A stretch of 40,002 nucleotides of DNA. It comes from Anaerolineae bacterium. GTDB lineage: Bacteria > Chloroflexota > Anaerolineae > B4-G1 > DUEL01. A model generated the notes under the pieces. It worked only from the letters and a program-made list of their open reading frames with translations, was not told where the DNA came from and did no database searches. Below, piece after piece: positions 1 to 40,002 of the stretch; position 1 is the first letter of the stretch; each line of letters opens with the position of its first letter. The stretch spans positions 1 through 40,002 of the forward strand of contig JANXAH010000218.1 in NCBI GenBank assembly GCA_025062415.1. The letters run 5' to 3'. Position numbers and translations under genes: made by a program.

Positions 1-3
1 ACG

Positions 4-153
4 ATGACATACCTGGTGGCTGCCTATACGGTCTTTTGGGGGCTGACCTTTGTGCTGGTCTTTTCCATCTGGGCCCGTCAGCGCCGTCTGGAGCGGGAAC
101 TGGCGCGGCTGGAGGAGCAACTGCGTCGGTCGGAGCCGCAGGCCCGTGAGTGA
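4..153 (+). CDS. CcmD-like small membrane protein (49 aa)
   Basis: A 49-residue reading frame begins at the first ATG of the window. It has one N-terminal membrane span (about residues 3-22, YLVAAYTVFWGLTF) followed by a strongly basic and acidic amphipathic tail (RQRRLERELARLEEQLRR). This size and layout are those of CcmD, the small inner-membrane subunit of the System I cytochrome c maturation ABC exporter that helps release haem-loaded CcmE. Such genes usually follow ccmC, so the upstream neighbour outside the window is probably a Ccm component; this is inference. The ribosome-binding site lies off the window and the true start could be further upstream. Alternative: an unrelated single-span peptide, since CcmD is defined mostly by topology. 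Confidence 0.6.
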   Translation: MTYLVAAYTVFWGLTFVLVFSIWARQRRLERELARLEEQLRRSEPQARE

Positions 154-451
154 TATTCCAAGAAAATATTTTTGGGGTGGCGGCCTCGCCGTCACCGCGA
201 AAAAAATCTTCTTTTTAGGGCCGCGCAACCGGCTGGAAGCCCGTGCAGCGGGGCCGCAGGCCAAAAGGCCAAAGTCGGGGAAAAGAGAGTAAATCCCTCA
301 TTTTCGGGGAATCTGGAGTGGGTTCCCCGCCTCCAGGAGAAGGGAGGCCAGGAGAATGAGGGGGGTCAAATCTCCCCTCGTTTCTTGAGGGTAAGAGTGC
401 CCGAGGATAAGCGGGACGAATTCAGCCCGTATTGCTCCCTTCATTGGTGAA
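154..451. other. Gene-free spacer, 298 bp
   Basis: No convincing coding frame. It holds an A/T-rich run near 160-176 and a weak GCCTCC/GGAGGC stem near 326-349. It also has the string AAAGGCCAAAGTCGGGG (264-280), which recurs with one mismatch at 24423-24439, suggesting a small dispersed element. No clear promoter for the MFS gene was recognised. Confidence 0.5.
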
Positions 452-1702
452 ATGATCCATCGGGAGGCTTCGCGACACCTCTGGAGGACCGTCTTCTGGG
501 TTTCTTTCCCGTTCGGCATTCTCTCCTTTGTGCTCCCGATATACAGCCGAGAACTGGGAGCCACAGCGCTGGAAGTCGGGGCCCTGTTCACCGTGATGTC
601 TTTCGGCCCCGTAGTGGTCCGGCCGTTTCTGGGGCGGGCGCTGGACCGATGGGGGCGGCGTCCATTCCTGGTTCTGGGACTGGGGGCCTACGTCGTCTCC
701 ATGCTCCTGTTCACCCTGGCGTGGACGGTCCGGACACTCACCCTGGCCCGGTTCACTCAAGGGTGGGGGGACGCTTTCCTTTGGCTCACGGCCTATACAA
801 TCGTGGCGGACCTGGCATTGGAGGAGGACCGAGGGCATACCTTTGGGCAGATTGACGAGGCCTACTATCGGGGGGCGATCCTGGGTTCCCTGGTGGGCTT
901 TGGGGTTCTGTTCGCCTTTCGTCGGGCAGGGCACTCCCTTTCGGAGACGTGGCCATGGCTTTTTGCCCTCTATACCCTCTCCGCTCTGGTCGCCCTCTGG
1001 TTCGGCTGGCGCGGCGTCCCAGAGACCCGTCCCCAGAATCGCGCGCCCGTGGAGAGCCGTCCCCTTTCTGGGCAATTGCTGGCCCTGATGGGGATCGTCT
1101 TTATAACGGGGGCCTCCGGGATGATGGTCTGGCCCCTCCTGATGCTTTTCCTGCAGGATTCCCTGGGCGCCGGGACGGAACAACTGGCGATGGCCTACCT
1201 GCCCGCAGCGCTGGTCAGCAGTTTCCTTCCCTCCCGGACAGGGCGCATTGCCGACCGATGGGGGCGGAAGGGACCGATGATCGTGGGGCTGGTGATCGGA
1301 GCGCTGGCTTCGGCGCTGATCCCCTCCTTGCGAAATCTGTTCCTATTGGCCTTCCTGTGGTTGCTGGAGAGTGTGGGGTACTGCATTTCTCTCCCCGCCG
1401 AACGTGCCTTTGTTGCTGACATTGCTGGAGAAGACACGCGCGGGACCAGTTACGGGCTCTATACCTTCGCCTATTTTCTGGGGGCTATGGTGGGGCCGCT
1501 GGCAGGGGGATGGCTCTACGATGCTGTCGGGCAGGTTGCCCCGTTCTACCTCAATGCGGGCGTTCTGAGCCTGGGGGCCCTACTGGTGGGGCTGGTTTTG
1601 AAGGAAAGCCGCCCGGCGGGCGCCGAGTTCGTGCCGTCCCCTCCGTCTTTCGGAGTCGCCGACCAGGAGAATCGCCTCGGTGAACGCAGATATACGGGCT
1701 GA
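452..1702 (+). CDS. MFS transporter, drug/metabolite exporter type
   Basis: A 416-residue protein with about 12 hydrophobic segments, the usual length for a 12-TM major facilitator. The two halves each carry the loop 2-3 signature: GRALDRWGRRPFLVLG near residue 62, and GRIADRWGRKGP near residue 265. This duplication is the family hallmark and indicates proton-coupled transport of a small solute across the cytoplasmic membrane. The substrate cannot be read from sequence; similarity is to multidrug-type exporters. Its stop lies inside the next gene, whose GTG start overlaps by 23 bp, so the two are probably translated together. The start ATG at 452 follows a rather weak ribosome-binding site. 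Confidence 0.85.
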   Translation: MIHREASRHLWRTVFWVSFPFGILSFVLPIYSRELGATALEVGALFTVMSFGPVVVRPFLGRALDRWGRRPFLVLGLGAYVVSMLLFTLAWTVRTLTLARFTQGWGDAFLWLTAYTIVADLALEEDRGHTFGQIDEAYYRGAILGSLVGFGVLFAFRRAGHSLSETWPWLFALYTLSALVALWFGWRGVPETRPQNRAPVESRPLSGQLLALMGIVFITGASGMMVWPLLMLFLQDSLGAGTEQLAMAYLPAALVSSFLPSRTGRIADRWGRKGPMIVGLVIGALASALIPSLRNLFLLAFLWLLESVGYCISLPAERAFVADIAGEDTRGTSYGLYTFAYFLGAMVGPLAGGWLYDAVGQVAPFYLNAGVLSLGALLVGLVLKESRPAGAEFVPSPPSFGVADQENRLGERRYTG

Positions 1703-2321
1703 ACTGATGCGCCTGACCCACCTTCCATCATGGGATCGGGTCCAGCACGACGAGTGGGACGTCTATAGCAACTTCATTTACACGACGTATTCCCTGGACC
1801 AATTGCGTCGGGAAATCCGCCGGGCTGCGGAAGCCTTTATGCTCCCTTTGCGCCCCTTCGCTGCTTATGCGATCCGTCGCTGGTACAACTTCCATACCCA
1901 TCAGATCGTGTTGGAGATGTTCTGTGCCCACCCGCGGGTCCTCCGGGAGGAAGATCCCCGACATCCGTGGGTGGATTTCTATGTGGACGGTATCCCCTTT
2001 GACCTGAAACTGACGGAGTTTCCCCGCCGCTATCCGGGTTCTGTGGACGAGGCTCGGGCCGAACCGCGCTCCCTGGTCAATTGGCTTTACACCCATCAAT
2101 CAGCGGAAAGGCGATACCATCTGGCGAACCGTATCTTTGTCGTCTTTCACCACACGCAGGATCCCTCCCGAACCTGGGAAGTCCGACGGATGTTTGACTG
2201 GATTCGGGGCGTGGTGACGGATTTTCTGGAAGCGCCGCAATTTCTTCGGGCCAACATCACGGACCCGTTGGGGAACCGCCGTTCCCCGCTGGCGGGAATT
2301 CTCTTTTGCGTATACCCCTAA
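1680..2321 (+). CDS. Uncharacterised protein, possible PD-(D/E)XK nuclease fold
   Basis: A 213-residue soluble protein that I do not recognise as a named family. GTG at 1680 is taken as the start because AGGAG lies nine bases upstream; the frame overlaps the MFS stop. Residues 79-110 hold an E79, then D99 in WVDFYVDG, then D108-L-K110 in IPFDLKLT. Acid, Asp and Asp-x-Lys on two predicted beta strands is the layout of the PD-(D/E)XK nuclease fold seen in restriction and repair enzymes. The N-terminal third is rich in Trp, Tyr and Arg. It is followed 12 bp later by a Clp-fold proteinase. The nuclease reading is inference from a short motif; it could be an unrelated alpha/beta protein. Confidence 0.6.
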   Translation: MNADIRAELMRLTHLPSWDRVQHDEWDVYSNFIYTTYSLDQLRREIRRAAEAFMLPLRPFAAYAIRRWYNFHTHQIVLEMFCAHPRVLREEDPRHPWVDFYVDGIPFDLKLTEFPRRYPGSVDEARAEPRSLVNWLYTHQSAERRYHLANRIFVVFHHTQDPSRTWEVRRMFDWIRGVVTDFLEAPQFLRANITDPLGNRRSPLAGILFCVYP

Positions 2322-2333
2322 AGGAGGCTTACT

Positions 2334-3185
2334 ATGGGTGATCTCCTTACCCTCTTCTGGATTCTGCTATTGCTTCAGGCCTTTGTCCCTCTCTTTCAGA
2401 AGCGGTTGCTCCTGGCCCGGCGTCAGATGGCCATCCGCGCCCTTGAGGTGAAGCGCAAAAGTCGGGTCATCACGATGATCCACCGTCAGGAGACGATGAG
2501 CCTGCTGGGGTTTCCCATCGCCCGCTACATTGATATTGAGGACTCAGAGCGGGTCCTGCGGGCCATTCGGCTCACGCCGCCCGATATGCCCATAGACCTG
2601 GTCCTGCATACTCCTGGCGGGCTGGTGCTGGCCGCGGAGCAGATTGCGTGTGCGCTGAAGCGCCATCAGGGAAAAGTGACCGTCTTTGTCCCCCACTATG
2701 CGCTCTCCGGCGGGACGCTCATCGCACTGGCTGCGGACGAAATCGTGATGGACCCCAACGCTGTGCTGGGTCCAGTGGACCCTCAACTGGGAGGTCCCCA
2801 GGGACACTATTACCCGGCAGCGTCTATCCTGAAGGCGCTGGAGGAGCCCAACCCCAACCGGGACGACCACACGCTGATCCTGGGGGATGTGGCCCGGAAG
2901 GCCATCCGTCAGGTCTATGAGACAGTTTTTGCGCTGATCCAGGATAAAATGCCGGAGGAACAGGCGAAGGAAGTGGCCCGTGCCCTCAGCGAGGGGCGCT
3001 GGACTCACGACTATCCCATAGACTACGAGCAGGCGAAGGCCCTGGGGCTTCCGGTCAGCGACGAGATGCCGCGGGAAATCTACGACCTGATGGACCTGTA
3101 TCCGCAGACCTCCCAGCAGCGGCCGGGGGTGGAGTTCATCCCGATGCCCTATCATCCTGCCCAGCCCCCGCGCCGGGGGCGGTAG
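2334..3185 (+). CDS. Membrane-anchored Clp-fold serine proteinase (SDH/SppA-like)
   Basis: A 283-residue protein preceded by a strong AAAGGAGG site. Residues 3-22 form a hydrophobic N-terminal anchor. A Clp/crotonase-fold core follows: LHTPGG (91-96) matches the oxyanion-hole strand and HYALSGGTLIALAADEIVMD contains the probable nucleophile Ser125, a pattern of the serine dehydrogenase proteinase family (SDH_sah, related to SppA). GPVDPQLG then follows as in that family. These proteins degrade membrane or signal peptides or act in quality control; the substrate here is unknown. It ends about 50 bp before a convergent methyltransferase gene. The Lys/His partner of the nucleophile cannot be assigned by eye. 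Confidence 0.85.
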   Translation: MGDLLTLFWILLLLQAFVPLFQKRLLLARRQMAIRALEVKRKSRVITMIHRQETMSLLGFPIARYIDIEDSERVLRAIRLTPPDMPIDLVLHTPGGLVLAAEQIACALKRHQGKVTVFVPHYALSGGTLIALAADEIVMDPNAVLGPVDPQLGGPQGHYYPAASILKALEEPNPNRDDHTLILGDVARKAIRQVYETVFALIQDKMPEEQAKEVARALSEGRWTHDYPIDYEQAKALGLPVSDEMPREIYDLMDLYPQTSQQRPGVEFIPMPYHPAQPPRRGR

Positions 3186-3189
3186 GGAT

Positions 3190-3232
3190 AAATGGGGGCG
3201 GCGCTGAAGATATGGCGACGCCCCCTTTAAAA
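3190..3232. terminator. Stem-loop between convergent genes
   Basis: GGGGGCG (3194-3200) pairs with CGCCCCC (3219-3225), flanked by A-rich and T-rich sides (TTTAAAAAT on the plus strand). The position, between a plus and a minus gene that converge, fits a bidirectional transcription terminator. Confidence 0.5.
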
Positions 3233-3235
3233 ATC

Positions 3236-4069
3236 TCATTTCTCCATTTCCAGAATCCCGTGTTGCACCAGCCAGCGGCATCCGCACGAAGGGCACTGGC
3301 AGACCTGATCCATCCTCACCAATCCCACCTGGCCACACTCCGGACAGCGAAGGATTTCCTCCAGCGGTCGGACTCCGCCACCGATGGGATGACCGGTTTT
3401 GCGGGCCCAGACCAGATCGTAGTAGACTTGCCAGGGCTGGACGTGAATTCGCTCCAGGGGCAGGGTCTCCAGAAAGGCGACAAATTGGGCCGTGGAGAAC
3501 GTCCGCCCTGGCATCAGGCGGGCCTCCGTCCCGATGCGGTTAGTCACCACCAGGATGCCCCCTGGCCGCAGAACCCGCACCATTTCCCGAACCACGGCCC
3601 TCGGGTCCGGAGTGAACTCAAGCATCTCCAAAGATGCGACGGCGTCAAAGGTGTTATCGGGAAAGGGCAAGGAACGGGCATCCCGCCGGATAAAGGCAAC
3701 CCGGTCGGCCCAGGGGCGGGTTTCCTGGAGAGCGCAAGCCAACATCCGCCGGGAGAGGTCCACTCCCACGATGTGCCCGCGAAAGCGAGGCTGGAAGAAG
3801 AGGGCCCGTGCCAGCCGCCCTGTCCCGCAACCCACGTCCAGCACCAGAGGGATCGGGATGCTATCCAGCGCCAGGGCCAGGGGAAGTCCCAGATACCACT
3901 GTTCCATCTCCTGGTCAAACCCCTTAATTCGGTCGTAGACCGGGGCAACCAAGTCGTAAAGCCAGGCAACGACCCGCGGGCCCAGATAGGTTCCCTCCGC
4001 GATCCCCAGTTGCCAGTAGAGTAGCCCACCCAATACCAGAAGACCCAGGACCACCCAGACCCACGTCAT
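3236..4069 (-). CDS. Membrane-anchored class I SAM methyltransferase with C-terminal zinc ribbon
   Basis: A 277-residue protein. Residues 2-24 form a hydrophobic anchor. A Rossmann methyltransferase core follows, with motif I LDVGCGTGRLARAL near 77-90, acidic motif II GVDLSRRM, motif LPFPDNTFDAVASLEMLEF and LRPGGILVV. The last 40 residues hold CPECG and CPSCG separated by 14 residues, a zinc-ribbon knuckle. The core resembles the UbiE/COQ5 Methyltransf_11 group, which acts on lipids, quinones or other small molecules; the anchor suggests a membrane substrate. Its ATG overlaps the stop of the upstream membrane-protein gene in an ATGA, so the pair is translationally coupled. Substrate unknown; the ribbon could bind a partner or RNA. 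Confidence 0.85.
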   Translation of the reverse strand: MTWVWVVLGLLVLGGLLYWQLGIAEGTYLGPRVVAWLYDLVAPVYDRIKGFDQEMEQWYLGLPLALALDSIPIPLVLDVGCGTGRLARALFFQPRFRGHIVGVDLSRRMLACALQETRPWADRVAFIRRDARSLPFPDNTFDAVASLEMLEFTPDPRAVVREMVRVLRPGGILVVTNRIGTEARLMPGRTFSTAQFVAFLETLPLERIHVQPWQVYYDLVWARKTGHPIGGGVRPLEEILRCPECGQVGLVRMDQVCQCPSCGCRWLVQHGILEMEK

Positions 4070-4896
4070 AAGGCCACCGCTGCCAGGAGCATTCCTCCAA
4101 CCAGCCAGAAAGCACGGGGTTTCCAGCCCATAGGATGACTGGTGGACACAAGGAGGGGAAGCAACATCAACAGGGCCAGGTAAGGAACAACCAGAGGACG
4201 ACCGTTGATCAAGAAGAGGACTATCGCAGCCAGGTATCCACCGATCCAGGCCGCCAGGCCGGACTGTTCAGGTGCCTGGCTTTTCCCGAAAGCCGCAAGG
4301 GAAAAGGCCACTGTCAGAATTGCTGAAGCAAGGGAGAGAGGGGCCAGCGCGAGGTGCCCCGCCAGCCATGGAAATCCCACCCCCATTAGAGCATGCCAGC
4401 CTGCTCCCACACTTCCCTTTCCACCGTTCCAGACGAGGGCTAACTGGGCCAGGGCAACCCCTCCCAGGGCCAGCAGGACCATACTCTCCCCCAGCGCGGC
4501 CGCCAGAATCAGAACGGTTATCAGGCCGACCGCAGCGGTTCCCAAGGCGGGCCCCACTGCGGGAAGAAAGACCATCTTTCCCCACGAGGTCAACTGGCCC
4601 AGCCAACGGGCCAGTCGGTGGGCCGGCGATCCCGGACGAGTATAAGGGGGAACTGGCCCGCTTTCTCCCAAAGACCAGGTGCGCCAGCGCCGCAGCGGCG
4701 TTGCCCAGTCCGTTGTCGCCAGGAAATGCCAGAATCGGCCCCATCCAACTCCTACCAGGAGGAGCGTCAGGAGGAGTCGCAACCCCTCCTGGGGAGAAAG
4801 CGGCCAAATTCCAGCGGCGATCCCTCCACAGGCCACGGCCCAGAGGGAGAGCCCCCAATCTTTGAAACGATTAGGAATATGGGAAAAGAAGATCAC
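4066..4896 (-). CDS. Integral membrane protein of unknown function
   Basis: A 276-residue, strongly hydrophobic protein with about eight membrane spans and few charged residues; one basic, Trp-rich loop lies near residues 60-95 (RRWRTWSLGES). The string VWNGGKGSVGAGWHALMGVG near the middle is reminiscent of the glycine-rich GGKG loop of the PlsY acylphosphate:glycerol-3-phosphate acyltransferase family (GNGGGKGVAT in that family). The resemblance is short and I do not assign function from it. GTG at 4896 is used as the start; an extended -10 element lies about 30 bp upstream. The stop overlaps the next gene by four bases, so the two products probably act together at the membrane. Confidence 0.7.
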   Translation of the reverse strand: MIFFSHIPNRFKDWGLSLWAVACGGIAAGIWPLSPQEGLRLLLTLLLVGVGWGRFWHFLATTDWATPLRRWRTWSLGESGPVPPYTRPGSPAHRLARWLGQLTSWGKMVFLPAVGPALGTAAVGLITVLILAAALGESMVLLALGGVALAQLALVWNGGKGSVGAGWHALMGVGFPWLAGHLALAPLSLASAILTVAFSLAAFGKSQAPEQSGLAAWIGGYLAAIVLFLINGRPLVVPYLALLMLLPLLVSTSHPMGWKPRAFWLVGGMLLAAVAL

Positions 4897-4922
4897 GCTC
4901 GTCTCTTCCTCGCACAGGGAAA

Positions 4923-4928
4923 ATTATA
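4923..4928 (-). promoter_or_regulatory. Extended -10 promoter for the membrane protein/methyltransferase pair
   Basis: On the minus strand TGGTATAAT is an extended -10 box with a perfect TATAAT (hexamer at 4928-4923). No good -35 is present at 17 bp, which is typical of extended -10 promoters. The predicted start of transcription is near 4916, about 20 bases before the GTG. Confidence 0.6.
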
Positions 4929-5060
4929 CCACCGATTCCCCTCTGGCGGAAACGTCTGCCCGATGGTATACTACTACAGAGATTCCCCGGCAGGTCGGGA
5001 AGCCCTCCACAGCCAGAGGGTATGATTGAGGCTTCGGATACGTAGCGCAGATATGTAGCG

Positions 5061-5376
5061 CAGGCCACCGGGCCTGCGAGGAACGCAGGCCGCCAGGCCC
5101 GTAACGCAGGCCGCCAGGCCTGCAAATGCAGGCTAACAGCCTGCGCTACAGGCTAACAGCCTGTGCTACGGTAACGCAGGCCGCCAGGCCCGTAACGCAG
5201 GCCACCAGGCCTGTAGCGTACAGGCTAACAGCCTGTGCTACGGTAGGCCACCAGGCCTGCAAGGAACGCAGGCCACCAGGCCCGTAACGCAGGCCGCCAG
5301 GCCCGCAAGGAACGCAGGCCGCCAGGCCCGTAACGCAGGCCGCCAGGCCTGCAAGCAGCGCAGGCCGCCAGGCCTG
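5061..5376. repeat. Array of short palindromes (two unit types)
   Basis: Fourteen near-identical inverted repeats lie within about 320 bp. Eleven are type A, consensus CAGGCCRCCAGGCCYG, starting at 5061, 5086, 5107, 5177, 5198, 5244, 5269, 5290, 5315, 5336 and 5361. Three are type B, CAGGCTAACAGCCTG, at 5129, 5149 and 5221. Each folds as a 6-bp stem with a 3-4 nt loop. Spacers are short and formulaic (CGTAACG, TGCAAGGAACG, TGCTACGGTAACG). The unit is REP/BIME-like. No gene is encoded; an apparent minus-strand frame rich in AWRPAL repeats is a translation artefact of the array. A further type A copy lies at 5737 and related stems at 17447-17515. Confidence 0.9.
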
Positions 5377-5413
5377 CAGGAAGGGGCTGATAGCGTGACT
5401 GCGCTTGATGAGT

Positions 5414-5457
5414 TTTAACAAATTCATCCGGACGTGATATTGCGCTTTAACAAATTC
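5414..5457. repeat. Paired direct repeat TTTAACAAATTC
   Basis: The 12-mer TTTAACAAATTC occurs at 5414-5425 and 5446-5457, start to start 32 bp, close to three helical turns. It is A/T-rich in a G/C-rich surrounding. It could be a protein-binding pair or part of a mobile remnant; no protein is implicated. Confidence 0.5.
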
Positions 5458-5480
5458 CAACAGTCGCCTTTTGTGGATGG

Positions 5481-5665
5481 GACACCCCCTCATCCCCTAC
5501 CCCCCTTCTCCCCCGCGTCGGGGGAGAAGGGGGACCAGTTTTCCCCTCCCCTCGCCCGCGTGCGAGAGTGGGGAGGGGGTCGGGGTGGGGGGTGGTTTCC
5601 GCCCCCCGCCGCCGGCGAGCGGGAGAGGGGAGGGGGCCGGGGGTGGGGTGAGGGCGAAGAACGGC
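5481..5665. repeat. G/C-skewed hairpin element with G-quadruplex-capable runs
   Basis: Starts with a perfect 14-bp stem, 5501-5514 against 5520-5533 (CCCCCTTCTCCCCC, 5-nt loop). It continues through a looser C-rich then G-rich hairpin. Two runs fit the four-G-tract rule: 5570-5592 (tracts of 4, 5, 4 and 6 G) and 5627-5648 (4, 5, 5 and 4 G). The style resembles the C/T-rich dispersed intergenic repeats common in environmental bacterial genomes. I see no coding sequence here. Confidence 0.7.
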
Positions 5666-5736
5666 GGATCGCCGGGCAATTTTTTAAGTTGCCATATCGG
5701 CCTATGTCCGGGTTAAATTTTTAAAGTTCATTAGCG

Positions 5737-5752
5737 CAGGCCACCAGGCCTG
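5737..5752. repeat. Solo type A palindrome upstream of sufC
   Basis: CAGGCCACCAGGCCTG is identical to a unit of the array at 5198-5213. It lies 21 bp before the sufC start, so it would sit in the 5' leader of that transcript and could form a hairpin close to the AAGGAGG site. Confidence 0.85.
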
Positions 5753-5773
5753 TGAACATATCAAGGAGGCCAT

Positions 5774-6556
5774 ATGGAACCCTTGCTCTTGGTTGAAAAC
5801 TTGCATGTCCACCGTCCCGGTGCAGAGGTGCTCCGGGGGGTCCATTTGACCGTCTATCCGGCCGAAGTGCACGTCCTGCTGGGCCTGAACGGCTCCGGCA
5901 AGAGCAGCCTGGCCTACACGCTGATGGGTTGCGCAGGGTATCGTCCTGCCCAGGGCCGTATCCTCTTTGACGGTGAGGACATCACCGACCTTCCCGTCTC
6001 CGAGCGGGCCCGGCGGGGTATCACCCTGGCCTGGCAGGAGCCGGCCCGCTTTGAGGGGCTGCGGACCGGCGACTACATCGCCCTGGGGATGAAAGAGCCC
6101 ACCCTCGCCCGCGTGGAGGAGGCTCTGCGAGCGGTCGCGCTGGCCCCCAACGCCTACCTGGGCCGCCCGGTGGACCAGACTCTCTCCGGCGGTGAGCGCA
6201 AACGGATAGAACTGGCCGCCGTCTACGCAATGCGCCCCCGCCTGGCGATCCTGGATGAGCCCGACTCGGGGATTGACGTCCTGGGAGTGGAAGAGATCGC
6301 AGCCCTCATCCGCAAGATGGCCGCGGAAGGGACCGCTGTTCTCCTCATCACCCATCGGGACGAGATGGCCGACGTCGCCGACCGAGCCAGTCTAATGTGT
6401 GGTGGTACGGTCGTCAAAACAGGGAGCCCGGAAGAGGTAAAGGCGTACTTCGCCCAGCGCTGTCGTCCGCACGAGGAGGCCCTGGGCGCGCAGCCCTGGG
6501 AGCCCGTCAACGGCGATGTCTACAAAGAGGTCGTTACCCGGGGGGTATGCGAATGA
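5774..6556 (+). CDS. sufC: SufC-type Fe-S cluster assembly ATPase
   Basis: A 260-residue ABC ATPase with a strong upstream AAGGAGG. Walker A is GLNGSGKSS near residue 37, the Q-loop lies in WQEPARFEG, the signature is LSGGERKRIEL, Walker B is AILDEPDSGIDVLG and the switch is ITHRDEM. The EPDSGID string after Walker B is typical of SufC rather than of transporter ATPases. SufC powers the SufB/SufD scaffold that builds iron-sulfur clusters in the cytoplasm. The next gene overlaps by four bases and encodes the SufB/D-type partner. No cysteine desulfurase (sufS) or sufU/sufE lies in the window. This resembles the two-gene SufCB-like minimal systems described in archaea and anaerobes. The C-terminal 25 residues are family-variable. 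Confidence 0.93.
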   Translation: MEPLLLVENLHVHRPGAEVLRGVHLTVYPAEVHVLLGLNGSGKSSLAYTLMGCAGYRPAQGRILFDGEDITDLPVSERARRGITLAWQEPARFEGLRTGDYIALGMKEPTLARVEEALRAVALAPNAYLGRPVDQTLSGGERKRIELAAVYAMRPRLAILDEPDSGIDVLGVEEIAALIRKMAAEGTAVLLITHRDEMADVADRASLMCGGTVVKTGSPEEVKAYFAQRCRPHEEALGAQPWEPVNGDVYKEVVTRGVCE

Positions 6557-7551
6557 AAGCCCATATGACACCCACGGCTCCTGTCTCGCTCCTTTCCCGT
6601 CGTGACCCGGCGTGGGCGCGCGACTTTGAGGCGATCCTGAAGGCCTATGAGGCCGCGGGCGGAAAAGTCTCTGCCCTCCAATCCGACCGCATCGCCAGCG
6701 CTGTCATCAGTGGCAACCGGGTCCTCTGGGTTAACGAAATCCCCGGCGTCCACATTGAGGCCGAGGAGACCCCTACCGGCATCCGGGCCCACATTCGGGT
6801 GGACCCCGGCACGCGCGTGGAGTACCCCGTCCACCTCTGCTTCGGGATGATCCCCCAGGAGGGGATTCAGGAGATTCTCCCGACCTTTGAGATCGGCGAG
6901 GGAGCGGAGGTGGGCTTCCTGGCTCACTGTACTTTCCCCAACGCTGTGAACCTTCAGCACATTATGAACGCAAAGGTCCGCATTGGGCCCTGTGCCACGA
7001 TGCGCTATACCGAAGCCCACTACCATGGCCCCTACGGGGGGATCGCCGTCCTCCCCACCAGCCATGTCATCGTGGAGGAGGGAGGCCGGTTTGAGAACGA
7101 GTTCAACCTGACCCAGGGTCGGGTGGGCCGGATGGAAATCCGGATGGAGGTGGACGTTGCTGCGCGCGGCGTGGCGGAACTGGTTGTGAAGGCCTACGGG
7201 ATGGGGGAAGATTACATCCGCGCAGAGGAGACGATCCGCCTCAATGGCCCAGACGCACGAGGACTCACCAAGACCCGCATCGCTGTTCGGGACCGGGCCG
7301 TTGGCGAGGTCTATACCACAACGGAGGGGAACGCCCCTGGCGCGCGCGGCCATATGGACTGCACGGAAATCGTCCGGGGCGAGGCCGTTGGCCGCAACAC
7401 CCCCGTCGTCATTGTCCGCAACGATCAGGCCCGGGTCACCCATGAAGCCGCTATTGGCTCCGTCAGCCGAAAGGAACTGGAAACGCTGATGGCCCGCGGC
7501 TTGAGCGAGGACGAGGCCGTGGACATCATCATCCGGGGGATGCTGGCCTAA
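6553..7551 (+). CDS. SufB/SufD-family scaffold protein, short form
   Basis: A protein of about 332 residues, shorter than SufB (about 480) or SufD (about 420). The ATG at 6553 forms an ATGA overlap with the sufC stop; ATG 6547 in the same frame is an alternative. It has the beta-helix core of the family, seen as short repeating strands with Gly and Val (VGFLAHCTFPN, GRFENEFNLTQG, EGNAPGARGHMDC). The C-terminal helical tail is THEAAIGSVSRKELETLMARGLSEDEAVDIIIRG, given here as a region rather than a motif, and it matches the SufB/D family end. Four Cys residues (in VHLCFG, AHCTFP, GPCATM and MDCTE) are candidate cluster ligands, as is the TH histidine. It would partner SufC as a homodimeric scaffold. 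Confidence 0.88.
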   Translation: MKAHMTPTAPVSLLSRRDPAWARDFEAILKAYEAAGGKVSALQSDRIASAVISGNRVLWVNEIPGVHIEAEETPTGIRAHIRVDPGTRVEYPVHLCFGMIPQEGIQEILPTFEIGEGAEVGFLAHCTFPNAVNLQHIMNAKVRIGPCATMRYTEAHYHGPYGGIAVLPTSHVIVEEGGRFENEFNLTQGRVGRMEIRMEVDVAARGVAELVVKAYGMGEDYIRAEETIRLNGPDARGLTKTRIAVRDRAVGEVYTTTEGNAPGARGHMDCTEIVRGEAVGRNTPVVIVRNDQARVTHEAAIGSVSRKELETLMARGLSEDEAVDIIIRGMLA

Positions 7552-7571
7552 AAACCACTTTCCAGAAAGCG

Positions 7572-8321
7572 ATGCCCACGCCTGTCAACCACCTGGTGAT
7601 GGCCCGCGAACTTCTGGAAAGCGGGCTGCTGCTCGGAGGCGCCCTTCGCCTCCTGCAGGCCCATCCAGGCCCCTTTATGCTGGGCCACACCGCCCCCGAC
7701 GTCCAGACCGTCAGCGGGCAGCGGCGGGAGGAGACCCACTTCTATACCCTCCCGCCCTCCCGCGAGGCCCCCGCCTATGAAGTCCTCCTTCAAACTTACC
7801 CGGCGCTGGCCCAGCCCGCCCGTCTATCTCCGCCCCATGCAGCCTTCCTCGCTGGCTACATGGCCCACCTGCTGGCCGATGAACTCTGGTGGCTGGAGAT
7901 TTTTCATCCTTACTTTGGCGCCGGGGCCGAGTGGGGCACATGGTCGGAGCGGCTCTTTCTCCACAACGTCCTGCGGACCTGGCTGGATTGGCAGGACCAG
8001 GCCCGGCTCAACGGGGAGGAGGCAGCCCTGCTGGCAGCCACAGAGCCCGCAGGGTGGCTCCCCTTTATCCGGGACGAGGACCTGCGGGCCTGGCGGGACG
8101 ACCTGGTGGAGCAACTCCGGCCGGGCCACCGCATCCGCACCGCGGAGGTCTTCGCCGCCCGGATGGAGGTCACCGCCGAGGAGATTGAAGAGGCGGCTCG
8201 CTCCCCGGAACGGATGGCCTACATCTTCCACCACGCGCCACCCGAGCAACTGGCCGCCTACCGGCGCCACGTCCTCCACCGCAGTGCCGACCTGGTGAAC
8301 TGGTATCTGGTTGGCAGATAA
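7572..8321 (+). CDS. Zinc-dependent phospholipase C-family protein
   Basis: A 249-residue protein, mainly helical. It begins with NHLVMA and continues with LGHTAPDVQ, ETHFYTLP, HAAFLAGYMAHLLADELWW and EIFHPYF. This spacing of His and Asp residues (NH, H..PD, THF, GYxxHLxxD) is that of the zinc-dependent phospholipase C family (PF00882), which includes metal-binding hydrolases of uncertain substrate. There is no signal peptide, so a cytoplasmic role is likely, unlike secreted clostridial phospholipases. It lies 20 bp after the SufB/D gene and 51 bp before iorA in one direction, but no functional link is evident. The ribosome-binding site before ATG 7572 is weak. Confidence 0.82.
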   Translation: MPTPVNHLVMARELLESGLLLGGALRLLQAHPGPFMLGHTAPDVQTVSGQRREETHFYTLPPSREAPAYEVLLQTYPALAQPARLSPPHAAFLAGYMAHLLADELWWLEIFHPYFGAGAEWGTWSERLFLHNVLRTWLDWQDQARLNGEEAALLAATEPAGWLPFIRDEDLRAWRDDLVEQLRPGHRIRTAEVFAARMEVTAEEIEEAARSPERMAYIFHHAPPEQLAAYRRHVLHRSADLVNWYLVGR

Positions 8322-8329
8322 GCATTCTT

Positions 8330-8351
8330 GGACAACTGCTCACAGTTGTCC
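8330..8351. repeat. Perfect stem-loop in the iorA leader
   Basis: GGACAACTG (8330-8338) pairs perfectly with CAGTTGTCC (8343-8351) around the loop CTCA. It sits 12 bp upstream of the iorA AAGGAGG. The same left arm recurs at 27017-27038. No T-tract follows, so it is unlikely to be a terminator. Confidence 0.75.
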
Positions 8352-8372
8352 TCCAGACCTCAAGGAGGTATC

Positions 8373-10259
8373 TTGACCCGAAAACTGCTGACTGGAAACG
8401 AAGCGCTGGCCCTGGGCGCGCTCCACGCAGGAATCCGGGTGGCGGCGGGCTACCCCGGCACTCCCTCCACCGGCGCGCTGGAGCATCTGCTGGCGGTCGC
8501 CCCGCCGGAGGTCCACGTGGAGTGGAGCGTCAACGAGAAGGTCGCCCTGGAGATCGCCGCCGGTGCCGCCTGGGCCGGACAGCGGGCCCTCTGCACGATG
8601 AAAATGTCCGGCCTGAACGTCGCCTCCGATTCCCTCTACTCCGTCGCCTACTCCGGCGTCGTCGGCGGGCTGGTCGTCTACGTCGCCGATGACCCCGGCG
8701 TCAGCGCGGGGATGTGTGAGCAGGACTCCCGGGGATTCGCACTTTTAGCGGACCTCCCCCTGCTGGACCCGCCGTCGGTCCCCGACGCCTACCGGCTGAC
8801 CCGCCTGGCCTTTGATCTCTCCGAAGCGGTTGGGACTCCCGTCCTGGTCCGTCTGACCACCGCCATCGCCCACTCCTCGGCGCCGGTGGAGGTGGGAGAG
8901 CCCCTGGGCCTCCCGCCCCGGGAGCCGCAACTGCTGCGGGATATCGCCCGCTTCACCAAGGCCGGCGCGGCGATCTGTATGCAACAACACCGGGACCTCA
9001 TCGCCCGGCTGGAACGGGCTGGGGAGTGGATTCGGGAGGCCGGCCTGAACATCATTGCCCTGGGCCATCGGGGCGGCCTGGGGATTATCGCGGGCGGCGT
9101 CCCCGTCTCTTATCTGGACGAAGGGCTCCAGTTCCTGGCCCCCTACGGCCTGGACCCGGAGGCCGTCTCCGTCCTGCGGGTTCTGGCTCCCCATCCCTTC
9201 CCAGACCAGGAGGTTCGGAGGCTTCTGGAACATGTCGGGGTTGTGCTGGTCCTGGAGGAACTGGAGCCCCATCTGGAGCGGTCCGTCTACGTGGCGGCCC
9301 AGCAGGCGGGCTTTGCGGGCCGCATCGTGGGCAAACTGGACGGGACGCTCCCCCGGGTGGGGGAGTACGACGTCCGGCACGTGGTGCAGGGAATCGCAAA
9401 GGCACTGGGGTTGGCGCTCCCAGCCGACCTCTTCACCGCAGACGAAGGCCCCGAACGGCTGGCCGCGCCCCGCCCCATCACCGTCTGCCCTGGCTGTCCC
9501 CACCGGGGGACCTTCATCGCCCTTCAGCGGGCCATCCGACGCTCCGGATACCGGCGGGACCAGGTGATGGTGACGGGGGACATCGGTTGCACCATCCTGG
9601 GGATGAACCCGCCCTTTGAGGTCGTCTGGAATGAAGTTGCGATGGGGGCCAGCATCGGGCTGGCCCAGGGCTACGTCCACGCGGGAGTCCAGACGCCAGT
9701 GATCGCCACCATCGGCGACTCCACCTTCTTCCACGCGGGCATCCCGGCCCTGATCAACGCCGTCCAGTACGAGGTTCCCCTCACTGTCATCGTGATGGAC
9801 AATGGCTGGACAGCGATGACGGGAATGCAATTTAACCCTGGCACGGACGCGGCCCTTCAGCCCTCCGGCAACCGGCGGGTGGACCTGGCCCGACTCATCC
9901 CCGCGCTGGGGGTGGACCACTTCTTTGAAGTGGACCCCTTTGATCTGGATGGGACCACTGCGGTCATCCAGCGCGCGCTGACACTGCCGGGCGTCAAGGT
10001 TATCCTGGCCCGTCAGGAATGCGCCATTCAGGCCGGACGGCGAGGGCTTCGGGCCGGGCGGGTCCAGGTCGTCCCCGAACACTGTAACCTCTGCCGGGTC
10101 TGTATCCTGCAGACGGGATGTCCGGCCATTGAGTTGGGGACGGAGGCCATCCACATAGACCCGGCCCTCTGCTATGGCTGTGGGCTCTGTGCCCAGGTCT
10201 GCCAGCGAGGGGCGATCCTCCGCGCCGAGCGGACCTTCTCGGAAACAGGACGCGGATAA
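8373..10259 (+). CDS. iorA: Indolepyruvate:ferredoxin oxidoreductase alpha subunit
   Basis: A 628-residue protein that oxidatively decarboxylates aryl pyruvates (from aromatic amino acids) to aryl acyl-CoA, reducing ferredoxin. TTG 8373 is chosen because AAGGAGG lies just upstream; the frame also runs back to 8328. The N-terminal pyrimidine-binding domain has GYPGTPS and WSVNEKVALEIAAG. The TPP-binding domain has CPGCPHRGTF, GDIGCTILG and IGDSTFFHAG, then MDNGWTAMTG. The C-terminus holds a ferredoxin-like pair of 4Fe-4S motifs, CNLCRVCILQTGC and CYGCGLCAQVC. Its iorB partner follows after 167 bp. The last residues (GRG) and the stop fall in a dispersed repeat. Strong assignment; implies anaerobic amino acid use or the reverse reductive reaction. 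Confidence 0.96.
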   Translation: MTRKLLTGNEALALGALHAGIRVAAGYPGTPSTGALEHLLAVAPPEVHVEWSVNEKVALEIAAGAAWAGQRALCTMKMSGLNVASDSLYSVAYSGVVGGLVVYVADDPGVSAGMCEQDSRGFALLADLPLLDPPSVPDAYRLTRLAFDLSEAVGTPVLVRLTTAIAHSSAPVEVGEPLGLPPREPQLLRDIARFTKAGAAICMQQHRDLIARLERAGEWIREAGLNIIALGHRGGLGIIAGGVPVSYLDEGLQFLAPYGLDPEAVSVLRVLAPHPFPDQEVRRLLEHVGVVLVLEELEPHLERSVYVAAQQAGFAGRIVGKLDGTLPRVGEYDVRHVVQGIAKALGLALPADLFTADEGPERLAAPRPITVCPGCPHRGTFIALQRAIRRSGYRRDQVMVTGDIGCTILGMNPPFEVVWNEVAMGASIGLAQGYVHAGVQTPVIATIGDSTFFHAGIPALINAVQYEVPLTVIVMDNGWTAMTGMQFNPGTDAALQPSGNRRVDLARLIPALGVDHFFEVDPFDLDGTTAVIQRALTLPGVKVILARQECAIQAGRRGLRAGRVQVVPEHCNLCRVCILQTGCPAIELGTEAIHIDPALCYGCGLCAQVCQRGAILRAERTFSETGRG

Positions 10260-10287
10260 ACGCTGATGAACGCGGATGGGCGCGGAT
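10248..10287. repeat. Dispersed GCGGAT-type repeat at the iorA 3' end
   Basis: Tandem degenerate copies of a GGACGCGGATRAACGC motif. The first copy encodes the last two and a half codons and the TAA of iorA. The same string (GGACGCGGATGAACGCAGAT) ends hpt at 23023-23042. Such repeats are common in environmental Chloroflexota-like genomes. Confidence 0.75.
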
Positions 10288-10426
10288 ATTTTTCTCAACG
10301 CAGAGGGCGCAGGGGGCACAGAGAGTCAAAAATTTTCTCACTCTGCGGTTCTGATCAGAGATGCCACGGGCCGAAAGGCCAAGGCCATCTCTACCTTCAG
10401 GCGGCACAGACAGGAGAAAGCCAGAA
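10288..10426. other. iorA-iorB spacer with repeat debris and a stem-loop
   Basis: No gene is seen. It contains CAACGCAGAGGGCGCAGGGGG-like dispersed-repeat sequence near 10298-10320. A hairpin (GAGATGCC...GGCCATCTC, 10358-10391) carries GGCC-GAAA-GGCC inside. The spacer is unusually long for two subunits of one enzyme and looks like a later insertion. Confidence 0.5.
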
Positions 10427-11008
10427 ATGTACGATGTCTACCTCATCGGGGTTGGCGGACAGGGGTTGTTGACCATCGGGGAGGTTCTGGCCGAAGCGGC
10501 GACGCGGCTGGGAATGCCCGTTCACCTCTACCCCTACAAGGGGATGGCCCAGCGGGGCGGGCTGGTTAGAGCCCAGTTGCGGCTGGGCCGGGAGGCTGCG
10601 GGCCCCAACATCCCCCCGCGCGGCGCGGACCTGGTCTTGGCGATGGAGGTCTCGGAAGCGCTGCGGGCGGTTCGGTTTCTGAAACCGGGGGGCGAGTTTC
10701 TGCTCTACGGGGAACAGTGGTTGCCGACGGCAGTGATGCTGGGCAAGGCCCCCTATCCTTCCCTGGAGGCGGTGCTGGACGCTGTTCGCACGGCGGGAGG
10801 TCATCCTCTCTACCTGCCACCGGACGGATGCCCGGTGGACGAAGGGGGGCCGCTTCCGGCCAACATCTACGTGCTGGGGGCGGCGGTGGGCCGGACTCGT
10901 CTGGGGGGGTATATCCCGCCGGAGGCGGTGGAGGAGGTCCTGCGGGGCTGGCGGGCGGCGGAGCGCAACCTGGCGGCGTTTCGCGCTGGCCTGGCCGCAA
11001 AGCCGTAG
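10427..11008 (+). CDS. iorB: Indolepyruvate:ferredoxin oxidoreductase beta (gamma-type) subunit
   Basis: A 193-residue protein starting at MYDVYLIGVGGQGLLT. GVGGQG near residue 8 and KGMAQRGGLVRAQLRLG near 42 are hallmarks of the 2-oxoacid:acceptor oxidoreductase gamma domain (POR). It forms the small subunit with IorA and carries part of the CoA and domain-closing function. GGAGAAAG lies upstream of ATG 10427; the frame remains open to 10361 but has no family similarity there. The gene is separated from iorA by a repeat-containing spacer. It ends six bases before a huge G/C hairpin, next to the convergent dgt gene. Confidence 0.93.
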   Translation: MYDVYLIGVGGQGLLTIGEVLAEAATRLGMPVHLYPYKGMAQRGGLVRAQLRLGREAAGPNIPPRGADLVLAMEVSEALRAVRFLKPGGEFLLYGEQWLPTAVMLGKAPYPSLEAVLDAVRTAGGHPLYLPPDGCPVDEGGPLPANIYVLGAAVGRTRLGGYIPPEAVEEVLRGWRAAERNLAAFRAGLAAKP

Positions 11009-11013
11009 GGACA

Positions 11014-11087
11014 ATGCGGCGGGGGGGGGGGGGCGGCGGGCGGGGGGCGCCCCCCCCCCCCCCCCGCCCCCCCCCCCCCCGCCGCAT
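11014..11087. terminator. Very GC-rich stem between convergent iorB and dgt
   Basis: ATGCGGC plus 13 G (11014-11033) pairs with 14 C plus GCCGCAT (11067-11087), about 20 bp, with a further G/C-rich interior. It lies between two convergent genes and probably ends both transcripts. The homopolymers are prone to sequencing length errors, so base counts may be off. Confidence 0.7.
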
Positions 11088-11098
11088 CGTTCTCCCCA

Positions 11099-12253
11099 TC
11101 AGACCCGCTCGTAGGGGTCAAACATCTTGGCATATTCCTGCAGGGCAAAGCGATCCGTCATCCCCGCGATGTAGTCGCAGACAACGCGGTAGAGGTCCCC
11201 ATCCTCCCCAATGCGGGCCTGGACCTCCAGAGGCAACTGAGCCGGCTCCGAAACGTAGGCCTGAAAGAGTTCCGTCACCACCCGCTCCGCCTTCTTCTGC
11301 ATCCGGATGACCCGCGGGTGGCGGTAGAGCCGTTCCAGAAGGAAGGCTTTCAGTTCCCGGTTCATCCGCTGGACTTCGGGGGAGAAGGCAACGACATTCT
11401 CCGGAAGTTGACGAACCGCCTCCGGAGAGTCGGGCTTCCAGAGGTCCAGCCGTCGGCTCGTCTCAGTCAATAGGTCGGTGACCAGAAGGCCAATGAGCCG
11501 CCGGATGAGCCGGTGGCGAATCAGGTCGGTGAAGGAATCGCCCTTCCAGCCGATGCTCTCCTTGAGTTGCTCCCACCAGGCAATTCCCTCCAGGTCGCGC
11601 GGGGTAATGAGGCCGGAGCGGAGGCCATCGTCCAGATCGTGGGCTGTATAGGCGATCTCGTCGGCAGGGTTAGCCAACTGTGCTTCCAGCGTCCCCCGTT
11701 TTTCTGGCTCAAACCCCGTTGCGTCCGCAACGTCGTAGTCCGTCTCGTGCTTGACAATACCCTCCCGAACCTCCCAGGTCAAGTTCAGGCCGCGAAAGTC
11801 GGGGAAGCGCTGCTCCAGGAAGTCCACGATGCGCAGGCTCTGACGGTTGTGATCAAAGCCGCCGTGGTCGGCCATCAGCGCGTTGAGCGTCGCCTCCCCC
11901 GCGTGACCGAAGGGGGGATGTCCCAGGTCGTGGGCCAGACAGATGGCCTCCACCAGGTCCTCGTTGGCCCCCAGGGCTCGCGCCATCGTCCGCCCGATCT
12001 GCATCACCTCCAGCGTGTGGGTCAAGCGGGTGCGGTAGTAATCGCCTTCGTAGATGATGAAGACCTGGGTTTTGTACTCCAGGCGGCGGAACGCAGTCGT
12101 GTGGAGGATGCGGTCCCGGTCCCGCTGGAAGGCGGTGCGGTAGGGGTGCTCATCCTCCGGGAAGGACCGGCCGCGGGATTCCCGACTCTTAAAGCCGTAG
12201 GGGGCCAGGAAACGGGCCTCGTGTTCCTCATAGTCCTCGCGCCGCAGGAACAT
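11099..12253 (-). CDS. dgt: Deoxyguanosinetriphosphate triphosphohydrolase-like protein
   Basis: A 384-residue HD-domain protein that would cleave dGTP or other dNTPs to the nucleoside and triphosphate, adjusting the DNA precursor pool. Motifs in order: PYRTAFQRDRDRILHTTAFRRLEYKTQVF, shown here only as a region near 37-65; RTRLTHTLEV with the first metal His; AHDLGHPPFGHAGE with the HD pair; and ADEIAYTAHDLDDGL with the last Asp. This order is the dGTPase family, and the length is normal for the shorter type-2 form. A strong GAGGAGG precedes the ATG. It lies downstream of arsC on the same strand after 85 bp. The substrate range (dGTP alone or many dNTPs) cannot be read from sequence. Confidence 0.93.
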   Translation of the reverse strand: MFLRREDYEEHEARFLAPYGFKSRESRGRSFPEDEHPYRTAFQRDRDRILHTTAFRRLEYKTQVFIIYEGDYYRTRLTHTLEVMQIGRTMARALGANEDLVEAICLAHDLGHPPFGHAGEATLNALMADHGGFDHNRQSLRIVDFLEQRFPDFRGLNLTWEVREGIVKHETDYDVADATGFEPEKRGTLEAQLANPADEIAYTAHDLDDGLRSGLITPRDLEGIAWWEQLKESIGWKGDSFTDLIRHRLIRRLIGLLVTDLLTETSRRLDLWKPDSPEAVRQLPENVVAFSPEVQRMNRELKAFLLERLYRHPRVIRMQKKAERVVTELFQAYVSEPAQLPLEVQARIGEDGDLYRVVCDYIAGMTDRFALQEYAKMFDPYERV

Positions 12254-12338
12254 CGTGAGCCTCCTCTGGAGCGCAGGATGAAATCTCGGGCGACACTTCG
12301 TGACTTTGGAAAAAACCTTGCACGAGATGGATCTTGCG

Positions 12339-12803
12339 CTACGCTGGTTTCAAGAAAAATCCAGGCGAGGCTGGTTTTGCGTCCGAGTGCTCCTCCCGCA
12401 GATAACGGAGGACCTTCTCCTGGATACTGTCGCGCACCCGGCGGAAGGCCTCCATTCGGTCTTCCAGAAGGCCCTCAGCCGCAGCAGGGTCGGGGAATCC
12501 CATGTGGATAGCCTTCCCTGGCCCCAGCCAGGCAGGACACTCCTGGGCTGCGCTGTCGCAGAGGGTAATGACCACGTCAAAAGATTGAGTGCGGAACTCC
12601 TCCACCGACTTGGAGCGCTGATGGGAGATGTCTATCCCCAACTCCTGCATCGCCTGGACGGCCAGGGGATGGACATATCCGGAGGGATGGGTGCCCGCGG
12701 AGTACGCTTCCCACTGGTCGCCCAGGAAGTGGTTCACCAGTCCTTCCGCCATCTGGCTGCGGGCGGAGTTGCCGGTACAGAGAAAGAGCACTCGCCGTTT
12801 CAT
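12339..12803 (-). CDS. arsC: Arsenate reductase, thioredoxin-coupled
   Basis: A 154-residue low-molecular-weight phosphatase-fold protein. The P-loop is LCTGNSARS with nucleophile Cys9, and the other two redox cysteines are Cys82 and Cys89 in ITLCDSAAQECP. Three cysteines with this spacing match the thioredoxin-linked ArsC of Gram-positive type (Cys10, Cys82, Cys89), which reduces arsenate to arsenite in the cytoplasm. GFPDPA corresponds to the family FxDP loop. A GGGAGG site lies upstream of the ATG. No arsB, acr3 or arsR gene adjoins it, so export of arsenite would rely on genes elsewhere. It lies just past the terminator of the rplT operon and must have its own promoter, which I could not place. 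Confidence 0.93.
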   Translation of the reverse strand: MKRRVLFLCTGNSARSQMAEGLVNHFLGDQWEAYSAGTHPSGYVHPLAVQAMQELGIDISHQRSKSVEEFRTQSFDVVITLCDSAAQECPAWLGPGKAIHMGFPDPAAAEGLLEDRMEAFRRVRDSIQEKVLRYLREEHSDAKPASPGFFLKPA

Positions 12804-12858
12804 AGGGTGCCTCCCAAACTCCTGTCCGGCCGCTCAGAAGAGGGCCAGCAAAATAATG

Positions 12859-12886
12859 AAAAAGGGGCCCTGTAGGGCCCCTTTTT
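12859..12886 (-). terminator. Rho-independent terminator of infC-rpmI-rplT
   Basis: AAAAAGGGGCCC pairs perfectly with GGGCCCCTTTTT around the loop TGTA. On the minus strand a T-run follows the GC stem, 30 bp after the rplT stop. The mirror A-run makes it work in both directions in principle. Confidence 0.9.
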
Positions 12887-12915
12887 CGGATTCCGCTCAT
12901 TGCTCCACTCGCCTC

Positions 12916-13275
12916 TTATGCCGCGGGCAGGGCCTCCCGCGCGACCTCGGCCAGACGGGCAAAGGTCGGGGCGTCCCGAACCGCGAGGTCGGCCAGGATT
13001 TTGCGGTCCAGCGCGACGCCGGCCCGTTTCAGGCCCGCGATGAACTGGCTGTAGGAAAGCCCGTGCAGACGGGCCGCCGCGTTGATCCGCACAATCCACA
13101 GTCGCCGCAGGTCCCGCCGCCGCTGCCGGCGGTGCCGGTAGGCATACCAGAGGGCCTTCATCCAGGCCTCGTTGGCCCGCCGCCAGAGGCGATGGCGCGT
13201 GCCGTAGTACCCCTTGGTCTGGCGGATGATTTTCTTGTGACGACGACGGGTTTTGGGTCCTCCTTTGACTCTCAC
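12916..13275 (-). CDS. rplT: 50S ribosomal protein L20
   Basis: A 119-residue, strongly basic protein, the normal length of L20. It opens [16 protein letters not shown] and contains [17 protein letters not shown] and [20 protein letters not shown], all signature stretches of L20, which binds 23S rRNA early in large-subunit assembly. GTG at 13275 is the start, four bases after the rpmI stop, so translation is probably coupled. In E. coli L20 represses its own operon by binding the mRNA; no equivalent structure is obvious here. It is followed by a clear terminator. Third gene of infC-rpmI-rplT. Confidence 0.97.
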
Positions 13276-13279
13276 GGCC

Positions 13280-13501
13280 TCATTTCCCCTTCTCTCGCAG
13301 ATATGGTGCCAGGCGCATCACCCGCTTGCGGTCCGCCGGCGCTTCCACGACCAGCATTTCGTCGTAGAGCCGCTTGGCCCGCGCGCTTTTCTTCCGCCGC
13401 AGGTGGGATTTCCCCTGTTTGGTACGCATCAGTTGACCTTTGCCGCCCTTGCTGATACGGAACCGTTTGGATGTCGCTTTGTGCGTTCGGATCTTCGGCA
13501 C
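13280..13501 (-). CDS. rpmI: 50S ribosomal protein L35
   Basis: A 73-residue basic protein starting [15 protein letters not shown] and containing [14 protein letters not shown], the standard L35 signatures. The length is slightly above the usual 64-66 because of a C-terminal extension ([14 protein letters not shown]). GTG at 13501 is preceded by GGAGGG. The gene lies between infC and rplT, the common bacterial order. A perfect 17-bp stem-loop in the infC-rpmI gap could tune its expression separately. Confidence 0.96.
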
Positions 13502-13547
13502 GGAACCCTTCCCTCCCAGAAAGGTGTCTATTCAACCCATATATGGA

Positions 13548-13584
13548 GGGATTTTGCGGCGGCCTCTGGCCGCCGCAAAATCCC
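13548..13584. repeat. Perfect 17-bp stem-loop between infC and rpmI
   Basis: GGGATTTTGCGGCGGCC (13548-13564) pairs with its exact complement (13568-13584) around a 3-nt loop. It is inside an operon, so it is not expected to end all transcription. It belongs to the TTTGCGGCGG hairpin family seen at many junctions in this window. Confidence 0.9.
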
Positions 13585-13625
13585 CTGCCCTTTCCTGCTC
13601 CTGCTATAGCCCAAAGGGCGCAAGA

Positions 13626-14180
13626 TCAGGACTTTTTCGGTTTAGGTGCCAGAATCATCAGCATCGTCCGGCCTTCCATATCGGGGGCCTGCTCCACGAC
13701 GGCAACATCGGCCAGGGCTTTCGCCACTTCCTGCAGTTGCTCCATCGCCAATTCCGGATAAGTGATCTCTCGCCCCCGGAAGCGAACCCGGACCTTAACT
13801 TTCATCCCCTCTTCCAGCCAGCGGCGAGCATCCCGGATTTTGATGTCCCGATCGTGTTCATCGGTCTTGGGCCGCAGGCGGATTTCTTTCACCTCCACCT
13901 GCTTCTGGGCCTTCCGAGCCTCCCGCTCTTTCTTGGTCTGCTCGTAGATGAACTTCCCGAAATCCACAATCCGGACTACAGGCGGATTCGCACTGGGTGC
14001 GATTTCCACCAGGTCCAGATTAGCCCGACGGGCCTGCTCCAGGGCCTCCTGCAAGGAGACAACCCCCAGATGTTCCCGGTTCGGACCGATCAGCCGAACC
14101 TGCGGCGCCTGAATCTCGTGGTTAACCCGATACGCAGAACGCAGGTCTTTTTTGAACTTTTTGGGTGGTCTTCGTTTGAT
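13626..14180 (-). CDS. infC: Translation initiation factor IF-3, start codon ATC
   Basis: A 184-residue IF-3. The first ATG/GTG/TTG-type codon in frame (TTG at 14054) would remove 42 conserved residues. Upstream to the in-frame stop the only start consistent with the family is ATC at 14180-14178, giving IKRRPPKKFKKDLRSAYRVN, then the conserved APQVRLIGPN region. GAGG lies five bases before it. IF-3 discriminates against non-standard start codons, and in E. coli infC begins with AUU to allow feedback. ATC here would serve the same purpose. Later motifs are DLVEIAPSANPPVVRI, DFGKFIYEQTKKE and the C-terminal RNA-binding half. First gene of infC-rpmI-rplT. Confidence 0.93.
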   Translation of the reverse strand: MKRRPPKKFKKDLRSAYRVNHEIQAPQVRLIGPNREHLGVVSLQEALEQARRANLDLVEIAPSANPPVVRIVDFGKFIYEQTKKEREARKAQKQVEVKEIRLRPKTDEHDRDIKIRDARRWLEEGMKVKVRVRFRGREITYPELAMEQLQEVAKALADVAVVEQAPDMEGRTMLMILAPKPKKS

Positions 14181-14230
14181 GGTGCCCTCGCTTCCGCTGA
14201 AGATTCTGGCGTTTTCTGCAAGCGGGGATT

Positions 14231-14259
14231 ATCATAACACAAGATGCCCAAGGTGTCAA
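14231..14259 (-). promoter_or_regulatory. Sigma-A promoter of infC-rpmI-rplT
   Basis: On the minus strand TTGACA (14259-14254) is followed by a 17-bp spacer and TATGAT (14236-14231), a near-consensus promoter. Transcription should begin around 14224, giving a leader of about 45 nt before the ATC start. Confidence 0.88.
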
Positions 14260-14328
14260 ATGGTAGTATCACTTTCGGGCAAGGATTTCTGCGATGGCAC
14301 TACTACCTCCATCGGAACAGCCATGTCC

Positions 14329-14356
14329 TTGCCAAAAAGAGAAAGCAGGTTAAAAT
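14329..14356 (+). promoter_or_regulatory. Possible promoter of the DUF4013 gene
   Basis: TTGCCA (14329-14334), a 16-bp spacer and TAAAAT (14351-14356) lie about 72 bp before the ATG. Both hexamers match consensus at five of six positions. Confidence 0.5.
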
Positions 14357-14428
14357 GGGAACATCCGTGTATCCTGCCAGGGAAAATACTGCTCCCATAG
14401 CCGCTGTCTTGTCTACGAGGAGGCACCT

Positions 14429-15160
14429 ATGTCCCGAAGCGCTCTGTCTGAACTGAAAACTCTTCTCCGCTTCCCCTTTCAGGGGCCCGACTGGTCCAAT
14501 CGGTTCATGATTGGCTCCGCTCTGCTTTTCGCAGGTTGGGTGGTCCCTCTTCTGCCGGCTCTCTTTGTCTATGGTTATGCGGTAGAACTGATGCGCCGGG
14601 TCATACAAGGGGAAGACCCGGAGTTGCCGCCCTGGCAGGATTGGGGTCGGCTTTTCACCGATGGCCTTCGCGCCTTCGTCGTGGCTTTCGTCTACCTGCT
14701 CCCCGGAACGGTTCTTTACTTTGGCGGGATCGGGTTCTACTACATCTCTTTCCTCATAATGGCTGTGTTTCAACCCCAGGACCCTCCCACTGGGCTTTTC
14801 CTGCTGGCATTGGCGGCGCTGTTTCTTGGCTTATTCCTGGGGTCTCTGCTCTACCTGTTGGGCGGGCTCCCTCTCCCCGCGGCCCTTGCCCACTTCGTCT
14901 CGGAAGACCGGCTGGCCGCAGCCTTTCACTTCCGCCGCTGGTGGACAGTACTCCGCAACCGGGGCTGGGAGTACCTGGCCGCCTGGCTTCTGCTCCTGGG
15001 AATCGCTGTGGCGGCATACTTGATTTTGATGCTTCCGTACTATACAATCTGCCTGTGCTGGCTGGTTCCCTTCCTGATGATCCCTGTGGCCTTCTATCTG
15101 ACTGTCGTCGCAGCGGCCCTGTTTGGGATAGTGTGGAGGGAATGTCAGACGCAAAGTTGA
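14429..15160 (+). CDS. DUF4013 integral membrane protein
   Basis: A 243-residue protein with about six membrane spans. The N-terminal part ends in GYAVELMRRVIQGEDPELPPWQDW, described here as the GY-x-R-x-x-x-G-x-x-PELPPW block near 48-70, followed by LFTDGLRAF. That block is characteristic of DUF4013, a widely distributed but uncharacterised membrane family. The GAGGAGG site before ATG 14429 is strong. It lies 10 bp before a TyrA-like dehydrogenase gene, and a glycosyltransferase follows, so the three probably share a transcript. A role in envelope function is only a guess from context. Confidence 0.88.
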   Translation: MSRSALSELKTLLRFPFQGPDWSNRFMIGSALLFAGWVVPLLPALFVYGYAVELMRRVIQGEDPELPPWQDWGRLFTDGLRAFVVAFVYLLPGTVLYFGGIGFYYISFLIMAVFQPQDPPTGLFLLALAALFLGLFLGSLLYLLGGLPLPAALAHFVSEDRLAAAFHFRRWWTVLRNRGWEYLAAWLLLLGIAVAAYLILMLPYYTICLCWLVPFLMIPVAFYLTVVAAALFGIVWRECQTQS

Positions 15161-15170
15161 CAGGAGGAAT

Positions 15171-16166
15171 ATGCAGACGCGGGTAACCATTATCGGTCTG
15201 GGATGTGTCGGGAGTTCTATCGGGCTGGCGCTGCGACGGCAGTCACCGTCGCTGGAGGTAATGGGACACGATAAAGATCCGGAGATTGCCCGCCGGGCCG
15301 CGCAGAAGGGCGCGGTGACCCGGATCCACTGGAACCTTCCCGCTGCGTGTGAGCGGGCCTCGCTGATCGTCCTGGCGCTGCCTCTGCCTGCGGTGCGGGA
15401 GACAATGGAGGCTTTGGGACCCTACCTGGAGGAAGGGTGTGTGGTGACAGACACCGCTCCTCTGAAAGTCCCCGTCCTACAGTGGGCCCGCCAGTATCTC
15501 CCGCCCCGTGTCCACTTCATCACCGGCTTTCCAATTCCGGGGCCGAAGGTGGACCTCCGTGACCCACTTCAGGGCCCTGAGGCCGCGCGGGCTGACCTCT
15601 TTGAGGGCGGATTCTACTGTGTCACACCCGCCCCGGACACCGCCTCCGAAGCGGTAAGTGCCCTCCTGGGGCTGGCGGACGTCCTGAAGGCTCGTCCTCT
15701 CTTCCTTGACCCGGTGGAGAACGACGGGCTGCAGGCCGGGGCGATGGGCCTTCCTCAACTTGTCGCACTGGCACTGCTCCGCACACTGGTGGATGCTCCC
15801 GGATGGGCGGATATGCGAAAAATCGTTGGGTATGACTTTGCCTCTCTGACGGGTCCCCTTCAGGCGGGCACGGCCTCCACATGGAGCGCGGGTGCCCTCC
15901 TGAATCGGGAAAACCTGATCCAGCGGCTGGATATGTTCCTGGAGGAACTTCACCGCCTCCGGGAGTGGATTCTGGAAGAGAACAGGGAGGCTGTGGAGAA
16001 GGCCTACGCCCAGGCTGCTGCGTGGCGGAACCAGTGGCTCCAGGAGCGGGCACAGGGAATGCCCGAAGTCGGGGAAAGGCCGGCAGAACTCCCGACCATG
16101 GGGGAACAGATGTCCCAGATTTTCTTCGGTGGGCTGTTTCGTCGTCGTCCGCCCCGGAAGGAATAA
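15171..16166 (+). CDS. TyrA/prephenate dehydrogenase-like NAD(P) protein lacking the usual histidines
   Basis: A 331-residue protein. The N-terminal Rossmann fold is VTIIGLGCVGSSIGLALR near residues 5-22, followed by TDTAPLK in the place of the family TDVGSxK. Prephenate dehydrogenases then carry a GxHPMxG motif with the catalytic histidine; here the aligned stretch reads GFPIPGPK with no histidine. The later family SHLP region reads MGLPQLV. The C-terminal helical domain is otherwise present, with a long extra helical tail from about residue 265. I would therefore not call it an active prephenate dehydrogenase. Start ATG 15171 has GGAGGAAT just upstream. It may use another substrate or have a structural role. 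Confidence 0.75.
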   Translation: MQTRVTIIGLGCVGSSIGLALRRQSPSLEVMGHDKDPEIARRAAQKGAVTRIHWNLPAACERASLIVLALPLPAVRETMEALGPYLEEGCVVTDTAPLKVPVLQWARQYLPPRVHFITGFPIPGPKVDLRDPLQGPEAARADLFEGGFYCVTPAPDTASEAVSALLGLADVLKARPLFLDPVENDGLQAGAMGLPQLVALALLRTLVDAPGWADMRKIVGYDFASLTGPLQAGTASTWSAGALLNRENLIQRLDMFLEELHRLREWILEENREAVEKAYAQAAAWRNQWLQERAQGMPEVGERPAELPTMGEQMSQIFFGGLFRRRPPRKE

Positions 16167-16228
16167 GGGGGTGAGTCCGATAGTTCGGCGCAAGAATCGT
16201 CAGCCAACGAGTGTGAAGAGCTAAGGTG

Positions 16229-17434
16229 ATGGATCGCCCACTGCGCATCCTGATGATTGCGCCGACCTCCTTTTTCTTGGACTACGGCTGCCACGTCCGT
16301 ATCCTGGAAGAGGCACGGGTTCTGCAGCGTTTAGGACATCAGGTCACCATTGTCACCTACTACCTGGGCCGGGATATTCCTGGCCTGGAGATTCTCCGCT
16401 GTCGTCCAACCCCCTGGCGGGCCGACTATGAAGTCGGATCCAGCCTCCACAAACTGGCCTTTGACGTCTTCCTGGCCTGGCGGGTGTGGGATGTGCTCCT
16501 GCACCGCCGCTTTGACCTCATCCACGGGCACCTCTACGAGGGCGCACTCATCGGAAAGGTGGTGGGTCGGCCCTGGCGGCTTCCTGTCGTATTTGACCGG
16601 CAGGGAAGCCTGACCGGGGAGATGGTGGACCACCGTTTTCTCAACCCCAACGGCCCATGGTATCGCTGGGTTCGCTTGCTGGAGGAGCGCATCAACGAGA
16701 TGGCCGACGTCATCGTCACCAGCACCCAGCAGGGCGCGGTCCAGTTGGGATACCTGGGGGACCGGGTCCGCATCCGTCCTCTTCCAGACTGTGTCAACGC
16801 CGACTTTTTCCGGCCGGGGGTTCTTTCCAGGGAGGAAATCCGGGCCCGGCGGGCCGCGCTGGGGCTGCCTCCGGAGGGGCCTGTAGTAGTCTACCTGGGC
16901 CTGCTGGCCGATTGGCAGGGCATTCCTCAACTCCTGCAGGCCGCACGGGTACTCAAAGAGCGCGAGGTTCCGGTCCATTTTCTCATCGGAGGCTTCCCCG
17001 CCGAGGAGTATTATCGGAGAATGGCCCAGAGCCTGGGAGTGGGCGACCGGGTCGTCTTCACGGGCAAGGTCCCCTATGAGGAAAGCCCAGCCCATCTGGC
17101 CCTGGGCGATATTGCGGTGGCGCCCAAACTCTCCGCCACGGAGGGGAGTGGCAAGATTCTGAACTATATGGCGATGGCCCTGCCGACGGTAGCCTTTGAT
17201 ACCCCGGTCAGCCGGGAATATCTGGGCTCCCTGGGGGTGTACGCATCTCCGCCCGGCAGCCCCGTTGCCCTGGCGGACTGCATTCAGGCCCTTCTGGAAC
17301 AGCCCGGTCTGCGGCAGGCGCTGGGGAATGGACTCCGACAACGGGCCCTGCGCCACTTCTCTTGGGACCGGGCAGGGCGCCAGTTAGTCGCCATCTACCG
17401 GGAATTGGTGGCGCGGAAAAGAGGGGCCAGGTAG
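16229..17434 (+). CDS. GT4-family glycosyltransferase
   Basis: A protein of about 401 residues with the GT-B fold of family 4. The N-terminal domain begins LRILMIAPTSFFLDYGCHVR, reduced here to its start; the family G-G-x-x-x loop becomes YGCHVRIL. The C-terminal donor domain holds VVYLGLLADWQGIPQLLQA, then IGGFPAEEY, VVFTGKVPYEE and the acidic nucleotide-sugar motif region SATEGSGKILNYMAMALP (E-x7-E is weak, with E and K present). Cytoplasmic, transferring a sugar from an NDP-sugar to a lipid, polysaccharide or protein precursor. ATG 16229 is preferred over GTG 16226. It follows the TyrA-like gene by 62 bp, and no sugar-biosynthesis genes adjoin. Confidence 0.9.
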   Translation: MDRPLRILMIAPTSFFLDYGCHVRILEEARVLQRLGHQVTIVTYYLGRDIPGLEILRCRPTPWRADYEVGSSLHKLAFDVFLAWRVWDVLLHRRFDLIHGHLYEGALIGKVVGRPWRLPVVFDRQGSLTGEMVDHRFLNPNGPWYRWVRLLEERINEMADVIVTSTQQGAVQLGYLGDRVRIRPLPDCVNADFFRPGVLSREEIRARRAALGLPPEGPVVVYLGLLADWQGIPQLLQAARVLKEREVPVHFLIGGFPAEEYYRRMAQSLGVGDRVVFTGKVPYEESPAHLALGDIAVAPKLSATEGSGKILNYMAMALPTVAFDTPVSREYLGSLGVYASPPGSPVALADCIQALLEQPGLRQALGNGLRQRALRHFSWDRAGRQLVAIYRELVARKRGAR

Positions 17435-17446
17435 GGGAAATAGGAT

Positions 17447-17477
17447 GCGTGGCGCAGGCTGTTCGCCTGCGCCACGC
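17447..17477. terminator. Stem-loop 1 between convergent GT4 and queA
   Basis: GCGTGGCGCAGG (17447-17458) pairs perfectly with CCTGCGCCACGC (17466-17477), with a 7-nt loop. The sequence is related to the palindrome array at 5061-5376 (GCAGGC-type arms). Confidence 0.7.
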
Positions 17478-17486
17478 AGACCTGGC

Positions 17487-17515
17487 GACCTGCGCTACGG
17501 GCGATTGCGCAGGTC
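17487..17515. terminator. Stem-loop 2 between convergent GT4 and queA
   Basis: GACCTGCGC (17487-17495) pairs perfectly with GCGCAGGTC (17507-17515). A short CCTAAAAAG follows. Together with the previous stem it probably separates the two convergent transcripts. Confidence 0.65.
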
Positions 17516-17536
17516 CTAAAAAGAATCCAGCACGCC

Positions 17537-18607
17537 CTACAGGATGAGCATTGCGTCGCCGAAACTGTAGAACCGATACCGCAGGCGGACGGCCTCCTCG
17601 TAGGCCCGCAGAATGAATTCCCGCCCCGCGAAGGCGGCCACCAGCAGGATCAGGGTGGACCGGGGAAGGTGAAAGTTGGTCATCAGAGCATCCACCGCCC
17701 GGAACCGAAAGCCAGGGTAAATGTACAGGTCCGTCCACCCCTCATAGGGGGCCACGGCCCTCCAGGGACAGGGTTCGGCATCAGGACAGCCCCCCACGGC
17801 CGCCAGGGCCGCCGTCTCCAGGACCCGCACCGAGGTTGTCCCAACCGCGATGATCCGCCTCCCCTCCAGTTTGGCCCGGTTAATCTGTTCCGCGACTTCG
17901 GGGGTCAGACGACAGTACTCCCGGTGAATCCGGTGTTCCTCCGCCCACTCCTCTTTGACGGGCTGGAAGGTGTCCAGCCCCACATGGAGGGTAACGAAGA
18001 GGGATTCTATGCCCCGCTCCCGAAGCCGCAGAAGGAGTTCCGGGGTAAAGTGGAGGCCCGCAGTCGGTGCAGCGACGGAGCCCGGCGTCCGGGCGTAGAC
18101 CGTCTGATAGCGTTCCGGGTCGTGGAGGGGACGGTGGATGTAGGGGGGAAGAGGGACTTCCCCCACTTCCTCCGCCAGCGCCAGGGCGGGCCGGTCAAAG
18201 GAGAGGACCCGTACTCCCTTTTCTCCTTCCCCGACGACCTTCGCCCCAGCCACCGGCGCACCCTCCCGACTCTCCAGAATCATTAACTCCATCCCGACGC
18301 GAACCCGCCCTCGTACCAGGACTTCCCAGACATACTCGTTCTGGGGCCGCAGAAGCAGGACCTCCACGTTTCCACCCGTGGGCTTGCGAGCAAAAAGGCG
18401 CGCGCGGATGACCCGGCTCTCGTTGAAGACCAGGATGTCGCCGGGCCGCAGCAGGTCCGGCAGGTCGCGGACGTGGTGGTGGGAGATGGACTCCGTGGTC
18501 CGGTCCAGAACCATCAGCCGGGCCGCATCCCGCGGCTCTATGGGCTCCTGGGCGATCAGTTCCTCCGGAAGATGGTAGTCAAAATCCGCCATTCGCAGAG
18601 CAGACAT
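17537..18607 (-). CDS. queA: tRNA preQ1(34) S-adenosylmethionine ribosyltransferase-isomerase
   Basis: A protein of about 356 residues. QueA transfers and rearranges the ribosyl part of SAM onto preQ1 at the wobble base of tRNAs to make epoxyqueuosine. Signatures are FDYHLPEELIAQ, DAARLMVLDR, DILVFNESRVIRARLF, PLPPYIHR, VYARTPGSVAAPTAGLHFT, HVGLDTFQPV, and the C-terminal TNFHLPRSTLILLVAAFAG, all QueA features. ATG 18607 is chosen because GAGG lies seven bases upstream; the open frame starts at 18628 and another ATG is at 18592. It is the last gene of truB-ribF-queA, separated from ribF by a strong hairpin, so its level may be set independently. Confidence 0.96.
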   Translation of the reverse strand: MSALRMADFDYHLPEELIAQEPIEPRDAARLMVLDRTTESISHHHVRDLPDLLRPGDILVFNESRVIRARLFARKPTGGNVEVLLLRPQNEYVWEVLVRGRVRVGMELMILESREGAPVAGAKVVGEGEKGVRVLSFDRPALALAEEVGEVPLPPYIHRPLHDPERYQTVYARTPGSVAAPTAGLHFTPELLLRLRERGIESLFVTLHVGLDTFQPVKEEWAEEHRIHREYCRLTPEVAEQINRAKLEGRRIIAVGTTSVRVLETAALAAVGGCPDAEPCPWRAVAPYEGWTDLYIYPGFRFRAVDALMTNFHLPRSTLILLVAAFAGREFILRAYEEAVRLRYRFYSFGDAMLIL

Positions 18608-18642
18608 AGCCAACCTCGCGAACAACAATTTCCTGCAGGGGC

Positions 18643-18689
18643 ATGGGGTTTTGCGGCGGGCGATTCTCCCGCCCGCCGCAAAACCCCAT
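18643..18689. repeat. 18-bp perfect stem-loop between ribF and queA
   Basis: ATGGGGTTTTGCGGCGGG (18643-18660) pairs exactly with its complement (18672-18689) around an 11-nt loop. It abuts the ribF stop codon. Same TTTGCGGCGG arm family as at 13548. It may act as a partial terminator or 3'-end stabiliser. Confidence 0.9.
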
Positions 18690-19613
18690 CTATCTCCGGT
18701 TCAAAATCTCCCGCGTCCGGAGAATGTCCTGCTGAATCTGGGCCACCAGCGCGTTCAGGCTGGGAAAGACCTCCTCGTCCCGCAGGCGGGCGATGAAGTC
18801 CAGCGCAAGGGGTTGGTCATATAGGTCGCCGTCAAAGTCCAGCAGGTGGGCCTCCACGGTCAGATGGTCCGGAGCGATGGTCGGGCGGACGCCCACGTTG
18901 ACCACCGCGGCCCAGGTCTTTCCGTCGGGGGTGTGGGCATAGCAGGCATAGACCCCGTTGGCGGGGATAAGCCGGCCTTCCGGTGGCTGCAGGTTCGCTG
19001 TGGGAATTCCCAAACGACGGCCCAACCCCCGCCCGCGGACCACCCGCCCAGCGAGCCGGTACGGACGCCCCAGACACCCGTTGGCTTCCTCTACATCCCC
19101 CGCCGTCAGAGCGGCACGGATACGGGTGCTGCTGATAACGTCCCCGCGCCAGAAGAGGGGCTCCACGACCTGGACCCGGAACCCCACCCGTTCGCCCATC
19201 CGCTGGAGGAAGGGAACGTTCCCCTCCCGTCGGTGGCCCAGGGCGAAGTCGGGGCCCACCCAGAGTTCCGCCAGGTTCAGGTGGTGGCAGAGCATCCCGA
19301 CGAAGCGGGCCGCGGAGGTGCCCGCAAGGGCGGGGGTGAAACGCAGGATCAGCAGAATGTCCACCCCCAGGTCGGCGATCAGCGCGGCCTTCTCCTCCGG
19401 CGTGGTCAGCGCAGCGACGGGGCTCCGCCCCAACAACGCCCCCGGATGGGGGTCAAAGGTCAGCACGACGGCGAGCCTTCCGGCCTTATGAGCCGCCTGC
19501 GTCATGGAGCCGATGAGGTGCTGATGGCCCCGGTGGACTCCGTCAAAGGCTCCGATGGTAACGTGCGAAGGGGTGTCCAGGTGCAGCGCGTCCAGGTCCC
19601 GGAACAGTTCCAT
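18690..19613 (-). CDS. ribF: Bifunctional riboflavin kinase/FAD synthetase
   Basis: A 307-residue protein that converts riboflavin to FMN and FMN to FAD. The N-terminal nucleotidyltransferase domain has GAFDGVHRGHQHLI near 22-35, then FDPHPG and the SSTRIR motif near 163. The C-terminal riboflavin kinase domain has GLGRRLGIPTANLQP, PANGVYAC and VVNVGVRPT. Both halves have all expected motifs and the length is typical. The start codon lies three bases after the truB stop, so the genes are one operon. In many bacteria ribF follows truB in the same order. Confidence 0.96.
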   Translation of the reverse strand: MELFRDLDALHLDTPSHVTIGAFDGVHRGHQHLIGSMTQAAHKAGRLAVVLTFDPHPGALLGRSPVAALTTPEEKAALIADLGVDILLILRFTPALAGTSAARFVGMLCHHLNLAELWVGPDFALGHRREGNVPFLQRMGERVGFRVQVVEPLFWRGDVISSTRIRAALTAGDVEEANGCLGRPYRLAGRVVRGRGLGRRLGIPTANLQPPEGRLIPANGVYACYAHTPDGKTWAAVVNVGVRPTIAPDHLTVEAHLLDFDGDLYDQPLALDFIARLRDEEVFPSLNALVAQIQQDILRTREILNRR

Positions 19614-19616
19614 AGG

Positions 19617-20501
19617 TTATGTCGTCCGTAACACTTTCTTCGGATGCCAGGTCCCCCGTTCGGAGAATTCCAGAATGGCCAGCAGATGGCCGTCGGGCCC
19701 GTAGGCACGGGCCAGAAAAGGCTTCGGCCCTTCCGGCCCAGCAATGCCCCAGCGGTCTGGGATGTCCTGCCCGTGCCCGACCGACCGCGCCTCCGCTGGG
19801 GTCAGGTGGAGCGCCGGGAATCGCTGGAGGGCAGCATCCGGCGGCAGGAGGACCCGGGACAGTCGCTCGCGCGTGAGCGCGTCCAGTTCCACCGCGTCCT
19901 CCAGGCGAAACTCACCGCTCGCCAGGCGGACCAGCCCCGCCAGATAGGCCCCACAGCCCAGCGCTTCTCCCAGGTCGTGGGCTAAGGACCGGATGTAGGT
20001 GCCAGGGGAGCAAAGGACCTCCAGGGTCAGGTCCGGCGGAGCCCATTCCACCAGGTCCAGCCGATAAATCTCCACGGGCCGCGGGGCCCGGTCCACCGTT
20101 TCCCCCCGACGGGCCAGATGATAGAGAGGGCGCCCCCCCTTTTTCAGGGCGGAGAACATCGGCGGGACCTGAAGGATAGGGCCGCGGAAGCGCTCCAGCG
20201 CCCGATCCACGTCCTCCCGGCTTACGGTCACGGGCCGCTGGGCGACAACGGTCCCTTCTGCGTCGTAGGTGTCGGTCGTGATGCCCAGCCGAACGCGCGC
20301 ACGGTAGAGTTTGGGCGAATCCATCAGGAACTCCGCCAGCCGGGTCGCGCTCCCCAGGCAGACCAGGAGGACTCCCGTCGCCAGTGGGTCCAGCGTCCCT
20401 GCGTGACCCACCTGACGCTGGCTGGCCAACCGTCGCACCCGGTCTACGACGTCGTGGGAAGTCAGGCCATAGGGTTTGTTGATGTTGAGGATTCCGTCCA
20501 C
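19617..20501 (-). CDS. truB: tRNA pseudouridine(55) synthase
   Basis: A protein of about 294 residues that makes pseudouridine 55 in the T-loop of tRNAs. Motifs are [18 protein letters not shown] at the N-terminus, [16 protein letters not shown] with the catalytic Asp, [19 protein letters not shown] and [15 protein letters not shown] at 20501 matches the normal family N-terminus. The frame extends to a GTG at 20525, but that lies within a predicted promoter, which would place the start of transcription around 20510 and leave a very short leader. A weak AGGA lies close to the chosen GTG. First gene of truB-ribF-queA. Confidence 0.9.
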
Positions 20502-20515
20502 GTTCCTGGAGTTCA

Positions 20516-20544
20516 GTTGTAACACACAAAACCTGCTCTGTCAA
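20516..20544 (-). promoter_or_regulatory. Promoter of truB-ribF-queA
   Basis: On the minus strand TTGACA (20544-20539), a 17-bp spacer and TACAAC (20521-20516). The -35 is perfect and the -10 matches at four of six positions. It is divergent from the rplU promoter, with the two -35 boxes two bases apart. Confidence 0.65.
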
Positions 20545-20546
20545 GG

Positions 20547-20574
20547 TTGACAAATCGGCAATTGTCGCTATAAT
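20547..20574 (+). promoter_or_regulatory. Consensus promoter of rplU-rpmA-rpmE
   Basis: TTGACA (20547-20552), a 16-bp spacer and TATAAT (20569-20574): both hexamers are perfect. Transcription should begin near 20581, about 75 nt before the rplU start, producing a leader with the hairpin at 20610-20633. Confidence 0.9.
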
Positions 20575-20609
20575 ACCCTCCGTAGTATACCTGCAGCGCG
20601 AATGTGCAA

Positions 20610-20633
20610 TTGCGGTGGCTCCTGCCACCGCAA
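20610..20633 (+). promoter_or_regulatory. Leader hairpin of rplU
   Basis: TTGCGGTGG (20610-20618) pairs perfectly with CCACCGCAA (20625-20633), loop CTCCTG. It is followed by CATTTTCTTT and then the GGAGG of rplU. It may be an attenuator or an L21-binding leader; L21-bound leaders are known elsewhere, but the fold here is only a simple stem. Confidence 0.6.
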
Positions 20634-20655
20634 CATTTTCTTTGGAGGTTCTCTC

Positions 20656-20970
20656 GTGTACGCGGTGGTACGCACTGGTGGACATCAATATCGGGTTTCC
20701 GTAGGGGATCAGTTGCTGGTGGAAAAACTGCCGGTTCCAGAGGGCGCGCACATAGAACTGGAGGAAGTTCTGCTGGTAGCGGACGACAGCGGGCAGGTTC
20801 GGATCGGGACGCCCCTGGTGGAGGGCGCGCGGGTCCGGGCCAGAGTGCTGGCCCAGGAGAAGGGCCCGAAAATCCGCATCTTCAAGTACATCCCCAAAGA
20901 ACGCTATCGCCGGCGCAAAGGCCACCGGCAGCAGTACACCCGCCTTCAGGTGGAAGAGATTGTGGTGTAG
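20656..20970 (+). CDS. rplU: 50S ribosomal protein L21
   Basis: A 104-residue protein, the normal L21 length. It starts at GTG 20656 just after GGAGG (frame open upstream, but the added part has no family match). It contains [55 protein letters not shown], cited here as the conserved C-terminal basic block. L21 binds 23S rRNA. First gene of rplU-rpmA-rpmE, driven by a perfect sigma-A promoter and preceded by a leader hairpin. Confidence 0.96.
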
Positions 20971-20980
20971 GAGGTGAGCG

Positions 20981-21247
20981 ATGGCACATAAGAAGGGTGC
21001 AGGCAGCAGCCGCAACGGCCGCGATAGCCGGAGCAAGCGGCTGGGGATTAAGAAGTTCGGCGGCGAGGCCGTCGTCGCGGGGAACATCATCGTCCGTCAG
21101 CGGGGTATGCGGATTAAGCCGGGCCTGAACGTGGGTATGGGCAAGGACTACACCCTCTTCGCCCTGACGGACGGCTATGTCTGTTTTGAACCCCTTCCCG
21201 GTGGACGGAAGCGGGTCAGCGTATATCCGGAACGGAGGGCGGTGTGA
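20981..21247 (+). CDS. rpmA: 50S ribosomal protein L27
   Basis: An 88-residue protein, the usual length. It opens [20 protein letters not shown], the standard L27 N-terminus that reaches into the peptidyl transferase centre, then [12 protein letters not shown] and [20 protein letters not shown]. Here the N-terminus begins directly with AHKKG, without the cleaved leader found in Firmicutes. GAGGTGAGCG precedes the ATG. Its stop overlaps the rpmE start by four bases. Confidence 0.97.
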
Positions 21248-21735
21248 AGAAGGACATCCATCCCAAGTACTACCCTCAGGCTCAGGTTATCTGCGCGTGC
21301 GGCAACACCTGGACGGTTGGGGCAACGGTCCCCCTGATCCGCACCGACGTTTGTTCCAAGTGTCACCCCTTTTTCACGGGCGAGCAGCGAATTGTGGACA
21401 CCGAGGGGCAGGTAGACCGGTTCCGTAGCCGTCTGGAGCGGCGGGACCAGTTGCGTGCGGAGGCGGAGGCCCGGCGTAAGGCTGCGACATCTCCCCTTCA
21501 GCCTATCACGGTTTTGGGACTGGCGCCTCAGGAAGAGGCGGTCCTGCGGGATGCGGGGATTCAGACGATCCAGGACGTCCTGGACCGGCTGGCCCAGGGT
21601 GGGGACGAGGCACTGACCTCCATCCGGGGCTTTGACCTGAAAGCCCTGGCGACACTGAAGAAGCGGTTGCGCTCCCGCGGCTTCCTCCTGCCCGGCGACC
21701 AGCCCCAGCAGAGCACGGTCGCCGAAGCGGGCTAA
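21244..21735 (+). CDS. rpmE: 50S ribosomal protein L31 fused to a helix-hairpin-helix domain
   Basis: A 163-residue protein; L31 alone is about 65-75. Residues 1-60 are L31 of the zinc-binding type: [11 protein letters not shown], Cys17, Cys19, Cys37 and Cys40 as CAC...CSKC, then [21 protein letters not shown] charged helical linker (about 61-82) leads to residues 86-148, [21 protein letters not shown] then [17 protein letters not shown]. That layout resembles the helix-hairpin-helix of the RNA polymerase alpha C-terminal domain (LGLS...LKRAGI...IRGLG...). GTG at 21244 overlaps the rpmA stop in GTGA. A role as a link between transcription and ribosomes is speculation. A Rho-independent terminator follows. 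Confidence 0.92.
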
Positions 21736-21757
21736 TCTGGGGTTCCGAAACGCAAAG

Positions 21758-21799
21758 CGAGGGCAGGCGGACAGGGGTCACCTGCCCTTCGTTTTTGTT
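21758..21799 (+). terminator. Rho-independent terminator after rpmE
   Basis: CGAGGGCAGG (21758-21767) pairs with CCTGCCCTTCG (21781-21791, one bulge), then TTTTTGTTT. A clear intrinsic terminator 23 bp after the rpmE stop, so tdk is probably transcribed in part by read-through or from its own promoter. Confidence 0.85.
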
Positions 21800-21811
21800 T
21801 CTGGAGGAGCG

Positions 21812-22390
21812 ATGTACGGCAAACCGACAGGGGGCTGGATTGAGGTCATCTGCGGGAGCATGTTCTCCGGCAAAACGGAGGAACTGATCCGCCGGGTCCG
21901 CCGGGCACAGATTGCCCGCCAGAAAGTCCAGGTCTTCAAACACAGTCTGGACGCCCGCTACGCCCAGCGGGAGGTCGCCTCCCACAACGGCCTGCAACTG
22001 GAGGCCACGCCGGTGGAGAACTCCGCCCAAATTCGGGCCCTGCTGGAGCCCGATACGACCGTTGTCGCAATAGACGAAGGACAGTTCTTTGACGACGGCA
22101 TCATTGCCCTCTGCGAAGAACTGGCCGACCGAGGGCTCCGGGTCATCATTGCGGGGCTGGACCTGGACTTCCGGGGCGAGCCCTTTGGGCCGATGCCCCA
22201 GTTAATGGCTCGCGCGGAGCGGGTGGACAAACTCCAGGCCATCTGTGTGGTCTGCGGGGGCCCTGCCAGCCGGACCCAGCGGCTGATCAACGGTCAACCC
22301 GCAGCCTACGACGACCCCATCATTCTGGTCGGGGCCGACGAGGTCTATCAGGCCCGCTGTCGGGGGTGCCATCAGGTACACCGCAAATAG
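21812..22390 (+). CDS. tdk: Thymidine kinase
   Basis: A 192-residue class II thymidine kinase that phosphorylates thymidine in the salvage pathway. The P-loop is [11 protein letters not shown] near 16-26, the DEGQFF motif near residue 90 holds the catalytic base, and zinc ligands are CVVCG and CRGCH. The [18 protein letters not shown] stretch is the family dNTP-binding lasso with its neighbours. GGAGGAGCG before ATG 21812 is strong. The next gene, hpt, is also a salvage enzyme. It is absent from many free-living bacteria and its presence here suggests uptake of nucleosides. Confidence 0.96.
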
Positions 22391-22403
22391 CGAGCAGAGG
22401 TTT

Positions 22404-22434
22404 GGGGATGGGCGGCCTTCGGCCGCCCATCCCC
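22404..22434. repeat. 14-bp perfect stem-loop between tdk and hpt
   Basis: GGGGATGGGCGGCC (22404-22417) pairs exactly with 22421-22434 around the loop TTC. Sits 14 bp after the tdk stop. Family member of the GGCGGCC/GGCCGCC intergenic stems. Confidence 0.85.
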
Positions 22435-22461
22435 CATCATCCCTTTCTGGAGCAAGAAGCA

Positions 22462-23034
22462 ATGGACCTTCAAAACCGATGGGATTTCTCCGCCATTGAC
22501 CGGGTGCTGCTGGATGAGGTGACCATCCAGCGGCGAGTGGACGAACTGGCCGCTCAGATCAGCGCGGACTACGCAGAAATAGACGACCTGGTCCTGGTCG
22601 GGGTCCTGAAGGGGGCCTTTATCTTCCTGGCCGACCTGGCCCGCCGCCTGACGATCCCCCACCACGTGGACTTCATCGCGCTCTCCAGTTACAACCGGGG
22701 AGCCGTGAGCACGGGGGCAGTCCGGATGATTATGGACACGCGCGCCCCGGTGACCGGGCGCAACGTCCTCATTGTGGAGGACATCGTGGATACCGGCTAT
22801 ACCCTGGACTACCTGCTGCGCATCTTCCAGGCCCGCCGGCCCGCCTCCGTGCGTGCCTGTGTCCTCCTGAGCAAGCCGGAACGACGCAAGGTGGACGTCC
22901 CTGTAGATTATCTGGGCTTTGAAATTCCGGATGTCTGGGTCGTCGGCTATGGCCTGGACTACGCCGATCGCTTCCGTACCCTCCCCTACATCGCGGCGCT
23001 GAAGCGGGAGGTCTACGAGAAGGGACGCGGATGA
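22462..23034 (+). CDS. hpt: Hypoxanthine phosphoribosyltransferase
   Basis: A 190-residue protein that makes IMP (or GMP) from hypoxanthine (or guanine) and PRPP. Motifs are VGVLKGAFIFLADLARRL, SSYNRGAVSTG, the PRPP loop IVEDIVDTGYTLDYL near 106-120, and PDVWVVGYGLDYADRFRTLPYI. ATG 22462 gives the family length; the frame is open to 22366 but nothing there is conserved. GGAG lies upstream, at a somewhat long distance. The last codons (GRG) and the stop come from a dispersed repeat also found at the end of iorA. Part of the tdk-hpt salvage pair. Confidence 0.95.
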   Translation: MDLQNRWDFSAIDRVLLDEVTIQRRVDELAAQISADYAEIDDLVLVGVLKGAFIFLADLARRLTIPHHVDFIALSSYNRGAVSTGAVRMIMDTRAPVTGRNVLIVEDIVDTGYTLDYLLRIFQARRPASVRACVLLSKPERRKVDVPVDYLGFEIPDVWVVGYGLDYADRFRTLPYIAALKREVYEKGRG

Positions 23035-23042
23035 ACGCAGAT
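23023..23042. repeat. GGACGCGGAT repeat at the hpt 3' end
   Basis: GGACGCGGATGAACGCAGAT, of which GGACGCGGATGA forms the last three codons and the stop of hpt. Related to 10248-10287 at the iorA 3' end. It is followed by about 100 bp with no gene. Confidence 0.75.
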
Positions 23043-23142
23043 TTTGAGTCACTCCAGAGACCCGAAGACACGAAGTTTCGGAAATTCGCTCCGTCCTCCG
23101 CGAAGGAGAATACAGATAGGTGCCGACGCAAGCAGATGCCGT

Positions 23143-24300
23143 ATGGACGAGTTCTCCCCTATTGACCGCCTGCGCAGTCAACTGATAGACTTGATGGCGG
23201 TGGAGCGCGTGGAGGTCTCCAGGGAGGGCAATCTTGTCGCCTTCTATGGGCCCCTCTACGGCCCACCGGACGCTGTTTTTGACCGGCTCTCCCAGCGGTT
23301 TGCTGCGCTGGGATACACTGCTTTTCTCTCCCGCGAGGGGAAGACGTACCGGGTCGTGGCTGTTCCCGGCGTGGCCCGAGCGCCCCGGCGCTCCCGCCCC
23401 TGGATTCATCTCATCCTCTTTCTGGCGACGTTTCTGACCGTCACCCTGGCAGGGGCCAATCCCGAGGTCGGCGGCGGCCCGGTCGGATATCTGCTCTCCG
23501 GGCTTCCCTTTGCCCTGACGCTGATGCTCATCCTGCTGGCCCACGAACTGGCCCACTATTTCGTGGGCCGGCGGTACGGCTCCCCTGTCAGCCTGCCCTA
23601 CTTCATCCCGATGCCGCTGAGCATTCTGGGCACGATGGGCGCGGTTATCTTTCAGGGAGAACGGGTGCGGGACCGCAAGGCCCTTTTTGACATTGGAATC
23701 GCCGGTCCCCTTGCTGGATTCCTTGTGGCCGTCCCTCTCCTGATTTTGGGGCTGCTGTTTACCCGCGTGGGGAGGCCCTCCGATTTCCTCCCCCCGGAAC
23801 GGTGGACCGGCGTCGTCTACCAGGAGGGGAACTCGCTCCTCTACCTGGCCGCCAAATACCTGGTCTTCGGGCGGGTCCTGCCGGACCCCAGGACCGGCGA
23901 GGATGTCTGGCTCTCCCTGCCCGCCAGCCCAGGCGGTCCCATCGCCTTTGCGGCCTGGGCGGGTTTGCTGGTGACCGCGCTGAATCTGATGCCCATCGGG
24001 CAGTTGGACGGAGGCCATGTGGCCTACGCGCTGCTGGGGCGACGCGCGTGGAAACTGGCCTATATCGTGATCGGTCTGTTGATCCTACTGGGGCTCTACT
24101 TCTTGGCTCAGGGGAATCCGGCCTGGCCTACGTGGATCGTCTGGGCCTTCCTGGGCCTCCTCTTTGGGCCCCGTCATCCTCCGCCGCTGAATGACGCCTC
24201 CAGCCTGGACGGTCGGCGAGTCGCCCTGGGGCTGCTAATGCTCCTGATTTTCATCGTGACGTTCGTACCAGTGCCGCTGATCGTCATCCCGGTGCAGTAA
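23143..24300 (+). CDS. Site-2 protease family protein (peptidase M50)
   Basis: A protein of about 385 residues. A soluble N-terminal region (about 1-85) precedes membrane spans. LLAHELAHYFVGRRYGSP near residue 130 carries the zinc motif HELAH, and NLMPIGQLDGGHVAYAL near 283 is the second zinc-aspartate motif (LDGG). These two motifs in membrane segments define S2P-type intramembrane metalloproteases, which release membrane-tethered regulators or clear signal peptide remnants. ATG 23143 is used because the frame upstream to 23044 lies in repeat sequence. The ribosome-binding site is poor. It follows hpt by about 108 bp of mostly repeat sequence. Confidence 0.9.
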   Translation: MDEFSPIDRLRSQLIDLMAVERVEVSREGNLVAFYGPLYGPPDAVFDRLSQRFAALGYTAFLSREGKTYRVVAVPGVARAPRRSRPWIHLILFLATFLTVTLAGANPEVGGGPVGYLLSGLPFALTLMLILLAHELAHYFVGRRYGSPVSLPYFIPMPLSILGTMGAVIFQGERVRDRKALFDIGIAGPLAGFLVAVPLLILGLLFTRVGRPSDFLPPERWTGVVYQEGNSLLYLAAKYLVFGRVLPDPRTGEDVWLSLPASPGGPIAFAAWAGLLVTALNLMPIGQLDGGHVAYALLGRRAWKLAYIVIGLLILLGLYFLAQGNPAWPTWIVWAFLGLLFGPRHPPPLNDASSLDGRRVALGLLMLLIFIVTFVPVPLIVIPVQ

Positions 24301-24316
24301 TGGGAGACCTGAGGGA

Positions 24317-24345
24317 TGGGGCGGCGGCCGAAGGCCGCCGCCCCA
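24317..24345. repeat. 13-bp perfect stem-loop after the M50 gene
   Basis: TGGGGCGGCGGCC (24317-24329) pairs exactly with 24333-24345 around GAA. Followed by CCCCAAAGCCCC and then further repeat-like sequence until the cyclase start. The 187-bp gap has no gene. Confidence 0.85.
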
Positions 24346-24487
24346 AAGCCCCCTCTACCCCCGCCCGAAGTTTGGCCCTCTTTTGGAAGGAAGCGAGAGC
24401 CCAATGCGGAAAAGCCGAAGACAAAGGCCAAAGTTGGGGGTCGGGGGGCCTTAAGGTTGTAGCCCGCCATTCCGGACGGAGCCTCCT

Positions 24488-26302
24488 TTGAAGCAATTTG
24501 GCGCAGGGCTTCAGCACTCCTTAAAAGGCTTCCTCAGCGGAACGATCGTCGGCTTTCTGCTGGTCGTCGCTCTGTATCTGAACCTGTGTCCCTCGGAACG
24601 ACTGCGCCTGAACGACCTGCTTTATCCCTCCTCCAGCGCTGAAGCCCCAGTCGCCATCGTCCTTATAGACGAGGAAGCCGTCCACCGTTACGGGCGACCA
24701 GAGACCTGGTCGGCCGACCTGTATCAGACGCTTTTTCTCGCCCTTCAGGGGGCAGGAGCCCAGGTCATCGCCCTGACCTTCCCGGTCCCTTCGCAGGCCG
24801 AGGCGGCCCTTGCCTCTTTACCTGATGCAAAGAACATCGTTCTGCCGGTCCTGGGGGCTGGCAATCCCCGGACCGGGAACGGCAGGCTCGTATACCCGTA
24901 CCTGGTGGGACCAGAGCCCGGTCGTTTCTCCATCGGACATCTGAACCTGATCCCGGACGCAGACGGCGTCCTCCGACGGCTCCCGCTCTGGGTGAGTGGG
25001 CCAGGGTACACGGTGCCAGCCCTGGCGTGGCGCGCCGCGGCTTTGTATCTGGGCACCAGCATCCCCCTTCCCACCGCCAACGGTGCGCTTCAATGGGCTG
25101 GTCACTCCATCACGCAGGACGCCGCAGGCAGAGTGCTGATTTATTTTTCCTCCTCCCCTATTCCCATCCGCCAACTCACAGACCTGCAAGACCCAGGATT
25201 TCCACCCAATGCCCTCGCAGGGCGCATCGTCTTCGTCGGTATCTCCCCAGAGGAAAATCAGGACACTTATCGGACTCCTGTCGGAGAGATGAGCGCAGTC
25301 CAGATCCAGGCCCGCGCGGCGGCCGCGCTGATGCTGGGGCTAACGCTGACCCCTCTCCCCGCAGTGACGGCTCTCCTTACTTTTGTTGCCTCTACTCTTT
25401 CCGGCTGGATGGTGGCCCGGCTCTATGCTCCGGTTCGGATTCTCGTCGGACTGTTGGGCCTTGCTCCAGGCACTGTTCTGATTTGCTATCTTCTCTATCA
25501 GAACGGACTTCAGGTAGACCTATTGGTCCCGCTGGCTGGAATTCTGACTTCCGCGCTGGTGGCAGCCCTATGGCGTTCTCGCGAGTACCATCTGCGGCGG
25601 GAGCGCCTTCTGCGAAGCCTGCAGGGACGCCTCTCTTCCGGCCTACTGGACCGTCTGCTCACGGACCCGCGCAGCGAACAGTTGCTGGCCCCGAACATCC
25701 GCTTTGTCGCGGTCCTGTTTGCGGACATCCGGGGGTTTGTTCGTCTGACCGAAGGGCAGGACCCCCGAAAGATTCAGGAGACCGCAAACGCTCACCTGGC
25801 CCAATTCACTCAGGCTGTTGTGGACGCTGAGGGAATTGTCATCAAGTACATCGGGGATATGATTGCGGCGGTCTTCAATGCCCCTCTGCCGATCGCGCAA
25901 CCGACAGACCAGGCTCTCTGCGCTGCGCTGGATGGGCTCCGTCGCCTGCGGGACCTCTGGAGCCGAAACCCGGAAATGGTCCGGATGCAGATGGGAGTTG
26001 GGATTCATGTCGGGCCGGCGGTCGTGGGACTCCTCGGCCCCGCGGAGCGGCAGGAATACGACGCCATCGGAGATACCGTGAACGTGGCAGCCCGGCTGAG
26101 CACGTACGCGCCTGCCGGGGAAATTTACGTCACGGAGGCGGTGGTGGCAACTGCGGGAAAAGAATGGGTATTTGAGCCCGTGGGAACTCTCCGGCTCAGA
26201 GGACGGTACGAGCCGGTGATTGTCTACAGATTGAAGGAAACTCCGTTTCCTCCAACAGGGATCAGAAGAGTATTTACCTCAAGCCTTCTTCCGAGAGGAT
26301 AG
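24488..26302 (+). CDS. CHASE2-domain adenylate/guanylate cyclase
   Basis: A 604-residue membrane protein. TTG at 24488 is preceded by GGAG. Residues 18-32 are an N-terminal span, followed by an extracytoplasmic CHASE2 sensor (about 35-280), then three spans (about 285-365). The class III cyclase domain is cytoplasmic, about 405-590: AVLFADIRGF with the first metal Asp, KYIGDMIAAVF with the second, and EYDAIGDTVNVAARL with the Asp and Asn-x-x-x-Arg that bind base and phosphate. All key residues appear present, so it is probably an active cAMP-producing sensor; signal unknown. Ends 7 bp from the convergent MBL gene. Confidence 0.92.
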   Translation: MKQFGAGLQHSLKGFLSGTIVGFLLVVALYLNLCPSERLRLNDLLYPSSSAEAPVAIVLIDEEAVHRYGRPETWSADLYQTLFLALQGAGAQVIALTFPVPSQAEAALASLPDAKNIVLPVLGAGNPRTGNGRLVYPYLVGPEPGRFSIGHLNLIPDADGVLRRLPLWVSGPGYTVPALAWRAAALYLGTSIPLPTANGALQWAGHSITQDAAGRVLIYFSSSPIPIRQLTDLQDPGFPPNALAGRIVFVGISPEENQDTYRTPVGEMSAVQIQARAAAALMLGLTLTPLPAVTALLTFVASTLSGWMVARLYAPVRILVGLLGLAPGTVLICYLLYQNGLQVDLLVPLAGILTSALVAALWRSREYHLRRERLLRSLQGRLSSGLLDRLLTDPRSEQLLAPNIRFVAVLFADIRGFVRLTEGQDPRKIQETANAHLAQFTQAVVDAEGIVIKYIGDMIAAVFNAPLPIAQPTDQALCAALDGLRRLRDLWSRNPEMVRMQMGVGIHVGPAVVGLLGPAERQEYDAIGDTVNVAARLSTYAPAGEIYVTEAVVATAGKEWVFEPVGTLRLRGRYEPVIVYRLKETPFPPTGIRRVFTSSLLPRG

Positions 26303-26309
26303 GGACTTT

Positions 26310-26933
26310 TCAGAGCAACCAGGGATTGAACCGCTTCTCCTGCCCGACCGTCGTTTTGGGGCCATGTCCGGGATAGAGGATGGTTTCATCGGGCAGGCTG
26401 AAGAGAACGTCCGCGATGGACTGCATCAGCGTATCCCAATCCCCACCAGGCAGGTCGGTCCGGCCCACCCCCATCGCGAAGAGAACGTCGCCGTCAAACG
26501 CAACCCCTTCCTCTTGAATGTGGAAGGTCACGCTTCCCGGCGAGTGCCCAGGCGTGTGCAACACCTTCAACCGCAGCGTCCCAACCTCCAGGACCTGCCC
26601 GTCCGCCAGTTCCAGGTCCGGAGGAGGGCTCGGCGGAATCCGCACTCCAAACCACGTGGACCCACCCCGCGAGTCCAGGATAGGCCGCTCCGCCGGATGA
26701 ATCCCCAGCAGGGCTCCCGTGGCCGCAACGACCTCCGCGTTGGCGGCCATATGGTCAAAGTGACAGTGGGTGTTCAGGACGTACCGGACATTCAACCCGG
26801 CGTCCCGAACGGCCTTGAGGATGCGGTCTGCGTCTCCGCCGGGGTCAATGATGACCGCTTCTTTGGTCTTCTCGCAGCCCACGATATAGCAGTTGGTCTG
26901 AATAAGGCCGACAACCAGCGTTTTCAGCAGCAT
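26310..26933 (-). CDS. MBL-fold metallo-hydrolase (glyoxalase II-like)
   Basis: A 207-residue metallo-beta-lactamase fold protein. The order is NCYIVGCEKTKEAVIIDPGGD, cut here to its two motifs NCYIV and IDPGGD, then the metal motif THCHFDHMA near residue 57, HTPGHSPGSVTF near 131, GDVLF and PGHGP near 188. These match glyoxalase II and the YcbL group, which hydrolyse thioesters such as S-lactoylglutathione or other small esters. ATG 26933 is chosen by family length; the frame is open to 27041. It is the last gene of the long minus-strand series and has only 7 bp to the convergent cyclase gene. Substrate unknown. Confidence 0.9.
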   Translation of the reverse strand: MLLKTLVVGLIQTNCYIVGCEKTKEAVIIDPGGDADRILKAVRDAGLNVRYVLNTHCHFDHMAANAEVVAATGALLGIHPAERPILDSRGGSTWFGVRIPPSPPPDLELADGQVLEVGTLRLKVLHTPGHSPGSVTFHIQEEGVAFDGDVLFAMGVGRTDLPGGDWDTLMQSIADVLFSLPDETILYPGHGPKTTVGQEKRFNPWLL

Positions 26934-27016
26934 AGCGTCACCCTGAGGCCGGACATCTGGCAGGCTGACCAAGATTCCCGCGCGACCGGCCGCCCCTTGC
27001 CGTCCAGAGCCTGTAT

Positions 27017-27038
27017 GGACAACTGCAAGCGGTTGTCC
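27017..27038. repeat. Stem-loop between thiI and the MBL gene
   Basis: GGACAACTGC (27017-27026) pairs with GCGGTTGTCC (27029-27038) with one G-T pair. The left arm is identical over ten bases to the stem at 8330. Confidence 0.7.
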
Positions 27039-27050
27039 CACATCTTGAAC

Positions 27051-28220
27051 TCACCCCACCTCTACTCGGCTTGCCCCCTCCAGCGCGTCCTGGGCCAGCG
27101 CGTCCATATCCACAGCAGACTCCGCCCGGAGCACATCCTCCAGATGGGGATGGGTGACCACCCGTCGGGGCATCAGGAACTGGCAGCAGTCGTCTCCTTC
27201 CATCAGAGAAAGAGAGAAGGTCCCAATCCGCTCCGCGATGGCAATAATCTCCAGTTTGTCCAGGCCGATGAGGGGGCGCAGGACAGGCAGCCCAGCCGCG
27301 TCCTCCACCACCGCAAGGCTCTCCAGGGTCTGAGAGGCCACCTGACCCAGAGACTCCCCAGTGAAGATGGCTTTCGCTCCCTCCCGACGGGCCAGCATCG
27401 TCGCCACCCGCATCATCAGCCGACGGTAGAGGATGACTCGGTAGGCGACCGGTGCTCGCACAGTGATTTCCCGCTGCTGTTTCCCAATGGGAACAACATA
27501 GAGGTACGGTTCCATCCCGTACCGGGCCAGCGTGCGCACAATCTCCCGCGCCCGCGCTTCTGACCCCATCCAGTTGCCAAAGGGACGGCTGTGAAAGTGA
27601 ATGGGGATGACCCGACACCCCCGCTTGAGGGCGAAGTAGCCCGCCACCGGAGAATCTATGCCTCCGGAAAGAAGCAGGACAACCTTCCCGCTGGTCCCGA
27701 CCGGCAACCCCCCCGGCCCCTCCACTCGCCCCAGGTAGACAACCGCCCGGTCCCGCAGAATCTCCACCCCGATATCCAGTTCCGCGCCCTTCAGACGGAC
27801 AGGCCACCCCATCTTTTGCTGGACAACAGCCCCCAGTTCCTGCTGGATTTCGGGCGAAGTGAGCGGGAAGGCTTTGTTATCCCGGCTCGCGGAAATCCGG
27901 AAGGAAGAGACCGGGCCTTCGGGGAGATTTTCCAGGATGGCCTCCTGGATGGCGGCCATATCCAGGGCGGTCAGATACGCGGGGGCAAAGTGTGCGATCC
28001 CAAAGACAGTGGAAAGCGCCTCAGCCCACCGCTGGGGGGACCAGGGCTCCTCCAGATGGACCAGAATTCGCCCGGAGAGCCGCTCTGTCCGCCCCCGTCC
28101 TCCCAGGGCCTCCACCCGGCGCAGGATATTCTGCGCGAGAGTGCGCTCAAAGAAGGGGCGGTTCGTCCCCTTCAGGCCGATTTCTGAATAATGGACGACC
28201 GCGTGCGGGGTTTCTCGCAT
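27051..28220 (-). CDS. thiI: tRNA 4-thiouridine synthetase ThiI (no rhodanese domain)
   Basis: A 389-residue protein. The N-terminal ferredoxin-like and THUMP region (about 1-170) binds tRNA; the PP-loop SGGIDSP (185-191) adenylates U8. Sulfur is then transferred to make 4-thiouridine, and related enzymes feed thiamine thiazole synthesis. It ends near 389 residues, with no C-terminal rhodanese domain, as in many bacteria that use a cysteine desulfurase directly. GDDCCQFLMP near residue 343 has two adjacent cysteines at the site where the family carries its C-terminal cysteine. The start ATG lies 51 bp from the sbcD stop. The desulfurase partner is not nearby. Confidence 0.94.
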   Translation of the reverse strand: MRETPHAVVHYSEIGLKGTNRPFFERTLAQNILRRVEALGGRGRTERLSGRILVHLEEPWSPQRWAEALSTVFGIAHFAPAYLTALDMAAIQEAILENLPEGPVSSFRISASRDNKAFPLTSPEIQQELGAVVQQKMGWPVRLKGAELDIGVEILRDRAVVYLGRVEGPGGLPVGTSGKVVLLLSGGIDSPVAGYFALKRGCRVIPIHFHSRPFGNWMGSEARAREIVRTLARYGMEPYLYVVPIGKQQREITVRAPVAYRVILYRRLMMRVATMLARREGAKAIFTGESLGQVASQTLESLAVVEDAAGLPVLRPLIGLDKLEIIAIAERIGTFSLSLMEGDDCCQFLMPRRVVTHPHLEDVLRAESAVDMDALAQDALEGASRVEVG

Positions 28221-28235
28221 GGATGGTCTCGGAAA

Positions 28236-28270
28236 CTTTCGTTGGGACGGCGGAACGGCCCCAACGAAGG
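28236..28270. repeat. Stem-loop between sbcD and thiI
   Basis: TTCGTTGGG (28238-28246) pairs with CCCAACGAA (28260-28268), extended by one G-T and one C-G pair. Lies entirely in the 51-bp gap between the two genes. Confidence 0.7.
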
Positions 28271-28271
28271 T

Positions 28272-29498
28272 TTATTCTCCCCCACTAAAGATCTCCCTGG
28301 CCGCCTCTATCAACTCCTGGCGGCGGTCCTGGGGGACCGCCTTCACCTCCAGGTATCGTTCCAGGAGTTGGATGGGGGTCAGTTCCTCCGGACGCATCGT
28401 CCCCAGGCGCAGGCGGGCCTTTCGCTCCACCTCGGACCGGATACCTGCGACAAAGGCGGCGCCCTCCAACAGCCGACGGACGTCGGCCTCCCGGACCTGC
28501 TTTTCCTGCTCCGGGCGCAGCCGGAGGATGACACGGACGACCGCGTTGCGAAAATCATATCGGGCGACAGCCTCCCGGAGCATGGCCAACGGGTCGCCTG
28601 CCTCCCGCAGGTCGGCCTCAATAGTGACGAAAGGGCGGGCCTTCACTTCCACAAAGCGCCACGTGGTCTCCCCGCGCCGCAACTGCACCCAGCAGAACCC
28701 CTTGGGCTCCCGTTCCTCACCGAAATCAATCCGCTCCAAACTCCCCGCATAGACGACGGGTGGATGCCCGTTGTGCAGGCTCTGGTGCTTGTGGATGTGG
28801 CCCAGCGCAACGTAGTCCCAGACCGGGTCCGTCAGGGCGGAGAGGAGGATGACGGTATCGCGACCGATCATCACCCCGCGCTCCGAGCCGTAGGTTGCGC
28901 CGGAAACGCTCAAATGGGCCGTCAACACGGCGGGCACCTCCGGGTCTATCTGACGGGCCAGGGCTCCGATGTTGTCGGTCACGATTTTCTGGAGGGCGGC
29001 ATCCAGGTCGGGAAGGGAGAGCCCGCGGAACTCCTCGTGAGCCAGAAGGCGGGTGCGGATCGGGAAGGGGACGACGGCCACCTGTACCGGTCCCCGGCGG
29101 GTCTGGATGCGGAAAACCCCTTCCTCCCGGCCCACGTAGACATTGGGAACCGCCAGGGTCTGGAAGATATCCACCGTGGAGGCCCGCTGGGGCATCGTGG
29201 GAAGGTCGTGGTTGCCCACCAGCAGGACGACGGGAACCCCTGCGTCCACCAGTTGCTTGACCCGCCGGGCAAAAGCCCGCTGATAGGTCGGATTAGGGTC
29301 CCGGGTCTTGTAGGCATCCCCGGCGAAGACCACCAGGTCCGCCTCGTTCTCCAGGGCATAGGCCACCACTTCGTCCAGCCGGTCCAGGAAGTCCCGCACC
29401 CGGCTGTTGACGCCCGTAGAGGGGTCCAGCCGCCCGTAGTTCTCTATGCCAATGTGGAGGTCGGCGAAGTGGAGCAGGCGAATAGGCTCCTTCGGCAT
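28272..29498 (-). CDS. sbcD: SbcD/Mre11-type DNA exonuclease subunit
   Basis: A protein of about 408 residues, a metallophosphoesterase that with SbcC/Rad50 trims hairpins and DNA ends. Metal-binding motifs in order: FADLHIG near 11-17, VFAGDAYKTRDP, VGNHDLP, LTAHLSV, and GHIHKHQ. ATG 29498 is preferred, since GAGGAG lies seven bases upstream; the frame reaches 29513. The start lies 11 bp after the lexA stop, so sbcD is likely an operon partner of lexA and under SOS control by inference. No sbcC lies in the window. A C-terminal Asp/Glu/Arg-rich helical region of about 100 residues is the usual capping extension. Confidence 0.92.
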   Translation of the reverse strand: MPKEPIRLLHFADLHIGIENYGRLDPSTGVNSRVRDFLDRLDEVVAYALENEADLVVFAGDAYKTRDPNPTYQRAFARRVKQLVDAGVPVVLLVGNHDLPTMPQRASTVDIFQTLAVPNVYVGREEGVFRIQTRRGPVQVAVVPFPIRTRLLAHEEFRGLSLPDLDAALQKIVTDNIGALARQIDPEVPAVLTAHLSVSGATYGSERGVMIGRDTVILLSALTDPVWDYVALGHIHKHQSLHNGHPPVVYAGSLERIDFGEEREPKGFCWVQLRRGETTWRFVEVKARPFVTIEADLREAGDPLAMLREAVARYDFRNAVVRVILRLRPEQEKQVREADVRRLLEGAAFVAGIRSEVERKARLRLGTMRPEELTPIQLLERYLEVKAVPQDRRQELIEAAREIFSGGE

Positions 29499-29509
29499 TG
29501 GCACGCTCC

Positions 29510-30211
29510 TCAACCCACCCGTCGGATAACCATCACCACCTTGCCGCGGATTTCCACCTGGCGCGGGTCGTCTATGTAGATGGGCTCCTTCGCGGGATTG
29601 GCGGGCTGAAGGCGGACCCGGTTCCCCTCCCAGTAGACCCGCTTGAGGGTCGTCTCCTCCCGGTCCCGCAGCCAGACAGCAGCCATTTCCCCGTTCTCCA
29701 CTTGCGGCGTGGCCCGCAGAATGACGATGTCCCCATCGTGAATCAGTGCGTCAATCATAGAATCCCCCTGGACCCGGAGGGCGTAGAGGTCGCGGGGGTC
29801 TCCGAGGATGCCGCGGGTGAGTTCAATGGTGTCGGCGACGTCACTCTGGACCGTGTCGGAGAAGACGGGGATGGGCTCCCCCGCCGCAATCACGCCAACC
29901 AGGGGAATGGAGATCACCTCGCTCTCCCCGGCATCTTGAAGACGGTCTCGGGGCCGGAGGGACCAGGTTTCCGAATCGGGTTCCCGGCTCTCCCGAAGGC
30001 GGAGGCTGCGGGAACGGCCGGGTGTGCGGATCAGGTATCCCGCCTGTTCCAGCCGCTCCAGGTGGTGAACCACGGCGGAGGGAGAATGCAGGCCCACCGC
30101 CTCCCCGATTTCCCGCACCGAGGGAGGATAACCGTTCTCGGCGACGAAGGTCTCAATGTACTCCAGAATCTGCCGCTGCCGCAGCGTCAGCCGCTCCCAT
30201 CCCGGTTCCAT
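29510..30211 (-). CDS. lexA: LexA repressor
   Basis: A 233-residue protein. The N-terminal winged helix (about 1-70) has LTLRQRQILEYIETFV and GYPPSVREIGEAVGLHSPSAV, whose recognition helix is typical LexA. Ala110-Gly111 in VIAAGEP is the self-cleavage site, Ser151 in GDSMID and Lys190 in TTLKR form the catalytic pair. It controls the SOS response to DNA damage, acting in the cytoplasm. ATG 30211 has AGGAGG upstream; the frame is open to 30292. The 86 bp upstream contain a hairpin but no SOS box I recognise (GAAC-N4-GTTC type). It is embedded after a zinc-family dehydrogenase gene, so it may lack a private promoter. Confidence 0.96.
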   Translation of the reverse strand: MEPGWERLTLRQRQILEYIETFVAENGYPPSVREIGEAVGLHSPSAVVHHLERLEQAGYLIRTPGRSRSLRLRESREPDSETWSLRPRDRLQDAGESEVISIPLVGVIAAGEPIPVFSDTVQSDVADTIELTRGILGDPRDLYALRVQGDSMIDALIHDGDIVILRATPQVENGEMAAVWLRDREETTLKRVYWEGNRVRLQPANPAKEPIYIDDPRQVEIRGKVVMVIRRVG

Positions 30212-30260
30212 ACCCACCTCCTCTCTCCCAGACTTCGCCTTGCCGCCCCAGACTACTGGT

Positions 30261-30298
30261 GGGGGTTTGCGGCGGCCCCCCGGCCACCGCAACCCCCC
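30261..30298. repeat. Imperfect stem-loop between the dehydrogenase and lexA
   Basis: GGGGGTTTGCGGCGGCC (30261-30277) pairs with GGCCACCGCAACCCCC (30282-30298 region), with two mismatches. It reaches the stop codon of the dehydrogenase. Another member of the TTTGCGGCGG family. Confidence 0.7.
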
Positions 30299-31329
30299 TA
30301 CGGGACCAGCACAATTTTGCCAAACTGCTCTCCCCGCTCCATCAACTCAAAGGCCCGCTTCCCCTCCGCAAGAGGCATCACCCGGTCCACCACCGGTTTG
30401 AGTTTCCCCGCCCAGACGAGGGCCATCACGTCCCGGAAGTCCTGGTGGCTCCCCATCGTGGAGCCGATAATGCTGATCTGCTTGCCGAAGATGTAGCGGA
30501 TGTCTATCTGGGCCTCCGGGCCGGAGGTATTGCCAACGATAACAATGCGCCCGCCCCGCGCGACGACCCGCATACTCTGCATCAGCGTCGCCCGGCCCAC
30601 GTTGTCCACCACCACGTCCACCCCCCGGCGGTCCGTCAGCCGGTAGAGGGTTTTCGGCCAGTCGGGGTCCTCTCTGTAGTTTAAGACGACGTCGGCCCCC
30701 AGTTCCTTCGCGCGCGCCATCTTCTCCTCGGTGGAGGTCAGCGCGTAGACAGTGGCCCCAGCCAGTTTGGCGATCTGGATCGCCATAGAGTTGACGCCGC
30801 CCCCGGCGCCGATAATGAGGACGGATTCCCCGGCGCGCAGGCGGGCCCGGTGGATGAGCATGCGCCAGGCGGTGAGGGAAACCAGAAGGGGTGCCGCGGC
30901 CTGGGGGAAGTCCCACCCCTCTGGGATGGCCATCAGGTTCTCCGCTGGGACAACGACGTACTCTGCCTGCCCGCCCCGAATCTGCTCCCCCAGGATGACG
31001 TATCCGGGGCTGACGGAGTCCTCCCCTCGGCGGGTATATTCGTCCACCGCTGTGGAGATACCGGGGTCCACCACTACCCGCTGCCCGATCTCCCAGCCGG
31101 AGATCCCAGGACCCAGGGCGGCGATTTCCCCGGCCACGTCGGCCCCACACCAATGGGGCATCTGAAGTTTCAGGCCGGGCCAACCCCGCCGAACCCAGAT
31201 GTCCAGGTGATTGAGTGCGCAGGCCCGCACCCGCACCAGCACCTGACCGGGACCCGGTTCCGGGTCCGGCACCTCCTCGTAGCGTAGGACATCCAGTTCG
31301 CCGTGTTCGTGAAAGCAAAGCGCCTTCAT
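30298..31329 (-). CDS. Zinc-binding-family NAD(P)H alcohol dehydrogenase/quinone oxidoreductase
   Basis: A 343-residue medium-chain dehydrogenase. The N-terminal GroES-like domain has VRVRACALNHLDIWVRRG and GADVAGEIAALG. The nucleotide-binding domain has VLIIGAGGGVNSMAIQIAKLAGA near 168-190 and VDVVVDNVG. The catalytic-zinc Cys of classical alcohol dehydrogenases (usually in CGTD) is not present: here ALNHLDI, as in the quinone oxidoreductase/MDR branch. Likely a zinc-independent NADPH reductase of quinones or enones; substrate unknown. Strong AAGGAGG before the ATG, and 12 bp downstream of an M50 protease gene. Probably part of a long transcript that reaches lexA. Confidence 0.88.
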   Translation of the reverse strand: MKALCFHEHGELDVLRYEEVPDPEPGPGQVLVRVRACALNHLDIWVRRGWPGLKLQMPHWCGADVAGEIAALGPGISGWEIGQRVVVDPGISTAVDEYTRRGEDSVSPGYVILGEQIRGGQAEYVVVPAENLMAIPEGWDFPQAAAPLLVSLTAWRMLIHRARLRAGESVLIIGAGGGVNSMAIQIAKLAGATVYALTSTEEKMARAKELGADVVLNYREDPDWPKTLYRLTDRRGVDVVVDNVGRATLMQSMRVVARGGRIVIVGNTSGPEAQIDIRYIFGKQISIIGSTMGSHQDFRDVMALVWAGKLKPVVDRVMPLAEGKRAFELMERGEQFGKIVLVP

Positions 31330-31341
31330 CGGAGACCTCCT

Positions 31342-31977
31342 TCACAGGACAAAGAGCAGCATCTGAAGGGGGAGTTTGACCAGGCCAACCAAGAAGCCGA
31401 TCAGGTCCAGCCCCAGGTAGGGGAGCAGGAACAGGAGGCCCAGCAGGACGTAGGGGCTATAGGGGCGGAAGGAGAGCAGGTAATCGCTCCATCGGAGGGG
31501 GAGGATCCCCACCAGGACCTTCTCTCCGTCCAGGGGATAAAAGGGGAGCAGGTTGAAAATGGCCAGGTTCAGGCTGACGTCGGCGATGAGCCACAGGAGC
31601 GTCGCCAGGTTGGTTCCCCCAATGTCCAGACCGGAGAGCAGGCCCAGCCGGAAGGGAATCGCGCAGACCATCGCCAGGAGCAGGTTGGAGGCTGGTCCTG
31701 CAAAGGAAGAGAGGGCCATTCCCGTCCGAGGGTTGGTCCGCATCCGATAGGGATTCACCGGCACAGGCTTGGCCCAGCCGAATCCAGTCAGCAGGATGAG
31801 GATGGCGCCCAGGATATCCAGATGAGCCAGGGGGTTCAAACTCAACCGACCCTCCCAGCGAGGGGTATCGTCTCCCAGCCGGTCCGCCGACCAGGCGTGA
31901 GCCCACTCGTGCAGGGGAAGGCCAACCAGCAAAACGATCAGTCGGGCCAGAAACGTGATCGGGGAAATCCCGAACAT
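31342..31977 (-). CDS. Small site-2 protease family protein (M50)
   Basis: A 211-residue membrane protein. LIVLLVGLPLHEWAHAWSADRLGD includes the zinc motif HEWAH near residue 23, and NLLPFYPLDGEK near 143 the second metal motif (LDG). WEGRLSLNPLAHLDILGAI is the family NP-x-x-H-x-D-P-like region. This minimal S2P family (about 200-220 residues, about six spans) is common in bacteria and of unknown substrate. GGAGG precedes the ATG. It is the second M50 protein in the window and unlike the first lacks an N-terminal domain. It probably shares a transcript with the following dehydrogenase gene. Confidence 0.88.
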   Translation of the reverse strand: MFGISPITFLARLIVLLVGLPLHEWAHAWSADRLGDDTPRWEGRLSLNPLAHLDILGAILILLTGFGWAKPVPVNPYRMRTNPRTGMALSSFAGPASNLLLAMVCAIPFRLGLLSGLDIGGTNLATLLWLIADVSLNLAIFNLLPFYPLDGEKVLVGILPLRWSDYLLSFRPYSPYVLLGLLFLLPYLGLDLIGFLVGLVKLPLQMLLFVL

Positions 31978-32043
31978 AACGGCCTCCGGAAAAGCGTATC
32001 GGACGCAGATGAACTCGGGAAGCGTGGATTTTGTGTTTTGTTT

Positions 32044-32102
32044 TAAACCACAAAGGGCGCAAAGATGTCTTGGAATCTTTGCGCCTTGGCATCTTCGTGG
32101 TG
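32044..32102. repeat. Dispersed repeat with perfect 11-bp stem
   Basis: GGCGCAAAGAT (32056-32066) pairs exactly with ATCTTTGCGCC (32075-32085) around an 8-nt loop, flanked by ACCACAAAG and CTTCGTGGTGA that pair further. This matches the ACCACAAAGGGCGCAAAG-type intergenic repeat common in environmental genomes. It separates the DUF3786 and M50 genes. Confidence 0.75.
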
Positions 32103-32118
32103 AACCCGAACGGGCGTC

Positions 32119-32772
32119 CTATCCCTTTCCCGCCGCACGGAGAATCTGAGAGACCAACTGGCTCCCCAGGATCGCCAGCCCGTCGGTAGGCATATAGTGA
32201 GGGGCGGAGTCCTCAAAGAGGATGGACGCGCGCGATGGGAACTCCTCATCTCCCACCCAGTAGGCCGCAGCCAGATGGAGGCGAGGGAAAACCGGGAAGG
32301 CGTAAGCGGCGTCCCCCAGGTCCAGCGGCTCCCCTTTCAGCCGAACACAGCCCGCCCGGAAGGCCTCCAGACCGCCTTCCCCCAGTTCCCGCACCAACCG
32401 GTCCTCTGCGTAACCGCGGAAGGCCTGGGCGTAGAACATTCCATCGGGCAAACTGTGAAAGGCAACCCACCGGCGGGAGGGGGTCGCCCCATCGGCGGTG
32501 ACCAAGTAGGTCAGGATGAGGGCCTGGATGAAGGACGAGGGCTCCTCCCCCGTATCTGCCCGCCGGACGACGAAATCCGGCGGGCAGATTCGGTACTCCC
32601 GCCAGAAGAAGGGCAGGCGGAAGGAGCCATCGGGTTCCAGCACACAACCTGCCCAGACTTCCAGTTTGGCAGGTGGAATCTGGCGTAGCCGCGCCCGCGC
32701 CTCGGCCACTCGCGGCGCCAGTTTGTCGTACCACTCCTGAAGACCTCTCGGATGTCCTCCTGGCTGGAGCAT
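32119..32772 (-). CDS. DUF3786 domain protein
   Basis: A 217-residue soluble protein recognised as the DUF3786 family (PF12654) by LTYLVTADGATPSRRWVAFHSLPDGMFY, summarised as the LxYL...RWVAFxxLPDGxxY block near 90-120, and VGDEEFPSRASILFEDSAPHYMPTDGLAIL, the WxGDEEFP-x-x-x-x-ILF block near 172-200. The family occurs in anaerobes, and its role is unknown. It follows a 56-residue gene by six bases, so translation is probably coupled. The ribosome-binding site is weak. A metabolic link to corrinoid or iron proteins has been suggested for relatives, but nothing here shows it. Confidence 0.82.
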   Translation of the reverse strand: MLQPGGHPRGLQEWYDKLAPRVAEARARLRQIPPAKLEVWAGCVLEPDGSFRLPFFWREYRICPPDFVVRRADTGEEPSSFIQALILTYLVTADGATPSRRWVAFHSLPDGMFYAQAFRGYAEDRLVRELGEGGLEAFRAGCVRLKGEPLDLGDAAYAFPVFPRLHLAAAYWVGDEEFPSRASILFEDSAPHYMPTDGLAILGSQLVSQILRAAGKG

Positions 32773-32778
32773 AGGCGG

Positions 32779-32949
32779 TTACTGCGCTCGCAACTGGCCC
32801 ACCAGTTCCAGGAACTCCTCCCACTCCTCTTCAAAGAAGTGGACGGTGACGCTCCCGAACTCCAGGTGATAGGTCACCTCGCCATCGGGTTCTTCCGTTC
32901 GCCAGATGCTGTAGTTGGCGGTTTCAGCCAGGACTTCAATCTCTTCCAT
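32779..32949 (-). CDS. Small acidic protein, 56 aa
   Basis: A short frame not easily seen by length-based searches: ATG 32949 after AAAGGAGAG, stop 32779, 56 residues. It overlaps the end of the upstream fusion gene by 14 bp and ends six bases before DUF3786. The sequence is rich in Glu and aromatic residues (EEIEVLAETANYSIWRTEE; VTVHFFEEEWEEFLELV) and looks like a beta-hairpin followed by a helix. Good ribosome-binding site, position inside a tight gene series and coding-like composition argue that it is real. No function is known; it could be a partner or regulator of DUF3786. Confidence 0.75.
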   Translation of the reverse strand: MEEIEVLAETANYSIWRTEEPDGEVTYHLEFGSVTVHFFEEEWEEFLELVGQLRAQ

Positions 32950-34981
32950 CGTTCTCTCCTTTCATCGGTTTCTCAAAGATGTACAGGGTGTGTTCCCAGT
33001 CGGGGGAGAACCCCGCCGACCGGAGGGCCTCCAGGAGTGCGGGATCCGCCGGAGGACGAATCCGGACTCCTGCGAGGCCCTGCTGGTGGGCCAAGAGGCG
33101 CAACCCCCAGACCAGGGCTTTCAGCCCGTCCGGGGTGCCGTCCAGATAACCGACGTTCAGGCGTTCCGCGCGCGGGTTCGTGGGCAGAATCGCCAGTGCC
33201 GCCAGTTTCTCGTTCACGTCCACACCCCAGACTTCGCCCACGGCCAGATGGGCCGCCAGGCGGCCCTTCGTTAACCTCAACCAGCGCCATCGGACCTCGT
33301 AGAGGCCACCGGCGGCCCGCTGGATGGACGACCCATCTATCAGCGCCCACGCGGCCTCCAGGTCTTCGGGCCCCAGCACGCGCAGGGAAAAGGGCCCTGG
33401 CAAGGGCTCTGCTGCGTAAAGATGAAACTCCGCCACCCGCGAGAACCCGTCCCGTGCGGCGTTACGATGGACAGGCCGATTATAGGAGGCTGTAGCGAAC
33501 CGAAGCACCCCGGCTCCCAACCGTGCTGCGGCCTCCAATTGATGGGCCTGAATCCGACGGGCCAGTCCCAGGCGCCGATAGGCCGGGTGGATCCGGAGCC
33601 CCTCCAGCCACCACTCCTCGTCGGCGATATGGCTCAACTTCGCCAGGCCGACCACCTGCCCGTCCAGTTCCGCCACCGTCAGTTCCCCCTCTGGGTCGGC
33701 AAGCCACTCATCCCAGACCTCCGGGATATAGTCCTCCCCACCCCAGATGTGAGCACAGATGGCCTCCATACTGGCGCGGTCCTCCGGACGAGCAGGGCGA
33801 AGGACCCAGCGGCGGGCGAGACGGCGGCGCCGAACCCAGTCCCAGAGCCGCTGGCCCAGCCAGGGGCGGGGAAGGGGCCGGGCTGGGGCCGGAGGAAAGG
33901 GTTCCTGATCGGTCATCCGACGGTAAATGTACTCTCCCAGAACTCGCAGGGTAGCCACCGTGGGCGCTGCGATCAGGACCCCCAGGATGCCCGCCAGACT
34001 GCCCCCCAGGATGACCGCCACCAGAACGACCAGAGGATGCAGGTTCAGGCTCCGCCCCATAATCCGGGGGATCAGCAGGTTGGCCTCTATTTGCTGGATC
34101 AAAATATACAGGCCCGCCACCAGAACGGCGAACCAGAAATTGCTCAATGGCAGCCAGTAGGATCCCTGGAACAGAGCGATGAGAATCGCCGGGATCGCGG
34201 CGATGGTGGGCCCGATGTTGGGGATGAACTCCAGCACACCCGCCAGCAGGCCCAGGGCCGGCGCATTGGGGAGCCCGATAGCAGTGTTCACCACCGTAGT
34301 GATCACCGCAATGAATAGCCCCAGAAGCAGTTGCCCCCGCAGAAAGGCGTTCCAGACGTCTGTGATAGCATACCGGAGGCGGACAAAGTCGCTCCGGAAG
34401 GACTCCGGCGGGAGACTATCCAGCCAGGCAATAATGCGATCTGCGTCCCGGGTCAGGTAGAAAGCTGCCAGCAGGATGAAGATGACCCAGAACAGGGTAG
34501 AGACGAACCCCATCACAAACGTGACCGTCCCGCTGGCGACGGCAGTCAGGAAGTCCCGCAGCCCCGCCTGGAACTGTCGGTAGACGTCCCGCAGGTCAAT
34601 TTGCCATTCCCATACCTGGATGGGCTGGGCGAAGAAGCGGTCCAGTTGGGCCGCGATCCGGGCGAAGTCCAGATTCAGGGACGTAATAGCCCGTACAATG
34701 GGCGGCACAGCGACCACAGGGGCCAGGGCGATCAGGGCCAGCAAGGTCAGGAAGACCAGCGCCGTTGCCCCCGTCCGGGAGATCCGGAGCCGCTGTTGGA
34801 GGAAATCCACCAGCGGGTCTAAGATAAAGGCGATCAGGAGCGCCAGAATCAGCGGCGGGAGAACGGCACGAAAGCGGTAGAGGACCAGGGCAAACAGAAC
34901 AAACAGGATGGTCCCTACCCACCGCTTCGTCCCCGAATCCCAGCGCTGAACGGGTTCCTTGCCCATTCCGAAAATCCGCAC
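32936..34981 (-). CDS. AI-2E family transporter fused to two GNAT domains
   Basis: A 681-residue protein. Residues about 15-365 are an AI-2E family transporter: ILALLIAFILDPLVDFLQQR, FLRGQLLLGLFIAVIT, the central PNIGPTIAAIPAILIAL and IMGRSLNLHPLVVLVAVILGG, all hallmarks. A basic linker (366-395) leads to a GNAT acetyltransferase, about 396-525, with RPARPEDRASMEAI, VVGLAKL and the acetyl-CoA loop RIHPAYRRLGLARRIQ (R/Q-x-x-G-x-G/A-like, LGLA). A second, more degenerate GNAT-like domain lies about 530-675. The transporter usually ends near residue 350, so the fusion is unusual. GTG 34981 lies three bases after the coiled-coil gene stop; ATG 34966 is an alternative. Confidence 0.9.
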   Translation of the reverse strand: MRIFGMGKEPVQRWDSGTKRWVGTILFVLFALVLYRFRAVLPPLILALLIAFILDPLVDFLQQRLRISRTGATALVFLTLLALIALAPVVAVPPIVRAITSLNLDFARIAAQLDRFFAQPIQVWEWQIDLRDVYRQFQAGLRDFLTAVASGTVTFVMGFVSTLFWVIFILLAAFYLTRDADRIIAWLDSLPPESFRSDFVRLRYAITDVWNAFLRGQLLLGLFIAVITTVVNTAIGLPNAPALGLLAGVLEFIPNIGPTIAAIPAILIALFQGSYWLPLSNFWFAVLVAGLYILIQQIEANLLIPRIMGRSLNLHPLVVLVAVILGGSLAGILGVLIAAPTVATLRVLGEYIYRRMTDQEPFPPAPARPLPRPWLGQRLWDWVRRRRLARRWVLRPARPEDRASMEAICAHIWGGEDYIPEVWDEWLADPEGELTVAELDGQVVGLAKLSHIADEEWWLEGLRIHPAYRRLGLARRIQAHQLEAAARLGAGVLRFATASYNRPVHRNAARDGFSRVAEFHLYAAEPLPGPFSLRVLGPEDLEAAWALIDGSSIQRAAGGLYEVRWRWLRLTKGRLAAHLAVGEVWGVDVNEKLAALAILPTNPRAERLNVGYLDGTPDGLKALVWGLRLLAHQQGLAGVRIRPPADPALLEALRSAGFSPDWEHTLYIFEKPMKGENDGRD

Positions 34982-34984
34982 CCC

Positions 34985-35626
34985 CTACCGAATGAGGCTC
35001 AGAGTCAGTTGGGCGATGAAAAGGGCGGAGATCAACCCGCCGAAAAATTTCACCCAGAAATCGGTACGGGCCAGGCGATGCTCCAGAGCGGTCAGTCGGG
35101 CATCCATCAGTTTTTCCAGGTTTGAGAGGTCTTGTTTGAATTCCGCCCGCAGGCCTTCGTACCTCTCCTGCATCTCCGCCCGCAGGCCCTTGATGCTTTC
35201 CTGTATCTCTGCCCGCAGGCCTTCGTACCTCTCTTGCATCTCCGCCCGCAGGCCTATGATGCTTTCTCGCATCTCTGACCGCAGGCTTTCGTACCTCTCT
35301 TGCATCTCCGCCCGGAGGGCTTCTACCTTCTCTCCGAGCCCATCTACCTTTTCCTCCAGTCTTTCAACCCTCTCTCCGAGCCTACCCACCTTTTCTTCCA
35401 GTCTTTCAACTCTCCCTCCGAGTTCTTCCACTTTTGTGCTCAGGTGATCCACGCGCTCCTCCAGGCGGATAATCACGCCTGCCGGAGAGCGGCGAAGGGC
35501 CTCCACATCCAGCAGGTACTCCCGGGGATAGACAAAAAGACGCTCCTCCTCTATCACCTGGCGAATCAGATCCCGGAGACCCTCTATCTGGTCCGCCCGT
35601 ACAGTTGTGGTTTCCGGGAGTGGCAT
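34985..35626 (-). CDS. Tail-anchored coiled-coil protein with 22-residue repeats
   Basis: A 213-residue protein. After an N-terminal domain (1-55, with VIEEERLFVYPREYLLDVEAL), a long coiled coil (about 55-180) runs with heptads such as LEEKVGRLGERVERLEEKVDGL. It includes repeated units around LRAEMQERYEGLRAEIQESIKG, visible at DNA level as CGCAGGCCTTCGTACCTCTC copies near 35151-35260. Residues about 188-210 form a single membrane span (FFGGLISALFIAQLTLSL). This is a tail-anchored, mainly cytoplasmic rod. Repeat copies may vary between strains. GAGGAGG lies before the ATG. It adjoins the AI-2E fusion gene but a link in function is unknown. Confidence 0.85.
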   Translation of the reverse strand: MPLPETTTVRADQIEGLRDLIRQVIEEERLFVYPREYLLDVEALRRSPAGVIIRLEERVDHLSTKVEELGGRVERLEEKVGRLGERVERLEEKVDGLGEKVEALRAEMQERYESLRSEMRESIIGLRAEMQERYEGLRAEIQESIKGLRAEMQERYEGLRAEFKQDLSNLEKLMDARLTALEHRLARTDFWVKFFGGLISALFIAQLTLSLIR

Positions 35627-35691
35627 TTGTCCCTCCTCTGGCTAAAGGTGCTCTAAACTGCAGACTATCCAGGCTTTAACCGGAAAAGGCC

Positions 35692-36207
35692 CTATCGCAC
35701 CAGTCCTACCTCGCTCAGCGGCCAGTAGATAAAAACAGCCCGCCCAACGATGTTTTGGACGGGGACAGGTCCGAAGGAGCGGGAATCGTTGGAATGGCCC
35801 CGGTTATCCCCCAGGACAAAGACATAGCCCTCCGGGACAGGAGTGGGAGGGTAATCTGGGCCGCCCCATCGGACCGCCCAGGACTCCGCCAGCGGGATGC
35901 CATCTATCAGAATCTGCCCGTCCTGAATGGCGACAGTCTCCCCGCCCAGCGCAACGACCCGCTTGATAAGTCGGTCTGGATTCCCCGGCACAGTCAGGAC
36001 CACGATGTCGCCTCGGTGGGGGCCGCCGAAAAGGCGGTAGGAGAGTTTCTCCACGATGACCCGCTGGTTATCGTGAAGGGTGGGCTCCATGCTCTGGCCG
36101 CGCACCACCGTCGCCTGAGCCAGGAAGGTATTGATGAACAACGCCAACAAAATAGCGGGGAGGACGGTTTCCAGAAATTCCCGAAGGACACGCACCAGGA
36201 GACGCAT
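35692..36207 (-). CDS. lepB: Signal peptidase I
   Basis: A 171-residue type I signal peptidase, short as in Gram-positive-like forms. An N-terminal span (about 12-31) is followed by VVRGQSMEPTL with catalytic Ser39, GDIVVL, then DRLIKRVVALGGE with catalytic Lys82 and GYVFVLGDNRGHSNDSRSFGPV with the GDN-x-x-x-S-x-DSR box. It cleaves signal peptides at the outer side of the membrane. It follows pnp with a hairpin between, and precedes the coiled-coil gene by 65 bp. A single lepB is seen in the window; others may exist. Confidence 0.95.
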   Translation of the reverse strand: MRLLVRVLREFLETVLPAILLALFINTFLAQATVVRGQSMEPTLHDNQRVIVEKLSYRLFGGPHRGDIVVLTVPGNPDRLIKRVVALGGETVAIQDGQILIDGIPLAESWAVRWGGPDYPPTPVPEGYVFVLGDNRGHSNDSRSFGPVPVQNIVGRAVFIYWPLSEVGLVR

Positions 36208-36235
36208 ATAGACCTCAGTGTGGGAATTGGGACGT

Positions 36236-36273
36236 GGGCTGCGGCGGCCCGCTTTGGCGGGCCGCCGCAGCCC
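36236..36273. repeat. 17-bp perfect stem-loop between pnp and lepB
   Basis: GGGCTGCGGCGGCCCGC (36236-36252) pairs exactly with 36257-36273 around TTTG. Lies 13 bp after the pnp stop. Same style as the other junction stems. Confidence 0.85.
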
Positions 36274-36285
36274 TCATCTCCTCCG

Positions 36286-38442
36286 CTACCGGCGACGCGC
36301 GGGCTTCTTCGCCCCACCATTGCGAGTGGGGCCCCGGTCGTAGAGCCGGGCCTCCTCTATCGTCCAGCCCTCCAGCACGGCCCGCCGGGAGAGGCGAATC
36401 TTCCCGTCCGGATCAATATCCGTCACCATCACCAGAATCTCGTCGCCGATCTCCACCGCCTCCCGCGGGCTCTTGATGGGCTGGTCGGAGAGTTGGGAAA
36501 CGTGCACCATCCCATCAGTTCCGGGGGCCAGTTCCACAAAGACACCGAAATCGGTGATCCGAACCACCCGTCCTGTATAAACCTTTCCGACCTCCGGGAC
36601 CTCCGTCAGGCGACGGATAATCTCCTCAGCCCGACAGGCTCCCTCCCGGTCCGTGGATGCAATGTAGATGGTCCCGTCGTCCTCAATATCCACCCGGACG
36701 TTGCATTCCTCCTGGATGGCGCGGACCGTTTTGCCGCCGGTCCCAATGACCGCGCCCAGTTTGTCCGGGTCCACATGTAGGATGAGCATCCGCGGGGCAT
36801 AGGGAGAGAGGTCGGGGCGGGGAGCCGGGATGGTCGCCCGCAGGATATCCAGAATCTGCAGGCGGGCCTGTCTGGCCTGCTCCAGCGCTTCGGCCAGAAT
36901 CTGGTCGGAGATGCCCTTGATTTTGATGTCCATCTGAAGGGCGGTGATGCCCTTCTGGGTCCCGGCAACCTTGAAGTCCATATCGCCCAGGTGGTCCTCC
37001 ATCCCCAGAATGTCGGTGAGGATGCGGTAGCGCTCCCCTTCCATCACCAACCCCATCGCGATGCCCGCGACGTGGGTCCGGATGGGTACCCCAGCGTCCA
37101 TCAACGCCAGCGTGGACCCGCAGACGGAGGCCATAGAGGTGGAACCGTTGGAGGAAAGGACCTCACTGACGACACGGATGGTATACGGGAACTCGTCCTC
37201 TGGCGGAATGACCGGGAGGAGCGCCCGCTCGGCCAGCGCACCGTGACCAATCTCCCGCCGCCCTGGGCCCCGCAGAGGCCGGGTCTCCCCGGTGGAAAAC
37301 GGCGGGAAGTTGTAGTGGTGCATGTAGCGCTTGGTCTCCTCCGGAGAAAGGTCGTCCAGCAATTGCTCCTCTTTAGGGGTCCCCAGCGTCGCCACGGAGA
37401 GGACCTGGGTCTCTCCACGGGTGAAGAGGCCGGAGCCGTGGGTCCGGGGGAGCAGGCCCACCTGGGCCGAGATGGGGCGGATGGTGTAGGGGTCCCGCCC
37501 GTCCACCCGGATACCTTCGTCCAGGATGCGCCGCCGCACGATCTCTTTTGTCACCTCTTCCAGGGCCTGCTGGAGCAGGAGCGGGTCTACGCTCTCGCCA
37601 AACTGGGCTTTCAGTTCAGCCAGGAGTGCGTTGACGGCGGCATTACGGGAGGCCTTGTCCGGCTGATCATAGAGTGCGGAGAAAAGCCGGGCGCCGACGG
37701 TATCCCGGACCTGGGCGATCAGTTCTTCGGGGACGATATGGGGAGTATAAGCCCGCTTGGGCTTGCCCACCCTCTGGCGCATCTCCTCCTGGATGGCAAT
37801 AACCTCCTGGATAGCCTGCTGGCCCAGGCGAAGCGCCTCCAGGATGACCGCTTCGGGCACCTCGTTGGCGCCAGCCTCCACCATCAGGAGCGCGTCGGCA
37901 GTCCCGGCGACGCGCAGGTCCAGGAGACTGTGCTCCATCTCCGGGATAGTGGGGTTGACGACCAGTTGCCCGTCAATATAGCCGATGCGGGCAGCACCCA
38001 CTGGCCCTCCGAAGGGGATGTCGGAAATGGTTAAAGCGGCAGACGCCGCGATAATGGAGAGGATGTCGGACTGGTGCCGGTCATCCTGGGAGAGGGGCGT
38101 GACGATAATCTGGACCTCGTGCCGCAGGTCCTTAGGAAAGAGAGGGCGAAGGGGCCGGTCCGTCAGGCGGGCAATGAGGATGGCACTCTCCGGAGGCCGT
38201 CCCTCCCGGCGCTGGAAGGAACCGGGGATACGGCCTGCGGCGTACATTCGTTCCTCAAAGTCCACTGTCAGGGGGAAGAAATCCACATCGGCCCGCTCCT
38301 CCGCGGACATCGTTGCGGTGGCGAGGAGAACGGTGTCTCCGCAGCGGATAGTCACAGCACCCCCGGCCTGAAGAGCCAGGTGACCGGTCTCCAGAGTGAT
38401 GAGATGTTCGCCCAATCGGGCGGTGAACGTGTAACTTTCCAT
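36286..38442 (-). CDS. pnp: Polynucleotide phosphorylase
   Basis: A 718-residue 3'-5' phosphorolytic RNA exonuclease, normal length. It has two RNase PH domains: residues 1-250 with [13 protein letters not shown] and FQRREGRP, and about 310-540 with [37 protein letters not shown] (named as a region) and [18 protein letters not shown] with the catalytic acids. A KH domain (about 555-615, [14 protein letters not shown]) and an S1 domain (about 620-690, [15 protein letters not shown]) follow. It degrades and processes mRNA. It follows rpsO, with a long hairpin in the leader that resembles the PNPase autocontrol site. Start ATG has AGGAGGTAGGT upstream. Confidence 0.97.
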
Positions 38443-38463
38443 ACCTACCTCCTGCTACATCTC

Positions 38464-38556
38464 GGAGACCGGCAAAGAGGTTAGAAACTGGGAAATGTCC
38501 CGCAAGGGCGTTCCCCTGCGGGACATTTCCCAATTCCAAACCTCCTGCCGGTCTCC
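38464..38556 (-). promoter_or_regulatory. Long leader hairpin between rpsO and pnp
   Basis: Nested pairs: GGAGACCGGCA (38464-38474) with TGCCGGTCTCC (38546-38556); GAGGTT (38477-38482) with AACCTC (38539-38544); and a 15-bp stem 38490-38504 with 38517-38531. The combined helix is about 40 bp long with small internal loops. In E. coli the pnp leader forms such a helix, cut by RNase III and then used for autorepression by PNPase. Same position here suggests the same logic. Confidence 0.8.
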
Positions 38557-38572
38557 CGGGTTGTATCTGGGG

Positions 38573-38842
38573 CTACTTGCGCAGCCCGAGCCTCCGAACG
38601 ATTTCTTTGTAGCGTTCGGGGTTGGTCCGGCTCAGATACACCAGGTGCCGCCGTCGCTTGCCCACCATCCGGAGCAGCCCACGGCGGGAATGCTCGTCGT
38701 GTTTATGGACCTTCAGGTGCTCGGTCAGCAAGTTAATCCGATGGGTGAGGAGGGCAATCTGCACCTCCGGGGAGCCGGTATCCTCCGGCGAACGCCCGTA
38801 TTCCCGGATAATCTGCTGCTTCTGGGCTTTGGTCAACGGCAT
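38573..38842 (-). CDS. rpsO: 30S ribosomal protein S15
   Basis: An 89-residue protein, exact usual length. It opens [19 protein letters not shown], then [43 protein letters not shown] and [21 protein letters not shown], cited as order of blocks. S15 binds 16S rRNA. In many bacteria it also represses its own mRNA. AGGAGG is upstream, and a promoter-like TTGCTT-16-TAAAAT lies 66 bp before the start. It begins the rpsO-pnp pair of the long minus-strand series. Confidence 0.97.
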
Positions 38843-38907
38843 GCTCTTTTCACCTCCTACAATTTCGCTCTCATTCAGCCCCGATTATCCCTGTGCTGAA
38901 CGTTTTC

Positions 38908-38935
38908 ATTTTACCACGTTTTTGGGAAGAAGCAA
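38908..38935 (-). promoter_or_regulatory. Likely promoter of rpsO-pnp
   Basis: On the minus strand TTGCTT (38935-38930), a 16-bp spacer and TAAAAT (38913-38908). The -10 is good, the -35 moderate. Predicted start of transcription near 38901, about 60 nt before the rpsO ATG. Confidence 0.6.
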
Positions 38936-39052
38936 CCGGCGCCTGGAAAAGCCCTCAGAAACCGCCTTCGGCAGTCACAAAGAACAAAGCCATCGCAGCA
39001 AAGAGCCTCCTTTTTGGGCTATGGAACTGGCCAGAGACCTATGCATACCCTA

Positions 39053-39081
39053 TTGACAAACTGTCAAAGAGATGCTATAAT
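39053..39081 (+). promoter_or_regulatory. Consensus promoter of the LacI-family gene
   Basis: TTGACA (39053-39058), a 17-bp spacer and TATAAT (39076-39081): both hexamers perfect and spacing ideal. Transcription would start near 39088, within the first operator. Confidence 0.92.
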
Positions 39082-39105
39082 GTGAACGCTCACGTGAACG
39101 TTCAC
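39082..39105. promoter_or_regulatory. Tandem LacI-type operators
   Basis: GTGAACGCTCAC (39082-39093) and GTGAACGTTCAC (39094-39105) abut directly. The second is a perfect 12-bp palindrome with central CG, the first differs by one base. They cover the start of transcription of the regulator gene, so binding would block it: autoregulation is very likely. Confidence 0.85.
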
Positions 39106-39121
39106 ACCCCAGAGGTCTCCT

Positions 39122-40002
39122 ATGCGCTCCAGGCCGACCATCCAGGATGTTGCCCGGCGGGCTGGTGTGTCCCGCCAGACTGTTTCACGTGTCCTCAACA
39201 ATAAGGGCGAGGTCCGGCCGGAGACCCGGGAACGGGTGTTGGCGGCCATAGAAGAACTGAACTACCGCCCCAACGCCGTCGCTCGCAGTATGGTGCGCGG
39301 GCATACCTATACCCTCGGCTGCATCGCCCCCACCCTCACCGATTACACCTTCGCCAGTATCATTGAGGGCGCCCAGGCCGAGGCCCGGCGTCAGGGCTAC
39401 TTCATTCTCACTGGAAGTGCCCCTACCGAACACGAGGTTGAGTCCTTGCTGGAAGAATTTCTCCACCGCCAGGTAGATGGCCTGATAGTTTTCAACCCCT
39501 ACGCCGACGGTCGCTTCCGCTATCTCCTTCCCCTCATTGAAAACGGCACTCCTGTCGTTTACCTCGGCAACACGCCCTGCAGTGAGCCTGTCTCCTCAGT
39601 CCGATGCGACGACCGAGACGGGGGCTATCAGGCAACTCGTTACCTACTGGAGTTAGGGCACAGGGCCATTGCGACGATTACTGGCCCCCCCAATGAGGAA
39701 TGCGTAGGGGATCGGTTGGATGGCTATCGCCGGGCTCTGGCAGAATACGCCCTATCGGTGAACGAGCGCCTGATCCTCCGCGGGGACTGGTCTGCTATTT
39801 CCGGTTATCGGGCGACTTCCTCCTTACTGGAAACCGGTGTTTCGTTCACGGCTATCTTTGCCCAGAACGACCAGATGGCCATCGGGGCAATTCGGGCATT
39901 GCGAGAAGCGGGCCTGCAGGTCCCGCGCGACGTCTCAGTCATCGGTTTTGACGACATCCCGCTGGCCTCCTACTTTGATCCGCCGCTGACCACCCTGCGC
40001 CA
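39122..40002 (+). CDS. LacI-family transcriptional regulator (3' end beyond window)
   Basis: Starts at ATG 39122 and runs to the edge of the window, about 293 residues, so about 40 more are expected. The N-terminal helix-turn-helix is TIQDVARRAGVSRQTVSRVLNN near 6-27, followed by RPETRERVLAAIEELNYRPN with the hinge helix (ARSM). A periplasmic-binding-like sensor domain follows: IEGAQAEARRQGY, LIVFNPYADG, RCDDRDGGYQATRYLLELGHR, GVSFTAIFAQNDQMAIGAIRALREAGLQVPRDVSVIGFDD, cited as landmarks. Such regulators sense sugars or related metabolites. The target operon is probably downstream, outside the window, which would indicate the ligand. Confidence 0.95.
   Translation, partial: MRSRPTIQDVARRAGVSRQTVSRVLNNKGEVRPETRERVLAAIEELNYRPNAVARSMVRGHTYTLGCIAPTLTDYTFASIIEGAQAEARRQGYFILTGSAPTEHEVESLLEEFLHRQVDGLIVFNPYADGRFRYLLPLIENGTPVVYLGNTPCSEPVSSVRCDDRDGGYQATRYLLELGHRAIATITGPPNEECVGDRLDGYRRALAEYALSVNERLILRGDWSAISGYRATSSLLETGVSFTAIFAQNDQMAIGAIRALREAGLQVPRDVSVIGFDDIPLASYFDPPLTTLR

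Follow-up and report, generated by a model that had tools for sequence, protein, structure and literature searches.

An AI-2E transporter joined to a predicted HisAT-type double-GNAT enzyme in Anaerolineae, and its possible role in coupled acetylation and transport

Why should a membrane transporter carry an acetyltransferase within the same polypeptide? This question is raised by a gene of an Anaerolineae bacterium, located in a window of 40,002 nucleotides (the whole stretch of DNA analysed, from contig JANXAH010000218.1). One stop-free frame on the minus strand (32936..34981) runs for 681 amino acids from a GTG codon at 34981. The original prediction described a continuous frame of this length, free of frameshifts, in which an AI-2E transporter is joined to a GNAT acetyltransferase. 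Both points were borne out, as the frame is open from 34981 to 32936 and both Pfam domains are called within it. A literature search for AI-2E-acetyltransferase fusions found no description of one.

The fusion gene and its transporter domain

The homologue alignments start at residue 6 of the fusion protein, and the sequence AGGGGG lies a short distance 5′ of the ATG codon at that residue (34964-34966). On these two grounds, the true start of the gene is probably this ATG, at position 34966, which would give a protein of 676 amino acids. No RNA element near the locus reached its gathering score.

The N-terminal part is a TqsA-like AI-2E transporter domain (residues 25-348; 33938..34909, minus strand), as assigned through Pfam, phmmer and Foldseek. 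The Pfam family AI-2E_transport (PF01594) matches residues 25-348 with an E-value of 2.6e-53 and a score of 181.7 bits against a cut-off of 34.3. The phmmer comparison of the transporter with the TqsA structure 7nb6 gave an E-value of 3.2e-12, and the Foldseek comparison of the model with the same structure gave 9.8e-9 (TMt 0.68, 25% identity). TqsA 7nb6 was the only solved relative of the domain in the structure searches. TqsA, the protein of this structure, is described as a pentamer. The full-length domain is shared with the AI-2E transporters in general (E. coli TqsA, the UPF0118 Na+(Li+)/H+ antiporter and YtvI), whereas the C-terminal enzyme is additional in the fusion. The domain scores below the cut-offs of both the YtvI and the CxpE models of NCBIfam. 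AI-2E transporters are common, being found in 13 of the 14 control genomes.

Members of the AI-2E group vary in function and include an AI-2 exporter and a Na+/H+ antiporter (PMC7221264). The signature of the Na+(Li+)/H+ antiporters consists of D251 in the motif DFxPI and of R292, R293 and E296 in the motif IRRTVEPKVMG (PMC7221264). The fusion protein reads EFIPNIG and EANLLIPRIMG in these places, with the aspartate replaced by glutamate, the two arginines by Ala-Asn and E296 by isoleucine. An antiporter reading of the transporter was rejected, since the signature residues are missing. The export of AI-2 was likewise rejected. The search for LuxS gave no match in any of the 15 genomes tested and the expected matches in the control genomes, making AI-2 an unlikely cargo of the fused transporter.

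Transporter and acetyltransferase are connected by a linker (residues 357-390; 33812..33913, minus strand), delimited through charge and sequence comparison across the fusions and the AlphaFold2 secondary structure. It had been described from the outset as short and basic, which agrees with a net charge of +9 over residues 346-400 and a predicted helix at residues 375-389. An in-frame start codon was looked for within residues 357-404 and was absent. No separate GNAT product is therefore evident, and a GNAT protein started from inside the fusion gene was rejected. The AlphaFold2 model, built on a 74-row alignment, has a mean pLDDT of 90.6, with residue blocks within 391-670 at 90-98; the two GNAT domains are both modelled with confidence.

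The C-terminal half as a HisAT-type double GNAT

The first GNAT domain (residues 391-530; 33392..33811, minus strand) is identified by Pfam and by its conservation within the family and in 15 fusions. Acetyltransf_1 (PF00583) matches residues 415-513 with an E-value of 6.1e-13. The domain contains the acetyl-CoA motif R469-x-x-G472-x-A474, the beta-bulge G461-L462, and W413 and Y418 as putative substrate residues. In the nearest relatives within the genus, the CoA motif ends in serine rather than alanine or glycine. The second GNAT domain (residues 531-676; 32954..33391, minus strand) received no Pfam GNAT call and was delimited from AlphaFold2 models, the alignment and the published description of HisAT. 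It lacks the CoA motif and contains a beta-hairpin with an invariant tryptophan, W565, the counterpart of Trp246 of HisAT. The AlphaFold2 models show two consecutive GNAT folds (pLDDT 90.6 and 93.6), with RxxGxA confined to the first.

In the published description of the human histidine acetyltransferase HisAT (NAT16), the protein is a double GNAT and acetyl-CoA is bound by its first domain alone (PMC12219266). The second domain has lost the CoA residues and the bulge and supplies Trp246 from a beta-hairpin (PMC12219266). The substrate histidine is stacked between Tyr74 and Trp246, and its carboxylate contacts Tyr74, Tyr79 and the amide of Gly123 (PMC12219266). A Chloroflexi protein was already counted in the HisAT-type group (PMC12219266), so the presence of such an enzyme in this phylum was known. 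The authors also warned that HisAT-type likeness is no proof of HisAT activity (PMC12219266).

Sequence and structure searches both lead to this group, which supplies the best matches to the GNAT part of the fusion. A PDB profile search with a GNAT profile of 28 relatives gave Thermoplasma Ta0821 as the best match (4.7e-19), followed by human NAT16/HisAT (4.4e-14). Foldseek placed the human HisAT structures 9emp, 9en3 and 9emd at ranks 1-3 for the whole model and for the GNAT part alike, the GNAT part alone giving a TM-score of about 0.65 against them. Two GNAT folds are common to the fusion and to the HisAT/NAT16-type proteins (human NAT16, 9emo/9emp/9en3/9emd; archaeal Ta0821, 3c26), and as in the fusion, HisAT has the acetyl-CoA motif and the beta-bulge in the first GNAT only. 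Counterparts of Tyr79, Gly123, Leu124 and Trp246 are kept in the fusion. The alignment pairs Tyr74 with W413, Tyr79 with Y418, Gly123 with G461 and Trp246 with W565. The stretch over Trp246 is weak when taken alone, but the placement of W565 is backed by the AlphaFold2 model and by invariance. The residue lies exactly between the predicted strands 560-563 and 566-569, and it is unchanged in 28 family rows and 15 fusions. None of the five residues Y418, G461, R463, T497 and W565 varies among the 15 fusions compared. W413 is aromatic and lacks the hydroxyl of Tyr74; Y418 is invariant. Compared with human HisAT, the fusion carries a transporter, has tryptophan in place of Tyr74 and is about 20% identical, and the likeness is one of sequence and model.

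On this evidence, the two GNATs together are predicted to be a single double-GNAT enzyme of the HisAT/NAT16 type. This changes part of the original prediction, which had called one GNAT clear and the other degenerate. The first domain does possess its CoA motif, while the supposedly degenerate second domain is what a HisAT-type enzyme normally has as its second half, complete with W565. Decay of the second GNAT was rejected in view of purifying selection and of this invariant tryptophan. The tandem-GNAT mycothiol synthase MshD was also considered, and its NCBIfam equivalog model gave 13.9 bits, far from the cut-off of 163.1.

Distribution and chromosomal address

Confinement to a single assembly had been raised as a point that would count against the fusion, and instead whole fusions were found in many other genomes. 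The whole fusion is present, at 74-79% identity, on contigs of an uncultured Anaerolineae, of Anaerolineae SKYB88 and of a Thermoflexales MAG, and the frames are intact in L002, L003 and L004. A further 14 fused genes come from genera of the home family (f1), from three genomes of the sister family (f2) and from G317. Within the genus, five of the six other genomes have the whole fusion, and in the sixth (G003) the contig ends early. Five further f1 genomes from four other genera carry it, as do the three f2 genomes; a further f1 draft (G009) gave no match to the fusion. Every part of the fusion is under purifying selection, with pairwise omega values of 0.09-0.28 for the transporter and for each of the two GNATs and of 0.10-0.40 for the short linker. 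Although the genome is a draft of 264 contigs, an assembly or sequencing artefact or a decaying pseudogene is refuted, because the same architecture is conserved at 58-79% identity with the same flanking genes in many independent assemblies and selection acts on every segment.

The two proteins also occur as neighbours. In the f2 genomes G019 and G025, the double GNAT is a free-standing gene that comes after the AI-2E frame and overlaps it. The split genes overlap by 4 bases in families f36 and f50, and are 6 bases apart in f60 and 48 bases apart in f58. In G317, of the distant family f59, AI-2E and GNAT are fused once more; the GNAT part branches separately in the GNAT tree, and this fusion is an independent one. 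The AU test rejected the placement of all fused transporters of f1 and f2 in a single clade (p 0.0016), indicating that fusion or fission took place more than once. In these two families, either fusion was repeated, or it happened once and was followed by fission and loss among the f2 genomes. Over most of the phylum the double GNAT stands alone as its own gene, and this wide occurrence suggests that the free-standing form is the older one. In G437 (C52 14300-15167, plus strand), a double-GNAT gene is present in two overlapping frames, possibly through a frameshift.

The fusion gene is part of a run on the minus strand in the order rpsO, pnp, lepB, coiled-coil protein, fusion, small acidic ORF, DUF3786 and M50 protease. 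The first ORF (38573..38842) we take by eye to encode ribosomal protein S15 (rpsO). It lies upstream of pnp (36286..38442), the polynucleotide phosphorylase gene, which was named by inspection and serves as the anchor of the address. Signal peptidase I (lepB; 35692..36207) also belongs to the address, as assigned by synteny and Pfam PF10502 (5.6e-46). The gene immediately upstream of the fusion (34985..35626) encodes a coiled-coil protein that is internally repetitive and hydrophobic at its C-terminal end. It contains 33-base repeats, and its length varies among relatives (285 amino acids in L002); no match was found at the equivalent place in G002. Downstream, a small acidic ORF of 56 amino acids (32779..32949) overlaps the 3′ end of the fusion. 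In G021 (L071 970-2484, minus strand), which has no GNAT here, a similar sequence forms the in-frame tail of the AI-2E protein. The run continues with a DUF3786 protein (32119..32772; Pfam PF12654, 3.7e-45), conserved by synteny as a neighbour in f1 and several f2 genomes, and with a conserved M50 site-2-protease-like protein (31342..31977; Pfam PF02163 and synteny). In G007, G008 and G012, a second AI-2E gene of a different clade lies directly upstream of the fusion with a 4-base overlap (L070 7841-9037, minus strand; L174 7141-8334, minus strand; L173 1-1089, plus strand).

In 44 genomes, an AI-2E gene follows pnp in the same orientation, at a distance of no more than 4.5 kb. Its partner is the double GNAT in 14 of them, fused in 10 cases and adjacent in 4; in 17 it is a HAD hydrolase, fused in 14 and adjacent in 3; the remaining 13 have neither. 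All of these genomes were reached by way of AI-2E or GNAT similarity to the query, so the figures are counts of a biased sample and not frequencies. In the f2 genomes, pnp is not beside the transporter, yet the transporter is orthologous by tree. The AI-2E-HAD fusions of other Anaerolineae (e.g., L085, L081 and L088) have the same pnp-lepB-AI-2E address and the same domain order, the enzyme being a HAD-IA hydrolase (Pfam HAD_2, 6.6e-34) that resembles PpaX and phosphoglycolate phosphatase. A more specific name was rejected, as the partner scores below every NCBIfam equivalog cut-off. Sequence inspection indicates that the HAD partners keep the DxDGT, KP and GDT motifs. Most genomes of the GNAT-fusion families have a HAD relative elsewhere, at 43-48% identity at best (e.g., C141 of G000), and a free double GNAT is present in the HAD-fusion genomes of f15 and f30.

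Inspection of the downstream ORFs in families without GNAT or HAD revealed no recurrent third enzyme partner. In one such pnp-AI-2E place (G194, L162 4783-5292, plus strand), the next gene follows after 20 bases and appears by eye to encode an acyl-CoA thioesterase-like protein. The AI-2E frame of G191 (L157 4964-6815, plus strand) is broken in two and followed by a HAD gene; it is probably a frameshift or a pseudogene of an AI-2E-HAD pair. A 711-amino-acid frame in G076 (C1; L156 3633-5768, plus strand) joins AI-2E to Peptidase_M23 (Pfam, 4.9e-28), and may be an assembly join since the stretch contains unresolved bases.

Proposed function and alternative explanations

The protein is a genuine fusion. 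With moderate confidence, it is proposed to carry out the cytosolic acetylation of a small amino compound, coupled to transport by the AI-2E domain. The first GNAT would bind acetyl-CoA on the cytosolic side, with an amino-acid-like substrate held between the two GNATs at W413, Y418, G461 and W565. The amino group of the substrate would then be acetylated, and the attached transporter would pass the product across the membrane. Acetylation and transport would thus be coupled in one complex, pentameric and with five enzymes if the assembly of TqsA is kept. In the related lineages, a HAD hydrolase on the same transporter may do the equivalent job. That transport could be coupled to acetylation had been put forward in the original prediction, and it is the best-supported reading given the repeated adjacency and the repeated fusion or splitting; the substrate might be histidine, arginine or some other amine, and its movement would be export and not uptake.

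Two points support a cytosolic position of the GNATs, namely the basic linker, in line with the positive-inside rule, and their requirement for acetyl-CoA. For one AI-2E member, however, a study with PhoA placed the C-terminus outside the cytoplasm (PMC7221264), which, if true here, would be incompatible with the use of acetyl-CoA.

The closest working analogue is MprF, a flippase whose C-terminal tandem-GNAT enzyme, on the cytosolic side, produces the molecule to be translocated (PMC8131360). Both proteins combine a membrane translocator with C-terminal tandem GNATs. However, the transporter of MprF is from an unrelated family, and its synthase uses aminoacyl-tRNA and belongs to another Pfam family. 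The DUF2156/LPG-synthase domain of the MprF type had no match in the fusion protein at E-values up to 1.

The fusion might also be a matter of tethering or co-expression only, with co-translated neighbours joined by the loss of a stop codon and acting on unrelated molecules. The unfused genes overlap by 4 or by tens of bases, so that little would be needed to join them, the locus is embedded in the housekeeping run rpsO-pnp-lepB, and 13 genomes have the transporter at this address with neither GNAT nor HAD. This reading is nevertheless rather unlikely, as the same two families are adjacent in f36, f50, f58, f59 and f60 besides f1 and f2, more than one fusion or fission has occurred, and the alternation is with one specific enzyme family and not with random neighbours. 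The coupling of acetylation to transport is favoured because the two proteins are encoded by adjacent genes in unrelated families and have been fused or split more than once. The free-standing state of the double GNAT in most of the phylum counts against this coupling, as the enzyme is there independent of the transporter. Further points against the proposed function are the varied roles of AI-2E members, the tryptophan in place of Tyr74 and the serine that closes the CoA motif in the nearest relatives within the genus.

It is also conceivable, though unlikely, that the GNAT part has a sensory or regulatory role. On binding acetyl-CoA or an amino acid in the cytosol it would gate the transporter, and catalysis would be of minor importance or missing. 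Fusion enforces a strict one-to-one stoichiometry, the alternating HAD partner could likewise bind a ligand, and the serine at the end of the CoA motif in members of the genus fits such a role. On the other hand, the substrate and beta-bulge residues of HisAT are retained, the HAD partners retain their motifs by inspection, and the free-standing relatives resemble ordinary enzymes.

Transport might also run in the opposite direction, as a vectorial uptake: an amino compound would enter through the transporter and be trapped once the fused enzyme had acetylated it. The anatomy would be equivalent, and the transport direction of AI-2E proteins is known for few members only. Such uptake is nonetheless improbable, as the members with a described cargo in the literature consulted are exporters, and we know of no AI-2E member that acts as an importer.

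Returning to acetylation coupled to export, the transported molecule is known for few members of the AI-2E family, widespread as it is. The fused GNAT and the alternative HAD narrow the cargo to one compound open both to acetylation at an amine and to dephosphorylation, or else to two compounds related to each other. The prokaryotic HisAT-type enzymes, which the 2025 HisAT paper presents through their structures only, gain a physiological setting beside a membrane transporter. As a kind, the transporter-enzyme fusion is already known from MprF; the exchange of enzymes at one address is the most interesting part. It is tentatively proposed that an ancient transporter platform exists at the pnp-(lepB)-AI-2E locus of Anaerolineae, on which an exchangeable cytosolic enzyme chemically marks a common intracellular metabolite for transport. 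If true, this platform would be a modify-and-export system that has not been described previously, and would offer a route to the natural substrates of the AI-2E family.
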